NCBI GenBank assembly: GCA_002737365.1
Contig: NSIL01000008.1
Coordinates: 1 to 64,000 of the forward strand
Reading direction: 5' to 3'
Source of the DNA: Acidobacterium sp.
GTDB taxonomy: Bacteria; Acidobacteriota; Vicinamibacteria; Vicinamibacterales; UBA2999
Length of the DNA stretch: 64,000 nt
Shown here: positions 1 through 64,000 of the stretch, piece after piece
How positions within the stretch are numbered: the stretch's first letter is position 1
Layout of the letters: every line of letters starts with the position of its first letter
Notes under the pieces: generated by a model
Told to the model about the DNA's origin: nothing
The model's database searches: none
Seen by the model: the letters and a program-made list of their open reading frames with translations, nothing else
Program-made: the position numbers and the translations under genes

Positions 1-1
1 G

Positions 2-2377
2 CTGGCGAAGCAGCCGAAGGCCCACGGCGGCAGCGAGCCGCAACTCTCGCCTCGCCTGCGCGTGGTGTTTGACGCGGCGCAGGCTGAGGCCAAGGCCATG
101 CAAGACGAGTACGTCAGCACCGAGCACCTGCTGCTCGGCCTGTTGAACGAGACCGGCAAGTCGGTCACGGCCGATCAGCTCAAGGCCAACGGCATCACCC
201 GCGCGAAGGTGCTTGAGGCGCTGACCACGGTGCGCGGCAACCAGCGCGTCACCGACCAGAACCCCGAGGGCAAATACGAAGCGCTCGAGAAGTACGGCCG
301 CGACCTGACTGAGCTGGCGCGCAAGGGCAAGCTCGATCCGGTGATCGGACGCGACGAAGAAGTGCGCCGGGTCATCCAGGTGCTATCGCGCCGCACCAAG
401 AACAACCCGGTGCTGATCGGCGAACCCGGCGTCGGCAAGACCGCCATTGTCGAGGGTCTGGCCCAGCGTATTGTCCGCGGCGACGTGCCCGAAGGCCTGA
501 AAGACAAGCGCATCGTCACCCTCGACATGGGTGCCCTGATCGCCGGCGCGAAGTACCGCGGCGAGTTCGAGGATCGGCTGAAGGCAGTCCTGAAGGAAGT
601 CTCCGGGGCTGACGGCCGCATCGTGCTCTTCATCGACGAACTGCACACGGTCGTCGGGGCCGGTGCATCCGAAGGCTCGATGGATGCGTCTAACATGCTA
701 AAGCCCATGCTGGCGCGCGGCGAACTGCATACCATTGGCGCGACCACGCTCGACGAGTACCGTAAGTACATCGAGAAAGACGCGGCTCTCGAGCGGCGCT
801 TTCAGCCGGTAAACGTCGGAGAGCCCACCGTCGAAGACACCATCAGCATTCTGCGCGGCTTGCGTGAGCGCTACGAGATTCATCACGGCGTCAAGTTCAA
901 GGATGCGGCGTTGGTGGCTGCCGCCGTGCTATCGCAGCGCTACATCGCCGACCGGTTCCTCCCCGACAAGGCCATCGACCTGATGGACGAAGCGGCGTCG
1001 AAGCTGCGCATGGAGATCGACTCCATGCCAGTCGAACTGGACGAAGTGCGCCGTCGCATCATGCAGCTTGAGATCGAGCGCGAAGCCCTGCGCAAAGAGA
1101 AGGACCAGGCCTCCAAAGACCGGTTGGCGAAACTCGAGAAGGACCTGGCCGATCTCAAGGAGCAGGACACCGAACTGCGGTCGCATTGGGAGCAGGAGAA
1201 GGACGCCATTCAGGCTGGCCGGCAATTGAAGGAGCAGCTCGAGAAGGTGCGCGTCGAGGTGGAACAGGCGCAGCGGTCCGGCGACTACGCCGTGGCGTCG
1301 GAGCTGCAGTACGGCCGCGTCCCCGAGCTCGAAGCGAAGATCAAGGAGCGCGAGCTGCGCCTGCAGGGCCTGCAGCAGGTCAAGAGCATGCTGAAGGAAG
1401 AGGTCGACGAAGAAGACATTGCCGACGTCGTTGGCAAGTGGACCGGCATCCCCGTCAGCCGGCTGCTTGAGGGCGAGGTCCAGAAGCTGCTCAAGATGGA
1501 GGAGCGGCTGCACCAGCGACTGGTCGGGCAAGACGAGGCGGTCGTCTCGGTGTCGAATGCCATTCGCCGCGCGCGCGCCGGACTGCAGGACCCCCACCGG
1601 CCGCTCGGCAGTTTCATTTTCCTGGGACCCACTGGCGTCGGCAAGACCGAACTCGCCCGCGCCCTCGCCGAGTTCCTGTTCGACTCCGAGCAGGCGACGA
1701 TTCGCCTCGACATGTCCGAGTACCAGGAGAAGCACACCGTGTCGCGCATGATCGGTGCTCCTCCCGGCTATGTGGGCTACGACGAAGCCGGCCAGCTGAC
1801 CGAAGCGGTGCGCCGACGGCCGTACGCGGTGGTGCTGTTCGACGAGGTCGAGAAAGCCCACCCCGAAGTGCTGAACGTGTTGCTGCAGTTGCTTGATGAC
1901 GGCCGCCTGACCGACGGCACAGGCCGGGTCATCGATTTCACGAACACCGTGGTGATCATGACCTCGAACCTGCGCGACCGCGAGGCGCTGCGGGGCCACT
2001 TCCGACCGGAGTTTATCAACCGGATCGACGACATCGTGTTCTTCCACGCCCTCGACCGCGGGCACATCAGGCAGATTGTCGACATCCAGTTGCGCGGGCT
2101 CTTGACGCGCCTGGCCGCCCGCAAGATTCACATTACGCTCAGCGACGCAGCCAAGGACTTCCTGGTCAGCGAAGGGTATGATCCAGTCTATGGCGCTCGT
2201 CCGCTGAAACGGGCGCTGCAACGGCTGCTGCTCGATCCCCTGGCGCTGCGTGTGCTCGATGGCGAGTTCCGCGATGGTGACACGGTCGCCGTGGATCTAA
2301 CCCGCCCCCGCCAAGGCTCCGGCGAGGCGGGCGCCGAACAAATCAGCTTCGCGAAAGGTCATCCGAGCAATGTCTAG
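2..2377 (+). CDS. clpB: ATP-dependent disaggregase ClpB (5' truncated by window edge)
   Basis: Hsp100 AAA+ chaperone that threads aggregated proteins with DnaK. The frame is open to the left edge, so about 70 N-terminal residues lie outside. The 791 visible residues show the end of the Clp N-domain, AAA-1 with Walker A GEPGVGKT (about 140-147) and Walker B FIDELH (about 212), a charged coiled-coil M-domain (about 340-460), and AAA-2 with Walker A GPTGVGKT (about 542). The long M-domain favours ClpB over ClpA/C. Oddity: after the sensor-1 MTSN of AAA-2, only about ten residues precede [10 protein letters not shown], roughly 19 fewer than in E. coli or Thermus ClpB. The stop overlaps the ftsH start by 8 bases, so the two are probably co-translated. 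Confidence 0.95.
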
Positions 2378-4238
2378 TCCTGCCACCCCTCCCGGCGGCC
2401 CATCGAAGGGCCGGCCGGCGATCCCGAAACCCACAGCCTTGTGGTGGGTGCTGGGCGCCCTCACCGTGCTGGCCCTCGGCCAGGCGTTCCTCATGGCGCC
2501 GGCCGGCCGGCAGATCTCGTACAGCGAGTTCAAGGGACTGGTTCGCGGCGGCCAGGTGGCCGAAGTTGCGGTCGGCGACTCGATTATCCGCGGCACACTC
2601 AAGAAGGCTGGCGACGACGGCCTCTCGACGTTCTCGACGACCCGGATTGCCGATCCGAAGCTGGTCGAGGAGATGGACGCGGCGAGCGTGAAGTATTCGG
2701 GTGAGCTGGTCAGCCGCTGGCTGCCTGAGGTGCTCGGCTGGGTCATTCCCCTGCTGCTGCTGTTTGGCCTGTGGACCTTCTTCTTCAAGCGCATGGGCGG
2801 CGCCGAGGGCGGCATCATGTCGTTCTCGCGCAGCAAGGCCAAGCTGATGGCCGAAGATGACGTGAAGACCACCTTCGCTGACGTCGCCGGCGTCGATGAG
2901 GCGGCCCAGGAACTGCGTGAGATCGTCGAGTTCCTCAAGACGCCGAAGAAGTACACCAACCTCGGCGGCAAGATCCCCAAGGGCGTGCTGCTGGTCGGGC
3001 CCCCGGGCACCGGCAAGACGCTGTTGGCGCGCGCGGTGGCCGGCGAAGCCAAGGTCCCCTTCTTCAGCATGAGCGGCTCGGAGTTTGTCGAGATGTTCGT
3101 CGGCGTCGGCGCGGCGCGCGTTCGCGATATGTTCGCGCAGGCCGAAGCCAAGGCGCCGTGCATCGTCTTCATCGACGAACTCGACGCCATTGGCAAGGCG
3201 CGCCAGCAGAGTGCGTTCGGCGGGCACGAGGAACGCGAGCAGACCCTGAACCAGTTGCTGTCGGAGATGGATGGCTTCGACGCGCGCAAGGCCATCATCA
3301 TCATGGCCGCGACCAATCGCCCGGAAGTGCTCGACCCGGCGCTGCTGCGCCCGGGGCGTTTCGATCGGCAGGTCCTGGTCGACAAGCCAGACGTGAAGGG
3401 ACGCGAGGCGGTGCTGAAGATTCACGTCCGCAACGTGAAGCTCAACGCCGCCGTGGACCTGCGGAAGGTGGCGGCGCGCACGGCGGGTTTTGCCGGCGCC
3501 GACCTGGCGAATCTGGTCAACGAGGCCGCCCTGCTGGCTGCCAGGCGCGATGGCGAAACCGTGGAAATGCACGACTTCGACGAAGCGATCGACCGCTTGA
3601 TCGCCGGGCTCGAGAAGAAGCGCGTGATGAGCACGAAGGAACGCGAGATCGTCGCCTACCACGAGTCGGGCCACGCCATTGTCGCGAGCGTGCTGCCCAA
3701 CATGGATCCGGTCCACAAGATTTCGATCGTCGCCCGCGGCTTCGGTGCGCTCGGCTACACCATGCAGTTGCCGCTTGAGGAGCGCTACCTGATGCAGAAG
3801 GGTGATCTGCTGAACCAGATGGCCATCCTGCTGGGCGGACGCGCGGCCGAAGAGATCGCGATCGGTGAAATCTCCACTGGCGCGCAGAATGACCTGCAGC
3901 GCGTGTCTGACCTCGCCCGCTCGATGGTGACCGAATGGGGCATGAGCGAGCGGCTCGGGATGATCAACTTCGACCCGCCCCGCCGTGGCCGCTTCCTCGA
4001 CCTGGGCATGCCGATCGAGCGCGGCCTGTATAGCGATGACACGGCTCGGATGATCGACGACGAGGTCAAGCAGATCATCACCGGCGCCCACAATGAGGCC
4101 CGCCGCATTCTGCGCGAGTATCGCGAGGTGCTTGAACGGGTCACCCGGCGGTTGCTCGAGAAAGAAGTGATGGAGGGCGACGAACTGAGGGAACTGATGG
4201 CCGCCCCAACGCCGCAGCCCGTCGAGTCGTCGACCTGA
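2370..4238 (+). CDS. ftsH: ATP-dependent zinc metalloprotease FtsH
   Basis: Membrane-anchored AAA+ protease for quality control of membrane and regulatory proteins. The 622 residues have two transmembrane segments (about 24-43 and 118-137) flanking a periplasmic domain, then the AAA module with Walker A GPPGTGKT (about 210) and Walker [10 protein letters not shown]. The zinc site is HESGH at 431-435; most FtsH have HEAGH, so the Ser is a mild variant. The third ligand Asp is in STGAQND. Length is normal for the family. The ATG lies inside the end of clpB, which suggests a stress/quality-control operon of the two AAA+ machines. Confidence 0.96.
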
Positions 4239-4274
4239 TCCCCGATCCTTGATCCCTAATCCCCGGATCCCGAG

Positions 4275-4280
4275 TATAGT
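4275..4280 (+). promoter_or_regulatory. possible -10 element for the lactate permease gene
   Basis: TATAGT lies 19 bases upstream of the TTG start of the permease gene. A TTGATC at 4249-4254 is 20 bases away, too far for a standard -35. The same gap is filled with GATCCC-type repeat units, so the match may be chance. Confidence 0.25.
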
Positions 4281-4298
4281 TTCGGCCGAGGTTCCTCC

Positions 4299-6101
4299 TT
4301 GGCCGAACTGTTTGTCCAGAACTACAGCCCCGTGGCCGGCAGCGTGTTGCTGTCGGCGCTTGTTGCCTCCCTGCCGCCGATCCTGCTGGCGCTGTGCCTG
4401 GCGGTGCTGCGGATCGCGCCGTGGAAGTCGGCGATCGTCGGCGCGGGTAGCGCTTTCGTGCTGGCGTGGGTGGTCTGGGGCATGCCGCTCGGGCTGACGG
4501 TGGCGGCCGCCACGCACGGCATGGCCTTCGGGCTGTGGCCGATCTGCTGGATCGTCTTCTGCTCGGTGATGTTCTACAACCTGTCGGTCGAGAGCGGCGA
4601 CTTCGACGTAATTCGCCGGTCGCTGGCGCGGCTCACGACCGACCGTCGCATCCAGATCCTGCTGGTGGCATTCTGCTTCGGTGCGCTGATCGAGGGCATT
4701 GCCGGGTTCGGCGCTCCGGTGGCGATTACCGCGGCGATGCTGGCGGGTCTCGGCTTCGAGCCGATCATGGCCGCGGTGCTGGCGCTGATCGCCAATACCG
4801 CGCCGGTGGCCTTCGGCTCGCTGGGCATTCCGGTGACCACCCTCGGCGGCCTGATCGCGCCCATGCTGGGCGAAGACGTCCAGACCACGACCCGCGCGCT
4901 GTCGGCCATGGTCGGCCGCCAACTGCCCTTCTTCTCGCTGATCATTCCCGCCTACCTGGTCGTGCTGTACGCCGGCTGGGGGCGCATGCTGGCCGTCTTC
5001 CCCGCCGTGTTCACAGCCGGCCTCTCCTTTGCGATCGGCCAGTTCCTGGTCTCCAACTACGTCGGGCCCGAACTGACCGATACGCTGGCGGCGCTGTTCT
5101 CGCTGGCGTCGGTGGCGCTGCTGCTGAAGTTCTGGAGTCCCAAGGACGGCTACGTCGACGGCCGTCCGGTCGTGGCGGAGACCATTACCGACCACGCGTC
5201 GCGGGTCAGCCGCGCCTATGCCACCTACGGCATCCTGATTGTGACCGTGCTGATCGGCCAGGTCGGTAACTTCGCCGGCATGTCGCAGTTGCAGCCACCG
5301 GCCAACGTGACGGCACTGCTGCGGTGCGGCCAGATTGGCAACAAGCTGTGTCCGGAACCGTGGATTGGCGAATCGGCCGTCGTCGCGCCCCAGGGCTTCC
5401 GCTTCCCGGTGTGGGAGTTCAGCTGGCCCGGCGCGTTCAACACGGTTGACGGCAAGCCGTCGCCGATTGTGCAGCGCCAACCACCGGTAGTCGCGGCGAC
5501 CTCGCCGTATGCGCTGACCTATCGACTCGATTTCATGGCGACCGCGGGCACCTTGGTGCTGTTTGCGACGTTCATCGCCCTGATTCCGATGGTGTTGGCG
5601 GGCGCGAGGCCGGGCATCCTCGGCGTCGCTTTTCGCAAGACTGCTGCGCAGCTGCGACTGCCGATCGTCACCATCGCGTTCATCCTCTCGATCGCCACGG
5701 TGATGAACTATTCAGGCATGACCTCGTCGATGGCGTTGGCCCTGGCGCAAACCGGGTGGCTGTTCCCGTTCTTCTCGGCGTGGCTGGGCATGCTGGGTGT
5801 GTTCCTGACCGGCAGCGACACCTCGTCCAACACGCTGTTTGGTCCCCTGCAGGCGACCACGGCCAAGGTGTCTGGGCTTGATCCGGTCCTGATGTCGGCG
5901 ACCAACAGTTCGGCCGGCGTGATGGGCAAGATGATCAGCCCCCAGAACCTCTCGGTCGGCGCCGCCGGCGTCGGTGCCGTCGGTCGCGAGGGCGAGATCT
6001 TCTCGAAGGTGATCATCCACAGCCTGGTCCTGACCACGCTGATGGGACTGCTCGCGATGTTTCAGCAGTATGTCGTGCCGTGGATGATCCCGAAGCTTTA
6101 G
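4299..6101 (+). CDS. lldP: L-lactate permease (LctP/LldP family)
   Basis: Proton-coupled importer of lactate and glycolate in the cytoplasmic membrane. The 600 residues are almost entirely hydrophobic, with a dozen or more membrane segments. Family signatures are visible: an N-terminus like that of LldP (QNYSP...), the block GALIEGIAGFGAPVAI, the block NTAPVAFGSLGIPV, and near the C-terminus GSDTSSNTLFG followed by SPQNLSVG. The chosen start is TTG; it gives the family's usual N-terminus, and no better ATG exists. No lactate dehydrogenase gene is next to it, so the physiological substrate rests on family membership. Confidence 0.93.
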   Translation: MAELFVQNYSPVAGSVLLSALVASLPPILLALCLAVLRIAPWKSAIVGAGSAFVLAWVVWGMPLGLTVAAATHGMAFGLWPICWIVFCSVMFYNLSVESGDFDVIRRSLARLTTDRRIQILLVAFCFGALIEGIAGFGAPVAITAAMLAGLGFEPIMAAVLALIANTAPVAFGSLGIPVTTLGGLIAPMLGEDVQTTTRALSAMVGRQLPFFSLIIPAYLVVLYAGWGRMLAVFPAVFTAGLSFAIGQFLVSNYVGPELTDTLAALFSLASVALLLKFWSPKDGYVDGRPVVAETITDHASRVSRAYATYGILIVTVLIGQVGNFAGMSQLQPPANVTALLRCGQIGNKLCPEPWIGESAVVAPQGFRFPVWEFSWPGAFNTVDGKPSPIVQRQPPVVAATSPYALTYRLDFMATAGTLVLFATFIALIPMVLAGARPGILGVAFRKTAAQLRLPIVTIAFILSIATVMNYSGMTSSMALALAQTGWLFPFFSAWLGMLGVFLTGSDTSSNTLFGPLQATTAKVSGLDPVLMSATNSSAGVMGKMISPQNLSVGAAGVGAVGREGEIFSKVIIHSLVLTTLMGLLAMFQQYVVPWMIPKL

Positions 6102-6120
6102 GGCCGGTCGGGCTAGTCGC

Positions 6121-6357
6121 CTAGATCTCGGGTGGCGCTGGTGGATTCGCTCTCGGTCCCGGCGCCGCCTCGTTGCCAACAAATCCGCACGCCTTGTGCG
6201 AGCCATCGCAGAACGGCTTCTGCGCCGACTGGCCGCAACGGCACAGCGAGAACGGCTTCTTCGGCACGACGTACTCGGCGCCGGTCCAGTCAACCAGCTT
6301 CACATCCTCGCCCTCGACCAGCAGCGAACCGTTCTCTCGAACCTTGATTGTGACCAT
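6121..6357 (-). CDS. CDGSH-type iron-sulfur protein
   Basis: Small (78 aa) soluble protein with one CDGSH domain. The cluster motif CRCGQSAQKPFCDGSH gives the 3-Cys/1-His ligand set of a [2Fe-2S] cluster of the mitoNEET type. The start at 6357 gives MVTIKVRENGSLLVEGE, the usual beginning of bacterial members; an upstream ATG adds 13 unlikely residues. The C-terminus is Pro-rich. Its biological role is unknown. It lies convergent with the permease gene and just downstream of rho on the same strand. Confidence 0.88.
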   Translation of the reverse strand: MVTIKVRENGSLLVEGEDVKLVDWTGAEYVVPKKPFSLCRCGQSAQKPFCDGSHKACGFVGNEAAPGPRANPPAPPEI

Positions 6358-6408
6358 TGAGTCTCCGGCGGCACTGAAGTGCCGCCCTTCTGGCAATCTC
6401 GCCGTGGG

Positions 6409-7779
<1,371 letters not shown>

Positions 7780-7872
7780 GCAGGTTATTCCAAGATACGT
7801 CTGGCTCGGGTTGTCAGGTTCTGGAAAAGCTCGGGGAACGAAACAGCGGCAAAACCGGAAGAAACTGCCAGT

Positions 7873-7881
7873 AGTATACCA
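7873..7881 (-). promoter_or_regulatory. extended -10 promoter candidate for rho
   Basis: On the minus strand TGGTATACT fits an extended -10 (TGn followed by TATACT). It lies in the 105-base gap between rho and the divergent glycosyltransferase. No good -35 is visible, which is tolerated for extended -10 promoters. It would give a leader of about 85 bases. Confidence 0.4.
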
Positions 7882-7884
7882 GAA

Positions 7885-9552
7885 GTGCATCGCATCACCC
7901 TCCCCCTTCTTGTACTGGCGGCGGTCACGTTCTTCGCCGGCCTGGGGCGGGGGGCCATTACCGATTCAGACGAGGCTTTTTACGCCGACTCAGCCCGTGA
8001 AATGGTGGTGTCGGGGGACTGGGTCACGCCGTATTACAACTACGAACCTCGCTTCCAGAAGCCGGTGCTGTATTACTGGCTGACGGCGGCGGCATCCCTG
8101 GTGCTTGGCGACAGCGAAATGGCGGCCCGGCTGTGGGCGGCCATGGCCGGGTTGGGACTGGTGCTGGTCACGGCCGCGGCCGGCCGGCGCTGGTATGACG
8201 AGTCAACCGGGCTACTGGCCGGCGCCATTGTCGCCACCAACTTCGGCTACTTCTCGATCGGGCGCATGGCCTTGCCCGACCTGCCGCTGGCGTTCTGCAT
8301 CACGCTGGCGATCTGGGCGGCGCTCGTCGCGACGCTCGAGCAGGAACGCTCGCCGCGCAAGTTCGTCGTGCTGGCCGCGCTGGCGCTGGGGCTCGGCTTT
8401 CTGACCAAAGGTCCGGTCGGCCTGATCATCCCGGTCATCGTGATCGTCCCGGTACTCATGATTGAGCGCCGCTCCATCGCGCTCACGCCGAGCGACCTCC
8501 TGCTCGGCTTCGTCGTGATGATCGCGGTGGCCGTGCCGTGGTACGTCGTGATGTGGTTCCGTCACGGCAACGAGTACTTACAGGGCTTCTTCATCGGCGA
8601 CAACTTTGACCGGTTCGCGACCGACCGCTTCAACGATCCGCGCCCGTGGTGGTTCTACTTCCCGATCGTGGCCGGTGGATTGCTGCCGTGGACCCCGTTG
8701 GCGCTGGTCTGGATGGGGCCGCTCACGCAGTGGGTGCGGCGCCGGCGCGACCTCAGCACGATCGACCTGCGGTTGCTGCTGTGGGCCGCGCTGCCGCTGG
8801 CGTTCTACTCGTTGTCGGTCGGCAAGCAGCCTCGCTATATCCTGCCGGTGTTGCCGCCTCTCGCGCTGCTGCTCGCCTCGTCGATCGTCGAACGCACGCA
8901 GGAATGGCGCGGGTTCGACGGGGCCCGCTCGCGTCCGCGCCGGGCGACCGGCATCGTCGTGGGGTCGCTCTTGAGCGGGGCGTTCTTTGTCGCGCTGGGC
9001 GGCCTGCTCTACCGGGTGCAACCGCTGCTGATTAATGTGGCGCCGATCTTCACGCAGGTGGCCGCCGGCATTATCGCCGCGTCGGGGCTGTTGATTGGGC
9101 TGTTCGCGATCTCGAGCCATTGGCGCACGGCGCCGGTCGTCATCGCGCTCGCCGCGGCGGTGTCGCTGCCGGCTCTGCAGTACGGCGGGTGGTCGAGCGG
9201 TGGTGACGATACCATCCGGCAAATGGCGCGACTGGTCCAACAACAGCGGACCGCCCACGAAGCCGTCGGCACCTACCAGGTGTTTGTCCGCAACTTGGTG
9301 TTCTACGCGCACACCAGGACCACCGACATCATCACCGACGAGCAGGCCGCGCAGTTTCTGGCGCAAGCCGGACGAGCGTTAATGGTGGCGCCGGCCGACG
9401 TAGTCGACCGGCTCGAACGCGAGCGGGGATTAACGCTGGTGCGGATTGCCGAACTGCCCTACTTCAACGAAGCGGGCGTCCGCGTGCGCACGTTGCTGTG
9501 GCCCGACGCGGCACGCGACTTGACCCGCGTCGTGCTGGTCGCGAACCGCTAG
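7885..9552 (+). CDS. ArnT/PMT-type membrane glycosyltransferase
   Basis: Polytopic GT83/GT39-like enzyme that moves a sugar from a polyprenyl-phosphate donor onto lipid A, glycan or protein. The 555 residues match ArnT length (about 550). The first periplasmic loop has the family acidic pair ([17 protein letters not shown]), followed by [20 protein letters not shown] and roughly a dozen hydrophobic segments, then a soluble C-terminal domain. The GTG start at 7885 was chosen because the frame upstream overlaps rho and is not protein-like. Acceptor and donor cannot be told from the sequence. No arn operon partners are present, so a lipid A aminoarabinose role should not be assumed. Confidence 0.85.
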
Positions 9553-9567
9553 CGTCCTTCCCAAGCC

Positions 9568-9954
9568 TCAAGCCCCTGTAACCCACGCGTGGAGCGTGTT
9601 TCGCACCGACAGGAGGTCTTGTCCCGTTCCCGGCATAATCAGCCAGCCCCCCTCCCGTCGCTTCAAGACCACCACGCCCTGATCCACTTGCGCTGACACA
9701 AACTCCACCCGCGGGAACGACCGGCGGCGCATTAGGCTGACCACGTGCATGGTGTCTGGCTCGAGGACGATTTTCGAGGCGATGGCGTCGGCCGCGGCGG
9801 CAATGGCAAAGGCCGCGACGACCATGCCGGCATACCGCAACAGGTACGAGTCGCCGTAGAAGAAGAAATACGACGACATCCCGAGGAACGCCAGCGCAGC
9901 GGCGCCGATGGCGGCCAGCACCCATGACGCCATGCGGATCGTGATGGGGGCCAT
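9568..9954 (-). CDS. small membrane protein with PH-like C-terminal part
   Basis: A 128-residue protein with two hydrophobic segments near the N-terminus (about 8-28 and 34-55), then a short soluble domain (IVLEPDTMHVVSLMRRRSFPR..., ending WLIMPGTGQDLLSVRNTLHAWV). The strand pattern resembles the bacterial PH (bPH2/YdbS-like) domains that often follow two TM helices; this is an inference from pattern, not a firm match. The ATG at 9954 is preferred; a GTG at 9984 would abut the aminotransferase stop and run through a hairpin. It follows the aminotransferase gene on the same strand. Confidence 0.65.
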   Translation of the reverse strand: MAPITIRMASWVLAAIGAAALAFLGMSSYFFFYGDSYLLRYAGMVVAAFAIAAAADAIASKIVLEPDTMHVVSLMRRRSFPRVEFVSAQVDQGVVVLKRREGGWLIMPGTGQDLLSVRNTLHAWVTGA

Positions 9955-9960
9955 AATCGG

Positions 9961-9977
9961 CAAACCTAAAAGGTTTG
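9961..9977. other. perfect 7-bp hairpin between aminotransferase and membrane-protein genes
   Basis: CAAACCTAAAAGGTTTG is a perfect inverted repeat with a three-base loop. It sits between the aminotransferase stop (9985) and the ATG at 9954. There is no U-tract, so it is more likely a processing or attenuating hairpin than a terminator. Confidence 0.4.
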
Positions 9978-9984
9978 TCGCCAC

Positions 9985-11199
9985 CTATCGGTTGGCGGGG
10001 GTCGGAATCTTGCCGCTCTTCTCGAGCGCGGCGATGAACGCAAACATGCGGTCGACCCCCTCGCGCAGACGCTCGATCGAGGTCGCGTACGACAACCGGA
10101 AGAAACCCGGCGCGTCAAAGCCCTCACCTGGCGTGATCGCCACCGCGACCTCTTTCAGCATGGCCTCGGCCAGCTCGCTGGTGGTCTTGATGCCCGTCGG
10201 CGACAGCAGGTCGGCCACGTACGGAAACAGGTAAAACGCGCCCGAGGGCTTGACGCAGACGATGCGCGGATCCGCGGTGAGCCAGCCATGCACGGCATCA
10301 CGCCGCCTGCGGTAGTCGTCAAGCATCACCGTGACCTCGTCCTGGGGACCCGTCAAGGCGGCAATCCCCGCCTTCTGCGTGATCGAGTTGATGTTCGAGG
10401 TCGAGTGACCCTGCAGGACGTTGCACTGGGCGATCAGCGCCTTCGGTCCGATGGCCCAGCCGCACCGCCAGCCGGTCATGGCATAGCTTTTTGAAGCGGA
10501 ACTGCAGATGACGGTCCGGTCAGGCATCCGGTCGAGCAGGATCTTGACCAGGTTGTGCGGGACCGGGTCATAGATCAGGTGCTCGTAGGTCATGTCGGCG
10601 ATCACCCAGATGCCGCGGGCGGCGGCCGCATCAGCGATGGCGATCATGTCGGCCTCCGCAATCAAGGCGCCGGTCGGGTTGCAGGGCGAGTTGACGATGA
10701 TCGCCTTCGTCTTTGGCGTGAAGGCATCGATCATGGCGCCGGCCTTGATCGCAAACCCGTCCTCGCGATGCGTCTGCACCACCACCGGTGTCGCGTCGGC
10801 CAGCTTGATCTGATCGACGATGGTCGGCCAGAAGGGGCCGTGCGTGATCACCTCATCACGCCGGTCGAATAGCACCATGGCGGCGTTGTAGAGCGCCTGC
10901 TTGGCGCCGGCAGAGATGATCACCTGGTCGGCCTTGATCGAGACGCGGTAACGCGAGCTGTAATCGTGAGCGACGGCATCGCGGAACTCCACCACGCCCG
11001 CCGCGGGGGTGTATTTCGTAAAGTTGGCATTGAGCGCAGCGTGCGCAGCGTCCTTGACATGTTTCGGCGTGCCGAAGTCGGGCTCGCCCGCGCCCAGGTC
11101 AACCACGTCCACGCCAGCGCGGCGCAGGCGGTCGGCTTCTGCCGACACCTTCAAGGTGGGTGACACGCTGACGCAGCTCATACGGCTTGCAAAGGTCAT
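9985..11199 (-). CDS. PLP-dependent class I aminotransferase (aspartate aminotransferase type)
   Basis: Fold-type I enzyme that moves an amino group, probably between aspartate (or an aromatic amino acid) and 2-oxoglutarate. The 404 residues begin with the subgroup Ib opening (SRMSCVSVSPTLKVSAEADRL) and show DLGAGEPDFGTP, NSPCNPTGALI, the PLP-lysine motif SASKSYAMTGWRCGW (Lys about 237), and RLSYATSIERLREGVDRM with the substrate-carboxylate Arg. Subgroup Ib members can be aspartate- or prephenate-specific; prephenate specificity would fit the aro/trp operon elsewhere in this window but cannot be decided here. Confidence 0.88.
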   Translation of the reverse strand: MTFASRMSCVSVSPTLKVSAEADRLRRAGVDVVDLGAGEPDFGTPKHVKDAAHAALNANFTKYTPAAGVVEFRDAVAHDYSSRYRVSIKADQVIISAGAKQALYNAAMVLFDRRDEVITHGPFWPTIVDQIKLADATPVVVQTHREDGFAIKAGAMIDAFTPKTKAIIVNSPCNPTGALIAEADMIAIADAAAARGIWVIADMTYEHLIYDPVPHNLVKILLDRMPDRTVICSSASKSYAMTGWRCGWAIGPKALIAQCNVLQGHSTSNINSITQKAGIAALTGPQDEVTVMLDDYRRRRDAVHGWLTADPRIVCVKPSGAFYLFPYVADLLSPTGIKTTSELAEAMLKEVAVAITPGEGFDAPGFFRLSYATSIERLREGVDRMFAFIAALEKSGKIPTPANR

Positions 11200-11214
11200 C
11201 GATCTGGTCCTTGT

Positions 11215-11730
11215 CTAATCCTGAATCTTGGGTCGTCCGGCTCGCTTGGCCCGCAGTCGCTCTTCGACGACCGGCGGTACCAGCCCGTCAATCTGACCGT
11301 TCAGCATGAACACTTCTTTGATCAGCCGCGAGCTGATGTAGGTGTACTGCTCGGCCGGCATCATGAACACGGTCTCGATGCCGGGCGCCAGATGGCGATT
11401 CATCAGCGCCATCTGGAACTCGTATTCGAAGTCCGAGATCGCACGCAGGCCGCGCACCAGAACCGAGGCGCCCTTACGCTGCGCATACTCGACCAGCAGG
11501 CCATCAAACGTCTCGACCTGCACGTTGGGCCGGCCCTTAAACACTTCCTGGATCAAGGCGACGCGCTCGGCCTCTGAGAACAGCGGCGTCTTCTCGACAT
11601 TGACCAGGATCGCGACGATGATCTTGTCGAAAATCTTCGCGCCGCGTTCGATGATGTCGACGTGGCCGTTGGTCAGTGGATCAAACGATCCGGGATAGAT
11701 GGCGATGCGAGTCGGTGGCGGCTGGCTCAT
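11215..11730 (-). CDS. coaD: phosphopantetheine adenylyltransferase
   Basis: Fourth step of CoA synthesis: 4'-phosphopantetheine plus ATP gives dephospho-CoA. The 171 residues have the nucleotidyltransferase motif GSFDPLTNGHVDII, VRGLRAISDFEYEFQMALMN and the adenylate motif YISSRLIKEV, all typical. It overlaps the rsmD stop by 4 bases; this rsmD-coaD pair is conserved across many bacteria. Confidence 0.96.
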   Translation of the reverse strand: MSQPPPTRIAIYPGSFDPLTNGHVDIIERGAKIFDKIIVAILVNVEKTPLFSEAERVALIQEVFKGRPNVQVETFDGLLVEYAQRKGASVLVRGLRAISDFEYEFQMALMNRHLAPGIETVFMMPAEQYTYISSRLIKEVFMLNGQIDGLVPPVVEERLRAKRAGRPKIQD

Positions 11731-12260
11731 TGGTAGAAACTCAGGGCACTGTCGCCCGACTTGACGGTGCGCGTCACGGTGAGGCCCGCAGGGGCCGGGG
11801 GTGTCACGCGTGACGCGTGCTCGAGGACGAGCACCGCACCGGGATTGCGCTGGCTGGCGGCGTCGCGAACGGCAGCGGCCACCGCCGGGTAGTCGTATGG
11901 CGGATCCAGCACGATGATGTCGAACGGACCGCCCTGAATGGGCCGCGCCAGTGCGCGCTCCACGTTGTCGCGGATGATCTGACAGCGATTGTCCTCACCG
12001 CACAGCGCGCGGTTGTCCTCGATCAGCGCCACCGCCCGTCGGTCCTGTTCCACGCAGGTGGCCGCCGCCGCGCCGCGGCTCAACGCTTCAAGCGCAATGG
12101 CGCCAGTGCCGGCAAAGACGTCAAGGACGCGGGCGTCCATGACATGGGGCGCGAGGATATTGAACAAGGTCTCACGCAGCTTATCCGAAGTCGGGCGCAA
12201 GCCGTCCCACTTTGGCGCCTTCAACCCCCTGCCCTTATTCGTGCCGGCGATGATCCTCAT
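11727..12260 (-). CDS. rsmD: 16S rRNA (guanine966-N2)-methyltransferase RsmD
   Basis: SAM-dependent methyltransferase that modifies G966 in helix 31 of 16S rRNA. The 177 residues contain the opening MRIIAGTNKGRGL, the RPTSDKLRETLFN helix, the SAM-binding loop DVFAGTGAIALEAL and the catalytic motif DPPYDYP. Size is as expected. It lies 6 bases downstream of recG and overlaps coaD by 4 bases, so the three are probably co-transcribed. Confidence 0.94.
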   Translation of the reverse strand: MRIIAGTNKGRGLKAPKWDGLRPTSDKLRETLFNILAPHVMDARVLDVFAGTGAIALEALSRGAAAATCVEQDRRAVALIEDNRALCGEDNRCQIIRDNVERALARPIQGGPFDIIVLDPPYDYPAVAAAVRDAASQRNPGAVLVLEHASRVTPPAPAGLTVTRTVKSGDSALSFYQ

Positions 12261-12266
12261 GGCGCG

Positions 12267-14399
12267 CTAACCAACGGTGATGAGGCCGAACTGGCGCTGC
12301 CACACGCTGCGCACGTAGGCCTGTTGTTCGAGGCTGAGCGTCCCTGCGTCGACGCGCACTCGCGCTTCCTCGTGGGCGCGCTCCAGCAGGTCGAGGTCGC
12401 GCGTGAGGTCGCCGGCGCGCAAGGTCGGCAGGCCCGACTGCCGCGTGCCGAAGAAGTCGCCGGGGCCACGCAGTTGCAGGTCCCGCTCCGCGATCACAAA
12501 GCCGTCGGAGGTCTCTACCATGGCCTTCAACCGCTCCCGTGCATCGTCGGTCCACGGCGCCTGGTACAGCAACACGCAGGTCGAGGCGTGCTCGCCGCGC
12601 CCGATGCGACCGCGCAACTGATGTAACTGCGACAGCCCGAACCGCTCGGCGTGCTCGACCACCATGAGGCTGGCGTTGGCCACGTCGACGCCCACTTCGA
12701 CCACCGTCGTCGAGACCAGCAATTGGAGGGCACCGCTGGCGAAGGCGCGCATCACCTGCTCCTTCTCATCCCCCTTCATCCGTCCATGCAGCAGCGCGAC
12801 GGTGAACTCGGGGAACACGTCCGTCAGTTCTGCCGCCATCGCCGCGGCGGCCTTCAGATCGATCTTCTCGGACTCTTCGACCAGCGGGTAGATCGCGTAG
12901 ACCTGGCGGCCGCGCTTGATCTCGTCGCGGATCATCGCATAGACCTCGTCGCGGCGTGAGTCGGCCTTGAGCAGCGTGCGGATCGGCTTGCGGCCGGGAG
13001 GCAGGCCGCGAATCACCGACACTTCCATGTCGCCACACTCGGTCAGCGCCAGGGTTCGCGGAATGGGCGTGGCCGTCATCACCAGCACGTCGGGGTTCAG
13101 TCCCTTGGCGGCCAGCGTGCCGCGCTGCACGACGCCGAAGCGATGCTGCTCGTCGATCACGGCGAGTGCCAGCGACTTGAACGTGACGTGCTCCTGCACC
13201 AAGGCCTGGGTGCCAACCACCAGGTTGATCTCGCCGCGCTGGATCGCGGGCAGCAGATCGCGGCGGGTGGCCGCCGTCACCCGTCCCGTCAGCAGCGCCG
13301 TTCGATACGGCCGGCCGGCCAGCACCTTCACGATCGTGCGGTAGTGCTGCTCGGCAAGAATCTCGGTCGGCGCCATCACCGCGACTTGGAAGCCGTTGTC
13401 CATGGCCACCACCGCCGCGAGCAGCGCGACAATGGTCTTGCCGGCGCCGACGTCGCCCTGCAGCAGTCGCTGCATGGGCCAGGGCTGTTGTAGGTCCGCG
13501 ACAATCTCGGCCAACGACTCGCGCTGGCCTGGCGTCAGCTTGAAGGGCAACACTTTCCGCGCGCTCTCGCGAATGCGGTCGTCGACCGCGCAGACGAGTC
13601 CCTTCTTGACTTGGGCATTCTCGTGGCGACGCAGCGCAAGGCCGGTCTGGAAGACGAAGAAGTCTTCAAAGATCAATCGACGCTGTGCCGGCGTGGCAAA
13701 CGCGTTAAGGGCATCAATCGAGGTGCTGGCGTCGGGAAAGTGCGCCTGCCGCAGCGCATCACGCCGGGTGGGCCACTGCTCCTTCGCCAGAATGTCGGCC
13801 GGGACCGGATCGAATCCGTCCGGCGGCACCTGCGCCAGCGCCTGCCAGACAAAGCGTCGCTGCATGTTTGGCGTCACACTACCGGTGCGTTCGTAGACGG
13901 GCACAATGCGACCGGTGTGCAGGATGTCGAGTTCTTTGCTCCCGGATCCCGGATCCACGATCCCGTCTGGGCCTTCCTTGATGATCTCGAACTCCGGATC
14001 GGTGACCTGCAGTCCGCGCGAGCCCCAGAGTTCCACCTTGCCGAACAACACCATGCGCTGGTGCGCGCGGATAACGTCCTTCAGAAAGGCCTGGTTGGGC
14101 CACACCACCTGAATCTGGCCGCTGGCATCCTGCACGAGGGCCTGGAACAGCCGGAACCCGGGACGGCGCGTGTGCGCCAGCCCCGCGTTCAGCACTTCCC
14201 CGCTGATCGCCGCGGTCATGCCCGGGCGCAACGAGATGATCGTTTGCAGGCGGCTGCGGTCTTCGTAGCGGCGCGGAAAACGGAACAGGAGATCTTCGAC
14301 CGTGTTCAGGCCGGCCTTCTTCAGGTCGGCGGCCTTGCGCGGACCGACCCCCTTGAGGAACTGCAAGGGCAGCTGGAGGACGTCCTCGGTCACGGGCAC
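12267..14399 (-). CDS. recG: ATP-dependent DNA helicase RecG
   Basis: Branch-migrating helicase that regresses stalled replication forks. The 710 residues hold the N-terminal wedge/OB domain (LQFLKGVGPRKAADL...), Walker A GDVGAGKT, the Walker B variant DEQHRFG, motif III TATPIPRT, and motifs V-VI (VVEVGVDVANA, QLRGRIGRG). The GTG start at 14399 overlaps the upstream stop as TAGTG; the longer frame upstream is a shadow of the neighbouring gene. Oddity: in the wedge domain, just before ILHTGRIVPVY, there is an insert reading PDGIVDPGSGSKE. It is encoded by GATCCC-type repeats, which look like intergenic DNA that became coding. Confidence 0.95.
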   Translation of the reverse strand: MPVTEDVLQLPLQFLKGVGPRKAADLKKAGLNTVEDLLFRFPRRYEDRSRLQTIISLRPGMTAAISGEVLNAGLAHTRRPGFRLFQALVQDASGQIQVVWPNQAFLKDVIRAHQRMVLFGKVELWGSRGLQVTDPEFEIIKEGPDGIVDPGSGSKELDILHTGRIVPVYERTGSVTPNMQRRFVWQALAQVPPDGFDPVPADILAKEQWPTRRDALRQAHFPDASTSIDALNAFATPAQRRLIFEDFFVFQTGLALRRHENAQVKKGLVCAVDDRIRESARKVLPFKLTPGQRESLAEIVADLQQPWPMQRLLQGDVGAGKTIVALLAAVVAMDNGFQVAVMAPTEILAEQHYRTIVKVLAGRPYRTALLTGRVTAATRRDLLPAIQRGEINLVVGTQALVQEHVTFKSLALAVIDEQHRFGVVQRGTLAAKGLNPDVLVMTATPIPRTLALTECGDMEVSVIRGLPPGRKPIRTLLKADSRRDEVYAMIRDEIKRGRQVYAIYPLVEESEKIDLKAAAAMAAELTDVFPEFTVALLHGRMKGDEKEQVMRAFASGALQLLVSTTVVEVGVDVANASLMVVEHAERFGLSQLHQLRGRIGRGEHASTCVLLYQAPWTDDARERLKAMVETSDGFVIAERDLQLRGPGDFFGTRQSGLPTLRAGDLTRDLDLLERAHEEARVRVDAGTLSLEQQAYVRSVWQRQFGLITVG

Positions 14400-14992
14400 T
14401 ACTGCACGACGGTGAAACGACCGCTCGTGACGTCGATGCGTCGAATCTCGGCGGGCAGCTCGAACGTGTCGTCGATAGACGAGCCGCCGGGATTGTCGGC
14501 AGTCCGGGTGAAGTAGTTCACCATCTGAGCCAGCAGCGACTTGGGTACCGGAAGGCCACTGACGTCGGCGTGCTCCAGCTCGAAGCGGCCCTTGCCCTCG
14601 GCCGTCACAATTCGGCCGACGGCGCTCACCGGCAGCTTGCCGGTCAGGTAGCTGGTGGGCTCGAACCAACCGCCGCGACTCTGCTTCTGCCGCACGACGT
14701 CCAGGTCCACCACCGCGCGGCCCGTGACGCGCCCGTCGCCGTGAAGTATGAGCACGGGCTCGGTCAAGCCGGTGGGCAACAGCGGGCCGGATTTGTACTT
14801 CAGGTACGAGTTGGTCTCATCCTCGTTAAACGGCGTCGGGCGTGGCGCCTTCGCCCTGGTCGCCGCGTTCGCCTGGACGGCGACGATCTTCTTCTCGAAT
14901 GACTCAGCGAGCTCGGACGTGAGCGGCATGGCGGCCACGGCTGTGGCGGAAACGATCACGCTGATAAGCAGCACCGTTCGTGCACGCAACAT
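14399..14992 (-). CDS. secreted protein of unknown function
   Basis: A 197-residue protein with a clear signal peptide (hydrophobic stretch about 7-21, MLRARTVLLISVIVSATAVAAM). The mature part is soluble and beta-rich, with FNEDETNSYLKYK and a C-terminal IRRIDVTSGRFTVVQ. I do not recognise the family. It is translationally coupled to recG (stop and start share one base), which gives no functional clue. The pattern of repeated beta strands suggests a periplasmic lipid- or sterol-binding-like fold, but this is a guess. Confidence 0.7.
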   Translation of the reverse strand: MLRARTVLLISVIVSATAVAAMPLTSELAESFEKKIVAVQANAATRAKAPRPTPFNEDETNSYLKYKSGPLLPTGLTEPVLILHGDGRVTGRAVVDLDVVRQKQSRGGWFEPTSYLTGKLPVSAVGRIVTAEGKGRFELEHADVSGLPVPKSLLAQMVNYFTRTADNPGGSSIDDTFELPAEIRRIDVTSGRFTVVQ

Positions 14993-15013
14993 GGTTCCAT
15001 TCTACCCGCCTTC

Positions 15014-15028
15014 GCGACCACTGGTCGC
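15014..15028. other. perfect intercistronic hairpin
   Basis: GCGACCACTGGTCGC is a 7-bp perfect inverted repeat around one base. It lies in the 92-base gap between two minus-strand genes. There is no T-tract on either side. It may be a dispersed palindrome or an RNA processing site. I see nothing else in the gap. Confidence 0.35.
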
Positions 15029-15084
15029 TACGGCGCGGCGGGCGCTGTCGTCAGGGACGGGAGTCTCGCCGGAGCTCATCCCAG

Positions 15085-15675
15085 TCATTCGAGCGGAGGC
15101 GGACGACGCACCGGCGGCTGCTGGCCGGGCAGTTGCTGATTGGGACGGTTCTGCTGACGCGCCCGCATCAGCAACGCGAGCTTGCGCCGCTCGATCTGCT
15201 CTTCAAAAATTCGAAAGCGGGCCTGTTGCCGAAGGTCGAGCACCTCATCCACCGAGGTGTAGGCCTTGCGCAGCTCGGCGGCGGTGCGCGACTCCAGTTC
15301 CTGCAACGCCGCGAGCCGCTCCTTCAGAGCCGCGTCCTCGACCACTTTGCGCCGCGGGGCGCTCAGGCGCTGCAACTCACCCATCAAGCGAAACCGCTCC
15401 TGCTGATTCCGGCGTCGCGTCTCCTGCAACGCGCGCAGGCGCGTCAGGAACGGCGCGTACTGGTCGTCGGTCAGCTCGAGCGCCTGCTGCGCCTCCATCA
15501 CGAGATAGGCGTCGAACAGCTTCTGGATCTCGGCGGGGCTCATGTCACCGTTGTCGAGACCTCGCAGCGGCTGGCGCGGCCCCTGTGGCTGGGCCTGAAA
15601 GTCCTGTGCCGAGGCGGCGCCCGCGAGTGCGCCGGCCAGAAGGGTCGCCGTCAGAACCGTGCGAACAGTCATCAT
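15085..15675 (-). CDS. Spy/CpxP-like periplasmic helical protein
   Basis: A 196-residue protein with a signal peptide ([20 protein letters not shown], cleavage near ASAQ). The mature protein is a charged helical bundle: ALELTDDQYAPFLTRLRALQ is an LTxxQ-like segment of the Spy/CpxP/ZraP group, followed by long Arg/Gln/Glu-rich helices and a Pro-rich tail. The start overlaps the anti-sigma stop (ATGA). Being third in a sigma/anti-sigma operon fits an envelope-stress chaperone or sensor. The family call is by pattern and could be wrong; the operon position is seen directly. Confidence 0.72.
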   Translation of the reverse strand: MMTVRTVLTATLLAGALAGAASAQDFQAQPQGPRQPLRGLDNGDMSPAEIQKLFDAYLVMEAQQALELTDDQYAPFLTRLRALQETRRRNQQERFRLMGELQRLSAPRRKVVEDAALKERLAALQELESRTAAELRKAYTSVDEVLDLRQQARFRIFEEQIERRKLALLMRARQQNRPNQQLPGQQPPVRRPPPLE

Positions 15676-16226
15676 GATTTGGCCCGTGTGAGCTCTGCCT
15701 GCAGCAGTCGCGTTAACTCTTGTTGTTCCAAAGCGGTCAGTTCGAGCACCGCCCGATCGGCGGCGCCCGGCGCGACGATCAGGCCGGCCGAGACCGCCGT
15801 CTCCCAATCGAAGTCGCCGACCAGGTCAGCAACGACGGCAAAGCCATCGTCAAGCGTGCTCGCCGCGGCCTCGCTGTTCGCCACGGCTGATTCCATCGGC
15901 ACCTCCCGTGGGAGGGACACGGCCAGCGCCACGACGATTAGCGCGAGCGCGGCGATGGGGGCGAGTACCGGCCAGCGCAGCCAACGGCTCCACCCACCCG
16001 CCGCCAGGGGTTCGGTGTCGATCGCGGTGCGAACCCTTTGCGATAACTGCCCCCAGAACAACGGTGACGGTTCGGGCACCGCGACGGCGAGCGCTTCACT
16101 CAGCACGCCGGCAAGATCGGCCACCTGTTGGCGGCATTCCGTGCAGGTGTCGAGATGCTGTTGAGGCGAGGCGTCGAGCGTCCCTTCGACAATGTCGATC
16201 AGTTCGGCGGATGTCAGGTGCGTCAT
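15672..16226 (-). CDS. anti-sigma factor with zinc-binding N-terminus
   Basis: A 184-residue protein with an N-terminal zinc-binding anti-sigma motif of the form H-x3-C-x2-C (HLDTCTECRQQ, about residues 24-34), one transmembrane segment (WPVLAPIAALALIVVALAVSL, about 85-105) and a periplasmic C-terminal part. It would hold the adjacent ECF sigma factor at the membrane until an envelope signal releases it. It overlaps the sigma stop by 4 bases and the next gene by 4 bases. Confidence 0.88.
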   Translation of the reverse strand: MTHLTSAELIDIVEGTLDASPQQHLDTCTECRQQVADLAGVLSEALAVAVPEPSPLFWGQLSQRVRTAIDTEPLAAGGWSRWLRWPVLAPIAALALIVVALAVSLPREVPMESAVANSEAAASTLDDGFAVVADLVGDFDWETAVSAGLIVAPGAADRAVLELTALEQQELTRLLQAELTRAKS

Positions 16227-16873
16227 GGTTCACGACCGAGGAGCTTCTTCAAGTTGGCCAGCGCGTGAAAAAAATTAGCCTTGGTCGCCCCCACGGAGCT
16301 GCCGAGGATGTCGGCAATCTGCTGGTGCGACAGGTCGTGATAAGTCCGCAGGACAAGCGTCGCGCGTTGTTTCTTGGGCAACGAGGCGATGGCCTTTCGC
16401 ACGGTGGCGGCTCGCTCTGCTCGCAGCAGCGCCGCCTGCGCGCCCTCGACGCGGGTGTCTTCGAAGTGGTCCGTCGACTCGATCGAATCAGTCGGCAGCG
16501 TCTTGAGGCTCACCCGGTTGAGGCACACGTTCACGGCAATTCGGTAGAGCCAGGTCGAGAGTGTCGAGTGACCCTTGAAAGTCTTGAGGCCGCGCCAGGC
16601 CCGCACGAACGACTCCTGTGACAGGTCGCTGGCGTCCTCGTGATTGCCGACGAAGCGATAGCAGACCTGATACACGGTGCGGCGATGACGCTCGACAATT
16701 ACGTCGAATGCTTCGCGCCGGCCGTCAATCGACGCCGCAACCAAGGCCGCATCGTCCATGCCGAAGCACCCAGTCGCGGTGGCGTCAGGAGCGTCGGGCG
16801 TCACGACGGTGACCGTCCACCCGGCTGTGACTGCCGGGGCCCACGCAATGCGAACTGCCGTTCCATGTGTCAT
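16223..16873 (-). CDS. ECF-type RNA polymerase sigma factor
   Basis: Group 4 sigma-70. Region 2 reads EAFDVIVERHRRTVYQVCYRFVGNHEDASDLSQ...; region 2.3/2.4 includes FKGHSTLSTWLYRIAVNVCLNR; region 4 has ASLPKKQRATLVLRTYHDLSHQQIADILGSSVGATKANFFHAL. The ATG at 16873 has AGAGG nine bases upstream and lies just below an ECF-type promoter, so I prefer it; an internal ATG at 16759 (MDDAALVAAS) would give the usual family N-terminus and remains possible. The gene heads a sigma / anti-sigma / Spy-like operon that probably answers envelope stress. Confidence 0.93.
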   Translation of the reverse strand: MTHGTAVRIAWAPAVTAGWTVTVVTPDAPDATATGCFGMDDAALVAASIDGRREAFDVIVERHRRTVYQVCYRFVGNHEDASDLSQESFVRAWRGLKTFKGHSTLSTWLYRIAVNVCLNRVSLKTLPTDSIESTDHFEDTRVEGAQAALLRAERAATVRKAIASLPKKQRATLVLRTYHDLSHQQIADILGSSVGATKANFFHALANLKKLLGREP

Positions 16874-16896
16874 GACCGCGTGCCTCTGCTGTGGGG

Positions 16897-16925
16897 ATTA
16901 GACCGGCAGGGGCGCTGAAGGTTAA
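16897..16925 (-). promoter_or_regulatory. ECF-type autoregulatory promoter of the sigma operon
   Basis: On the minus strand TTAACCTT and GTCTAAT are placed so that AACC and GTC are 16 bases apart. AACC-N16-GTC is the classic layout of promoters read by ECF sigma factors. It ends about 24 bases before the sigma ATG, so the sigma factor probably drives its own operon. Confidence 0.6.
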
Positions 16926-16966
16926 ACGAAGTATGGGGCAAGTCGGGTCGGTCGATCTGGCTGCGG

Positions 16967-16995
16967 TTGACTTTCGCCTCTTGTTTGCTTACGCT
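16967..16995 (+). promoter_or_regulatory. sigma-70-type promoter of lexA
   Basis: TTGACT (16967-16972) and TACGCT (16990-16995) are 17 bases apart, 53 bases before the lexA ATG. No clear palindromic LexA box of a known class is visible between this site and the start. Confidence 0.5.
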
Positions 16996-17048
16996 TCCTG
17001 TTCTGGGCGAAGAAACGGAGCAACCTCAGTCACTCCGGGGGCCACCAT

Positions 17049-17657
17049 ATGCAACCACTGACCAAGCGTCAACGCGAGATTCTCGACTACTTGAACGAAT
17101 TCATCCAGCTGCATGGGTATGCCCCGAGCCTGGAGGAGATTGGCGAACGGTTCAGCCTGTCGTCTCTGGCGACGGTGCACAAGCACCTGACCAACCTGCA
17201 GGAGAAGGGCTTCATCCGCCGCGCCTGGAACCGCAGCCGCTCAGTGGAACTGCTCCCCAGCCGGTCTGGCGGCCGAGCCGTCGAGTTGCCGATGTTGGGC
17301 TATGTGGCGGCCGGCATGCCGATCGAAGCGGTCGCCAATACCGAGACCATCAGCGTCCCTGACTCGCTCATCGCCGGCAAGCGCGACACCTACGTGCTGC
17401 GCGTGCGCGGCGAGTCGATGATCGACGAGCAGATCCGCGACGGCGACTGGGTGATCGTCGAAGACCGCAAGACCGCGGACAACGGCGACATGGTGATCGC
17501 GCTGGTCGGTGGCCAGGATGTGACTCTGAAGAAGTTCTACAAAGAGGCCAACCGCATTCGCCTGCAGCCGGCCAATCCGAGCATGCTCCCGATTTATGTC
17601 GAGCCAGATGGCGTGCAGATTCAAGGCGTGGTGGTCGGCGTGATGCGCAAGTACTAG
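17049..17657 (+). CDS. lexA: SOS repressor LexA
   Basis: Repressor of the DNA-damage response; self-cleaves when RecA is activated. The 202 residues have the N-terminal winged helix (LTKRQREILDYLNEFIQLHGYAPSLEEIG) and the S24 protease domain. The scissile Ala88-Gly89 is in YVAAGMP, the nucleophile Ser123 in GESMID, and the general-base Lys161 in VTLKK; spacing matches E. coli LexA. The operator it recognises cannot be read from this single upstream region. A long hairpin begins at its stop codon. Confidence 0.96.
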   Translation: MQPLTKRQREILDYLNEFIQLHGYAPSLEEIGERFSLSSLATVHKHLTNLQEKGFIRRAWNRSRSVELLPSRSGGRAVELPMLGYVAAGMPIEAVANTETISVPDSLIAGKRDTYVLRVRGESMIDEQIRDGDWVIVEDRKTADNGDMVIALVGGQDVTLKKFYKEANRIRLQPANPSMLPIYVEPDGVQIQGVVVGVMRKY

Positions 17658-17698
17658 GGGACTGACCCCGAGCAGGCGGTTCCGAGGAGTCGGTCCCC
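17657..17698 (+). terminator. 10-bp hairpin beginning at the lexA stop
   Basis: GGGGACTGAC (17657-17666) pairs fully, with one G-U, with GTCGGTCCCC (17689-17698) around a 22-base loop. The first G belongs to the lexA TAG. No U-tract follows, so termination would need Rho or another factor. The sequence also matches the dispersed GGGGNCTGACCCC motif. Confidence 0.45.
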
Positions 17699-17738
17699 GT
17701 CGCAGGGGTGATAGCCTAGAGCCAGCAGGCCCCAAACC

Positions 17739-18062
17739 ATGAGCGACCGCAAACAGATCAATTTCTCCATCGTCCCCGAGGACGGCGGACCCGAACCGCG
17801 CACCTACGCTAATTTCTGCGCGGTCAACCACACCCCATTCGACTTCACACTCACCTTCTGCGAGGTGCAGCCGCTCTCGGAGAAAGAGATCCGCGAGGCC
17901 GAGGCGGAGCACGTCGTTCGGGCGCCCGTTCGCGCCAGGATCGTGCTGCCGGTGCAGTTCATCCCGACGCTGATCGCCGCGCTGCAGGAGAACATGCGCG
18001 TCTATTCGGAATCGCACCAGCCGCCGTCGCCCGTGCCTCCCGGTAAGGGTCCCATTCACTAG
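17739..18062 (+). CDS. DUF3467 family protein
   Basis: A 107-residue soluble protein. The core YANFCAVNHTPFDFTLTFCEV followed by ARIVLPVQFIPTLIAALQENMRVYES is the DUF3467 pattern (short beta sheet, then a helix). The function of the family is unknown. It begins 81 bases after lexA and ends just before the nth GTG, so it may be co-transcribed with the repair gene. The C-terminus is Pro-rich and probably disordered. Confidence 0.82.
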   Translation: MSDRKQINFSIVPEDGGPEPRTYANFCAVNHTPFDFTLTFCEVQPLSEKEIREAEAEHVVRAPVRARIVLPVQFIPTLIAALQENMRVYSESHQPPSPVPPGKGPIH

Positions 18063-18063
18063 C

Positions 18064-18726
18064 GTGAAGACCCCGGCCGCGGTGACGCGCATCTTCGACG
18101 GACTCGATCGGCACTACCCCGACGCCGACACGGAGTTGGCGCATCGCAACGCCTTCGAACTGCTGTCGGCGACGATGTTGTCGGCGCAGTCCACCGACGC
18201 GCGCGTGAACCTCGTCACGCCGGCGCTGTTCGCGCGTTTTCCGGACGCCAAGGCCGTAGCTGGGGCGGAGGCCGCGGAGCTTGAGACGCTCATTCACGCG
18301 ACGGGCTTCTTTCGCCAGAAGGCTAAATCGTTGATCGGCATGGCGACGATCCTGGTCAAGGAACACCAGGGCAAGGTCCCGCCGTCGATGGCGGCGCTGG
18401 TCGCGTTGCCCGGCGTGGGGCGCAAGACCGCCAACGTCGTTCTGGGACACGCGCTCGGTGTCCCCGGCTTGCCCGTGGATCGGCATGTCCTGCGGGTCGC
18501 GGGTCGCATTGGTCTCGTCCACGGCGACGATCCGGTGAAGGTCGAGCAGCAACTGTGCGACCTGCTTCCGCCCAAGCGCTGGACGCGGGCGTCCGATGAC
18601 CTGATTCTTCACGGCCGCCGCATCTGCAAGCCAAAGCCGAACTGCCCGATCTGCAACGTCCGCAAGGACTGCGACTTCCTGGCAAAGGGGTTCACCACCA
18701 AGCCGGTGAAGCAGGCTCGACGATGA
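18064..18726 (+). CDS. nth: endonuclease III (DNA N-glycosylase/AP lyase)
   Basis: Base-excision repair enzyme that removes oxidised pyrimidines and nicks the AP site. The 220 residues show the helix-hairpin-helix LPGVGRKTANVVLG and the catalytic Asp motif VDRHVLRVAGRIG. The C-terminal Fe-S cluster cysteines follow C-x5-C-x2-C-x5-C (CKPKPNCPICNVRKDC); the first gap is one residue shorter than the usual x6. The start is GTG, two bases after the DUF3467 stop. The stop overlaps the next gene by 4 bases. Confidence 0.93.
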   Translation: MKTPAAVTRIFDGLDRHYPDADTELAHRNAFELLSATMLSAQSTDARVNLVTPALFARFPDAKAVAGAEAAELETLIHATGFFRQKAKSLIGMATILVKEHQGKVPPSMAALVALPGVGRKTANVVLGHALGVPGLPVDRHVLRVAGRIGLVHGDDPVKVEQQLCDLLPPKRWTRASDDLILHGRRICKPKPNCPICNVRKDCDFLAKGFTTKPVKQARR

Positions 18727-19154
18727 CGCGCGGGCAGTTCGACGAACTCGTCCGTGAGGCAATCGACCGCATCCCGAGCCGTTTCGCGCGCGCGATCCAG
18801 AACGTCGCCATCATCGTCGAGGATGAACCGTCTGATGACCTCCTCGATGAGATGGCGATCGAGGACGGTGAGACGTTGTTTGGGCTCTACGAGGGTACGC
18901 CGCTCACGCAACGGTCGGGGTATGGCAACGCGCTGCCGGATCGGATCACGCTGTTCAGGGGCCCCATCGAAGACGACTGCGAGGACGACGAGGATGAAAT
19001 CTTGGTTGAGATTGGCCTGACTCTCATCCACGAACTCGGACACTACTTCGGGATGGAGGAGCACGAGATCGCTCCGCACGAAGAGCGCTGGGGCCGCGGC
19101 GAGGAAGACCCGGCTGAGGTTGATGCTGCCGGCGACCGGGAGCCAGACCGGTGA
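18723..19154 (+). CDS. small zincin-type metallopeptidase (DUF1025/PF06262)
   Basis: A 143-residue protein with the zinc motif HELGHYFGMEEHEI near residue 105, preceded by an acidic stretch (EDDCEDDEDEI), which is typical of this minimal zincin family. The opening MTRGQFDELVREAIDRIPSRFA is also characteristic. The substrate is not known. It overlaps nth and rsmA by 4 bases each, so it sits in a tightly packed repair/ribosome operon. The C-terminal 25 residues are charged and low in complexity. Confidence 0.85.
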   Translation: MTRGQFDELVREAIDRIPSRFARAIQNVAIIVEDEPSDDLLDEMAIEDGETLFGLYEGTPLTQRSGYGNALPDRITLFRGPIEDDCEDDEDEILVEIGLTLIHELGHYFGMEEHEIAPHEERWGRGEEDPAEVDAAGDREPDR

Positions 19155-19981
19155 GGGCCCGCAAGCGATTCGGCCAGCACTTCCTGGAACCGGCGTGGGT
19201 CGCGAAGGTCGTCAAAGCCGTCGATGCCAAGCCTGAGGAGAGCATTCTCGAGATTGGACCGGGCCGCGCGGCCATCACGCGGCCGCTCGCCGAGCAATGC
19301 GGACGGATGCTGGCGGTCGAAGTAGATCGGGACCTCGCCGCTGAACTTGAGGCCACCAAGCCCGCGAACCTGACGGTGGTGGTCGGCGACGTGCTCGAAG
19401 TCGACCTGGCGGTCGTGCTGTCGGACTGGCTCGGGGCGCCGCTCGGGCCTGGCCACTCCGTGCGCATTGTCGGTAACCTACCCTACAACATCTCGTCGCC
19501 CATCCTGTTCGCCCTGCTCAACCTGGCGGCGACCACGGGCGGTGTGCGCGACGCCATCCTGATGTTGCAGAAGGAGGTCGCTGACCGGCTCGTGGCCAAG
19601 GTGGGCACGGGCGACTATGGCGTGCTGACGGTGCTGACCGCGGTCCATGCCGATGTCACCCGGGTCTTATCGTTGCCACCGGGCGCGTTTCGGCCCGCGC
19701 CACAGGTCCACTCCGCCGTGGTTCGCCTCGCCTTCCGGCCACCTGACGTAGACATTCCTGATATGGCCGGCTTCGTCCGGATGGTCCGGACGACCTTCAC
19801 GCAACGCCGCAAGACCCTGTCGAATGCCTTGAAGCCGTTTGGCCTGGAACGGTCGGTCGCGCCGGTGCAGGCGCTGGCCGCCGCCGGGGTGGACGGACAA
19901 CGGCGTCCAGAGACCCTGAACCTGGCCGAGATGGCCGCCATCTTCCGCGCCTTCCACGGCCACAGATTAAACACAGATTAG
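19151..19981 (+). CDS. rsmA: 16S rRNA (A1518/A1519-N6)-dimethyltransferase
   Basis: KsgA, a late small-subunit biogenesis factor that dimethylates two adenines in helix 45. The 276 residues show KRFGQHFLEPAWVAKVV, the SAM loop LEIGPGRAAITRPLAE, the catalytic NLPYNISSPILF and the C-terminal helical domain with TFTQRRKTLSNALK. The GTG start overlaps the upstream stop. The last residues, RLNTD before the stop, are encoded by a tandem CACAGATTAAA repeat (19961-19980), so the natural C-terminus has been replaced or extended by repeat DNA. Confidence 0.95.
   Translation: MRARKRFGQHFLEPAWVAKVVKAVDAKPEESILEIGPGRAAITRPLAEQCGRMLAVEVDRDLAAELEATKPANLTVVVGDVLEVDLAVVLSDWLGAPLGPGHSVRIVGNLPYNISSPILFALLNLAATTGGVRDAILMLQKEVADRLVAKVGTGDYGVLTVLTAVHADVTRVLSLPPGAFRPAPQVHSAVVRLAFRPPDVDIPDMAGFVRMVRTTFTQRRKTLSNALKPFGLERSVAPVQALAAAGVDGQRRPETLNLAEMAAIFRAFHGHRLNTD
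19961..19980 (+). repeat. CACAGATTAAA short tandem repeat at the rsmA 3' end
   Basis: CACAGATTAAA occurs once in full and once as CACAGATTA, back to back, and supplies the rsmA stop codon. AT-rich units like this stand out sharply against the GC-rich surroundings. Confidence 0.6.
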
Positions 19982-20158
19982 GCACCCACCGGGCGAGCCG
20001 GAAGTTGAAGCTGTGCTATGCTTTCCGACGAAACCCGCCCGTGTTACAGGCGCTCCCAGCGGCCTGAAACAGGTGACCTTGCCGGCTCGCCAGAGTCCAC
20101 GGTTGCCTCGCAGATTTGTCTAGGCGTGTTCGTCACGCCTGGCTGGGGTATCTATCGA

Positions 20159-21850
20159 ATGAGTGTGTCCGTGCCGGCGGCTCTGGCCGCGGCGCTTGCA
20201 GTCGACGTGGTGCCGCTCGGCGGCCTTGGCGAGTTCGGCCTCAACATGATGGCCATCTCGTGTGGGGATACCACCATCGTTGTCGACGCCGGTGCGATGT
20301 TCCCTGAAGCCGATCAACCAGGTGTGGACCTGATCGTGCCAGACCTGGCCTATCTCGAGAGCCGCAAGGGCCAGGTCAAGGCGCTGGTCCTCACCCACGG
20401 TCACGAAGATCACATCGGCGCGGTGCCGTACGTGCTGCCACACATCGACGGCCCGATCTACGGCACCCCGCTGGCGCTGGCGTTTGCGGGCAAGAAGCTG
20501 GAGGAGCACGAGCTCGATCCCAAGACCGTGGCGGTGCGGCCCGGTGACGTCATTACCATCGGCCCGTTCACGCTGGAGTTCATCCGCGTGACGCACAGCA
20601 TGCCCGACTGTGTCGCCATCGTCATCCGGACGCCACAGGGCATCCTCCTGCACACCGGTGACTTCAAGGTCGACCAGACGCCGATGGATGGCGAGGCCTT
20701 CGACCTGCACCGCTTCGCCCAGCTCGGCGCTGAGGGCGTGCTGGCGATGTTCTGTGACAGCACCAACATCGATCGACGCGGCTACACCGGTTCGGAGAAG
20801 GAAGTCGAAGACGGCTTCGAGGAAATCTTCACCAGCACCGAAGGCAAGATTGTCGTCGCGACGTTTTCGTCGAGCCTCTATCGCCTGCAAATCGTCGCCG
20901 ACCTGGCCGCGCAGTTCGATCGTAAACTGGCGTTTGTCGGCCGTGGCATGAACGAGAACTCGGTGATTGCGCAGCGGCTCGGTCACCTGCACCTGCAGTC
21001 AGGCGTGACGATCAAGGACAGCGACGTGCCGATCTTTCCGGCGCAAGACGTGGTGTGCCTGGTCACCGGTTCGCAGGGCGAAGCCAATGCCGCCCTCTCA
21101 CGGATCGCGATTAACGACCACCGGCACGTCAAGCTGGTCGAGGGCGACCGCGTGGTGATCTCGGCCCGCGCGATCCCGGGTAACGAAAAGTCCATCGGCC
21201 GCGTGCTGAACCACATTGCCCGCCGTGGCGTCGACGTGGTGACCGAGTCGAGCAAGCACGTGCACGTCTCCGGTCATGGTTCCGAAGAAGAGCTCAAGCT
21301 GGTGCTGTCGCTCGTGCGGCCAAGGTACTTCGTGCCCATCCACGGCGAGTTTCGACAGCTCGCCCGGCACGCCAAGGTGGCGGGGTTCGTTACTCGTGGA
21401 CTGCCGTCCCCGGTCGAGGTGCTGACTGCCGAGAACGGCGACGTGATCCGGTTCAACGCCGAGGGTGGCGGCATCGTCGACAAGGCGCCGTCCGGTCGCA
21501 TCCTGATTGATGGCACGCGCACTGGCGAGGTCGACGACGAAGTGCTACGCGACCGGCGGCATATCTCCATCGACGGGATCATTATGCCGGTGGTGGCTAT
21601 CAACGGGCGCACTGGCATCATCGAAGGCGTGCCGGAGCTGGTGGCGCGCGGATTTGTGAGCGACGAGAGCACGGCCGACATGCTGATCGAGGGCGCTCGG
21701 GTCGTCAGCAGCGCGATTGCGGAATGCAGCGTTGAAGAACGAACCGACCCAGGTTTGATGAAGGAACGCATTCGCACGGAAGTGCGGCGATTCCTGAAGA
21801 AACGCACGGGCCGGCGGCCAATGGTACTACCGGTAGTGATTGAAATTTGA
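20159..21850 (+). CDS. rnj: ribonuclease J
   Basis: Metallo-beta-lactamase-fold 5'-3' exonuclease and endonuclease for mRNA decay and rRNA maturation. The 563 residues show VDVVPLGGLGEFGLNMM, the zinc motif THGHEDHIGAVPY, HTGDFKVDQTP, the beta-CASP domain (SSLYRLQIVADLA...GRGMNENSVIAQ), HVHVSGHGSEEELK and a C-terminal domain. The ATG at 20159 gives the normal family start; the frame continues upstream for 47 codons without similarity. The preceding 180 bases carry no other gene that I can support. RNase J instead of RNase E is seen in Firmicutes, Actinobacteria, Acidobacteriota and others. Confidence 0.94.
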   Translation: MSVSVPAALAAALAVDVVPLGGLGEFGLNMMAISCGDTTIVVDAGAMFPEADQPGVDLIVPDLAYLESRKGQVKALVLTHGHEDHIGAVPYVLPHIDGPIYGTPLALAFAGKKLEEHELDPKTVAVRPGDVITIGPFTLEFIRVTHSMPDCVAIVIRTPQGILLHTGDFKVDQTPMDGEAFDLHRFAQLGAEGVLAMFCDSTNIDRRGYTGSEKEVEDGFEEIFTSTEGKIVVATFSSSLYRLQIVADLAAQFDRKLAFVGRGMNENSVIAQRLGHLHLQSGVTIKDSDVPIFPAQDVVCLVTGSQGEANAALSRIAINDHRHVKLVEGDRVVISARAIPGNEKSIGRVLNHIARRGVDVVTESSKHVHVSGHGSEEELKLVLSLVRPRYFVPIHGEFRQLARHAKVAGFVTRGLPSPVEVLTAENGDVIRFNAEGGGIVDKAPSGRILIDGTRTGEVDDEVLRDRRHISIDGIIMPVVAINGRTGIIEGVPELVARGFVSDESTADMLIEGARVVSSAIAECSVEERTDPGLMKERIRTEVRRFLKKRTGRRPMVLPVVIEI

Positions 21851-21862
21851 GGAGAGACTGAA

Positions 21863-24202
21863 GTGGCAGCATCTGGATCCGCCCTCTCGCGCCGCGTCAA
21901 TGAGGTGGTTGGCGTCGCGCTGTTTGCGACCACGCTGATCTGGCTGATCGCCCTGGCGACCTACGATCCGAACGACCCGGTGTGGTTCTTCAGCACCGGG
22001 GCGCACGACGTGCCGGCGAACTTCGCCGGCCGCGTCGGGGCGTTCCTCGGCGAGCTGTCGTTCCAGTTACTGGGCTACGCCTCGTACCTGCTGCCGGTCA
22101 TGGTCGCGGTCGCCGGGTGGCACTACTTCTGGTGCACCAAGATCGACGCCGCGTATACCAAGATGACTGGCGCCGCGATGCTGCTGTCGTGCGGCAGTGC
22201 CTTCCTGGGACTGACCCTGGGTCGCGTCGACTTTGGCCCGCGTCCGTTCCGTGCCGGCGGCTACCTCGGTGAATGGCTCGGCGGCTTCATGGCGGAGTAT
22301 CTGAGCCGCACCGGATCGGTGATCGTCATTCTCGCGTTGATCGTGGCCGCGGTGATTATTTCGACCCAGGTCTCGTTCGGCCGAGTGTTCAGCGCGTTGT
22401 TTACCGCCATGCAGGGGCTGGGTTCGCAGGGCGTTGAGTCGCTGCGCCTGTGGCACGAAGAGCGTCGCAAAGCGAAGCAGCGTCGCGAAGTCCTGGTGAA
22501 GTACGGCAAGAAAGACAGTGACAGTGCGGCGAAGGCTGACAAGGTCGAGAAGAAGCCGGCGAGAGTCGAGCGCCCTGAAGCCGTGGCCGCGGCAAGAGAA
22601 CGCATCGCCGCACGAGACCTCGACGACGAAGCGCCGGTGGCTGCTGCCATGCGGACTCCCCCGGTCGTCAAGAAGGCGCCGCCCAAGACACCGATGGCGA
22701 CGTCGCTGCCCTTGCCGGAACCCGATCGCACCGTTGAACGGCGACTCGGGTCGTACTCGTTGCCACCGGTGTCGCTGCTTGATGCCCCGAAGGCCGAGCA
22801 GAAGATCGACGAGCGCGAACTAATGGAGTCGGCGCGCCTGCTCGAGGAGAAGTGCCGCGAGTTCTCGGTCGAAGGCTCGGTCGTCCAGATTCATCCCGGT
22901 CCGGTCGTCACTACGTTCGAGTTCAAGCCCGACGCCGGCGTGAAGTACTCGAAGGTGACCGGCTTGTCTGACGACCTCTGCCTGGCGATGCAGGCCGAGT
23001 CAGTGTTGATCGATCGTATTCCCGGCAAGGCCACCGTCGGCATCCAGATTCCGAATCCGAATCGGGAAGCCATCTCGCTGCGCGAGCTGCTCGAATCAGA
23101 CACCTACAAACGGTCGGCGTCGAAGCTGACTTTTGCGCTCGGCAAGACCATTCACGGTGAACCCTACATGGCCGACCTGGCCACCATGCCCCACTTGCTG
23201 GTCGCCGGTTCGACGGGTTCAGGCAAGTCGGTCGGGCTCAACGCGATTCTCACCAGCATCCTCTACCGCGCGACGCCGGACGATGTGCGGATGATCATGG
23301 TGGATCCGAAGCGCCTTGAGCTGGGCATGTACGAAGACATTCCGCACTTGATGACGCCGGTCGTGGTCGAACCGAAGAAGGCCGCCAACGCGCTGCGCTG
23401 GGCCGTGCGCGAAATGGAAGAACGCTACAAGACGCTGGCGGCGTATGGCGTGCGCAATATCGAACAGTTCAACCGCAACGTGCGCGCGGTGCTCGAGTCG
23501 GGTGAAGTCCCCGAGGAGGGCAAGCCCGACCGTCCACTGCCCTTCATCGTGGTCGTCGTTGATGAACTCGCCGACCTGATGATGGTGGCGGGTAACGAGG
23601 TCGAAGAGTCGATTTGCCGTCTCGCGCAGATGGCCCGTGCTGTTGGCATTCACTTGATTCTCGCCACGCAGCGGCCCTCGGTCGATGTCATCACCGGCCT
23701 GATCAAGGCAAACTTGCCGGCCCGGATCTCGTTCCGCGTCTCCTCGAAGATCGACTCACGCACCATCCTGGACAGCAACGGCGCCGAACAACTGCTCGGC
23801 AAAGGCGACATGTTGTTCCTGCCGCCCGCGTCCTCACGCCACATCAGGCTGCACGGCCCGTACATCTCCGAGCAGGAGTCAGCGCGGGTGGCCAGCTTCC
23901 TGCGTAAGCAGGGCAAGCCGGTGTATGACGAAACCATTACCGAGGAAGCCAAGACCAACAATCAGGAGCTGCTCTACGAGAAGGATGACCTCTACGACGA
24001 GGCGGCGCGCATCGTCGTGCAAGCCGGCCAGGTGTCCATTTCATACCTGCAGCGCAAGATGCGGATTGGCTTCAGCCGCGCGGCTCGTCTGGTCGACATG
24101 ATGGAAGCCGAAGGCCTGGTCTCGCCCGCGACCGGTGGCAAACCGCGTGAGGTCCTGGTGGGCCGCGAGTACTTCGAGGAGGTTGATGCCCAGCTTCGCT
24201 AG
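21863..24202 (+). CDS. ftsK: DNA translocase FtsK/SpoIIIE
   Basis: Septum-bound motor that pumps chromosome ends clear of the division site and aligns dif sites. The 779 residues have four membrane segments in the first 175, a Lys/Glu/Pro linker (about 200-300), the motor with Walker A GSTGSGKS (about 455) and Walker B VVVVDELADLMM, and a C-terminal winged-helix gamma domain (about 710-779, ISYLQRKMRIGFSRAARLVDMME) that reads KOPS-like sites. The GTG start has GGAGAG upstream and follows rnj by 12 bases. The 3' end overlaps the amidase gene by 17 bases. Confidence 0.95.
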   Translation: MAASGSALSRRVNEVVGVALFATTLIWLIALATYDPNDPVWFFSTGAHDVPANFAGRVGAFLGELSFQLLGYASYLLPVMVAVAGWHYFWCTKIDAAYTKMTGAAMLLSCGSAFLGLTLGRVDFGPRPFRAGGYLGEWLGGFMAEYLSRTGSVIVILALIVAAVIISTQVSFGRVFSALFTAMQGLGSQGVESLRLWHEERRKAKQRREVLVKYGKKDSDSAAKADKVEKKPARVERPEAVAAARERIAARDLDDEAPVAAAMRTPPVVKKAPPKTPMATSLPLPEPDRTVERRLGSYSLPPVSLLDAPKAEQKIDERELMESARLLEEKCREFSVEGSVVQIHPGPVVTTFEFKPDAGVKYSKVTGLSDDLCLAMQAESVLIDRIPGKATVGIQIPNPNREAISLRELLESDTYKRSASKLTFALGKTIHGEPYMADLATMPHLLVAGSTGSGKSVGLNAILTSILYRATPDDVRMIMVDPKRLELGMYEDIPHLMTPVVVEPKKAANALRWAVREMEERYKTLAAYGVRNIEQFNRNVRAVLESGEVPEEGKPDRPLPFIVVVVDELADLMMVAGNEVEESICRLAQMARAVGIHLILATQRPSVDVITGLIKANLPARISFRVSSKIDSRTILDSNGAEQLLGKGDMLFLPPASSRHIRLHGPYISEQESARVASFLRKQGKPVYDETITEEAKTNNQELLYEKDDLYDEAARIVVQAGQVSISYLQRKMRIGFSRAARLVDMMEAEGLVSPATGGKPREVLVGREYFEEVDAQLR

Positions 24203-25880
24203 TCCGTGCCCGGTCGTCGCGGCGCTGGCGCTCGCCATGGCGGTCGTGGTGTCGGCGCCGGCCCAGGCGCAGACGGCGCAGGAACGTTACGAATCGGCGA
24301 TCGAGCGCGACGAGAAGGTTCGGGCCCTCCTGGCGACCGGCGCCGGGGCGCCCCCAGCCGAGGTCATCTCGCAGGCGAGCAGGGTGATGACCTCGTTCGA
24401 AGCGCTGGTGCGACGCTTCCCGACCAGCGGCTATGCCGACAACGCGTTGTGGCAGGCGGCGAGCCTGGCGGATGCCGCCTTCCAGAAGTTCAGCCGCCCG
24501 GAGGAGCAAGAGCGGGCCGTCTCGTTCTATCGCTGGCTCGTGACCGAGTATCCCACTAGCTCGCTGGTGAAACGCGCCAACCAGCAACTGACTGCCCTGG
24601 CGAAGCCTGGACCCGCGACGGCGCTGCCAGCACCTGCCCCGGCCATGCCGGCGCCGGCCGTGGCGGTGGCGGCACCTGCGCCGCCAGCGGCAACGCTGAC
24701 CGGCATTCAGCGCACGGTGCTACCCGACACGGTCCGGATCACGCTCGAGCTCGACCGCGAAGTTGCCTACCGCGAGGAACGAATTGCCGGACCGGCCCGG
24801 CTCTTCTTCGACCTCAAAGGTGTGCAACTGACACCGGCGCTGACCGACAAGGTGCTGACCTATCCCGGTGATATCGTCAGCAAGATTCGAGTGGGCCGCC
24901 ATCCCGATTCCACGGTGCGCGTGGTCCTGGATCTCGAGGAGGTGTCGCGTTACAGCGTGTTCACGCTCTACAGCCCGTTCCGCCTGGTGATTGATGCCGA
25001 ACGCGCCGTCAAGCGCACGGTGGCGAGCCCGATCACCGTCGCGCCCGGTTCAATTGCGCCCGAGCCGCCATTGGTGGTGGCGGCGTCTCCAACCGAGATT
25101 CCCCAGCCGTCGCTGGCATCGCCGTCCGTGCCCACCGCGAATAGCGCCGGAGGCTTCTCGATGGCCCGGCAACTCGGCCTCGGCGTCTCGCGCATCGTCA
25201 TCGATCCCGGCCACGGCGGTCACGATCCCGGCGTGTTGGGCAAAGGGCTGAACGAAGCAACCCTGGTGCTGGACGTGGCGCTACGCCTGGAGAAGCTACT
25301 GCTGAAAGAACCGGGGCTCGAAGTGGTGCTGACGAGACGCACCGACGTCTATATTCCGCTCGAGGAACGAACTGAGCTGGCCAATCGCGAGAGCGCCGAC
25401 ATGTTCCTGTCGATCCACGCCAACGCCAGCCGCAACGAGGCGGCCAAGGGCATTGAAACCTACTTCCTGAGTTTTGCCTCGTCGCCAGAAGCCGAAGCGG
25501 TGGCGGCGCGCGAGAACTCCGCGTCGTCGCGCGAGATGCACCAGTTGCCCGACATCATCAAAGCCATCACGCTCAATAACAAGCTCGACGAGTCACGCGA
25601 TCTGGCCACCATGGTGCAGGAGTCGCTGGTCACGTCACTGCGCAAGAGCAACAAGGAGATCCGCAGCCGCGGTGTGAAGAAGGCGCCGTTTGTCGTGTTG
25701 ATCGGCGCGGCGATGCCCAGCGTCCTGGCTGAGATATCGTTCGTCAGCAATAAGCAGGAACTGTCGCTGCTTAAGACCAACGCCTACAAGCAAAAGATTG
25801 CCGAGTCGCTGTTCAACGCGGTGATGCGGTATCGGAAATCGCTCAAGGGCCAGACCACCATGGCTTCGCAGGAACGTTAA
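24186..25880 (+). CDS. amiC: N-acetylmuramoyl-L-alanine amidase with AMIN domain
   Basis: Periplasmic amidase that splits septal peptidoglycan during cell separation. The ATG at 24186 has a perfect GGAGG five bases upstream. Order in the 564 residues: signal peptide (VVAALALAMAVVVSAPAQA), a helical TPR/YbgF-like repeat part (about 25-135), an Ala/Pro linker, an AMIN targeting domain (about 165-280), a second linker, and Amidase_3 (about 330-560) with IVIDPGHGGHDPG, the second His in SIHANASRN, and the catalytic Glu in EISFVSN. The N-terminal repeat domain is extra compared with E. coli AmiC. It overlaps ftsK, so both division functions are co-expressed. Confidence 0.92.
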   Translation: MPSFASPCPVVAALALAMAVVVSAPAQAQTAQERYESAIERDEKVRALLATGAGAPPAEVISQASRVMTSFEALVRRFPTSGYADNALWQAASLADAAFQKFSRPEEQERAVSFYRWLVTEYPTSSLVKRANQQLTALAKPGPATALPAPAPAMPAPAVAVAAPAPPAATLTGIQRTVLPDTVRITLELDREVAYREERIAGPARLFFDLKGVQLTPALTDKVLTYPGDIVSKIRVGRHPDSTVRVVLDLEEVSRYSVFTLYSPFRLVIDAERAVKRTVASPITVAPGSIAPEPPLVVAASPTEIPQPSLASPSVPTANSAGGFSMARQLGLGVSRIVIDPGHGGHDPGVLGKGLNEATLVLDVALRLEKLLLKEPGLEVVLTRRTDVYIPLEERTELANRESADMFLSIHANASRNEAAKGIETYFLSFASSPEAEAVAARENSASSREMHQLPDIIKAITLNNKLDESRDLATMVQESLVTSLRKSNKEIRSRGVKKAPFVVLIGAAMPSVLAEISFVSNKQELSLLKTNAYKQKIAESLFNAVMRYRKSLKGQTTMASQER

Positions 25881-26155
25881 GCCCTGAACAGGTTGTGTTG
25901 GTTGCCCCGCGCCTCGATGATGGTGATGGCGTGCCTGGATCGGTACCAGATGTAGAGAACGCCGGCGAGCAGCCCTGCCGCCACCGCCGCGATCATGATC
26001 ACGCCGATCAGGCCAAAGGCCGCCACTGAGACATCGATCATGCCGAGCTCTTTCGACGGGTCATCGGTCACCACCTGGACGATGGTGACGGTCGGCGTTG
26101 ACTGAGGGGCCTGCACCACTTGATTAGATACCGGGAAGGCCAGCGCGGGCGACAT
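25877..26155 (-). CDS. small single-pass membrane protein, unknown
   Basis: A 92-residue protein with one strong membrane segment (FGLIGVIMIAAVAAGLLAGVLYIW, about 47-70), followed by RSRHAITIIEARGNQHNLFRA. The start overlaps the end of pepA by 32 bases, and the stop overlaps the convergent amidase stop by 4 bases. I do not recognise the family. The frame is open only here, and hydrophobicity and codon use look genuine. Confidence 0.6.
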   Translation of the reverse strand: MSPALAFPVSNQVVQAPQSTPTVTIVQVVTDDPSKELGMIDVSVAAFGLIGVIMIAAVAAGLLAGVLYIWYRSRHAITIIEARGNQHNLFRA

Positions 26156-27629
26156 CCACCAAGGTGCGAATCATGGTGCCGGTCGCGCCCTTCGGCTGCC
26201 AGGGCTTGCTCTCTTCGGCCCAGGCGGTCCCGGCAATGTCCAGGTGGGCCCACGGGCCGTCGCCCGCAAACTCCTTCAGGAACATCGCCGCGGTAACAGC
26301 CCCGGCCGGCCGGCCGGGGCTGTTCACCATGTCAGCAATTTCACTCTTCAGTTGTTCGCGATAGTCGTCGAACAGTGGCAGCGGCCACAGCTTTTCGCCA
26401 GCCCGGACGGCGGCCGCGCGAATGTGGTTTACCCACGGATCGGGCGTGCCGAACAACCCGGTGGTGGTCTTGCCGAGGGCGACGACGATGGCGCCGGTGA
26501 GCGTGGCGACATCAATGACGTGCGTGGCGCCGAGCTGGCGCGCGTACCACAAGGCGTCGCCGAGGATGAGTCGCCCTTCCGCATCGGTATTGTTCACTTC
26601 CACCGTCAAACCGGAGGCGCTGCGAAGAATGTCACCGGGCTTGGTCGCCTTGCCGCCCGGCATGTTCTCGGTCATCGGCACGACGGCGATGGCATTGATC
26701 GGCAATTGCTGGAGCGCGATGGATCGCAAGGCCGCGACGACGGTCGCGCCACCGGCCATGTCGTCCTTCATGCGCTCCATGCCATCGGCCGGCTTCAGCG
26801 AGATGCCGCCGGTGTCGAACGTCACGCCCTTCCCGACCAGGCCGAGCGTGGGGCCCGTCGGCGCCGAGGCCGGCGCGTACCGCAGCACCAGCAGGCGTGG
26901 CGGCTCGATGCTGCCACGAGAGACGCCGAGCAGCATCCCCATACCGAGCGCCGCGATGGCGTGTTCGTCGAGCACTTCGGCGGTTATGCCGGGGACCGCC
27001 GCCAGGGCCTGCGCTTTTTCCGCGAGGATGCGCGGCGTGAGGTAATTTCCCGGCTCATTCACCAGCACTCGCGCGGCGTTAATCGACTCGCCTGTCGCAC
27101 GGCCGGTGGCCGCTGCCGTGGTGGTGTCAGGACCGCTGAGAATGACGGCATCCTTGATGAAGAACTGGCGGTCGTTGCGGCTTTTGTAGACGCCGTTGTC
27201 GAAGTTCGCGACGACGATGCCTTCGGCGATCACCTCGACGCGCGCCGCCGTCGACAACGTGCCGGCCTCGACATCGGCCCAGGCAATCCGGCCAAGGTGC
27301 TGATGCCGCGCCGCCTGGGCCGCAGTCGCGGCCATGCGCCGCACGCGCTCGGCATCGATCTCGGCCCTTGGGCCGCCGCCGACAAACATCACGCGCGCCG
27401 TGCGCCAGTCCTGGGCGAGCCGTCGCAACACCAAGGTTTCGCAGGCTTTAGCAGTGAACTCCCCGCGGTCCAGCGCTGAGCTCAGGTCGCCCCCAAAGAT
27501 CGCGTCGTAGGCGGCCACTGTCGCTGCCGTGTGGTCCTGGGCGATCGGGATGATGATGAGGTCGGCGTCGGTGGCGCCAATGGCGGCGCTGCTGACCGAG
27601 AGGCGAGGCACTTCGTATGGGACCTGCAT
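26124..27629 (-). CDS. pepA: leucyl aminopeptidase (M17)
   Basis: Cytosolic hexameric two-metal exopeptidase. The 501 residues hold a variable N-terminal macro-like domain and the catalytic domain with GLVGKGVTFDTGGISLKP (first metal Lys/Asp), DDMAGGATVVAA, and the family signature NTDAEGRLILGD. The region WAHLDIAGTAW also fits. Length is normal. It diverges from a secreted protein gene across 45 bases. A regulatory role (as in E. coli PepA/XerA) cannot be judged from this sequence. Confidence 0.94.
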   Translation of the reverse strand: MQVPYEVPRLSVSSAAIGATDADLIIIPIAQDHTAATVAAYDAIFGGDLSSALDRGEFTAKACETLVLRRLAQDWRTARVMFVGGGPRAEIDAERVRRMAATAAQAARHQHLGRIAWADVEAGTLSTAARVEVIAEGIVVANFDNGVYKSRNDRQFFIKDAVILSGPDTTTAAATGRATGESINAARVLVNEPGNYLTPRILAEKAQALAAVPGITAEVLDEHAIAALGMGMLLGVSRGSIEPPRLLVLRYAPASAPTGPTLGLVGKGVTFDTGGISLKPADGMERMKDDMAGGATVVAALRSIALQQLPINAIAVVPMTENMPGGKATKPGDILRSASGLTVEVNNTDAEGRLILGDALWYARQLGATHVIDVATLTGAIVVALGKTTTGLFGTPDPWVNHIRAAAVRAGEKLWPLPLFDDYREQLKSEIADMVNSPGRPAGAVTAAMFLKEFAGDGPWAHLDIAGTAWAEESKPWQPKGATGTMIRTLVDVARAGLPGI

Positions 27630-27674
27630 GTTGAGTTAGACTTCCTTTGCACCCCGCCTGCGGGGAACTTTGCC

Positions 27675-28121
27675 ATGCAACTACATACAGGCGTCGCTTA
27701 CGTCGCACTCCTGGCGTTCAGCGCTTTACTGACCGTCCCGAATGCCCTGCAGGCCCGTGCGCAAGGCGGCATCAAGCGCCCTAGTTTATCACTCAAGGTA
27801 ACGCCGTCGGTGGCGTTCGCGCCCGCACGGGTGGTGGTAGTGGCCGAGGTGAAGGGTGCGGCTGACGACAACGAGGAGTTCTACTGCCCCACCGTCGAGT
27901 GGGAGTGGGGTGACTTCACGGCCTCAACTGCCGAAGCCGACTGCGAGCCGTACGAAGCCGGCAAGAGCCAGATCCGCCGGCGCTACACGGTTGAGCATCA
28001 ATATAAGAACCCCGGTAGCTTTCGGATTCGCCTGGCGCTGAAGAAGGGCGACAAGGTGATTGGCAGCTCGAACACCCTGGTCCAGGTGCGCCCGGGTCTT
28101 GGCGACCCGGGCGGTCAGTAA
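27675..28121 (+). CDS. secreted PKD/Ig-like single-domain protein
   Basis: A 148-residue protein with a signal peptide (hydrophobic about 8-22, cleavage near ARAQ) and one immunoglobulin-like domain. SLKVTPSVAFAPARVVVVAEV opens it; WEWGDFTASTAEADCEPYE resembles the PKD WDFGDG-type turn, and YTVEHQYKNPGSFRIRLALKKG is the closing PKD pattern. Two cysteines (CPTVEWEW... and ADCEPYE) could form a disulfide across that loop. Function is unknown; a surface or periplasmic binding role is likely. It ends convergent to the membrane protein gene. Confidence 0.75.
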   Translation: MQLHTGVAYVALLAFSALLTVPNALQARAQGGIKRPSLSLKVTPSVAFAPARVVVVAEVKGAADDNEEFYCPTVEWEWGDFTASTAEADCEPYEAGKSQIRRRYTVEHQYKNPGSFRIRLALKKGDKVIGSSNTLVQVRPGLGDPGGQ

Positions 28122-28160
28122 GCCACGCTCGCAGCCTGAGGTGCCGAATCGGTCGCGATC

Positions 28161-28182
28161 GGTGGCGGCAACGTGTGCCACC
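28161..28182. terminator. hairpin between convergent genes
   Basis: GGTGGC (28161-28166) pairs with GCCACC (28177-28182) around ten bases, in the 101-base gap between two convergent genes. There is no U-tract. It could act on either strand as a weak or Rho-assisted terminator. Confidence 0.3.
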
Positions 28183-28222
28183 GTCCGAGGCCGGTCAGAA
28201 TCGCGGCGCCCAAGCCGACCGT

Positions 28223-28630
28223 TCACGCCAGGAACTCAACCGCCAGGCCGACCATCAGGATCACGATCGCCAACGGTCGAAGTGCGTCGGGGCCAACCCC
28301 GATGAGACGCGCGGCCAGCGTCGGTCCCATGATCAGGAAGAAACCGATCGCCGTGGCGATCAAGGCATTGCCCGGTTGCCAGCCCAGGCGTTCCTCAACC
28401 CACTCTCCCAGGCGGCACGCCAGCGAGGTGAAGCCCAGCACGAGCGCAAACACCGCAATCACAATCGCGATCGGCACGAGCAGCGTCAGTGCCATCAGCA
28501 TCGCGAGCAGCGAGACTCGAGCAAGCGTCCCGGCGAGACTCAGCCACCGCGGCGGCGATGACTTCTTCGTCCCGTTCAATGTGGAGTCCGGCTGTAGCCG
28601 GATTGAACCGACTCGTACGGACGAGAGCAA
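28223..28630 (-). CDS. small multi-pass membrane protein, unknown
   Basis: Up to 135 residues with three hydrophobic segments: ARVSLLAMLMALTLLVPIAIVIAVFALVLGF in effect spans one or two, then NALIATAIGFFLIMGP, and LRPLAIVILMVGLAVEF at the C-terminus. The first 20-30 residues are encoded by a palindromic repeat and are probably not natural; a TTG at 28579 or a later start may be the true one. It is the last gene on the strand carrying the trp/aro operon, 15 bases after scoB, so it may be co-transcribed. I do not recognise the family. Confidence 0.55.
   Translation of the reverse strand: MLSSVRVGSIRLQPDSTLNGTKKSSPPRWLSLAGTLARVSLLAMLMALTLLVPIAIVIAVFALVLGFTSLACRLGEWVEERLGWQPGNALIATAIGFFLIMGPTLAARLIGVGPDALRPLAIVILMVGLAVEFLA
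28587..28602. repeat. palindrome TCCGGCTGTAGCCGGA
   Basis: A 7-bp perfect inverted repeat with a GT loop. It sits at the 5' end of the small membrane protein gene and distorts its predicted N-terminus. It is likely a member of a dispersed palindromic family; only this copy was noticed in the window. Confidence 0.4.
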
Positions 28631-28645
28631 AGCGCCGTAAGTTCC

Positions 28646-29293
28646 TTAAAAGCGGCCGAGGGGGTCGGCTACTGTGAGCTTGGCACCGGTGGCGGCCATC
28701 ACGGCCTCAAGCGTCGTGTCGCTGGCGATCTCCTTCAGCAGCAGGCCGTCCGGCGTCACGTCGATCACGGCCAGCTCGGTCACGATTTGGTTGACCACCT
28801 TCAGCCCCGTGAGTGGCAGCATGCACTTGGGCAGAATCTTGTGTCCGCCGTCCCTGGTGGTGTGCTCCATGGCAATGACTACGCGCTTGGCACCGGCCAC
28901 CAGGTCCATGGCGCCCCCCATGCCCTTCACCATCTTTCCGGGGATCATCCAGTTGGCGAGGTTGCCCTCGGCATCCACTTCGAGGGCGCCCAGCACCGTG
29001 ACATCGATGTGTCCACCGCGGACCATCGCGAACGAGTCAGCGCTGCTGAAGTACGACGTGCCGGGCAACTCGGTGACGGTCTCCTTCCCGGCATTGATCA
29101 AGTCGGCGTCGACTTCGGCCTCGCGCGGATACGGCCCAACCCCGAGCATGCCGTTCTCAGAGTGCAACGTGATTTCGACGCCGGGCGGGACGCAGTTGCC
29201 GACCAGGGTCGGCATCCCGATACCCAGGTTGACGTAATCGCCGTCCTTGAGGTCGCGGGCAATGCGCTGCACAATGCGGTCGCGCTTATCCAT
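28646..29293 (-). CDS. scoB: 3-oxoacid CoA-transferase subunit B
   Basis: Beta subunit of the enzyme that moves CoA from succinyl-CoA to acetoacetate (or a related 3-oxoacid). The 215 residues contain the opening [27 protein letters not shown], the catalytic Glu in [29 protein letters not shown] and [19 protein letters not shown], all typical. It overlaps scoA by 8 bases. It lies at the tail of the trp/aro operon, an unusual place, although tyrosine breakdown also yields acetoacetate. Confidence 0.94.
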
Positions 29294-29981
29294 TGGTGAT
29301 GGTCCGTTTCTCGATCCGCTTCACGTAGCTGGGACCCTGTAACAGCCGCTTCACGAAGATGCCGGGGGTATGGATGCCGTCGGGTTCGAGCGCGCCGGCG
29401 TCTACTAGTTCTTCGACTTCAGCGATGGTGTGACGCGCGGCGGTGGCCATCATGGGATTGAAGTTGCGGGCGGTCTTGCGATACACGAGGTTGCCGATCC
29501 GGTCGCCCTTCCAGGCCTTGATGAAGGCGAAGTCGGCAGATAGCGGCGCTTCCAAAATGTAGGTGCGGCCGTCGATGACACGGCTTTCTTTCCCTGCCGC
29601 AATCAGCGTACCCGCGCCGGTCGGTGTGAAGAATCCACCGATGCCCGCGCCGGCCGCTCGCATGCGCTCCGAAAACGTGCCCTGCGGCACCAACTCAACC
29701 TCGATCTCCTTCTGCAGGAACTGCCGCTCGAACTCCTTGTTCTCACCGACGTAGGTCGAGATCATCTTGCGCACCTGGCGCGACTTGAGCAGCGGCCCGA
29801 CCCCGTAGTCGTCGATGCCAGCGTTGTTGCTGATAATGGTCAGGTTCCTGGTGCCGCGGCGATGCAGCGCGGCAATCAGATGTTCGGGAATACCGCAAAG
29901 CCCAAAACCGCCCATCATAATGCTGGCGCCATCGGGAATCGCGGCGACGGCCTCGTCGGCAGTGGCCAGGACCTTGTTCAT
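29286..29981 (-). CDS. scoA: 3-oxoacid CoA-transferase subunit A
   Basis: Alpha subunit partner of ScoB. The 231 residues show the CoA-transferase signature [40 protein letters not shown], and [17 protein letters not shown]. Its ATG is only 7 bases after the tyrA stop, so it is co-transcribed with the aromatic genes. Which acid is used (acetoacetate, 3-oxoadipate or another) cannot be fixed from sequence alone; acetoacetate is the most common for this subgroup. Confidence 0.94.
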
Positions 29982-29988
29982 GTCCCGA

Positions 29989-30780
29989 TTATAGGCAGGA
30001 AGACTTGGCGCGCGCCGCTTCGGCGAAGAATCGGCGGACGGCGTCGCGATCGTCGAGCTGCTCGGACAGCACGACCAACTCCGCGGCGAACTGGCGCAAG
30101 AGCGGCTTAATTTCTTGGCTGTTGGTCGACAGGATGCTCTCCCATACGCTGGCCTGGCTGCCGGCGAGTCGCGTCGTGTCGCGCAAGCCCCTGCCGGCCC
30201 ACGTGAGATTGTCGGTGCCGACCGCCCGATCGACGGTCAGCATCAGCGCACTGGCGACCAGTTGCGGCAGGTGGCTGACCGCGGCCATGAGTCGATCGTG
30301 TTCCTCGCCTTGATCGGTGAGCACCACCGGCCTGGCGCCAAGCGCCTCGACGAACTTGACGGCGCGGCGAACCGCATCGGGAGCATCGGGATTGGCCAGG
30401 AACCACGGGCGGCCATCGAACAGGTCGGCCCGTGCCTCAGAAGGCCCCGTGGTGGTGCCGCCGGCCATGGGATGACCACCGACGAACTGCGATAGGCGGG
30501 CCGCACTGGCGGCCGCCATCACCGCACGCTTGGTGCTCCCGGTGTCGAGCACCAGCGCCTGGCGATGCATGACCGCGCCGAGGCGCGGCAGCGTCTGGAT
30601 GATCACATCCACCGGCATCGCCAGGACGACCACCAGCGAGTCGCCGATGGTTTCGAGCGGCTCGCCCTGGTCCACGGTGCGGACCTCGAGACCCGGCCAT
30701 CGCCGGGCCGCCGCCAGCGCGATCGAGGTGCCGATTAATCCCGGTCCGACGACGGCGAGCCGGGGCTGAGTGTCAGGCAT
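29989..30780 (-). CDS. tyrA: prephenate dehydrogenase
   Basis: NAD(P)-dependent oxidative decarboxylation of prephenate (or arogenate) towards tyrosine. The 263 residues have the Rossmann motif VVGPGLIGTSIALA, VLDTGSTKRAV, the substrate motif VGGHPMAGG and HDRLMAAVSHLPQLVASAL. There is no C-terminal ACT domain, so feedback control, if any, is in the core or at the level of the upstream DAHP synthase. The 49-base gap from aroF carries four GGCACC nonamers and a GAGAGAAG ribosome site. Confidence 0.93.
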   Translation of the reverse strand: MPDTQPRLAVVGPGLIGTSIALAAARRWPGLEVRTVDQGEPLETIGDSLVVVLAMPVDVIIQTLPRLGAVMHRQALVLDTGSTKRAVMAAASAARLSQFVGGHPMAGGTTTGPSEARADLFDGRPWFLANPDAPDAVRRAVKFVEALGARPVVLTDQGEEHDRLMAAVSHLPQLVASALMLTVDRAVGTDNLTWAGRGLRDTTRLAGSQASVWESILSTNSQEIKPLLRQFAAELVVLSEQLDDRDAVRRFFAEAARAKSSCL

Positions 30781-30791
30781 TTACTTCTCTC

Positions 30792-30827
30792 GGCACCTTA
30801 GGCACCCGAGGCACACTAGGCACCGTG
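30792..30827. repeat. four tandem 9-bp GGCAC(C/A)nnn units
   Basis: GGCACCTTA, GGCACCCGA, GGCACACTA and GGCACCGTG follow one another in exact 9-base register. They fill the gap between aroF and tyrA. Similar units occur at 34176-34198 and 54856-54876. Confidence 0.65.
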
Positions 30828-30829
30828 TT

Positions 30830-31876
30830 CTACCTCGCCCAACCGCGCCGGGCGACGGGCTCGAGACAGATGCTGCGGCCAATAGCCGGAGCGATGATTC
30901 GCAGTTCCGCCATCAGGCGATCGAATTGCGCCGGGAACATCGACTGCGCGCCGTCACTCAAGGCGTGATCGGGGTCGTTGTGCACCTCGATGATCAGGCC
31001 ATCAGCACCGGCGGCCACCGCCGCGCGCGCCATCGGCGCCACCTTGTCACGGCGGCCCATCCCGTGGCTCGGATCCACGAAGATCGGCAGATGGGACAGC
31101 TCCTTCACGATTGGGATCGCCGACAAGTCGAGCGTGTTGCGCGTGAAGGTCTCGAAGGTGCGGATGCCACGTTCGCACAAGATCACGTCGGTGTTGCCGC
31201 CGGCCAGGATGTACTCCGCCGATAGCAGCAACTCCTCCATGGTCGCGGCGATGCCGCGCTTGAGCAGGATCGGCTTGCGGGTGCGGCCGAGCTCGCGGAG
31301 CAGCGTGAAGTTCTGCATGTTGCGCGCGCCGACCTGGTAGATGTCGGTGTACTTGCCGATCACCTCGATCTGGCTGGCGTCCATGACCTCGGTCACCAGT
31401 TTCAGGTCGTGGGTATTGGCGCCCGAGCGCAGCAACTGCAGGCCGGCCTCGCCCATGCCCTGGAAGCTGTACGGCGACGAACGCGGCTTGAAGGCGCCGC
31501 CGCGTAGAATCTTGGCGCCGGCGCGCTTGACGGCTGCGGCCGTGGTGTCGACCTGTTCTTCGCTCTCGGCCGAACAGGGCCCGGCAATCACGATTACTTC
31601 GTCGCCGCCGATCCGGAGGTCGCCGATGGTGATGATGGTGTCGTCGGGCTTGAAGGTGCGGCTGGCCAGCTTGTACGGCTGGGTGATGCGCAGCACCTCG
31701 TGCACCCCGGCCATCAACTCGATCAGCCGCGGGTCAACCTTGCCGCCGCCGACCACACCCAGTACGATGCGCGCGGCACCAGTCGAACGGTGCACGTCCA
31801 TGCCCATTCCCACGAGGCTGGCGATTACCGTTTCAACTTCGAGATCACTCGCCCGCTCTTTCATCACCACAACCAT
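30830..31876 (-). CDS. aroF: 3-deoxy-7-phosphoheptulonate (DAHP) synthase, type I-beta
   Basis: First step of the shikimate pathway: PEP plus erythrose-4-phosphate. The 348 residues comprise a regulatory ferredoxin-like N-terminal domain (about 1-70, ETVIASLVGMGMDVHRSTG) and the TIM barrel with IAGPCSAESEEQV, GGAFKPRSSPYSFQG, and LPIFVDPSHGMGRRD. The N-terminal domain in this subgroup binds Tyr or Phe, giving allosteric feedback. It begins 2 bases after the chorismate mutase stop. Having the committing enzyme inside the trp operon is notable. Confidence 0.95.
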   Translation of the reverse strand: MVVVMKERASDLEVETVIASLVGMGMDVHRSTGAARIVLGVVGGGKVDPRLIELMAGVHEVLRITQPYKLASRTFKPDDTIITIGDLRIGGDEVIVIAGPCSAESEEQVDTTAAAVKRAGAKILRGGAFKPRSSPYSFQGMGEAGLQLLRSGANTHDLKLVTEVMDASQIEVIGKYTDIYQVGARNMQNFTLLRELGRTRKPILLKRGIAATMEELLLSAEYILAGGNTDVILCERGIRTFETFTRNTLDLSAIPIVKELSHLPIFVDPSHGMGRRDKVAPMARAAVAAGADGLIIEVHNDPDHALSDGAQSMFPAQFDRLMAELRIIAPAIGRSICLEPVARRGWAR

Positions 31877-31878
31877 GA

Positions 31879-32196
31879 CTATTCCTTTTCCTTCTTCTCG
31901 CGCGCATCCCGCTCGGCTTCCACGCGCTGAATGCGCCGGGCCTCGTCCATGATGCGTTCATACAACCGTGCGATGGCGTCGCCGTCGAGCGGGCCACCAA
32001 GCTCTTCACTCACCCTTCGCACGTGGGCAATCACCGCGGCCTCTCGCGCCGGCTCGTAGATAGGTCGACCCAGTTCGTGCTTCAGGCGGCCCACCGTGTA
32101 GGCGCAACGCGCGCGGCTATCGAGCAGGCGAACGATCACCTCATCGATCTTGTCGATCTCGTCCCGGAGCGCCTCGAGATTCAGTTCCGCAGCCAT
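31879..32196 (-). CDS. aroQ: chorismate mutase (AroQ type)
   Basis: Converts chorismate to prephenate. The 105 residues are an all-helical AroQ domain: LEALRDEIDKIDEVIVRLLDSRARCAYTVGRLKHELGRPIYEPAREAAVI contains the conserved Arg, Lys and Glu positions, followed by a charged C-terminal tail. The start at 32196 overlaps trpA by 16 bases. It is free-standing, not fused to DAHP synthase or prephenate dehydratase; its next neighbour is DAHP synthase, with which AroQ often forms a complex. Confidence 0.92.
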   Translation of the reverse strand: MAAELNLEALRDEIDKIDEVIVRLLDSRARCAYTVGRLKHELGRPIYEPAREAAVIAHVRRVSEELGGPLDGDAIARLYERIMDEARRIQRVEAERDAREKKEKE

Positions 32197-32966
32197 CGCA
32201 CATACCGCTCCACCTCGTCCAGCAGGCCCGGGGCCTGTCCGTGCTCGGCAATGACTTTCACCAACGCGCTTCCCACCACCGCCGCGTCGGCCCACTGGCC
32301 GACCGCCTTGACATGCTCGGGCCGGGACAACCCGAAGCCCAGTGCCAGCGGCATCGCGGTTTCGGCCTTCACCCGTTCGGCCAGTTCCCTGGCTGAGTCG
32401 TCCACCGTATCGCGAACGCCGGTCACACCCAGTCGGGAGATGCCATACAGAAACCCGCTGCCCAGTTCCGACGCCTTGCGGATCCGCTCGACCGTCGTCG
32501 TCGGACTCAGTAGAAAAATTGTCTCAATCCCTGCCCCGGTAAAAGCGCTGCGGAAGGCTTCGCCTTCCTCGGGCGGCATGTCCAGGGTCAGCACCCCATC
32601 GACGCCGGCCTGCCTGGCCCCCTCGACAAATCGGTCCAGACCCATCCGAAGTATCGGATTGGCGTAGCTAAAGATGACGACCGGGGCCGAAATATCTGCG
32701 CGGATCCCGGCCAGCATGGCGAGGACCTTCGGGAGGGTCGTTCCGGCTGCCAGGGCCCGTTCGGTGGCCCGCTGGATCACCGGTCCATCGGCCAAGGGAT
32801 CGGAGAATGGGACCCCCAGCTCGATGACGTCGGCGCCGGCTTTGTCGAGCCGCTTCATGATCCCGGCGGTCCGCTCCAGATCGGGGTCGCCCGCCGTGAT
32901 GTAGGTCACGAGGCCGGTCTCGTGCCTGGCGCGCAGCGCCTTGAAGCGTTCGCTAATTCGCGACAC
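32181..32966 (-). CDS. trpA: tryptophan synthase alpha chain
   Basis: Cleaves indole-3-glycerol phosphate to indole, which is tunnelled to TrpB. The 261 residues form a TIM barrel with [13 protein letters not shown], the catalytic Glu in [32 protein letters not shown] (catalytic Asp), FLLSPTT and [13 protein letters not shown]. It overlaps trpB by 14 bases. Confidence 0.96.
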
Positions 32967-34200
32967 GGTCGGCCTCCGTCAGAATCTGCTCCACGGTCTG
33001 GACGTCCTTGTCACCGCGCCCCGACACGTTCACCAGGAGCACGGTGTCGGGACCGAAGCGCCTGGCACTCTTCAAGACGTAGGCAATCGCATGGGCCGAT
33101 TCCAGGGCTGGGATGATGCCTTCGAGGCGTGCCAACTGCTGGAAGGCGTCGAGCGCCTCGGCGTCAGTGGCATACGGATACTCGGCGCGTCCCGTTTCCT
33201 GCAGGTACGCGTGCTCCGGGCCGACGGCCGCGTAGTCGAGGCCGGCCGACACCGAATGCGTCGCCTCGATGTTGCCGTGTTCGTCCTGCAGCACATACGT
33301 CCGCGTCCCCTGCAGCACGCCGGCGGCGCCGCCCGCGAATCTTGCCGCATGCCGGCCCGAGCGAATGGCCTCACCACCGGCTTCGACACCGATCAAGACC
33401 ACGTTCGCATCATCGATGAAGGCATCGAAGATGCCGATGGCATTACTGCCGCCGCCGACGCACGCGATCACCGCGTCGGGCAGCCGTCCCACCTGCGCCA
33501 GGCATTGCCGGCGCGCCTCCCGGCCGATGACCGATTGAAACTCGCGAACCATGAGGGGATAGGGGTGAGGGCCGAGGGCCGAGCCCAGCAAGTAGTGCGT
33601 GTCGTCAGGCCGCGCCACCCAGTCGCGCATCGCCTCGTTGATGGCGTCTTTCAAGGTGCAACTGCCGGAATCCACGCCGACGACAGTGGCGCCGAGCAGG
33701 CGCATGCGGAACACGTTCAGGGCCTGGCGATGCATGTCCTCGGTGCCCATGTAGACGACGCACTCGAGCCCGAGCAGGGCGCACGCCGTGGCGCTGGCGA
33801 CGCCGTGCTGTCCGGCGCCGGTCTCGGCCACAATCCGCCGCTTGCCCATGCGCTGGGCCAACAGGGCCTGGCCTAGGGCGTTGTTGATCTTGTGCGCGCC
33901 GGTATGCGTGAGATCCTCGCGCTTCAGGAGAATGCGGCCGCCACCGCACGCCGCGCTCAGGCGCCGCGCGTCCCACAGCGGGGTTTCGCGACCGACATAG
34001 TGCTCCAGCAGGCGCTGCAACTCGGCGACGAACTGCGGATCGCAGCGCGCCTTGAGATACTCCGCCTCCAGCGCCTGGATGGGCGCGACCAGGGTTTCGG
34101 GGACGAATCGTCCACCGAAAGCGCCGAAGTAGCCGCCCACCGGATCGCGCCGGCCAAACCAAGAAGAAGGTGCCATAGGTGCCAAAGGGTTAAGTGCCAT
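32953..34200 (-). CDS. trpB: tryptophan synthase beta chain
   Basis: PLP enzyme that joins indole and serine. The 415 residues show [15 protein letters not shown], the PLP-lysine block [37 protein letters not shown] and the C-terminal SGRGDKD. An ATG at 34200 overlaps trpF by 11 bases and has AGAGG close by; a second ATG at 34176 would also give a plausible N-terminus. Two GGCACC repeat units lie between these starts. Confidence 0.96.
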
Positions 34201-34792
34201 TGCCTCTTACCGCGTCCATAAAAGCGCGAAGTCTCAGGTGATCTTTGATGCCCGGTGTGGCCTCAACACCAGACGCGACATCTACTGCGTACGGACGCAC
34301 CATCGCGATTGCCTCGCGCACGTTCAACGGGGTAAGCCCGCCCGCCAATACGATGCGCCGCTTGGCCGCCACCGCTCGCGCCCGCGTCCAATCCACCGTC
34401 TGGCCCGTGCCGCCATGTCGGACCGGGTCGTGCGCATCGAGCAACACCGTGTCGTCGTCCACATTCGGCTCAATCGCATCGCCGGTCGAGCTCAAGTGAA
34501 CGGCCCTCAACACCGGCAGCCGAAGCACCCCCGCCGGCACCAAGCCATGGACCTGGGCAAGGCGCAGCCCGGAGTCGGCGGCCCCGGCCAGGTCGTCGGC
34601 CGACGGATTCACGAAGACACCGACGGGCGTCACGAACGGCGGTAGGTGGCGAACGATCGCGGCGACGGCTGCCGTCGTGGTGTGCCGCGGACTAGCCGGC
34701 CACAACACGAAGCCGAGGGCGTTGGCCCCGAAGGCCACTGCGGCCTCAGCATCCCCGCGCCTGGTGATGCCGCAGATCTTGATGGTGGTCAC
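34190..34792 (-). CDS. trpF: phosphoribosylanthranilate isomerase
   Basis: Third committed Trp step (Amadori rearrangement). The 200 residues show the opening [28 protein letters not shown] (catalytic Cys), [13 protein letters not shown], and the C-terminal phosphate site [14 protein letters not shown]. It overlaps trpC by 4 bases and trpB by 11. Confidence 0.95.
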
Positions 34793-35631
34793 GCCCCACC
34801 TTCGCCAGGGCTACGGTGGGCTAACGGTGTGTCCAGCGACCTGAGCAGTCCGGCCAGGGCGGCGCCTGGGTCTGGATCGACCATGAACCGTTCACCCATC
34901 AGGAAGGCCTGGTAGCCGAGTGCCTTCATTGCTGCCAGGTCGGCCGGCGTCTTGAGGCCGCTTTCGCTGATGCCGATGACGCCCTTGGGAATGCGAGCCG
35001 CGATCACGCGCGAGGCGTCGAGATCGACGTCAAGAGTCCGCAGGTTGCGGTTGTTCACCCCGATCAGCGACGCTCCGGCACCGAGCGCCCGATCGCACTC
35101 TTCGAGATCGTGTACTTCCACCAGAGCAGCCAGCCCCAGCGAGCGGGCGTCATCCAGGAGCCGGCGCAAGTCGGCATCGCTCAGGGCGGACACGATCAGC
35201 AGAATCGCGTCGGCGCCTGCGGCGCGCGCTTCGAGCAGTTGATACTCGTGGACCATAAAGTCCTTGCGCAACACGGGGATCGTCACGGCGTCCCGAACTG
35301 CGACCAGCTGTAGCAGCGAACCATCGAAGAATCCGGGCTCTGTCAGCACCGAGATGGCCGCCGCGCCGGCCCGCTCGTAGGCGGCCGCGATCGCCACGGG
35401 GTCATACGCCGATCGCAAGACACCCCGGGACGGCGAGCGGCGCTTGCATTCCGCGATGATGTTGACGGTGTCAGGCCGAGACAGCCGCGCGGTAAACCCC
35501 GCGCCATTCGGCGTCCGCGCCATCGCCCGCCGCTCGAGAGCCGCGCGAGGCTCACCGGCGATCGCCGCCTCGACGCGCGACTGGGTGGCCGCAACGATCG
35601 CGCCGAGCAGGTCAGGTGGCGCGTTGGTCAC
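34789..35631 (-). CDS. trpC: indole-3-glycerol phosphate synthase
   Basis: Closes the indole ring. The 280 residues show NIIAECKRRSPSRGVLR (catalytic Lys), VLTEPGFFDGSL, VLRKDFMVHEYQLLEARAAGADAILLI, GVNNRNLRTLDVDL and SESGLKTPADL, the usual active-site blocks of a separate TrpC. It overlaps trpD by 4 bases. Confidence 0.96.
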   Translation of the reverse strand: MTNAPPDLLGAIVAATQSRVEAAIAGEPRAALERRAMARTPNGAGFTARLSRPDTVNIIAECKRRSPSRGVLRSAYDPVAIAAAYERAGAAAISVLTEPGFFDGSLLQLVAVRDAVTIPVLRKDFMVHEYQLLEARAAGADAILLIVSALSDADLRRLLDDARSLGLAALVEVHDLEECDRALGAGASLIGVNNRNLRTLDVDLDASRVIAARIPKGVIGISESGLKTPADLAAMKALGYQAFLMGERFMVDPDPGAALAGLLRSLDTPLAHRSPGEGGA

Positions 35632-36647
35632 TTCGACCCGCCGTTGGAGACGCGAACCAGAGTCTCGAGCATGGCCGACGCGGCACCACTGTCGATGGCC
35701 GCTTCGGCCTGCGCCACGCCCGCGCGAACAGTGACAGCCTGGCCGGCGATGAAGAGCGCGGCGCCGCTGTTCATCAGCACGACATCACGCGGCGCCCCCT
35801 TGGTGCCGGACAGCACGCTGCTGACAATCGCCGCATTGGTCTGGGCGTCGCCGCCTTTGAGGGACTCCGAAGTCGCCTTGGCCAATCCGAAATCCGCAGG
35901 GTGCACGTAGAACGTCTGCACGGTGTTGTTCCGGCACTCCGAGACCTTGGTGTAGCCGGTGGTCGACAGCTCGTCGAGGCCATCGGCGCCGTGCACGACC
36001 CACGCAAGCTCTGAGCCGAGCAACGCCAGCGCACGCGCCATCAGTTCGGTCAAATCGGGTCGAGGGACACCCACAATCTGGCGGCTCGGACGAGCGGGAT
36101 TCGTCAGGGGCCCCAACAGGTTGAAGGCGGTCCGAATCCCAAGGTCCTTTCTGGCCTGCGCCGCATGTTTCATGGCCGGGTGGAAGGTCGGCGCAAAGAA
36201 GAACGCGATACCCACCTCAGCGAGACAGGTTACGGCGACATTGGGCGACGCCTGGATGTTGACGCCGAGCACTTCGAGAACGTCGGCGCTGCCGCACTGG
36301 CTTGAGGCCGACCGGTTGCCGTGCTTGGCGACCCGGGTGCCACACGCGGCCATGACGATCGCGGCGGCAGTTGAGATATTGAAGGTGCCCGACCGATCAC
36401 CACCGGTACCGCACGTATCGAACAGTGGACCGGCCTGCTCGGGCACGGTCAGCGCATTCGCGCGCATCGTCTGCGCCAGGCCGACCAGTTCGGCTGGCCG
36501 CTCGCCTTTGATGGCCAGTCCCACCAACAGACCGGCAATCTGCGCCGGCGACGCTTCGCCGCGCATGATGGCCGCCATCGCCGCTGCCGCTTCGGCGGTG
36601 GTCAGATCTTCCTGGTGGCGCAACTTCTCGAGCAGGGCTGGAAACAT
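35628..36647 (-). CDS. trpD: anthranilate phosphoribosyltransferase
   Basis: Second Trp step. The 339 residues show the PRPP site DTCGTGGDRSGTFNISTAAA, the KHGNRSASSQCGSADVLEVLG anthranilate region, RKDLGIRTAFNLLGPLTNPA and VVHGADGLDEL. Starts GTG (36653) and ATG (36647) are both usable; the GTG overlaps the trpG stop as GTGA. Not fused to TrpG. Confidence 0.96.
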   Translation of the reverse strand: MFPALLEKLRHQEDLTTAEAAAAMAAIMRGEASPAQIAGLLVGLAIKGERPAELVGLAQTMRANALTVPEQAGPLFDTCGTGGDRSGTFNISTAAAIVMAACGTRVAKHGNRSASSQCGSADVLEVLGVNIQASPNVAVTCLAEVGIAFFFAPTFHPAMKHAAQARKDLGIRTAFNLLGPLTNPARPSRQIVGVPRPDLTELMARALALLGSELAWVVHGADGLDELSTTGYTKVSECRNNTVQTFYVHPADFGLAKATSESLKGGDAQTNAAIVSSVLSGTKGAPRDVVLMNSGAALFIAGQAVTVRAGVAQAEAAIDSGAASAMLETLVRVSNGGSK

Positions 36648-36649
36648 CG

Positions 36650-37216
36650 TCACATCTCGAGGAAGTTGCGGAGGATCCGGCGGCCCTCGTTGGTGAGCAC
36701 CGATTCCGGGTGGAATTGCACGCCATGAGTGGGTAGCGTCTTGTGGCGGATGCCCATCACGAGGTTGTCTTCCTTGGTGCGCGCGGTCACCTCGAGATCG
36801 GCCGGCATCGTTGGCTCCGACACGATCAGCGAGTGATAGCGACCCGCCTGAAACGACGCGGAGATGCTCGCGAACACGCCCTTGCCGTTGTGTTCGACGG
36901 TGGAGGTCTTGCCGTGAATAGGCTGCGGAGCGCGAATAACCTCCCCGCCAAAGGCCAGACCGATGGCTTGATGACCGAGGCACACGCCAAGGACTGGCAT
37001 GCGCGGCCCAAACTCGCGGATCACATCCAGCGACACACCGGCCTGCTCAGGCCGGCCGGGGCCGGGCGAAATTACGACGCGATCATGCCCAAGGGCCCGC
37101 AACTGGTCGAGTGATGCCTCGTCGTTGCGGCGAACCACCATGGTGGCGCCCAACTCGCCCAGGTACTGGACGAGGTTATAGGTAAACGAATCGTAGTTGT
37201 CGATGACCAGGACCAT
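36650..37216 (-). CDS. trpG: anthranilate synthase component II (glutamine amidotransferase)
   Basis: Supplies ammonia from glutamine to TrpE. The 188 residues contain the opening VLVIDNYDSFTYNLVQYLGELGA, the oxyanion ISPGPGRPEQAG, the nucleophile Cys in LGVCLGHQAIG, and the His/Glu pair in GVQFHPESVLT. It may also serve p-aminobenzoate synthesis, as single TrpG/PabA subunits often do; no pabB is in the window. Confidence 0.95.
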   Translation of the reverse strand: MVLVIDNYDSFTYNLVQYLGELGATMVVRRNDEASLDQLRALGHDRVVISPGPGRPEQAGVSLDVIREFGPRMPVLGVCLGHQAIGLAFGGEVIRAPQPIHGKTSTVEHNGKGVFASISASFQAGRYHSLIVSEPTMPADLEVTARTKEDNLVMGIRHKTLPTHGVQFHPESVLTNEGRRILRNFLEM

Positions 37217-37222
37217 GGTTGT

Positions 37223-38695
37223 CTACAGTCCCGTCTGCGCCAGTTCCAGCGCCCGCAACATTGCCCGCGCCTTGTCTTTCGTCTCTTCGTATTCCGCGGC
37301 GGGATTCGAGTCGGCGACGATGCCGGCGCCCGCCTGAATGTAGGCCTTGCCATCCTCCATCAGGATTGACCGGATGGCGATGCAGAAGTCGAGATTGCCG
37401 GCGAAGTCGAGATAGCCGACGGCGCCGGCGTAGAGCCCGCGGCGGTCCGGCTCGAGCTCGTTGATGATCTGCATGGCCCGTACCTTGGGCGCTCCCGAGA
37501 CGGTGCCGGCGGGGAAACACGACACCAGCGCGTCGAGCCGGTCGCGGCCCTCGGCCAGTTGCCCTTCCACGACCGAGACCAGGTGCATGACATGCGAGTA
37601 CCGTTCGAGCGCCATGAACTTGGACACGCGGACCGTACCGTAGTCGCAGACCCGGCCAATATCGTTGCGACCCAGGTCGACCAGCATCACATGCTCGGCC
37701 TTTTCTTTTTCACTACGCTTGAGTTCTTCGGCGAGCCGCACGTCTTCCTCGTCCGTCTTGCCGCGCGGGCGCGTGCCGGCGATGGGATGCGTGACGGCAT
37801 GGCGGCCCTCGACGCGCACCAGCATCTCCGGTGATGACCCGACGATTGAGCGGTCGCCCATGCGAATGAAAAACATGTACGGCGAGGGATTGACATGGCG
37901 CAACGCGCGATACACGGTGAAGGCATCGACACCCACCTCGGCTTCGAACCGCTGTGACAGCACGACCTGGTAGACGTCGCCGGCCGCGATGTAGTCCTTG
38001 GCCGTCTGGACGATCGATTCGTAGCCTTCCTGCGAGAAGTTCGAGACTAGCTTCAGCGCCTCGCCGCCGGTGGTTCGCTTCAGCGACAGCGCGCGATCGA
38101 GCTCGCCCTCGAGAAACTCGATCTTGGCGCAGGCAAACTGGTAGAGCGACTTGAGATCTTCGTCGCCCGAGATGCGCGCGTTGGCGATCAGTAGAATGCG
38201 GTGTTGCACGTGGTCGAAGGCCAGGACGGTGTCGAACAGCATGAATCCGGCATCGTCGCGGTCCGACCTGTTGGCGTCCGCGCGTGCGGTGCTTGGCTCG
38301 AACCAGGCCGCGGTGCCATACCCCAGGTAGCCCACGGCGCCGCCGGTGAAGCGCGGCAGGCCGGGCACGAACGGCGACTGGAAGCTGTTCATCAAGTCGC
38401 GCAGCGTGTCGACGAACGGCCTCTCGGCCCGGCTCGTCACGCCCGCCCTCGCGATCTCGGTCTCGCCGTTCTTGCCGCGCAGGATCAGGAAGGGATCCTT
38501 ACCCAGAAACGAATAGCGCCCGACATGTTCGCCGCCCTCGACGCTTTCGAGGAGGAAGGCATAGTCGGAGTGTTCGGCAATCTTCAGGAAAGCCGATACC
38601 GGCGTCAGCAAGTCGGCGACCAGCTCCTTGCACACCGGCACAAACGTGCCCCGCTTCGCGAGATCCACGAACTCTTCGAACGTCGTCTGCTTCAT
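37223..38695 (-). CDS. trpE: anthranilate synthase component I
   Basis: Chorismate plus ammonia to anthranilate. The 490 residues show the Trp feedback-site region near LLESVEGG (residues about 49-56), then the chorismate-binding domain with GDVYQVVLSQRFE, PSPYMFFIRMGDRSIVGSSPEM, TRPRGKTDEEDVRLAEEL, MLVDLGRNDIGRV, and PAGTVSGAPKVRAMQIINELEP. The LLES motif is the one that binds tryptophan for feedback inhibition in other bacteria. The ATG overlaps the aroDE stop as ATGA. Confidence 0.96.
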   Translation of the reverse strand: MKQTTFEEFVDLAKRGTFVPVCKELVADLLTPVSAFLKIAEHSDYAFLLESVEGGEHVGRYSFLGKDPFLILRGKNGETEIARAGVTSRAERPFVDTLRDLMNSFQSPFVPGLPRFTGGAVGYLGYGTAAWFEPSTARADANRSDRDDAGFMLFDTVLAFDHVQHRILLIANARISGDEDLKSLYQFACAKIEFLEGELDRALSLKRTTGGEALKLVSNFSQEGYESIVQTAKDYIAAGDVYQVVLSQRFEAEVGVDAFTVYRALRHVNPSPYMFFIRMGDRSIVGSSPEMLVRVEGRHAVTHPIAGTRPRGKTDEEDVRLAEELKRSEKEKAEHVMLVDLGRNDIGRVCDYGTVRVSKFMALERYSHVMHLVSVVEGQLAEGRDRLDALVSCFPAGTVSGAPKVRAMQIINELEPDRRGLYAGAVGYLDFAGNLDFCIAIRSILMEDGKAYIQAGAGIVADSNPAAEYEETKDKARAMLRALELAQTGL

Positions 38696-40146
38696 TGCTG
38701 CTCCATCAAACCGAGCCGGGCAACCGCGGCATCGCGCATGACGCGGTCAGCGGGTCGCTGCTCAGTCCACCATTCAAATTGCGCCTGCGCTTGCGCCACG
38801 AGCATGTCGAGACCGCCGATGGTGCGGCAGCCGGCGGCGGCCGCTTCACGCAGGAGCTGCGTCTGCGGCGGGTTGTAAACCAGGTCGTAGACGAGTTCAC
38901 CGTCGAAGGTGTGCCCGGCCGGCAGTGGCGACTGGTCGTCGTGTGGCCTAGTGCCGGCGGGCGTGGCGTTCACGAGCACGTCCCAACTGCCTGCCGCCGG
39001 CGGCCACGGGGCGATCGCCGCGCCGGTCAGTGCCGCGATCGGCCGGGCCTGCTCGGGCCGGCGCGCACACAACGTCACTCGCACCCCCTTCGAGGCCAAG
39101 GCCACCGCGACTGAGCGGGCGGCACCCCCGGCGCCGAGCACCGTGCCGCGCTTGTCCGTGAGTCTCATGGCTGATTCCAGCGGCGACAGGAATCCCGCCA
39201 CATCGGTGTTGCACCCCAGCCATTTCGCTCCGACTCGTCTCAGGGTGTTGACCGACTGAATGCGACGGCTGACCGGATCGCATTCGTCAGCACGATCGAA
39301 GGCCGGCACCTTGAACGGCGCCGTGACGCTGGCGCCGGCGAGGTTGATCGCCTCGGCAAAGATCATGAAGTCGTCGAAATCCGTGGCCGCGAGCGGCAGG
39401 TAGACCGCGTCGAGGTTGGCGGCGCGCAAGGCGGCGTTGTGCATTGATGGCGACACGGAGTGGCCCACCGGCTTGCCGACGACGCCGTAGATGGCGGTGT
39501 GAGACCCAATCTGTCGGAAGCGGAACTCGTGGTGCAGGCGCTGAACATCGATCTGCCCGGGAGCCACATGGTCACCGGCGTAGGTCCAACAGGACCCGAA
39601 CCAGCTCGCCAGCACCCGAGTGGCAGCACCGGCGTCGCCCATGGCGATCAGTGCCATCGGCACACGCGTCTGTTGACCTAGCGCTCGCAGCGTCAGGCAG
39701 TCCTGCAGGCGGTGCGCGGTGATGGCCACCTTCACCACCTCGGCACCGCTCGAGAGCATGGCCTGCGCCTTGTCCTTCAGGTCGGCGGGGGTGCCTTGGA
39801 AGTCGTGGTGGGACAGGACGATTCGTCGTCCACCGGTCTGCGCGATCAGGTCGGCGCAACTGCCCTGCCACTCGACGTCCACGTACTCGGCCCCGAGCGA
39901 CAGGGCCTCGGCGAGAATGCGCCGCCGCTCTTCTTCGCTGCCCTTGAACATGCCGCCCTCAGACGTTGGCCGGCAGGTCACGATGACCGGCTTCTTTCGG
40001 CCGGCCAGCGCGGCGGCCGCGCTCGGGTCGCGTACCGAATCCAGCCGCAACTCCACCAGGTCGGCATCGCCTACCTGGTCGCGCTGTGTACGCAGATCGG
40101 CCATGGTGTCGGCCGTCACGGTCGCGCAGAGTTTTGCGGTCTTCAT
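38692..40146 (-). CDS. aroDE: bifunctional 3-dehydroquinate dehydratase / shikimate dehydrogenase
   Basis: Fusion of two consecutive shikimate steps. Residues about 1-215 are a type I dehydroquinase: VELRLDSVRD, VIVTCRPTSEGG, the His in RIVLSHHDFQGTP, and the Schiff-base Lys in VVKVAITAH. Residues about 220-484 are AroE: YGVVGKPVGHSVSPSMHNAAL, NLAGASVTAPFKVPAF, GCNTDVAGF, the NADPH loop GAGGAARSVAVAL and DLVYNPPQTQLL. ATG 40146 is preferred over a TTG six bases upstream. Same-order AroD-AroE fusions are known from plants and some bacterial phyla. It is the first structural gene behind the trp attenuator. Confidence 0.94.
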   Translation of the reverse strand: MKTAKLCATVTADTMADLRTQRDQVGDADLVELRLDSVRDPSAAAALAGRKKPVIVTCRPTSEGGMFKGSEEERRRILAEALSLGAEYVDVEWQGSCADLIAQTGGRRIVLSHHDFQGTPADLKDKAQAMLSSGAEVVKVAITAHRLQDCLTLRALGQQTRVPMALIAMGDAGAATRVLASWFGSCWTYAGDHVAPGQIDVQRLHHEFRFRQIGSHTAIYGVVGKPVGHSVSPSMHNAALRAANLDAVYLPLAATDFDDFMIFAEAINLAGASVTAPFKVPAFDRADECDPVSRRIQSVNTLRRVGAKWLGCNTDVAGFLSPLESAMRLTDKRGTVLGAGGAARSVAVALASKGVRVTLCARRPEQARPIAALTGAAIAPWPPAAGSWDVLVNATPAGTRPHDDQSPLPAGHTFDGELVYDLVYNPPQTQLLREAAAAGCRTIGGLDMLVAQAQAQFEWWTEQRPADRVMRDAAVARLGLMEQQ

Positions 40147-40178
40147 CCCCAAATCAACACTTCACTAATTCACCAAAT

Positions 40179-40212
40179 AAAAAACGCCTCTCCCCATTCG
40201 GGCTGAGAGGCG
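40179..40212 (-). terminator. intrinsic terminator of the trp attenuator
   Basis: On the minus strand CGCCTCTC (40212-40205) pairs perfectly with GAGAGGCG (40192-40185). Inside, CCC pairs with GGG across a GAAT loop. TTTTTT follows immediately. It ends 32 bases before the aroDE ATG, so without antitermination it would stop transcription ahead of the whole operon. Confidence 0.85.
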
Positions 40213-40267
40213 CTTCGGTCGAGCGTTGTATGAACGCGTCGTGGTTATACGGACCGGTCAGCCTCTC
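40205..40267 (-). promoter_or_regulatory. competing antiterminator pairing of the trp leader
   Basis: GAGAGGC (40267-40261), which lies within the leader peptide frame, can pair with GCCTCTC (40211-40205), the left arm of the terminator, and so block it. GAGAGGC is itself partly held by a small CAGC/GCTG hairpin (40273-40270 with 40262-40259). This gives the usual set of mutually exclusive structures. Confidence 0.7.
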
Positions 40268-40310
40268 CTGCTGGGCACCAATACCACCACGTACGCACAC
40301 CGCTCCCCAT
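40245..40310 (-). CDS. trpL: trp leader peptide (attenuator control codons)
   Basis: A 21-codon frame reading MGSGVRTWWYWCPAG..., stopping at TAA 33 bases before the terminator stem. Three of the four residues at positions 8-11 are Trp (TGG TGG TAT TGG, 40289-40278), with one Tyr between them. In trp attenuators of Proteobacteria and Actinobacteria, a ribosome stalled at such codons frees the antiterminator. A GTG at codon 5 has GGGGAG four bases upstream and may be the true start (17 residues); the ATG has no good ribosome site. The frame lies between a promoter region and a U-tract terminator on the operon strand, so the regulatory reading is strong. Confidence 0.8.
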   Translation of the reverse strand: MGSGVRTWWYWCPAGEADRSV

Positions 40311-40373
40311 CCGGTCAAAAGACCAGCTCTGGGACGCGGTAAACAAGACTCGTGAGCGCATGTGAACGTTGAA

Positions 40374-40403
40374 AGGCTAACAGACCCCGAGCACCGGCGT
40401 CAA
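40374..40403 (-). promoter_or_regulatory. possible promoter of the trp/aro supraoperon
   Basis: TTGACG (40403-40398) and TAGCCT (40379-40374) are 18 bases apart, upstream of the leader frame. The -35 is good and the -10 weak. It would give a leader of roughly 60 bases before the peptide. Confidence 0.3.
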
Positions 40404-40435
40404 ACAGGAACAACCGCCAGGCGTTGGTTCGGCAC

Positions 40436-40464
40436 TTGCTTCGCCCGTGGGAACACCGTATAAC
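40436..40464 (+). promoter_or_regulatory. sigma-70-type promoter of the S55 peptidase gene
   Basis: TTGCTT (40436-40441) and TATAAC (40459-40464) are 17 bases apart, 33 bases before the ATG at 40497. An imperfect dyad (ATGATAAGTCA...TTATCTGACAT, about 40467-40492) overlaps the expected start of transcription. Confidence 0.5.
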
Positions 40465-40496
40465 CAATGATAAGTCATCTTTTATCTGACATTTGC

Positions 40497-42338
40497 ATGA
40501 AATCACGTGTTTTCGCTCTCGTCGCCCTCGTGCTTTGTGTGCTCGCAGTCTCGCCGCGCGCGCAACTGGCCACCATGCCGCTCGACGAGGTGCGCCCAGG
40601 GATGGTCGGCGTAGGCCGTACGGTCTTCTCAGGCACCACCCTCGAAGACTTCAAGGTCAACATCCTGGGGGTCCTTCGCAACGTAATTGCCCCCAAGCGG
40701 AGCCTGATCCTGGCCAAACTCGAGGGCGGGCCGCTGGCCAGGACTGGGGTAATCGCCGGCATGAGCGGCAGTCCCGTCTACATCGACGGACGCCTGGTCG
40801 GCGCGGTGTCCTATTCACTGGGGCAGTTCTCGACCGAGCCGATTGCTGGCATCACGCCGATTGCCGACATGATCGACGCGACCATGATGCCGGCGACCGC
40901 GCGAGGATCGCGGCCCGTGGCCATTACCTGGCCGGCGACCACACGGCAGCTCATCGACATCTGGTCCAACGACCTTGGCCGCTCACGGGCGTTTGTGGAC
41001 GACCCGTCGCAGGCGATGGTGCTCTCGGGTGCCTCGACTGACCTGGGCCGCATGGGAGCCATGCTGCGTCCGATCGCCGTGCCGATGGTGGCGGCGGGCT
41101 TCGACGTGTCGGTGATGGACCCCCTGTCCCCGGCTTTTGCCGCGGCCGGCTTCGTGCCGATGTCGAGCGCGGCACAGTCGCCGGGCGGCAGCGCCGCCGG
41201 CGGCAACGACCACAAGCTCGCGCCAGGCGATGCCGTCGGCGTGGCGCTGATGACCGGCGACTTTGAACTGGGCGCCACCGGGACCGTTACCCACGTGGAC
41301 GGCGAACGGGTCTACGCCTTTGGCCACCCGCTCTATAACCTCGGCCCCACCGAGTTCCCGATGACCCGGGCCGAAGTGCAAGTCGTCCTGCCCAGCCTGA
41401 TGGCGTCGAGCAAACTCGCCAGCTTCGGCGCCGTGGTCGGGACGATTCAGCAGGATCGCTCCACTGCCATTGCCGGACGGCTCGGCGTGGGGCCATCGCT
41501 CATCCCCGTGACCATCACGCTCCACTCCGATCGCGGCCCCTCGCGGTCGTTCCGTTTTGGTGTCGTTCGCGACTTCACCTTCACGCCGCTGCTGACCTAC
41601 CTGTCGGTGGCCAATGTCCTGACGGCGTACGAACGCGGTGCCGGGCCGGCCTCGTTTGCCATTCGCGGCACGGCCGCCATCCGCGCGCAGGAAAACATCA
41701 CCTTTGAGGACATGTTCTCCGGCGAACAGCCGGCGGGCGCCGCCGCCGCCTACATCGCCGGTCCGCTCACGGCGTTGCTGAAGAACTCGGCCGAGGATGT
41801 TGAGGTGGACAAGATCGATCTTGTGATCGACGCCAGCGAACAACAGCGCAGCGCCCGGATCGAACGCGTCTGGCTCGACACCACGCGTCCGCGTGCCGGC
41901 CGTGAGGCGGTTGTGTTCGTCGCGATGCGCGATGCGCGTGGCCGCGAAGTGATTAAGCAGGTGCCGATTCAATTACCGGCCAACGCGACGGGCTCGCTGC
42001 AGTTGGTCGTCGCGGACGCGGCCCGGACGACGGCGGATGATCGCCGCGACACCCGCGGCGCCGACCTGCAACGCGTGTCGCAATTGATCCGCACGTTCAA
42101 TCGCGCCCGCCGCAACAACCGCCTTTACGTCCGTCTCACCTCTCCCGACTCCGGCGCCGTTGTCAACGGCGAGCCCATGGCGGCGCTGCCGCCGTCGGTG
42201 CTGTCGGTCTTCGACGCCGACCGCAACAGCGGTACGGTCGGTGCCCTGCGTTCCACGACCCGCGGCGAGTGGGAAATTCCGCTCGAGTTTGCCGTGACCG
42301 GTTCGCGCCAGTTGACCCTCAACCTCGATCAACCTTGA
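40497..42338 (+). CDS. SpoIVB-type peptidase (family S55) domain protein, secreted
   Basis: A 613-residue exported protein. After a signal peptide (MKSRVFALVALVLCVLAVSP) comes MPLDEVRPGMVGVGRTVFSGTTLEDF and the nucleophile region TGVIAGMSGSPVYIDGRLVGAVSYSLG, the S55 hallmark. A second block, VYAFGHPLYNLGPTEFPMTRA, supplies the typical conserved His. The C-terminal half is beta-rich (about 380-610) and not recognised. In Bacillus this fold signals during sporulation, but nothing here suggests spores; related proteins occur in Acidobacteriota with unknown targets. The stop overlaps the next start (TGATG). Confidence 0.85.
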   Translation: MKSRVFALVALVLCVLAVSPRAQLATMPLDEVRPGMVGVGRTVFSGTTLEDFKVNILGVLRNVIAPKRSLILAKLEGGPLARTGVIAGMSGSPVYIDGRLVGAVSYSLGQFSTEPIAGITPIADMIDATMMPATARGSRPVAITWPATTRQLIDIWSNDLGRSRAFVDDPSQAMVLSGASTDLGRMGAMLRPIAVPMVAAGFDVSVMDPLSPAFAAAGFVPMSSAAQSPGGSAAGGNDHKLAPGDAVGVALMTGDFELGATGTVTHVDGERVYAFGHPLYNLGPTEFPMTRAEVQVVLPSLMASSKLASFGAVVGTIQQDRSTAIAGRLGVGPSLIPVTITLHSDRGPSRSFRFGVVRDFTFTPLLTYLSVANVLTAYERGAGPASFAIRGTAAIRAQENITFEDMFSGEQPAGAAAAYIAGPLTALLKNSAEDVEVDKIDLVIDASEQQRSARIERVWLDTTRPRAGREAVVFVAMRDARGREVIKQVPIQLPANATGSLQLVVADAARTTADDRRDTRGADLQRVSQLIRTFNRARRNNRLYVRLTSPDSGAVVNGEPMAALPPSVLSVFDADRNSGTVGALRSTTRGEWEIPLEFAVTGSRQLTLNLDQP

Positions 42339-44548
42339 TGACTCGTCGAACACGGATTGGTGCGGCCCTCGCCGCTGGCATGCTCGCGGTGGCCACGCTC
42401 TCTGCCGCGCCCGGCTTCTGGCAGGCCGGGACGCAGGCCGACTTCTTGCGCGGTGACGTTGAGCAACTCTCGATTGATGAACACGGGCGACTGACGCTCG
42501 GCCCCGAACTCGCCACCGTCTATGATGCCGGCACCCCGTTCGTGTGGACGATGCTGCCGGGTGCTGACGGCGCGTTGTTCCTGGGTACCGGCAACGATGG
42601 CAAGGTCATCCGCGTCGACCGCAACGGTCAGGGCAGCGTGTTGTTCGACAGTAGCGAGATGGAGGTGCACGCACTCGCTCCGGCTCCGGCCGGTGGCCTG
42701 TACGTCGCCACCTCGCCCGATGGCCGCATCTACAAAGTCGACGCGAAGGGCCAGGCCACGACCTTCTTCGATCCCAGCGAGAAATACATCTGGTCACTCG
42801 CGGTGGACCGCCAGGGCAACGTCTTTGCCGGCACGGGCGACAAAGGCACCGTGTACCGGGTGACCGCCGACGGTCAGGGCACGAAGTTCTTTTCGACCAA
42901 GGCGACGCATGCGGTGTCGCTGGCATTCGATGCGGGCAACCAGTTGCTGATTGGCACAGGCGCGCCTGGCCGGGTCTTCAGGGTCGACAACGCCGGCCGG
43001 GGGTTTCTCCTGCTCGATACCACTTTCCAGGAGGTCCATGCCCTGCGGGTGGACCCCAAGGGTGTGATCTACGCAGCTGCCCAGAGCAGCCGGGGCGGCA
43101 CTGGCGGCGACAGCGTGTCCGAGCCGGTGTCGGTGCCGCCTGCCGTGACGCCATCCATTCCCAACGTCTCGACCGAGATCACCTCGGTCTCGGTGATCGA
43201 CGTACCGGGCGGATCCCAGGGCTCCGGCTCGGGAGCACCGGACCGGCGAAGCGGGAGCGGCACAATTTTCCGCATCCAGCCCGATGGCCTGTGGGATCAG
43301 ATCTGGTCGCCGGCCGAGGATGCTCCGTACGACATCAGCATCGAAGCCGACGGCGGCCTGCTCGTGGCGACCGGAGGCAAGGGTAAGCTGTATAGGTTGA
43401 GTGGAAATCCGGTTCGAGCCGTCCTCGTCACCCGGGTGCCCGCACAACAGGCGACACAACTGCTTCGCCTGGCCGATCGCACCGTGATCGCCACTGCGAA
43501 TCCGGGACGGCTGATGGCCATGTCGTCGGCGCGCGCCACGCGCGGCTCGTTTGAGTCTGAAGTCAAAGACGCGCGCCTGGTCTCGACCTGGGGGGTCGTG
43601 GCCTGGAAGGCAGTCGCGCCTGCTGGAACGACGGTCGAAGTCTTCACCCGCTCGGGCAACACCCGCACGCCCGATGAGGCGTGGAGCGAATGGGCTGGGC
43701 CCTACAGCCAGGCCGACGGCTCGCCGATTACCAGCCCGAAGGCCCGCTACCTGCAATGGCGCGCGGTGCTCACCGGGGCGACGGCGAGTCCGGTGCTGAC
43801 GTCGCTCACGTCCGCCTACCTGCCGCGCAACGTGCGTCCGCAAGTGACGTCAATCACCGTGCATCCGCCGGGCGTGGTCTTTCAGAAGCCCTTCTCGAGC
43901 GGCGAGACCGAGATCGCCGGTCTGGATGAAGATGCCGCCGATCGTCGTCACGCCGGCGCTGCTCCCGCCGGTGGTGGTCCGGGTCCCGCGCTCGGCCGGC
44001 GCGTTTACCAGAAGGGGCTCCAGACGTTCGTCTGGAAGGCCGACGACGAGAACGGCGACGAACTCAGTTACGAGGTGTTTTATCGTCGCGAGGGAGAGAC
44101 GACGTGGCGGCCGCTGAAGAGCGACCTGCGCGACACACTGCTGGTGTGGGACACGTCCTCAGTGCCCAACGGCTCGTACGTGTTGAAGATCGCCGCCTCG
44201 GACAGGCGCGCCAACCCGTCGGAATCGGCGTTGGTTGGTGAACTCGAAAGCAGCAGCTTCGACATCGACAACGTCGCGCCGACCGTGCAGCCAGGCGCCA
44301 TTCGCCGCGAAGGCACTCGGTTTGTCGTGTCGGCCGACATTCGCGATACCGACTCAGTGATCACGCGCGTGGAGTATTCAGTGGACGCGCAGCGCTGGCA
44401 ACCGGCGTTTCCCGGCGACGGTATTCTCGATGCGCGTCAGGAATCATTTGAGGTCCGGCTCGGATCTAACGCTGAGGGGCGTACGCTCGTGATTCGCGCG
44501 ACCGACGCATTGGGAAATGTCGGGACCGGCCAGGTTCAGATTAAATAG
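42338..44548 (+). CDS. secreted beta-propeller protein with Ig/FN3-like C-terminus
   Basis: A 736-residue exported protein. It has a signal peptide (about 10-26), then at least five repeats of the type GGLYVATSPDGRIYKVDAKG and NVFAGTGDKGTVYRVTADG, which form an NHL/YVTN-like propeller (about 40-400), interrupted by a Ser/Gly/Val-rich loop (about 260-300). The C-terminal part has FN3/Ig-like strands (FVWKADDENGDELSYEVFYRR) and ends IRATDALGNVGTGQVQIK. It is translationally coupled to the S55 peptidase, which suggests partners or substrate and protease. No enzyme residues are evident. Confidence 0.82.
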   Translation: MTRRTRIGAALAAGMLAVATLSAAPGFWQAGTQADFLRGDVEQLSIDEHGRLTLGPELATVYDAGTPFVWTMLPGADGALFLGTGNDGKVIRVDRNGQGSVLFDSSEMEVHALAPAPAGGLYVATSPDGRIYKVDAKGQATTFFDPSEKYIWSLAVDRQGNVFAGTGDKGTVYRVTADGQGTKFFSTKATHAVSLAFDAGNQLLIGTGAPGRVFRVDNAGRGFLLLDTTFQEVHALRVDPKGVIYAAAQSSRGGTGGDSVSEPVSVPPAVTPSIPNVSTEITSVSVIDVPGGSQGSGSGAPDRRSGSGTIFRIQPDGLWDQIWSPAEDAPYDISIEADGGLLVATGGKGKLYRLSGNPVRAVLVTRVPAQQATQLLRLADRTVIATANPGRLMAMSSARATRGSFESEVKDARLVSTWGVVAWKAVAPAGTTVEVFTRSGNTRTPDEAWSEWAGPYSQADGSPITSPKARYLQWRAVLTGATASPVLTSLTSAYLPRNVRPQVTSITVHPPGVVFQKPFSSGETEIAGLDEDAADRRHAGAAPAGGGPGPALGRRVYQKGLQTFVWKADDENGDELSYEVFYRREGETTWRPLKSDLRDTLLVWDTSSVPNGSYVLKIAASDRRANPSESALVGELESSSFDIDNVAPTVQPGAIRREGTRFVVSADIRDTDSVITRVEYSVDAQRWQPAFPGDGILDARQESFEVRLGSNAEGRTLVIRATDALGNVGTGQVQIK

Positions 44549-44604
44549 GCTAGCAGCCGGCGGTCGCGAGCGGGAGCGGCACGGGCGTAACGCTTTCCTC
44601 AGCA

Positions 44605-45102
44605 TCACAAGACCATCGTCGTGACGGCCCTTGACGGTGGTGTTGGCGACCAACCACATCATGCTGACTGCAACCGGGTTGCCGGTTCGCGCCTGTGCGG
44701 GCGCGAACTGCACGCGATAGGCCTCGTTCAGCATGGCGTTGACCACGGCCCGGTTGCCGAGTGGCCGGGCGCCGTTCATCACTTCAATGCCCTGGACGCG
44801 ACCGTCGCGCCAGTACCCGCCCAGACCAGGTGCATGTCCTGGAACAGCGCGACAACCCGGGACTGTGGCGAGAGCCGTTCCTCGACGCTCAGCTGCTCCA
44901 CCACCTGCGCGAAGGAACGCAACGGCACGACCGCCGCATGCTCGCCGACTTCAGCAGCCAGGTGGCGCAACGTCGAGCCGAGTCCGGCGATTGCTTCGGC
45001 CTCGAGGCTGCAGGCCACGCACTCGGCGAGATGGTTCTGGATGGTGAGTCGCTCCGCGAACGGCACTTCACCATCGCAAAAGGCTTCGAGGCGTCCGCGC
45101 AC
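44605..45102 (-). pseudogene. decayed zinc-finger anti-sigma factor
   Basis: Starts in frame as RGRLEAFCDGEVPFAERLTIQNHLAECVAC, a zf-HC2 domain with H-x3-C-x2-C, but lacks the usual 5-10 first residues. After HLVWAGTGATVAS (normally the run-up to the TM helix) the frame reaches a stop at 44779. In another frame, from about 44810, the text resumes as RDGRVQGIEVMNGARPLGNR...NPVAVSMMWLVANTTVKG, which resembles the C-terminal part of the same kind of protein. The TM helix and middle are therefore missing and the reading frame is shifted. I read this as one gene with an internal deletion. Confidence 0.6.
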
Positions 45103-45270
45103 GTCCAGCGCTGGCGGTTGCGGGCCTGGTTGTTGGCAATGCGGTAGATCCAGGTCTTCAGTGCCGATTGGTAGACCATGCGCTCGTGCCCGGAAACGAG
45201 CTCCGCGTGCGCCGCCCGCTCACCGGCGGCGCAGCGCTCAATGAGCGCAGCCTCGCGATTGCCGACCTCA
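45103..45270 (-). pseudogene. remnant of an ECF sigma factor
   Basis: The minus strand reads REAALIERCAAGERAAHAELV...ERMVYQ (start of sigma region 2), then jumps straight to ALKTWIYRIANNQARNRQRW (regions 2.3-2.4). The roughly 40 residues normally between them (DAEDLTQEVF-type core-binding helix) are absent. After NRQRW the sequence runs directly into the anti-sigma frame, so region 4 is gone too. No start codon is present. A GGAACTT...GGCTGA promoter-like pair remains upstream. Confidence 0.65.
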
Positions 45271-45296
45271 GCCCAACCGAGTGCCCCGAAAGTTCC
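45268..45296 (-). promoter_or_regulatory. sigma-E-like promoter left at the decayed sigma locus
   Basis: On the minus strand GGAACTT (45296-45290) and GGCTGA (45273-45268) are 16 bases apart. The E. coli RpoE consensus is GGAACTT-N16-TCTGA. It points into the sigma remnant. Confidence 0.4.
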
Positions 45297-45314
45297 CTCA
45301 CTTTTGCTACCATC

Positions 45315-46703
45315 GTGTCCGTGCGCCGAACTGTGGTCGCGGTGGTGTTGGTGGCCGTAGCCGGGGTCGCCGGGGCCCTTGCCTACTCCGCCCTCGCCAA
45401 CGAACGAGAGTTCGAGCGCCGGATGGCCGAGGGCGACCAGGCCGTGGCGGGCGATCGCCATTTCCAGGCGATCGAGGCCTATTCGGGCGCGGTGGCACTG
45501 AAGCCCGATTCGATGCTGGCGCGCCTCAAGCGTGGCGCGGTCTATCAGAACCAGAACGAGCTTGACGCGGCGCTCCGCGACCTCCGCGAAGCTGTAGATT
45601 TGGATCCGGGCGCCCTGCTGGCCATCGAGTTGCTGGGCGACGTCAACACGTCGCTCCAGCGGGCCGAGCGCGCGATTGAGCGCTACGAGGCTTACGTCAG
45701 CCTCGACGAGCGAAATGCCCGGGTGCACTACAAGCTGGGACTTGCTCGCTACCGCGCCGGCCGGGTCGATACCGCGGCCACGGCGTTGCAGCAGGCACTC
45801 AATCTCGACCCGGCCCTGGGCGATGCGCACTACGTGCTGGGCCTGGTGCTGCGCGATCAGAACAAACTGCCCGCGGCCCGACGGTCGCTCGAAGAGTCGG
45901 CCCGTCGCCTCCCGGCCGGTCAAACCGCTCCTCGCGAGGCTCTGGCCGAGGTGTATGCGCTGGAGGGCGAGCACACCAAGGCCATCAACGAACTGGAGAC
46001 GCTCGCGGCACTCGACCCGACGCGGGCCGATCGCTTGGTGGCAGTCGGATTGGCGCAGGCGCGTGCCGGCCGCGAGGATGCGGCCGTCACAACCCTCAGC
46101 CGGGCCGTGGAGCACTTCCCCGACGCGCCCCAGGCCTACGCGGCTCTTGGCCACGTCTGGCTGGCCAGCGCCCAGCGGCGCGGTGATCGCATTGCCCTTA
46201 ATAAGGCGCTCGAGGCGCTGCAGCAGGCCGCGCGCCGTTCGGACGCGAGCAGCGAGACTTTTGCTGAACTTGGCCGCGCCTGGTCGCTCGCTGGTGACAT
46301 GCCGGCGGCCGAGCGAGCGCTACGGCAAGCAGTCGCCCGGCTGCCGGTTCCGCCGGACGCTTACCTGCAACTCGCCGATGTCACCATGCGAGACGGTCGA
46401 ATCCAGGCCGCGCGCGACGCCCTGTTGAAATACGCGACGCTGGTTGGTGACGAGAAGCCGCTCGCCGACGTCAGCACCCGAATCGCCGACCTGTCACTGC
46501 GCCTCGGCGAACCGGCCCTGGCGGTCCGCTGGTTCGATCGTGCGATCGACGACTCCGGTCCGAGCATGGCCCTTCAAGTTCGCCTCGCCGATGCGGCGAT
46601 GAAGAGTGGAGACACTGCCCGGGCCCGTCGCGTGCTGGACGAGGCCCTGGTCGCCGATCCTGGCAATCGCCAGTTAATACAGATGAAACAGCGATTGCCG
46701 TAG
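45315..46703 (+). CDS. membrane-anchored TPR protein
   Basis: A 462-residue protein starting at GTG 45315 with an uncleaved N-terminal anchor (RRTVVAVVLVAVAGVAGALAY) and about ten tetratricopeptide repeats, e.g. AIEAYSGAVALKPDSMLARLKRGAVYQNQNELDAAL and ARVHYKLGLARYRAGRVDTAATALQQALNLDPALGDAHYVLG. It probably acts as a scaffold outside the membrane. The partner is unknown. The 5' end abuts the decayed sigma locus in divergent orientation. It ends at a GGGGTCAGACCCC palindrome. Confidence 0.85.
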   Translation: MSVRRTVVAVVLVAVAGVAGALAYSALANEREFERRMAEGDQAVAGDRHFQAIEAYSGAVALKPDSMLARLKRGAVYQNQNELDAALRDLREAVDLDPGALLAIELLGDVNTSLQRAERAIERYEAYVSLDERNARVHYKLGLARYRAGRVDTAATALQQALNLDPALGDAHYVLGLVLRDQNKLPAARRSLEESARRLPAGQTAPREALAEVYALEGEHTKAINELETLAALDPTRADRLVAVGLAQARAGREDAAVTTLSRAVEHFPDAPQAYAALGHVWLASAQRRGDRIALNKALEALQQAARRSDASSETFAELGRAWSLAGDMPAAERALRQAVARLPVPPDAYLQLADVTMRDGRIQAARDALLKYATLVGDEKPLADVSTRIADLSLRLGEPALAVRWFDRAIDDSGPSMALQVRLADAAMKSGDTARARRVLDEALVADPGNRQLIQMKQRLP

Positions 46704-46710
46704 CGTGCGG

Positions 46711-46728
46711 AGGGGTCAGACCCCTTTC
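46711..46728. terminator. palindromic terminator-like element between convergent genes
   Basis: AGGGGTCAGACCCCT followed by TTCTT lies between the TPR gene and the convergent permease. It contains the permease stop codon (TGA, 46718-46716). The stem is short and the T-tract weak, but the placement suits a shared terminator. Related in sequence to the element at the lexA stop. Confidence 0.45.
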
Positions 46729-47510
46729 TTCGGATCGATCGCGTCGCGAAGACCATCGCCCAGAAAGTTGAAGCCCAGCACGACGACTGCCAGGAATAGA
46801 CCAGGGACGATCGTGAGGTGTGGGGCGTCGAGCAGGTGCACTCGCCCGCCGTTGATCATGGCGCCCCAACTCGGGGTCGGTGGCTGGACACCAAGTCCCA
46901 GGAAACTCAACGCCGCTTCGGACAAGATGGCGCCGGCCATACCCAGCGTCGCTTGCACCAGCACCGGTGGCAGCGCGGTCGGCATCACGTGGCGAACCAG
47001 CAACCGCACGGTGCCGGCCCCGAGCGCACGCGCCGCGACCACATACTCGAACTCCCTGGCACGAAGCACCTGGCCGCGCACCAGTCGCGCGTAGCCGACC
47101 CACCCGATCACCGCAAGGGCCAGCACCACGTTGGTCACGCTCGGACCGAGCACGGCCACCAACGCAATGGCGAGCAGCATTCCCGGAAACGCCATCAACA
47201 CGTCCATGACGCGGCCAATGATCTGGTCGAGGTAGCCGCCGTAGTACCCGGACACGGCGCCGACAATCATTCCGACGAGCGATGAGACCCCGACGACGAT
47301 CACGCCGACCGCCAAGGACACCCGCGCGCCAAGCAGCACGCGCGCCAGGATGTCGCGGCCGAGCTCATCCAGGCCGAACCAGTGTTGCCACGTGGGGCCC
47401 TGCAGCCGGTTCGGCAAGTCCTGGACGCTCGCGTCCCACGGCATCAGCCACGGCGCGAACAACGCCCCACCGATCACGACCACGACGATGATCAGGCCCA
47501 GGCGCATCAT
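46716..47510 (-). CDS. peptide/nickel-type ABC transporter permease (DppC/OppC-like)
   Basis: Second membrane subunit of a peptide-type importer. The 264 residues show the N-terminal WQHWFGLDELGRDILARVLLGARVSL block of DppC/OppC, five to six membrane helices, and the EAA loop for the ATPase (AARALGAGTVRLLVRHVMPTALPPVLVQATLGMAGAILSEAALSFLGLG). The last residues, KKGV, are encoded by a palindromic element. It overlaps the DppB-like gene by 4 bases. No ATPase or binding-protein gene is next to it. Confidence 0.9.
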   Translation of the reverse strand: MMRLGLIIVVVVIGGALFAPWLMPWDASVQDLPNRLQGPTWQHWFGLDELGRDILARVLLGARVSLAVGVIVVGVSSLVGMIVGAVSGYYGGYLDQIIGRVMDVLMAFPGMLLAIALVAVLGPSVTNVVLALAVIGWVGYARLVRGQVLRAREFEYVVAARALGAGTVRLLVRHVMPTALPPVLVQATLGMAGAILSEAALSFLGLGVQPPTPSWGAMINGGRVHLLDAPHLTIVPGLFLAVVVLGFNFLGDGLRDAIDPKKGV

Positions 47511-48436
47511 TCGAGCCGGATCCGGGGGTCAAGCACGCCGTAGAGGACGTCGGTAAGAAGGTTGACTGACACGTAGGTCACCGCAATCAGCAGGATGCAG
47601 CCCTGCACCATCGGATAGTCGCGGAAGCCGATCGACTGGATCAGCAGGCGCCCAATGCCGGGCCATGCGAAGATCGTCTCGGTGATCACGGCGCCGGTCA
47701 GGACGGCGCCAAACTGCAACGCCACGATCGTGACGAGCGGAATCAGGCTATTGCGAAGCGCGTGACCGAGTACGGCGGCCGCTGGCGACACGCCGCGCGC
47801 TCGCGCCGCGCGCACGTAGAGCTCGCCGAGCTCTTCAAGCAGGCTGGCGCGGGTCATGCGCGCGAGAATAGCGGACAGGGCCAGCCCGAGCGACACCGCC
47901 GGCAGCACCAAGTGGGCAACGGTGCCCCGGCCCGACACCGGCAGCCAGCCGAACTCGACGGAAAAGACGATCGCGAGCAAAGGGCCGAGCCAAAAATTCG
48001 GAATCGAGATCCCTGCCAGCGAGAACGTCATGGCCGCATGGTCAACGAGAGTGTTCTTGCGGACCGCGGCGATGATGCCGAGCGGTAGCGCCAGCAGGAT
48101 GGCCACCGTCATTGCGGCCAGCGCGAGCTCGGCAGTGGCGGGCACCCGTTCGGCGATCATCTCCGTAACCGGCTGGCCGGTGCGGAATGACCTGCCCAGA
48201 TCGCCAGCAAGCGCCTGACGAAGAAACGCACCGTATTGAGATGCGAGAGGGCGATCGAGTCCCAGACTCGCCCGCAACTCGGCAATGTCCTGTGGTGACG
48301 CGCCGTCACCTAGCATCGCCTGGGCCGGATCACCGGGCACCAGGTGCATCAACGAGAACACGAGCGTGGCCACTCCAAGCAGCACCGGGATCGTGAGCAA
48401 CGCACGCCGGACCAGAAAGCGACCCACCGGCGTCAT
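47507..48436 (-). CDS. peptide/nickel-type ABC transporter permease (DppB/OppB-like)
   Basis: First membrane subunit of the same importer. The 309 residues open with GRFLVRRALLTIPVLLGVATLVFSLMHLVPGDPA, the DppB start, then ADLGRSFRTGQPVTEMIAERVPATAELALAA, six membrane helices and the EAA loop YVRAARARGVSPAAAVLGHALRNSLIPLVTIV. It begins one base after the stop of the sigma-54 regulator gene, so all three are one transcript. The substrate is not known. Confidence 0.91.
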   Translation of the reverse strand: MTPVGRFLVRRALLTIPVLLGVATLVFSLMHLVPGDPAQAMLGDGASPQDIAELRASLGLDRPLASQYGAFLRQALAGDLGRSFRTGQPVTEMIAERVPATAELALAAMTVAILLALPLGIIAAVRKNTLVDHAAMTFSLAGISIPNFWLGPLLAIVFSVEFGWLPVSGRGTVAHLVLPAVSLGLALSAILARMTRASLLEELGELYVRAARARGVSPAAAVLGHALRNSLIPLVTIVALQFGAVLTGAVITETIFAWPGIGRLLIQSIGFRDYPMVQGCILLIAVTYVSVNLLTDVLYGVLDPRIRLE

Positions 48437-48437
48437 T

Positions 48438-50732
48438 CTACTGCGTAGCCAGACGCGGTCGCTCGCGTCCGGGCACTTCCAATCGAGCGACCAGCTTGCT
48501 CAGCCCTTGACGCGAGACGCCCAACTCACGAGCCGCCACACCAGGTCGGCCACCGGCACGGGCCAGCGCGGCCTGGACGAAATGCAGTTCGAACGCGCGC
48601 CGCGCCTCAGCCAGTGTCGCGCGTCCCGCAATCGCCGTCGCCCGCGTGATGTGAGCGGCGAGTCCGCCGGCGCCAATCACGCCACGCGATGGCCCCGCCA
48701 CCATCGCGGAAGCGAGGACATTCTGCAGTTCGCGGACATTTCCCGGCCAGTCGTACGCGCCGAGCGCCGTCAGCGCCGAGGGTGACAAGACGGCCCGGCT
48801 GCCGGTTCGCGTCGCCAGCACCGACCAGAGGTGCCGCGCCAGCGGCGGGATGTCCTCGAGCCGTTCGCGCAACGGTGGAATCGTGATCCGCAGCACATCG
48901 AGCCGATAGCGGAGGTCAGCGCGAAAGCGGTCGGCCGCAACCGCAGCCTCGAGCGGACGGTTAGTGGCCGCAACAATGCGGGCATCCACCTTGCGCGTCT
49001 GGGATTCGCCGAGGCGCCGGACCTCCCCTTCCTGAATGGTCCGAAGCAGCTTGGCCTGCACCCGGGTACTCAGTTCAGCGACTTCATCGAGGAACAATGT
49101 GCCACCCTGCGCGTCTTCGAACAGGCCCAGTCGCTCGGCGACCGCCCCCGTGAAAGCGCCGCGAGTGTGACCGAACAATTCGGCCTCGACCAGTTCGTCG
49201 GTGATCGCCGCGCAGTTCAAGGCACAGAAGCACCGCGACCGTCGCGAGCTGGCCCCGTGAACTGCCCGCGCCACCAACTCCTTGCCGACCCCACTCTCGC
49301 CCTCGATGAGCACCGGGAAGGGAGACCCGGCGGCGCGAAGCACCACTTGCCGCACCAGCTGCATGGCCTGGCTGTCGCCAACCAGCTCCGGCATCAGCGC
49401 CGCGATCCTTGGGGTGCGGGAGCGCTCAGAGACTTCGTAGGCAGCCGGCGCACAGGCACTGGCGGCGAGTCGAAGGATCAAGGCAATGTCCGGTGCGACG
49501 ATCGGCGCGCCCACAGCCCAATGGCACCACAGCGCACCGACGACGGTGGCGCCGTAGCGAATTGGCCACGCGGCCTCGACCGCAGGTCCGCGGTCGACGG
49601 GTCCAATCGCCAACCCGGTGTCGAGTGCGCGCAAGGCCAGGTCAAGTTGGCCGACCGGTGGCGCCGCCGCTCCGGCGTGAACGACGACGTGCGGCTGGTC
49701 GCGGTCACGGGTGATGAAGGCAATCGTTGACGCCGCCAGCCGCTCACGCAGCAAGGCCGCCATCCGCTCCATCATCAGCTGGCCATCGTCAACATCCTGG
49801 CAGGCTCGCAGGATGTCGAGGAACGCCTCGACCATTGCCGGCTCGTTGCACGGGTCGGCCGGCCCGGCCAGGATCTGTGACCGCAGCTCCGCAGCTTCGT
49901 CGCTGTCGGCTGTGAGCAGCGCGGCCCGCGCCTCGAGGAGCCGACGCTGTGCGATCAGGCACCGTGCCAACGCGCAGCGGGCCGCGGTGTGTTCCGGACC
50001 TGGAACCGTCAGCAAGACGCTCCATCGAGCCGTGGCTTCGGCATCGATGACGCGGCCGTCGGCGTGCTGATCCCGCGCCCGCGCGATCAGCTCGTCCGGG
50101 CCGTTGAGCATCTCCTCTGTGCCTTCGTGGACCTGGCATGCGACGGGCATCAGCCGGGGGCGCCACACGCGATCGCCGGTCGCCGTCCTGACCACCAGAT
50201 GTGGTCGCGCGTCTTTGGTCGCTAGCCGAAACAGTGCCAATACGGCGTCGGGCGACAGCCGTGCATCCGTGGCAAATACGACGATCGATCGGTGCTTCAA
50301 CCACGATGGCCACCGCCAACGGCCTTGTGCGAGCACCGCCCCGAGCGCATCCGCGTCCAGCGGCACGAACCCCGCCAGCCGCGCTTCGCGCGCGAGCAGT
50401 CGATGAGTACGCGCCCAGTTTGCCAGCGATGGCTCCACCAGGTCGAGTGCCCGGGGCCGGCCATCCTGCGCGTCGGCCAACGCGGCGCGGAAGGCCTCGA
50501 CCGTCCCGACGTGGTCGGGCTCGCCTCCCCATTCGTCGGTCGGCCGTTCCCACACCTCGACTCGCGAGCGTCCGCGCAGATCGAAGTCGATCAGCCATGA
50601 CTGGGCGCGTTTGGTAAACAAGGGCAGCATGGCGACCGTGGTGCTGCGGCGCAGGTGCCAGCTAATGCTGGCGCCGGTCGCCAGATCAAGCGCGCGGCCA
50701 CCGGAGACAAGATAGCGATCGAGCATTAACAT
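48438..50732 (-). CDS. sigma-54-dependent transcriptional activator (Fis-type)
   Basis: A 764-residue enhancer-binding protein. The first 290 residues are not recognised; they are soluble and resemble no standard receiver. Then a GAF-like sensory part (about 310-430), the AAA+ domain with Walker A GESGVGKE (about 478), the sigma-54 loop GAFTGA, Walker B GGTLFLDEVAEL, and Arg-finger region FRADLRYRLDVLRI, and a C-terminal Fis helix-turn-helix (GRPGVAARELGVSRQGLSKLVARL). It is promoter-proximal in an operon with two orphan permeases. The target promoters are unknown; no -24/-12 element was noticed next to it. Confidence 0.88.
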   Translation of the reverse strand: MLMLDRYLVSGGRALDLATGASISWHLRRSTTVAMLPLFTKRAQSWLIDFDLRGRSRVEVWERPTDEWGGEPDHVGTVEAFRAALADAQDGRPRALDLVEPSLANWARTHRLLAREARLAGFVPLDADALGAVLAQGRWRWPSWLKHRSIVVFATDARLSPDAVLALFRLATKDARPHLVVRTATGDRVWRPRLMPVACQVHEGTEEMLNGPDELIARARDQHADGRVIDAEATARWSVLLTVPGPEHTAARCALARCLIAQRRLLEARAALLTADSDEAAELRSQILAGPADPCNEPAMVEAFLDILRACQDVDDGQLMMERMAALLRERLAASTIAFITRDRDQPHVVVHAGAAAPPVGQLDLALRALDTGLAIGPVDRGPAVEAAWPIRYGATVVGALWCHWAVGAPIVAPDIALILRLAASACAPAAYEVSERSRTPRIAALMPELVGDSQAMQLVRQVVLRAAGSPFPVLIEGESGVGKELVARAVHGASSRRSRCFCALNCAAITDELVEAELFGHTRGAFTGAVAERLGLFEDAQGGTLFLDEVAELSTRVQAKLLRTIQEGEVRRLGESQTRKVDARIVAATNRPLEAAVAADRFRADLRYRLDVLRITIPPLRERLEDIPPLARHLWSVLATRTGSRAVLSPSALTALGAYDWPGNVRELQNVLASAMVAGPSRGVIGAGGLAAHITRATAIAGRATLAEARRAFELHFVQAALARAGGRPGVAARELGVSRQGLSKLVARLEVPGRERPRLATQ

Positions 50733-50827
50733 ACGCTCTGTCAGTGCAAACGGGAGGCCCGGTCACAATTGGCGGTTTTGCGGGCAGACCCGCAGTTCGA
50801 GCAGACCAGGGATCGCAGTTTTTCAGA

Positions 50828-50833
50828 TAGAAT
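50828..50833 (+). promoter_or_regulatory. -10 element of aroC, giving a nearly leaderless mRNA
   Basis: TAGAAT, within GATAGAATGCC, ends 9 bases before the aroC ATG. No convincing -35 is seen 17 bases upstream. The same GATAGAATG string precedes the tRNA-Gly gene at 62301-62309. Confidence 0.45.
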
Positions 50834-50842
50834 GCCATCCGG

Positions 50843-52069
50843 ATGCTGCGTTTTTTGACTGCTGGCGAATCACACGGCCAGGGCCTGGTCACCATTCTCG
50901 AAGGCCTGCCTGCCGGACTCACGATTGACATTGACGCGATGACGGTTGACTTACGCCGTCGGCAGGGCGGCTACGGCCGCGGGCGCCGGATGGCCATCGA
51001 GTCGGACCGGGCCGAGATATTGTCGGGCGTCCGGAGGGGTCGCACCACCGGTGCCCCGGTCGCGTTACTGGTCCGCAACAAGGACTGGGAGAACTGGCAG
51101 AACACGATGCACGTGGAGCCGCAAGCCCCCGCCGGCGCCACCGGCGCGAATCGCGCCGCCGTCGTCCGGCCGCGACCCGGCCACGCCGATCTCGCCGGTG
51201 CCCTGAAGTACGACCACGATGACATTCGCGACGTCCTTGAACGGGCGAGCGCCCGCGAGACGGCTGCCCGCGTGGCCGCCGGCGCCATCGCTCGGCAGTT
51301 GCTCGCAGCCATCGGCTGCGAACTCACCAGCCACATCACCGGCATCGGCCCCGTCGTGATACCTGCGGGCACGCAGGTGTCCTTCGAGGCCGCGCAGTCG
51401 CTGCCTCTCGAGGCGCCGTTGCGGTGCACGGACCCGATGCTCGAGCAGCAGATGATGGCCTCGATTGATGCCGCCAAAGAGGCCGGCGACACCTTGGGCG
51501 GGTCGTTTGAAGTGATCGTCCGCAATGTTCCGGTCGGACTCGGCAGCTACGTGCATTGGGATCGCAAGCTTGACGGCCGGCTGGCCCAGGCCTTGATGTC
51601 GATTCCCGCCATCAAGGCCGTGGCGGTTGGCGATGGCGTTGACGGCGCCCGCCGGCCGGGCTCCCTGGTCCACGACGAGATCGTCGCGGATGCGGCGGCG
51701 GCAGCCGCAGGCGAGCCCGTGTTGCGGCGGCCGACCAATCGCGCGGGTGGCCTCGAAGGCGGTGTCACCAACGGAGAAGAGGTCCGCATGACGGGCTTCA
51801 TGAAGCCGATCGCCACGTTGATGAAGCCGTTGCGCTCGATCGATCTCACCTCCATGGAGGACGCACCGGCCGCCATTGAACGCAGCGACGTCTGCGCGGT
51901 GCCAGCCGCCGCGGTGGTGGCGGAAGCGATGGTTGCCCTGGTGCTCGCCGATGCAGTGCTCGAACGTTTCGGTGGCGATTCCATGACCGACCTGCTTGCA
52001 CGTGTCACCGGTACCGGTAACAAGATTCGCGCTCGCCTCTCAATTCGTCCAACGTCTGCCCGGGCCTGA
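50843..52069 (+). CDS. aroC: chorismate synthase
   Basis: Last common step of aromatic synthesis; FMN-dependent. The 408 residues show the opening LRFLTAGESHGQGLVTILEGLPAGL, RRRQGGYGRGRRM, RPGHADLAGALKYDHDDIRDVLERASARETAARVAAGAIA, and GLEGGVTNGEEV with RSDVCAVPAAAVVAEAM. It is about 20-30 residues longer than E. coli AroC, like the Gram-positive type. It is outside the trp/aro operon and therefore not under the attenuator. It starts a long plus-strand operon. Confidence 0.95.
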   Translation: MLRFLTAGESHGQGLVTILEGLPAGLTIDIDAMTVDLRRRQGGYGRGRRMAIESDRAEILSGVRRGRTTGAPVALLVRNKDWENWQNTMHVEPQAPAGATGANRAAVVRPRPGHADLAGALKYDHDDIRDVLERASARETAARVAAGAIARQLLAAIGCELTSHITGIGPVVIPAGTQVSFEAAQSLPLEAPLRCTDPMLEQQMMASIDAAKEAGDTLGGSFEVIVRNVPVGLGSYVHWDRKLDGRLAQALMSIPAIKAVAVGDGVDGARRPGSLVHDEIVADAAAAAAGEPVLRRPTNRAGGLEGGVTNGEEVRMTGFMKPIATLMKPLRSIDLTSMEDAPAAIERSDVCAVPAAAVVAEAMVALVLADAVLERFGGDSMTDLLARVTGTGNKIRARLSIRPTSARA

Positions 52070-52072
52070 TTG

Positions 52073-52582
52073 GTGCTGCGTCCCATCTTGCGGCTCGGAG
52101 ACTCGATTCTCAGGGAGCCGGCTCGGCCCGTCGCGGCGATCACGCCGGAGATTGAAACGCTCATCGACGACATGATCGAGACGATGTACGCGGCGCCGGG
52201 GATCGGTCTGGCGGCTCCGCAAGTCGGGGTGTCGCTGCGCATCTTCGTCGTCGACCTCTCTGTTGGTCGCGACCCGGCGGGACTGTCAGTGATGATCAAC
52301 CCCGAGTTCGTGGCACGCGAAGGCATGCAACTGGAAGAAGAGGGCTGCCTCAGCGTCCCCGGCTTCACCGCCACCGTGGCGCGGCCGAAGCGCGTGGTCG
52401 TCAAGGGATGGGATCGTCACGGTGACGAGCATCAACTGGAGGGGACGGGCTTGCTGGCGCGGGCGCTGCAACACGAGATGGATCACCTGCAGTCCTGCCT
52501 CTTCCTCGACCGGCTGCGCGGCATCTCCCGCGAGCTGATTGTGCGCAAGATCAAGAAGCTCTCGAAAGTCGGTAAATGGTGA
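52073..52582 (+). CDS. def: peptide deformylase
   Basis: Removes the formyl group from new N-termini. The 169 residues have motif 1 GIGLAAPQVG, motif 2 EEGCLSVPG (Cys ligand) and motif 3 QHEMDHLQ (two His ligands and catalytic Glu). Start GTG 52073 is chosen; a TTG three bases earlier is also possible. It is followed directly by fmt, the usual pair. Confidence 0.95.
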   Translation: MLRPILRLGDSILREPARPVAAITPEIETLIDDMIETMYAAPGIGLAAPQVGVSLRIFVVDLSVGRDPAGLSVMINPEFVAREGMQLEEEGCLSVPGFTATVARPKRVVVKGWDRHGDEHQLEGTGLLARALQHEMDHLQSCLFLDRLRGISRELIVRKIKKLSKVGKW

Positions 52583-52589
52583 CCTGCTG

Positions 52590-53534
52590 ATGGCTTTGCG
52601 GGTGGCCTTCTTCGGCACGCCGGCCTTCGCCGTGCCGACGCTCAAACGGCTGGTGCATTCACACCATGCAGTCGTCGGTGTCATCAGCCAGCCGGATCGC
52701 GCGCGTGGTCGCGGCCAGCAGGTCAGCGACGCGCCGGTGAAGGCGTTGGCCACCTCGCGCGGTCTCCCGATCCTGCAGCCAGAGCGACTCACCCGCGAGC
52801 TGTTCGAGGCCGCGTTCACCGCGTTGCGCGCTGACATCGGGGTCGTCGCGGCCTATGGGAAGATCCTGCCCGACTGGCTGCTGGCGACACCGCGGCTCGG
52901 ACTGATCAACGTTCACGCCTCGCTGCTGCCCCGCCATCGTGGCGCCTCACCCGTGCATCGCGCCCTCATCGGCGGTGACGCCGAGACCGGCATCACCATC
53001 ATGCGCGTCGTCAAGGCCCTTGATGCCGGTCCCATGCTGTCGCAGGTGCGGCTGCTGATCGGCGCCGACGACACGACGACCTTGGTCGAGGCGGAGTTGG
53101 CGGCACGCGGCGCGGACCTGCTGCTCGCCACGCTCGATGAGATCGAGCACGAGCGCGCGACTGAGACCCCGCAAGATGACACGCTGGTAACGTATGCCCC
53201 GAAACTTACCAAGGTGGAGGGTCAGGTGGACTGGCAGCGACCGGCGCGGGAGGTGCATAACCTGGTGCGCGGCCTGTGGCCGTGGCCGCATGCCTACGCA
53301 TTTCTTGCGGATACGCGATTCATCCTGCACCGCTCGCGCCTGTCGCCGCGATCGGCCGATGCGGCGGCCGGCACGATCCTGGTGGCCTCGGCGACCGCCG
53401 GCCTGCATGTGGCGTGCGGAGCGGGCGCGATCGAGATTCTCGACCTGCAGCTCGCAGGTAAGCGCGTGATGAGCGCGCGTGACGCCATGTCCGGTCCTCT
53501 GCTCAAGGCGGGCGCCCGCTTTGTGACGCCATGA
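52590..53534 (+). CDS. fmt: methionyl-tRNA formyltransferase
   Basis: Formylates initiator Met-tRNA. The 314 residues show MALRVAFFGTPAFAVPTLKRL, AAYGKILPDWLL, the catalytic block INVHASLLPRHRGASPVHRALIGGD (Asn, His) and a C-terminal OB-like domain that binds tRNA. The start was chosen at the family N-terminus; the frame upstream overlaps def. It overlaps rsmB by 4 bases. Confidence 0.95.
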   Translation: MALRVAFFGTPAFAVPTLKRLVHSHHAVVGVISQPDRARGRGQQVSDAPVKALATSRGLPILQPERLTRELFEAAFTALRADIGVVAAYGKILPDWLLATPRLGLINVHASLLPRHRGASPVHRALIGGDAETGITIMRVVKALDAGPMLSQVRLLIGADDTTTLVEAELAARGADLLLATLDEIEHERATETPQDDTLVTYAPKLTKVEGQVDWQRPAREVHNLVRGLWPWPHAYAFLADTRFILHRSRLSPRSADAAAGTILVASATAGLHVACGAGAIEILDLQLAGKRVMSARDAMSGPLLKAGARFVTP

Positions 53535-54841
53535 TTGCCCCGGCGCGCCTGGCCGCACTCGATGCGCTTCGCCAGATTGACGACGAACGCCTCGACATGG
53601 GCGAGGCCGTCGAGCGCGTCCGCAAGCCGCTCAGTGATGAACGCGACCGCGCCTTGCTGCTGGAGATCGTGTCCGGCACGCTGCGGATGCGCGCCGCCCT
53701 CGATCACCAGTTGACACTGCGGCTCACCCGCCCGCTCGCGCGCCTGGATGGGGTGGTCCGCGACATCCTGCGAATGAGCGCGTTCCAGTTGATCTACCTG
53801 ACGCGGACGCCGTCGTCGGCCGTCATCAACGATGCTGTGAACCTGACGCGCCGCGGCGGCAAGACCAGCGCGACGGGATTGGTGAACGCCGTGCTGCGCG
53901 CGCTCAATCGTGAACGGCAGCGCCTGGTCTGGCCGGAGCGGCCTCGCGAGGCATCCGGCCTGGCGGCGATGACCCGCTACTTCGGCATCGTGCACTCTCA
54001 TCCGGAATGGCTGATTGAGCGGTGGCTGCGCCGCTACGGCGTCGGCGATACCGAACGCTGGCTCGCGTTCAACAACCAGTCTCCGGCGGTGTGCCTGGCA
54101 CCGAACCGCACGCTGGCGTCGCGCGAGGCGGTGGCCGAGGAACTGGCGGCCGATGGGGTCGAGACGCAACCGACCGTGCACGCGAGTTACGGGCTGCACG
54201 TCTCATCCGGTCCGGCCCTGGCCACGCGCGCCTTCCGCGAAGGCCGATGTCTGGTGCAGGACGAAGCGTCGCAATTGATTGGCGAACTGGTTTCGGCGCA
54301 GCGTGGCGAGCGGGTGCTCGACCTCTGCGCCTCGCCAGGTGGCAAGACCGTGCTGCTGGCCGCCGACGTCGGTACCACGGGCCTGGTGGTCACCTGCGAC
54401 GTGCGGCGCCATCGCCTGCGGGTGCTCACCGAGACGCTCGCGCGCGCTCGCATCGCGCGCGCCCGCATCGTCCAGGTTCCCGTGGCCGGTTCGCTGCCCT
54501 TCGCCGAGGGGTGCTTCGATCGCGTGTTGGTCGATGCGCCGTGCTCGGGCCTGGGGACGGTCCGCCGTGATCCCGACATCCGCTGGCGGGTCACAGCAGC
54601 CGACCTGCCGGCGCTCGCGGCGACACAGGTGCTACTGCTGCAGCGAGCCGCCGCCGTTGTGCGGCCGGGCGGCGCCCTGGTCTACAGCACATGCTCCAGC
54701 GAACCCGATGAGAATGAGCAGGTGGTCGCCGCCTTCCTGGCGACCTTCCCGGCGTTCACGCAAGCCCGGGTGCACCAGACGCTGCCGTTTCGTGAGGGAC
54801 TGGAAGCCTTCTTCGGGTCGGTCCTCACGCGCCGCGCTTAA
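53531..54841 (+). CDS. rsmB: 16S rRNA (cytosine967-C5)-methyltransferase RsmB
   Basis: Modifies C967. The 436 residues have an N-terminal NusB-like RNA-binding domain (ARLAALDALRQIDDERLDMGEAVERV... about 1-140) and the NOL1/NOP2/sun methyltransferase domain with DLCASPGGKTVLLA, VDAPCSGLGTVRRDPDIRW (catalytic Cys) and VYSTCSSEPDENEQVV (second Cys). The def-fmt-rsmB order is the common one. Confidence 0.94.
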   Translation: MIAPARLAALDALRQIDDERLDMGEAVERVRKPLSDERDRALLLEIVSGTLRMRAALDHQLTLRLTRPLARLDGVVRDILRMSAFQLIYLTRTPSSAVINDAVNLTRRGGKTSATGLVNAVLRALNRERQRLVWPERPREASGLAAMTRYFGIVHSHPEWLIERWLRRYGVGDTERWLAFNNQSPAVCLAPNRTLASREAVAEELAADGVETQPTVHASYGLHVSSGPALATRAFREGRCLVQDEASQLIGELVSAQRGERVLDLCASPGGKTVLLAADVGTTGLVVTCDVRRHRLRVLTETLARARIARARIVQVPVAGSLPFAEGCFDRVLVDAPCSGLGTVRRDPDIRWRVTAADLPALAATQVLLLQRAAAVVRPGGALVYSTCSSEPDENEQVVAAFLATFPAFTQARVHQTLPFREGLEAFFGSVLTRRA

Positions 54842-54855
54842 CCTTCGTGTTCGGT

Positions 54856-54876
54856 GGCACTTAGGCACCGGCACCG
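54856..54876. repeat. GGCACC-type repeat units after rsmB
   Basis: GGCACTTA, GGCACCG and GCACCGTC follow one another in the 78-base gap between rsmB and the PASTA gene. They match the nonamer array at 30792-30827. Confidence 0.45.
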
Positions 54877-54919
54877 TCAGCGCTTTTGCTCTTCCCTGTA
54901 GTACCATGGTGTGTTGTCC

Positions 54920-55642
54920 ATGCCAATTGGAACCAGAGTCTGGGACTTCGGCAAGGTCCTGTTGCTGGCGGGAACCCTTGCCGCGACCTTTCTTGTCTTC
55001 GCCGGCCTTGCCATGCGCGTGGCCGTTCGCGCCCGGCAAGTGACGGTGCCGAACCTGGTGGGCCAGCCTCTGGCCGACGCCACGGCATTGGCTTCGCAAC
55101 TCGATCTGCAACTCCGGATCGATCCAGTCCAACGACCGGACCCCAAGGTGCCCGCGGGCCACGTGCTGATGCAGGAGCCGACCTCGGGCTCCGCGGCTCG
55201 CCGACAACGCAGCGTCCGTGTGATCCTCAGTGCCGGTGCGCACGTTGCGCTGGCGCCGAGCCTGCTTGGCGAAACCCAGCGCTCAGCCGAGATTCGTGTC
55301 GCGCAGGACGGCCTGTCGATTGGCGCGATCACCGAGATACGGTCGGCGCTCTACCCGCCGGATGTCGTCGTCGCTCAAGACCCTCCGCCGTCGGCCCAAA
55401 CCGCCCAGATTCGGCTGCTCGTGAACCGCGGCGAGGACCGCGCGACCTACGTCATGCCCGACTTGATTGGGCTGAACGGCGAGCGTGCCGCTGACGTCAT
55501 GCGCACACGCGGTTTCCGCGTCTCGATCACCGCTCAGTCGACGGCCTCGGCTGTTCCGCCGGGCGTCGTCGTCCGGCAGGCACCCGCCGGCGGCTACCAA
55601 GTGCATCCGGGTGACCCGATCGCCCTCGAGGTGAGCCGATGA
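54920..55642 (+). CDS. membrane-anchored PASTA-domain protein
   Basis: A 240-residue protein with an N-terminal anchor (about 9-32, DFGKVLLLAGTLAATFLVFAGL) and three extracytoplasmic PASTA repeats: TVPNLVGQPLADATALASQLDLQLR..., ALAPSLLGETQRSAEIRVAQDGLSIG..., and VMPDLIGLNGERAADVMRTRGFRVSI.... PASTA domains bind muropeptides or beta-lactams in kinases and PBPs, but no kinase or transpeptidase domain is attached here. It is probably an adaptor for wall-linked processes. It overlaps rpe by 4 bases. ATG 54920 is preferred to GTG 54911. Confidence 0.88.
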   Translation: MPIGTRVWDFGKVLLLAGTLAATFLVFAGLAMRVAVRARQVTVPNLVGQPLADATALASQLDLQLRIDPVQRPDPKVPAGHVLMQEPTSGSAARRQRSVRVILSAGAHVALAPSLLGETQRSAEIRVAQDGLSIGAITEIRSALYPPDVVVAQDPPPSAQTAQIRLLVNRGEDRATYVMPDLIGLNGERAADVMRTRGFRVSITAQSTASAVPPGVVVRQAPAGGYQVHPGDPIALEVSR

Positions 55643-56322
55643 CGATTCGCTTGGCGGCATCCATTCTGTCGGCGGACTTTTCCGCCCTCGGACGCGACAT
55701 CGATGCGGTCACCCGCGGCGGCGCCGACCAGGTGCACGTCGATGTCATGGATGGACACTTCGTCCCCAACCTCACCATTGGCGTGCCTGTGGTCAAGTCG
55801 CTGCGCAAGGCGACCACGTTGCCGCTCGATGTGCACTTGATGATCACCGACCCCGATCGGTTTATCGCGCCCTTCATCGACGCCGGCGCGAACCTGATCT
55901 CAGTGCACGTCGAAGTGCTGCCGCACCTGCACCGCACGATCGCCCAGATCAAGAAACTGGGCGCTCAGGCCGGCGTCGTGTTGAACCCGTCGACGCCGGT
56001 GTCAGCGATTGAAGAAGTCGCGGCGGATGTCGACTTCGTACTGGTGATGTCGGTCAACCCCGGCTTCGGCGGACAGGTGTTCATTCCCCGGAGCCTGGCC
56101 AAGATTCGCGCCGTGCGCGCCCTGCTGGACCGCGTTGGCAACCAGGCGGCGCCGATCGAAGTGGATGGCGGCGTCGACCTGAATACCGTCGCCTCGGTTG
56201 TTGACGCCGGCGCCGAGTGGCTCGTCGCCGGCCAGGCGATCTTCGGCGGCGGCGCGGCCGAGAGCGCGGCGCGAGCCCTCAAGGACGCGGCGCAACGCGC
56301 GTCGCATGGCGGCCGGCGGTGA
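55639..56322 (+). CDS. rpe: ribulose-phosphate 3-epimerase
   Basis: Pentose-phosphate enzyme linking ribulose-5-P and xylulose-5-P. The 227 residues show RLAASILSADFSALG, the metal/catalytic VHVDVMDGHFVPNLTIG, LDVHLMI, FVLVMSVNPGFGGQVFIP and IEVDGGVDLNT (catalytic Asp), then AGQAIFGGG. Overlaps both neighbours by 4 bases. Confidence 0.96.
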   Translation: MTIRLAASILSADFSALGRDIDAVTRGGADQVHVDVMDGHFVPNLTIGVPVVKSLRKATTLPLDVHLMITDPDRFIAPFIDAGANLISVHVEVLPHLHRTIAQIKKLGAQAGVVLNPSTPVSAIEEVAADVDFVLVMSVNPGFGGQVFIPRSLAKIRAVRALLDRVGNQAAPIEVDGGVDLNTVASVVDAGAEWLVAGQAIFGGGAAESAARALKDAAQRASHGGRR

Positions 56323-56720
56323 CTGCACGGGTCAGTGTTTCGACGACTCGCGTGCGCTATGCCGAAACCGACCAGATGGGCGTCGTCTACTACGCGAATT
56401 ACCTGATCTGGTTCGAAATTGGCCGGACCGATTGGCTGCGTGAGACGGGCTGGACCTATCGGTCAATGGAAGCCGACGGCTTTCAGTTACCGGTGACCGA
56501 GGCGCACTGCGAGTACGCGCACGGCGCGCGCTACGACGACGAGTTGGAAATTCGGACCAGGGCGGCGCAAGTGTCGCCGGTCCGGATTCGGTTTGACTAT
56601 GAGGTGGTGCGCCGCGCCGATGGCGTGGCGCTGGCAGGCGGACACACCGTCCACGCCACCATCGGCCCTGCGGGGCGCCCGGCGCGCTTGCCGGATCGCA
56701 TGAAGGACTTGTTCGCATGA
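56319..56720 (+). CDS. YbgC/FcbC-type acyl-CoA thioesterase
   Basis: Hot-dog fold thioesterase. The 133 residues have RVRYAETDQMGVVYYANYLIWFEIGRTDWLRETGWTYRSME, where the Asp of YAETDQMG is the catalytic residue in 4HBT-type enzymes. YbgC in E. coli is linked to the Tol-Pal locus and phospholipid metabolism; here bamD follows two genes downstream, which fits an envelope role. The substrate is not determined. GTG 56319 overlaps the rpe stop (GTGA). Confidence 0.9.
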   Translation: MTARVSVSTTRVRYAETDQMGVVYYANYLIWFEIGRTDWLRETGWTYRSMEADGFQLPVTEAHCEYAHGARYDDELEIRTRAAQVSPVRIRFDYEVVRRADGVALAGGHTVHATIGPAGRPARLPDRMKDLFA

Positions 56721-57658
56721 GGGCACTGGTTACCGGTGGCGCCGGATTCATTGGGTCGACGTTGAGCGAACGATTGCTCGAGCAGGGCGCCAGTGTCCGT
56801 GTCATCGATGCGTTCACCGACTTTTATCCGCGTCCGCTCAAGGAACGCAATCTCGAGAACCTGCGCGGCCGCGCCGGCTACGAGTTCATCGAGGGCGACC
56901 TGCGCGACCTTGACCTCAGTGCGGCGCTTGACGGCGTGACGCACGTGTTTCACCTGGCGGCGCAAGCAGGGGTGCGCCGGAGCTGGGGCAAGGAGTTCCA
57001 GGTCTACACCGGCCTGAACGTCGACTCAACGCAGCGACTGCTCGAAGCCTGTGCGACCAAGCCGATCGAGCGGCTCGTCTACGCCTCAAGTTCGTCGGTA
57101 TATGGCGACGAGGTGGCGATTCCCATGACCGAGACGGCCCTGCCTCAGCCGGTTTCGCCGTACGGGGTCACCAAATTGGCTGCCGAACAGCTCTGCCACC
57201 TGTATTTTGTGAACTACGGCGTGCCGGCCGTGTCGCTGCGCTATTTCACGGTTTATGGACCCCGGCAGCGGCCCGACATGGGCTTTCATCGCTTCTTTTC
57301 GGCGGTTCTGGCGGGGCAGCCCCTGATTCAGTTCGGGGATGGACTTCAGACCAGGGACTTTACCTTCGTCGCCGATGCCGTCACCGCGACGGCGACGGCG
57401 GCCGTCCGTGGGGTGCCCGGGCGCGTCTACAATATTGGCGGGGGCTCGCGCGTCTCCCTGCGGGAGGTCTTCGACCTGATTGCCCGCGTCTCTGGCCGAA
57501 AGGTCACGATCGATCAACAGGGCCCGCAGAAGGGCGATATGCGCGATACCTACGCCGACACAACACTCGCCAGGCAGGACCTGGCGTTTGCGCCGTCGGT
57601 GACGCTCGAAGAAGGACTTCGGGCCATGTGGCGCTGGATGGAAGCGACGAACGCATGA
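56717..57658 (+). CDS. NAD-dependent sugar-nucleotide epimerase/dehydratase
   Basis: Extended SDR, most like UDP-glucose/UDP-glucuronate 4-epimerases. The 313 residues show the NAD motif TGGAGFIGSTLSERLL, HLAAQAGVRRSW, the catalytic YASSSSVYGD and SPYGVTKLAAE (Tyr-x3-Lys), YFTVYGPRQRPDMGFHRFFSAVL and FTFVADAV. The AQAGVR and PRQRPDMA-like blocks point to the glucuronate/GalE-like subgroup. The product is probably a precursor for envelope polysaccharide. Exact substrate unresolved. Confidence 0.88.
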   Translation: MRALVTGGAGFIGSTLSERLLEQGASVRVIDAFTDFYPRPLKERNLENLRGRAGYEFIEGDLRDLDLSAALDGVTHVFHLAAQAGVRRSWGKEFQVYTGLNVDSTQRLLEACATKPIERLVYASSSSVYGDEVAIPMTETALPQPVSPYGVTKLAAEQLCHLYFVNYGVPAVSLRYFTVYGPRQRPDMGFHRFFSAVLAGQPLIQFGDGLQTRDFTFVADAVTATATAAVRGVPGRVYNIGGGSRVSLREVFDLIARVSGRKVTIDQQGPQKGDMRDTYADTTLARQDLAFAPSVTLEEGLRAMWRWMEATNA

Positions 57659-58443
57659 GTGGCATTCGAGGAGTAGCGGTGCTGGCCCTGGTGGCCGCGC
57701 TGGCCGGTGGGTGTGCGGGCAAGTCGCCGGCGGTGCCCGTCGGCACGGCAGACGCCGACAAGTTCCTGTTCGACAAGGGCAACGCGGCCGCGAAGGACCG
57801 CAAGTGGCTGAACGCGCGCGAGTATCTGCGTAACCTGGTGGATAACTACCCGCAGAGCCCCTATCGCCCCGACGCCAAACTGGCGCTCGGCGATACCTAC
57901 ATTGGCGAGAAGTCCACGGAGTCGTTGCTGCTCGCCGCCAACGAGTTCCGGGAGTTTCTCACGTTTTATCCAACCCATCCACGCGCGGACTATGCCCAAC
58001 TGCAGTTGGCACGATCGTTCATGCTGCAGATGCTGGCGCCCGAGCGCGACCAGTCAGCCACCAGGGACGCAATCAAGGAGGTCGAAATCTTCCTGCAGCG
58101 GTTCCCCAACAGCGGCTTGATGCCAGACGCCCGCGTCATGGAGCGCGAAGCCCGGGACCGGCTGAGCGAAGCCGAATACAATGTGGGCTTTTTCTACTAC
58201 CGCATGAAGTGGAACCCGGGCGCCATCGACCGCTTCATGGATTTGCTCAAGTCCGACCCCGGGTTCAGCAACCGCGATGCCGTGTATTACCATCTGGCGG
58301 AATGTCTCTATCGAACCGCCAAGCCAGCCGAAGCGCTCCCCTACTACGAACGCTTGCTCCGGGAGTTCGAGCAGAGCGAGTTTCTCGACTTGACGCAGAA
58401 ACGCGTCGCGGAGCTTAAGGGCGGAGTACCCGCCGGAAAGTAG
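57655..58443 (+). CDS. bamD: outer membrane assembly lipoprotein BamD
   Basis: Essential lipoprotein of the BAM complex that inserts outer-membrane barrels. The 262 residues have a lipobox LAGGC with lipidated Cys20, then TPR-like helices: AREYLRNLVDNYPQSPYRPDAKLALGDTYIGE..., EFREFLTFYPTHPRADYAQLQLARSFM..., and AEYNVGFFYYRMKWNPGAIDRFMDLLKSDPGF, the order seen in BamD/YfiO. Its presence shows a diderm. It overlaps the epimerase stop as ATGA. Confidence 0.9.
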   Translation: MSGIRGVAVLALVAALAGGCAGKSPAVPVGTADADKFLFDKGNAAAKDRKWLNAREYLRNLVDNYPQSPYRPDAKLALGDTYIGEKSTESLLLAANEFREFLTFYPTHPRADYAQLQLARSFMLQMLAPERDQSATRDAIKEVEIFLQRFPNSGLMPDARVMEREARDRLSEAEYNVGFFYYRMKWNPGAIDRFMDLLKSDPGFSNRDAVYYHLAECLYRTAKPAEALPYYERLLREFEQSEFLDLTQKRVAELKGGVPAGK

Positions 58444-58450
58444 GCACTCA

Positions 58451-59200
58451 ATGCGCGTCTCGGTGCTCGTTACCGCCCTCTCACTGATGGCGGCGGCCCC
58501 TGGGTGGGCCCAATCCCGGCTGGCCCTTGCGCCCCGCACCACTCTGCCGGCGCACGTCATGTGCGCGGATCTGCTCGTGCCGGCCATCCCCGTCCCGACG
58601 ATCCGCATCAGCGGCCCACACCACGTCCTGCCACATCTGGCCCTGAGCCGCAGCGACGCGGCCGTGGTGCCCCGGCAGCCCGAGGACGGCCTGGTCGTCG
58701 GCCAGCGCTACCTCGTCCGCCGCCTGCCGTCTGGCGTGAAAGCCGAACTGCCGAAAGACGGCGGCTACGTGCCCGTCCGGACGATGGGCTGGGTCACGGT
58801 CACCGCCCTTGACGAGCTCCATGCCATCGCCAACGTTGACTTTGCGTGCGATGCGATCGAGCAGGACGATTACCTGACGCCGTACGTCGAGGCCGTACTC
58901 CCGACGCCCGACGCCACGCTCGCTGCGCCTGACTTCACCGAGCGGATGCAGATTCTGCCGGGCGTCGAGGGACGCGAGATGTTCGCCAACGGTGACCTGT
59001 TCTCGATTGCGCGCGGCACCGCCGACGGCGTGACGGCAGGTGACCGGTTCGCGATCTACCGCGACCGCAAGGACGGCCGGCCACTCGTGCACATCGGCGA
59101 GGCCATCGTCACCGACCCGTCGGCGACATCAGCGAAAGTGTTATTGCTCAAAACCACGGACGTGGTCGAGATCACGGATCTTGCCGTGCCCCGTCGCTAG
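58451..59200 (+). CDS. secreted protein of unknown function
   Basis: A 249-residue protein with a signal peptide (VSVLVTALSLMAAAPGWAQ). The mature chain is beta-rich; the C-terminal third (EGREMFANGDLFSIARGTADGVTAGDRFAIYRDRKD...) resembles the small beta domain found at the C-terminus of LysM/FlgT-like periplasmic proteins (GDxFxIxRG...GxxxGDRFxIYR). Two Cys (positions about 38 and 136) may form a disulfide. It lies 7 bases after bamD, suggesting an envelope function. Confidence 0.7.
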   Translation: MRVSVLVTALSLMAAAPGWAQSRLALAPRTTLPAHVMCADLLVPAIPVPTIRISGPHHVLPHLALSRSDAAVVPRQPEDGLVVGQRYLVRRLPSGVKAELPKDGGYVPVRTMGWVTVTALDELHAIANVDFACDAIEQDDYLTPYVEAVLPTPDATLAAPDFTERMQILPGVEGREMFANGDLFSIARGTADGVTAGDRFAIYRDRKDGRPLVHIGEAIVTDPSATSAKVLLLKTTDVVEITDLAVPRR

Positions 59201-59208
59201 CGCGCCGG

Positions 59209-59823
59209 CTAACTGACCTTTTGTTTCCGGGCCGACTTCGCCGTTTCGAAGTCGGCCACCTTCGCGGCGCGATCGGTCATGGCGCGCTGGAAACCCTGGT
59301 AGTAATCGACCGCCGAGACCACCGCCGTCAGCAGCACCAACCAGAGCGCGGCCTGTCCCAACACCAGCAACGCCGGCACCCGCTCCCAACCCAGAATCAA
59401 CAGCAGGATCGCCGTGACCTGCGCGGCCATCTTCAACTTGCCCATGCCCGAGGCCGGCATGGCGAGCCCGCGAGCGTACGCCAGGTTACGCAGGCCGGTC
59501 ACCGCAATCTCGCGGCCGATGATCACGCCCACCATCCAGGCCGAGGCCAAGCCGAGTTGGACCAATGAAATCAACGTGGCCGAGATCAGCAGCTTGTCGG
59601 CGAGCGGATCGAGAACCTGACCGAGGGCGGTGACCTGATTGCGGCGTCGAGCGAGGTACCCGTCGAGCCAGTCGGTGAGGGAGGCGATGCCGAAAATGGC
59701 TGCCGCGACCAACTCGACCGGCAGGCCCAGAACCAGCCGCCCCTCGAACTTGGTCAGCAACACCGACACCAGCACTGGCACCAGGAAGATGCGCGCGATG
59801 GTCAGGCTGTTCGGCAGGTTCAT
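59209..59823 (-). CDS. pgsA: CDP-diacylglycerol-glycerol-3-phosphate 3-phosphatidyltransferase
   Basis: Makes phosphatidylglycerol phosphate. The 204 residues open MNLPNSLTIARIFLVPVLV, a typical PgsA start, and show the CDP-alcohol motif LTDWLDGYLARRRNQVTALGQVLDPLADK (DG..AR...G...D...D) and four to five membrane helices. The start at 59823 was chosen on this basis. Related cardiolipin synthases share the motif but usually not this N-terminus. Confidence 0.9.
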   Translation of the reverse strand: MNLPNSLTIARIFLVPVLVSVLLTKFEGRLVLGLPVELVAAAIFGIASLTDWLDGYLARRRNQVTALGQVLDPLADKLLISATLISLVQLGLASAWMVGVIIGREIAVTGLRNLAYARGLAMPASGMGKLKMAAQVTAILLLILGWERVPALLVLGQAALWLVLLTAVVSAVDYYQGFQRAMTDRAAKVADFETAKSARKQKVS

Positions 59824-59855
59824 GTCGACCGCGGCTATTCTACCCTTCGGTAGGG

Positions 59856-59861
59856 TAAGAT
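59856..59861 (+). promoter_or_regulatory. possible -10 element of the guanylyltransferase gene
   Basis: TAAGAT lies 11 bases before the ATG at 59873, inside the 49-base divergent gap with pgsA. Spacing would give a nearly leaderless mRNA. No -35 is evident. Confidence 0.3.
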
Positions 59862-59872
59862 GGAAGTTTGTC

Positions 59873-60931
59873 ATGAAAGCCATCCTTCTTGCCGGGGGCA
59901 AAGGCACGCGACTGCGTCCGTTGACCCTCCACACACCGAAACCTGTCGTTCCGATCTTCGACCGCGCGTTTCTCCACTACCAGATTGACCAGCTCAAGCA
60001 GGTTGCGGAGATTGACGAGGTCATCCTCAGCCTGAACTACCAGCCGCGCCGCATCGAAGATGTGTTTGGCGATGGCACCGGCACCGGCGTTCGCTTGCGC
60101 TACGTCGTCGAACCGGCACCGCTCGGCACCGGCGGCGCTATTCGCTACGCCGCGCAAAACGTCACCGACACGATCGTCGTCTTTAACGGCGACGTGATGA
60201 CGAACGTCGATGTCAACGCGGTGCTCACGTTACATCGCGAGCGGAAGGCCAAGGCCACGATCGTCCTGACCCCGGTCGATAATCCCACGGCCTACGGCCT
60301 GGTTGAAACTGAGAGCGACGGACGGGTCCGCCGATTCGTAGAAAAGCCCAACTCGGAGGAGATCACCGGCAACACGATCAACGCCGGCATCTACGTGCTC
60401 GAGCCCGATACCTTCGCCCGCATCCCGAAAGATGTCTCGTACTCGATTGAGCGCGCCTACTTCCCGTCACTGATCGAGAAGCAGGAGATGTTTGTCGCCT
60501 ACATCGACCGCGGCTATTGGATCGACATCGGCACACCCGAGAAGTACATCCAGGTGCACCACGACATGTTCGACGGCAAGTTCGCCGGTGGCATCTTCGC
60601 GACTGCTGACCGGACCAAGCCGATCGTCTCGCCCGACGCTCGGATTGAGGATGGCGTGACCCTGGTCGCCCCCTGCTTCATTGACGCCGGCGCGCACATC
60701 AAGACTGGCGCGCGAATCGGCCCGTACTCGGTGCTCGGCCGTTCGGTGCTGGTCGAGGAGGCCGCCGATGTCGAGAACACGATCGTGTGGCCGAACACCC
60801 GCATCGGCCAGAGCGCGGTGGTGCACGGGCCGATCATCGGCCGCAACTGCCACATCGGTCGCAACGCCGTCCTGAAATCGACGTCGGTGATTGGCGACAA
60901 GACCCAACTGACCGACTACACGACCCTATGA
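59873..60931 (+). CDS. mannose-1-phosphate guanylyltransferase (NDP-sugar pyrophosphorylase)
   Basis: Makes GDP-mannose (or a related NDP-sugar). The 352 residues have the nucleotidyltransferase loop MKAILLAGGKGTRLRPLTLHTPKPVVPI, VFNGDVMTNVD, EKP.SEEITGNTINAGIYVLEP, GYWIDIGTPEKYIQVHHDM, and a left-handed beta-helix C-terminus (hexapeptides IEDGVTLVAPCFIDAGAHIKTGARIGPYSVLG). The beta-helix form resembles the eukaryotic/archaeal-type Man-1-P guanylyltransferases. The adjacent phosphomannomutase supports mannose chemistry. A glucose-1-P thymidylyl/uridylyl activity is the alternative. Confidence 0.88.
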   Translation: MKAILLAGGKGTRLRPLTLHTPKPVVPIFDRAFLHYQIDQLKQVAEIDEVILSLNYQPRRIEDVFGDGTGTGVRLRYVVEPAPLGTGGAIRYAAQNVTDTIVVFNGDVMTNVDVNAVLTLHRERKAKATIVLTPVDNPTAYGLVETESDGRVRRFVEKPNSEEITGNTINAGIYVLEPDTFARIPKDVSYSIERAYFPSLIEKQEMFVAYIDRGYWIDIGTPEKYIQVHHDMFDGKFAGGIFATADRTKPIVSPDARIEDGVTLVAPCFIDAGAHIKTGARIGPYSVLGRSVLVEEAADVENTIVWPNTRIGQSAVVHGPIIGRNCHIGRNAVLKSTSVIGDKTQLTDYTTL

Positions 60932-62280
60932 TTAACCCCGCTGTCTTCAAGGCCTACGACGTCCGCGGCCTCTACCCGTCCGAGATCACCGAAGAGTTGT
61001 TCCATCTGCTCGGCCGGGCTTTCGTCGCCTACCTCGGGCCCGGCCAGTACGCGGTGACACGCGACATGCGCCTGTCGTCACCGTCGCTGACGGCGGCGTT
61101 CATCGACGGCGCGACGCGGCAGGGTGGGACCATCGTTGACTACGGCCTGCTCGGCACCGACCAGATGTACTTCGCCGTCGCAGCCGACACGCTTGACGGC
61201 GGCGCGCAGATCACGGCGTCGCATAATCCTGGCGAGTACAACGGTTGCAAGCTGGTGCGCGCCGAAGCATTCCCGCTCAGTGGTGAAGCCGGCATTAAGG
61301 AGATGAAGGAAATGATCATGGCCGGCGCGATTCCGGCGCCGCCGGCTGTGCGCGGCACGGTTGAGACCCGCCAGATCATGGATCGCTACGTCGCGCACGT
61401 GATGTCGTTCATCGACGCGTCCTCGATCACACCCTTCAACGTGGTGCTCGACGCCGGGAGCGGTGTCGCCGGCTTGGTGGCGCCGCGCCTGTTCGACCTT
61501 CTGCCCTGCAAGACCACGCGCCTGTGCTTCGAGGTGGACGGCTCCTTCCCGAATCATGAAGCCAATCCGCTGATCAAAGAGAACCGCCGGGACATCACCG
61601 CCGCCGTGCTCGCCCAGAATGCCGACATCGGCATTGCCTGGGATGGCGATGCGGATCGCTGCTTTTTCATCGATGGCAGCGGCGAGTTCATCGCCGGCGA
61701 CTTCATCACCGCGTTATTGGCCGAAGCGTTCCTGCTGCAGACGCCTGGCCAGACGATCATCTACGACGTCCGCGCCAGTTACGCCGTTAAGGACATCGTC
61801 GCGAAGTATCAGGGTACGGCCCTGATGAACCGCGTCGGTCACGCCTTCATCAAGCGCCGCATGCGCGAAGACAACGCGGTGTTCGGCGGCGAGGTCACCG
61901 GGCATTACTACTTCCGCGACAACTTCTACGCCGACAACGGTTTCATCCCGGCGCTGATGATCCTGGACCTGATGTCGAAAAAAGGCATGTCGCTGCGCGA
62001 CTTGCTGAAGCCGCTGCGCGAGAAGTACTTTATCTCCGGCGAGATTAACACCAAGGTCGCCAACATGGGGATCGCCGACCAGAAGATCCAAGAACTCGCC
62101 AGGCGCTACGCCACGGGCAATGTCTACATGCTCGACGGCGTCTCGGTGGAGTTCGACGACTGGCACTTCAATGTTCGCCAGTCGAATACAGAACCGCTGC
62201 TCCGCCTGAATCTCGAGGGCCTGACGCCGGAGATCATGGAGAAGCGCCGGGACGAGATTCTGGCGATTATCAGGGGCTAG
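60928..62280 (+). CDS. phosphomannomutase/phosphoglucomutase
   Basis: Interconverts hexose-6-P and hexose-1-P, feeding the preceding guanylyltransferase. The 450 residues show FKAYDVRGLYPSEI, the phosphoserine loop TASHNPGEYNGCK, the metal site DGDADRCFFID, the sugar-binding GGEVTGHYYFRDN, and the phosphate-binding RQSNTEPLLRLN. All four active-site loops are intact. The ATG overlaps the upstream stop (ATGA). Confidence 0.94.
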   Translation: MINPAVFKAYDVRGLYPSEITEELFHLLGRAFVAYLGPGQYAVTRDMRLSSPSLTAAFIDGATRQGGTIVDYGLLGTDQMYFAVAADTLDGGAQITASHNPGEYNGCKLVRAEAFPLSGEAGIKEMKEMIMAGAIPAPPAVRGTVETRQIMDRYVAHVMSFIDASSITPFNVVLDAGSGVAGLVAPRLFDLLPCKTTRLCFEVDGSFPNHEANPLIKENRRDITAAVLAQNADIGIAWDGDADRCFFIDGSGEFIAGDFITALLAEAFLLQTPGQTIIYDVRASYAVKDIVAKYQGTALMNRVGHAFIKRRMREDNAVFGGEVTGHYYFRDNFYADNGFIPALMILDLMSKKGMSLRDLLKPLREKYFISGEINTKVANMGIADQKIQELARRYATGNVYMLDGVSVEFDDWHFNVRQSNTEPLLRLNLEGLTPEIMEKRRDEILAIIRG

Positions 62281-62302
62281 CCAGGGTAGCCTTCCGGTCT
62301 GA

Positions 62303-62308
62303 TAGAAT
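62303..62308 (+). promoter_or_regulatory. -10 element of tRNA-Gly
   Basis: TAGAAT within GATAGAATGGCC, 12 bases before the tRNA 5' end. It shares the string GATAGAATG with the aroC promoter. No -35 consensus is seen. Confidence 0.4.
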
Positions 62309-62320
62309 GGCCTCCGCTGA

Positions 62321-62395
62321 GCGGGAGTAGTTCAGCGGTAGAACGCGAGCTTCCCAAGCTCGATGTCGCGGGTTCGATCCCCGTCTCCCGCTCCA
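62321..62395 (+). tRNA. tRNA-Gly (anticodon CCC)
   Basis: GCGGGAG (62321-62327) pairs with CTCCCGC (62385-62391) as acceptor stem. The anticodon arm is CGAGC-TTCCCAA-GCTCG, giving anticodon CCC for GGG codons. The T-arm holds GGTTCGATCC. Discriminator T is followed by an encoded CCA (62393-62395). Confidence 0.95.
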
Positions 62396-62452
62396 ATCTT
62401 CGCCCTGGACACCCGCGAAGGTTGTTCCGCCGTAGCCTTGGCGAAGGCGGAC

Positions 62453-63112
62453 CTACTGAATCGAAATCCCGATGCTGATCGTCAGCATTTGCGTCCGCTT
62501 GGCCGCTGGCAGCCCGTCGGCCGCCGCGCGCGAGCCAAGTTTCGTAAAGCGCACGTCGAAGCCAGCTCCCAGGTGCGGTTTCATGAACCAACGCGCGCCC
62601 CCGCCAAAGTTTAGGGCGCTGTTCCATGCCTCGGGGACTTCTTGCGTCGGCAACGTGCCGAACGCCTCTGAACTACTGACAACCTTCGAACGCCCGACGC
62701 CCGCGCTCAGGTAACTCCATCCGAGTCTGTGCCCGAAGTTGATCGACACCTGGGGCAACAAGCTCGTGATCTGCGTGGTCACAGCCGTGGTGGTGGGAAC
62801 GGCGGGCTTGGTGGCCGTGGCCGTCGACATCAGCGGGGCGCTCGTGCTCTTACCGCTATGCATTGAGAGCCCCAATCCGAGCGTCATGATGCCGAGCTTC
62901 AGCGGATAGGCCGTCGCGCCGCCGGCAAGTCCCCAGGCCCGCCCCGGCAGCGGCGTGGTGGCGCTCACGGTGGGTACCCAGCCTTCCGCCGTGGGCATGC
63001 CCACCCACGCGCCCTGTAGGTCGGCCGCGAACCACGGCAAGCGATCGACGGTCTGCGCCGACGCCGGTACCGCCGCAGCCAGCACCAGCAGAACGAACCA
63101 CGCACGACACAT
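62453..63112 (-). CDS. outer-membrane beta-barrel protein
   Basis: A 219-residue protein with a signal peptide ([19 protein letters not shown]). The mature chain is made of alternating Gly/aromatic strands: RAWGLAGGATAYPLKLGIMTLGLGLSM, VSINFGHRLGWSYLSAGVGRSKV, NFGGGARWFMKPHLGAGFDVRF, ending with LTISIGISIQ, a typical barrel terminus. It has an extracellular Thr/Ser-rich loop (about 85-115). The start overlaps the deoC stop (ATGA). Function unknown. Confidence 0.8.
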   Translation of the reverse strand: MCRAWFVLLVLAAAVPASAQTVDRLPWFAADLQGAWVGMPTAEGWVPTVSATTPLPGRAWGLAGGATAYPLKLGIMTLGLGLSMHSGKSTSAPLMSTATATKPAVPTTTAVTTQITSLLPQVSINFGHRLGWSYLSAGVGRSKVVSSSEAFGTLPTQEVPEAWNSALNFGGGARWFMKPHLGAGFDVRFTKLGSRAAADGLPAAKRTQMLTISIGISIQ

Positions 63113-63978
63113 CAGTAGCCGCTCGCCTTCCCCGTTGCCGTCTCGCCACGCGATTCCTTCACGATCCTGACGCCAGCGCTCGCGCCGATGCGCGTGGCCC
63201 CGGCCGCTACCAGTGCTTTCATTTGCTCTAGGTCGCGCACGCCGCCAGCGGCCTTCACGCCCATCTCGTCGCCGACAATGCGGCGCATCAACGCCACGTC
63301 GGCGGCAGTGGCGCCGCCGGGCCCGAAGCCTGTCGAGGTTTTGACGAAGTCCGCACCCGCCGCCTTTGACAGAGTGCACGCGGTGATCTTCTCTTCGTCG
63401 GTGAGCAGCGCCGTTTCGATGATCACTTTACAGCCCGCGCCGCCCGCCTGACAGGCCGAGACCACCCCGCGGATGTCATCCGACACCAGCCGGACATCGC
63501 CCGACTTGAGGGCACCGACGTTGATCACCATGTCGACCTCGGCCGCGCCATCGAAGATCGCCCGCCGCGCCTCGAACTGCTTCACGTCGGGAGTCGTGGC
63601 GCCGAGGGGAAAGCCGACCACGGAACACACGGCCACGCCAGAGCCCCGCAGCTGCTGTGCCGACAGTGCCACCCAGGTGGGGTTGACGCACACGGTCGCG
63701 AACTTCCATTCCGCGGCCTCCTTGCATAACTGCACGATCTCGGTCGCCGTGGCGTCTGGCTTCAGCAGCGTGTGGTCGATCAATCCAGGCAGGCCCTGGG
63801 CGCTGCCGTCGGTCGCGTGCAGCCCCAGGCGGGTGGCGCCGGCTTCGAGTACGTGCTGGACGCGGTCCGGACAACAGTCAAACGTGAAGCCATGGCAGGC
63901 GCATCTGGTGGGCGCCACCGCGCCGGCCCGGGCCAACTCCTCGAGAATCAATTCGACCACGCGCCGATAGTCGGTCAC
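63112..63978 (-). CDS. deoC: deoxyribose-phosphate aldolase with Cys-rich N-terminal extension
   Basis: Splits 2-deoxyribose-5-phosphate to acetaldehyde and glyceraldehyde-3-P. The catalytic part (about 65-288) shows [56 protein letters not shown], and the Schiff-base motif [18 protein letters not shown], then [13 protein letters not shown]. The first about 64 residues are extra; they include [18 protein letters not shown], four cysteines and a histidine that could bind metal. The frame has an ATG at 63978 and the right edge of the window lies 22 bases beyond, so upstream context is unknown. Confidence 0.92.
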
Positions 63979-64000
63979 TGCCTCTGCTCCAACGCGCGAA

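Follow-up and report, generated by a model that had tools for sequence, protein, structure and literature searches.

A predicted ribosome-mediated transcription attenuator before an aromatic supraoperon of Acidobacteriota

The leader region and the genes that follow it

The window, by which we mean the whole stretch of 64,000 nucleotides that was analysed, carries on its minus strand a supraoperon that covers the entry step of the aromatic pathway, two shikimate steps, the Trp branch in full and the beginning of the branch to Tyr and Phe. Its first structural gene, aroDE, is preceded by a leader region with a promoter, a short aromatic-rich frame and an intrinsic terminator. The features are the following.

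40398-40403, minus strand: -35 box TTGACG of the leader promoter; pattern kept in relatives
40374-40379, minus strand: -10 box TAGCCT (TAnnnT; 18-nt spacer); pattern kept in relatives, 12 nt to the leader start here
40245-40361, minus strand: predicted leader frame of 38 codons and a stop, MRSRVLFTASQSWSFDRMGSGVRTWWYWCPAGEADRSV; start and reading frame shared within the genus
40278-40289, minus strand: putative regulatory codons Trp-Trp-Tyr-Trp, TGG TGG TAT TGG; read directly, codon class kept in the order
40261-40267, minus strand: segment 2, GAGAGGC, antiterminator 5' arm within the leader frame; helix with segment 3
40252-40256, minus strand: CGGTC, possible antiterminator extension with partner GACCG at 40220-40216; read directly, conserved in the genus alignment
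40216-40220, minus strand: GACCG, partner of CGGTC at 40256-40252; read directly, conserved in the genus alignment
40205-40212, minus strand: segment 3, CGCCTCTC, terminator left arm and antiterminator right arm; pairing and covariation
40185-40192, minus strand: segment 4, GAGAGGCG, terminator right arm; covariation of the terminator helix
40179-40184, minus strand: U tract (six U) of the intrinsic terminator; read directly
38692-40146, minus strand: aroDE, first structural gene, a fusion of 3-dehydroquinate dehydratase and shikimate dehydrogenase; TIGR01093 and TIGR00507 score above cut-off
32181-38695, minus strand: trpE, trpG, trpD, trpC, trpF, trpB and trpA; NCBIfam matches
29989-32190, minus strand: chorismate mutase (TIGR01807), DAHP synthase (TIGR01361) and prephenate dehydrogenase (tyrA; PF02153/PF20463)

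Read directly from the minus strand in the 5' to 3' direction, TTGACG (40403-40398) is followed after 18 nt by TAGCCT (40379-40374), then by the ATG at 40361, Trp-Trp-Tyr-Trp and GAGAGGC, and after these by the TAA stop (40247-40245), CGCCTCTC (40212-40205), GAGAGGCG (40192-40185), TTTTTT (40184-40179) and the aroDE ATG at 40146. Subunits A and B of a 3-oxoacid CoA-transferase lie on the same strand at 28646-29981, only 7 nt past tyrA, so that the aromatic operon may extend to the CoA-transferase genes. On the other side, a divergent plus-strand gene with a SpoIVB peptidase S55 domain (40467-42338) adjoins the leader promoter. A search for aroDE relatives in viral contigs found none.

The first-pass annotation of this DNA had described the main parts of the leader, and most of that description is borne out by direct reading. 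The minus-strand frame with Trp-Trp-Tyr-Trp is present at 40289-40278, and the terminator is indeed a GC-rich helix of 8 bp (CGCCTCTC/GAGAGGCG), to which an inner CCC/GGG is added, the arms being separated by AG and then CCC GAAT GGG. The distance from the six-U tract to the aroDE ATG at 40146 is exactly the 32 bases that had been given, and 38 nt separate the end of the hairpin from the aroDE start. The proposed pairing of GAGAGGC (40267-40261) with the left arm of the terminator also stands, and the resulting antiterminator GAGAGGC/GCCTCTC is longer than had been described, as it can be extended by CGGTC (40256-40252) with GACCG (40220-40216).

The predicted fold of the window leader has an energy of -60.6 relative to a shuffle mean of -47.1 (z of -3.3), and only 1 of 200 dinucleotide shuffles does better. 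A 1:2 protector hairpin is strong in this fold and clear in the genus of the window, and it is absent from the order-wide consensus. Within the genus, segment 2 forms a helix of only 7-9 bp, which taken alone is mostly no better than in shuffles (p of 0.08-0.3 per sequence in most), and the support for the antiterminator comes from the wider order.

The least secure part of the first description was the start of the leader frame, which had been given a length of 17-21 codons. While the frame itself was right, the assumed start ATG at 40310-40308 reads ATT, ATC, TTT or ACC in sister species, whereas the ATG at 40361-40359, 12 nt past the conserved -10 box, is retained by most of them together with the MRSR that opens the peptide. 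The leader probably starts at 40361, and the ATG at 40310 is probably wrong; the conserved ATG and promoter would give an almost leaderless frame of 38 residues. A promoter of the form TTGA[CT]N-N16-19-TANNNT immediately precedes the leader in 56 of 61 relatives and occurs in 0.7% of shuffled sequences, with a median distance of 16 nt from the -10 box to the leader start (12 nt in the window), which would leave a 5' untranslated part of only about 5-15 nt. Since this part is short and an SD-like sequence at the leader start is rare (4 of 56), the leader seems close to leaderless. A transcript start downstream of the leader had been named as evidence against attenuation; the conserved promoter (40403-40374 in the window) is instead upstream, and transcription therefore very likely starts before the leader. 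Codon-position counts in the genus leader are mildly biased, and we left them out of the argument for coding.

Conservation of the leader across the order

To place the site in its order we use the aroDE loci of relatives within it, 61 distinct ones that span at least 14 families (63 less one duplicate and one region taken from the wrong side, L042), and a strict joint test that asks for a cluster of aromatic codons in a short frame, followed by a terminator within 130 nt. An aromatic-rich short leader frame precedes aroDE at all 61 loci. The strict joint test is passed by 50 of the 61 loci, compared with 0 of 305 dinucleotide shuffles and 0 of 61 antisense strands, where the shuffle counts overstate the significance because the compared sequences are related. 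The 11 loci that fail do so mostly through interrupted U tracts or thresholds. Within the window, among 566 half-overlapping 450-nt segments on both strands, this site is the only one that passes. Typical leader peptides end in YASYWWWYRTATEGAAGV or contain AWWYW, AWYWYW or NWWWFFYF. One record, L032 (CAMBHC010000034.1), is titled Candidatus Sulfopaludibacter, yet its aroDE is 89% identical to that of the window and its contig belongs to a genome placed in the genus of the window, so the record name looks wrong.

Both helices are kept together with compensating changes. For the terminator, 92.9% of cells are paired and 8 of 13 pairs have changed on both sides, with 43 two-sided cells as compared to a shuffle average of 14, a value of 43 being reached by 0 of 500 shuffles. 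In the antiterminator (segment 2:3), 85.5% of cells are paired and two-sided changes are found in 6 of 11 pairs. Segment 2 is coded as Glu-Ala or Glu-Gly-Ala across the order, and in some loci all three segments have changed in step, as in L054 with GCCGAGGGGGCG / CGCCCCTTCGGC / GCCGACGGGGCG. The first-pass annotation had proposed aligning the upstream regions of relatives and had regarded a loss of the Trp codons or of the terminator stem as counting against it; in the alignment both are conserved order-wide and the stems covary. A covariance model built on 58 of the leaders (R1) matches at E<1e-14 in all 24 same-order genomes of a 247-genome sample of the phylum, with weak matches elsewhere, and it matches the genome of the window only once. 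The codons, frame, promoter, terminator and alternative helix, and the conservation of each, are properties of the sequences themselves.

What the leader would sense and how it would act

Attenuation of this kind can be examined further by modelling the position of the ribosome. With a ribosome on the second Trp codon and an assumed footprint of 12 nt downstream, segments 2 and 3 are paired with a mean probability of 0.97, and with a probability above 0.5 in all 58 leaders. Under the same assumed footprint, a ribosome at the stop codon masks segment 2 and the segment 2:3 pairing is gone. In the model the antiterminator thus forms in 58 of 58 leaders when the ribosome is stalled and cannot form when it is at the stop. 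As segment 2 had been picked for giving the best helix, the fairer figure is the control with shuffled linkers, in which pairing of the arm is 0.57 as compared to 0.96 observed.

The first-pass annotation took Trp, and perhaps Tyr, to be the signal. The Trp part stands, as at least two Trp codons are present in 58 of 58 leaders and Trp is the only residue that reaches two or more in all 58. Beyond Trp, the sensor looks multi-aromatic (Trp plus Tyr/Phe), with Tyr more than an incidental addition: the control regions contain Tyr in 56 of 58 and Phe in 26 of 58, with one or the other in 57 of 58, and extreme aromatic runs such as WWWFFYF occur. Both synonymous codons are in use for Tyr (TAT 56, TAC 31) as well as for Phe (TTT 19, TTC 13); the amino-acid class is conserved and the codon letters are not, which is the pattern that codon sensing predicts. 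Tyr and Phe codons beside Trp also suit an operon that serves the aromatic pathway as a whole. Given the conserved codons and the genes of the operon, we consider it likely, though less certain than for Trp, that the leader senses Tyr and Phe as well.

The competing reading is a strict Trp sensor, in which the neighbouring Tyr and Phe codons are incidental and serve, for instance, to tune stalling or RNA folding. It is a tenable, if somewhat doubtful, reading: the unique standing of Trp in all 58 leaders agrees with it, as does the fact that trp genes are the largest share of the operon, while the near-universal Tyr or Phe with both synonymous codons, the extreme runs and the presence in the operon of DAHP synthase, chorismate mutase and prephenate dehydrogenase speak against it. 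The content of the operon, aroDE-trpEGDCFBA-chorismate mutase-DAHP synthase-prephenate dehydrogenase, likewise fits the aromatic control of a supraoperon that had been put forward, its function being inferred.

Taken as a whole, the site is very probably a classical ribosome-mediated transcription attenuator of the aromatic supraoperon, as the first-pass annotation had interpreted it, a prediction supported by order-wide conservation, covariation and the upstream promoter. The testable defining features are present, namely a leader with codons for the products, an intrinsic terminator, a mutually exclusive antiterminator and a suitable modelled geometry. From these features we infer that the frame is translated, that ribosomes stall in it and that the operon responds to starvation. 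Transcription would begin a few nucleotides before the leader frame, with a ribosome trailing the polymerase. When charged tRNA-Trp (probably also tRNA-Tyr, and tRNA-Phe in relatives) is plentiful, the ribosome would reach the stop at 40247-40245 and cover segment 2, segment 3 would then pair with segment 4 to form the terminator, and transcription would stop near 40179. When an aromatic aminoacyl-tRNA is short, the ribosome would stall on Trp-Trp-Tyr-Trp and leave segment 2 free to capture segment 3 before segment 4 is made, so that the terminator would not form and aroDE-trpEGDCFBA-chorismate mutase-DAHP synthase-tyrA would be transcribed.

A different use of the same hairpin would be translational attenuation, with the start region of aroDE hidden in it. 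The idea draws on two other lineages (L289, L290), in which a hairpin arm includes an AGGAG-type sequence beside the start codon, but in the window 38 nt lie between the hairpin and the aroDE start, six U come directly after the hairpin, and long U tracts are found in most of the order, which makes this reading very unlikely here. Another kind of Trp sensor, with a real leader frame and the hairpin as its terminator, likewise seems very unlikely. T-box, TRAP and TrpR all regulate trp genes in other organisms, and a lone terminator would suit a T-box; none of the three, however, needs a translated frame with conserved Trp, Tyr and Phe codons. Searches with the T-box covariance model (RF00230) gave 0 of 40 genomes of the order, with control genomes positive, and TrpR was found in 0 of 31 genomes of the order. 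No Rfam family matches the site or the related leaders, and trp_leader (RF00513) in particular gives no hit at E<=5 in the window and none at E<=0.5 in 16 related loci. By themselves, hairpins and short frames occur frequently, but their chance co-occurrence before aroDE is refuted by conservation in at least 14 families (0/305 shuffles, 0/61 antisense strands, sole site among 566 window segments) and can be neglected.

Leaders elsewhere in the phylum and relation to known systems

R1 is blind to leaders outside the order, and we therefore sought these by codon content and terminator. Upstream regions of trpE in other Acidobacteriota families pass the strict joint test in 12 of 44 cases (about a quarter, one of them, L114, doubtful) as compared to 0 of 220 shuffles. 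Their leaders do not align with the leaders of the order and include NYWWY, GWWWR, YYTYYWWF, NYFWCWY, YYYWWY, AYWWSW, SRWWWN, LWHWWY and LWRWWY. In most of these regions the terminator's left arm pairs with a stretch just past the Trp codons, as in L102, L103, L105, L118, L120, L129 and L132 (p of 0.004-0.04), and the same pairing is without support in L100, L101, L127 and L137. In L127, L137 and L104 terminators of the GCCGTGG type lie far downstream of the leader stop, and a search for an antiterminator by simple pairing found none in these lineages. The minus-strand region 103-254 of L120, before trpE, has a weak likeness to Rfam His_leader (32 bits, cut-off 49) despite leader codons for Tyr, Phe and Trp.

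Comparable leaders are found before histidine genes. A His-rich leader followed by a terminator precedes hisG at 28 of 30 loci of the order (L198-L228), with His-only codons, and in the genome of the window the histidine leader MSFVHHAHRSHHHRSQNGTAGVCA lies before hisG on contig C44 (L228, 990-1064); Rfam His_leader does not match the hisG leaders of the order. In several other lineages aroDE, hisG, hisD, hisC, hisH, hisA, hisF and trpE form one gene run (ten loci checked). In 16 of 16 loci with such an aroDE-his-trp supraoperon (L288-L303), the leader upstream of aroDE combines Trp and His, a count that corresponds to about six independent genus-level lineages, as 10 of the loci come from one genus. 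A composite criterion picks out 25 sequences among 1000 shuffles and 4 among the 61 aromatic-only loci. The composite peptides include MIFISRHWHVHHS, MILVSRHWHAHHN, MRRFQVRWHWHHG, ...SQLHWHHWTHN, ...TSWWAHGHGKG, ...VWWAHGHGKG, ...HTGWWGFVHHHVE and ...RRWRPVFRHHRYHP. In L289 (about 1-470) and L290 (about 330-550) the hairpin takes in the AGGAG-type site adjoining the aroDE start, which suggests translational attenuation instead of, or besides, the transcriptional kind. G086 keeps its his and trp operons apart, and there each leader is of a single kind, pure Trp in L149 and pure His in L283. Comparable scans gave Ile/Val/Leu leaders before ilvB in 0 of 30 cases and Leu leaders before leuA in 0 of 27, so the leader scan is not promiscuous.

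The trp attenuator of E. coli and other Proteobacteria combines tandem Trp codons in a short leader with an intrinsic terminator and an antiterminator that uses the left arm of that terminator. The site here shares with trpL (RF00513) the tandem Trp codons, a terminator before the first gene and an antiterminator on the left arm. It differs in the absence of an Rfam match, in its phylum, in having aroDE as first gene and Tyr/Phe joined to the Trp run, in having segment 2 within the frame, past the Trp codons, where it reads Glu-Ala or Glu-Gly-Ala, and in an almost leaderless start with few SD-like sequences (4/56). The element works like classical attenuation but is outside the Rfam trp_leader family. 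Leaders of multiple specificity are familiar from thrL (Thr/Ile) and the ilv operons (Ile/Val/Leu), in which one leader likewise carries codons for several operon products; the sets here are instead Trp+Tyr+Phe and, in other Acidobacteriota, His+Trp, and we know of no described leader with either set. The trpL of Sinorhizobium meliloti has a leaderless start, and both leaders would be translated from very near the transcription start. The peptide of that trpL, peTrpL, is known (PMC7298713), whereas no sign of a role in trans for the peptide or the terminated RNA is seen here. For trp in Actinobacteria such as Corynebacterium and Streptomyces, attenuators of the classical type have been described that combine two or three UGG codons with a GC-rich terminator and poly-U (PMC1262725). 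With these the site shares the Trp codons, the GC-rich terminator and the poly-U, and it differs in another RNA sequence, multi-aromatic codons and the control of a whole aromatic supraoperon, and in that no T-box was found alongside in 40 genomes of the order.

Earlier predictions of attenuators in Acidobacteria came with hardly any assigned function (Naville and Gautheret 2010, PMC2965389), and short leader genes near structural genes in Acidobacteria were counted by Korolev et al. (PMC4833913), a study in which we saw no attenuator named for the phylum. As the first-pass annotation had supposed, full-text searches gave no published case of trp attenuation in Acidobacteria, and as their coverage of reviews is incomplete, any claim of priority for the phylum is provisional. 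Leaders of this kind escape annotation through their tiny size and the absence of a matching Rfam family. The chief novelty is how well the codons of a leader match what its operon makes; the set of several aromatic codons, the almost leaderless start and, provisionally, the occurrence in this phylum are new as well.

This match leads us to lean, if only slightly, toward reading the leaders of Acidobacteriota as logical OR gates, each with codons suited to its operon: Trp+Tyr+Phe for a supraoperon of all the aromatics, His alone for his operons and His+Trp for fused his and trp genes. If that reading is true, a shortage of any single product would open the whole operon, and the leaders that combine His and Trp would represent a previously undescribed kind of attenuator. 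For a major soil phylum the leaders provide a concrete and testable control of aromatic and histidine synthesis, which in the order seems independent of TrpR and T-boxes. The related operons, whether aromatic-only, histidine-only or fused, each have matching leader codons and form a natural experiment on how codons are re-fitted when operons fuse or split.
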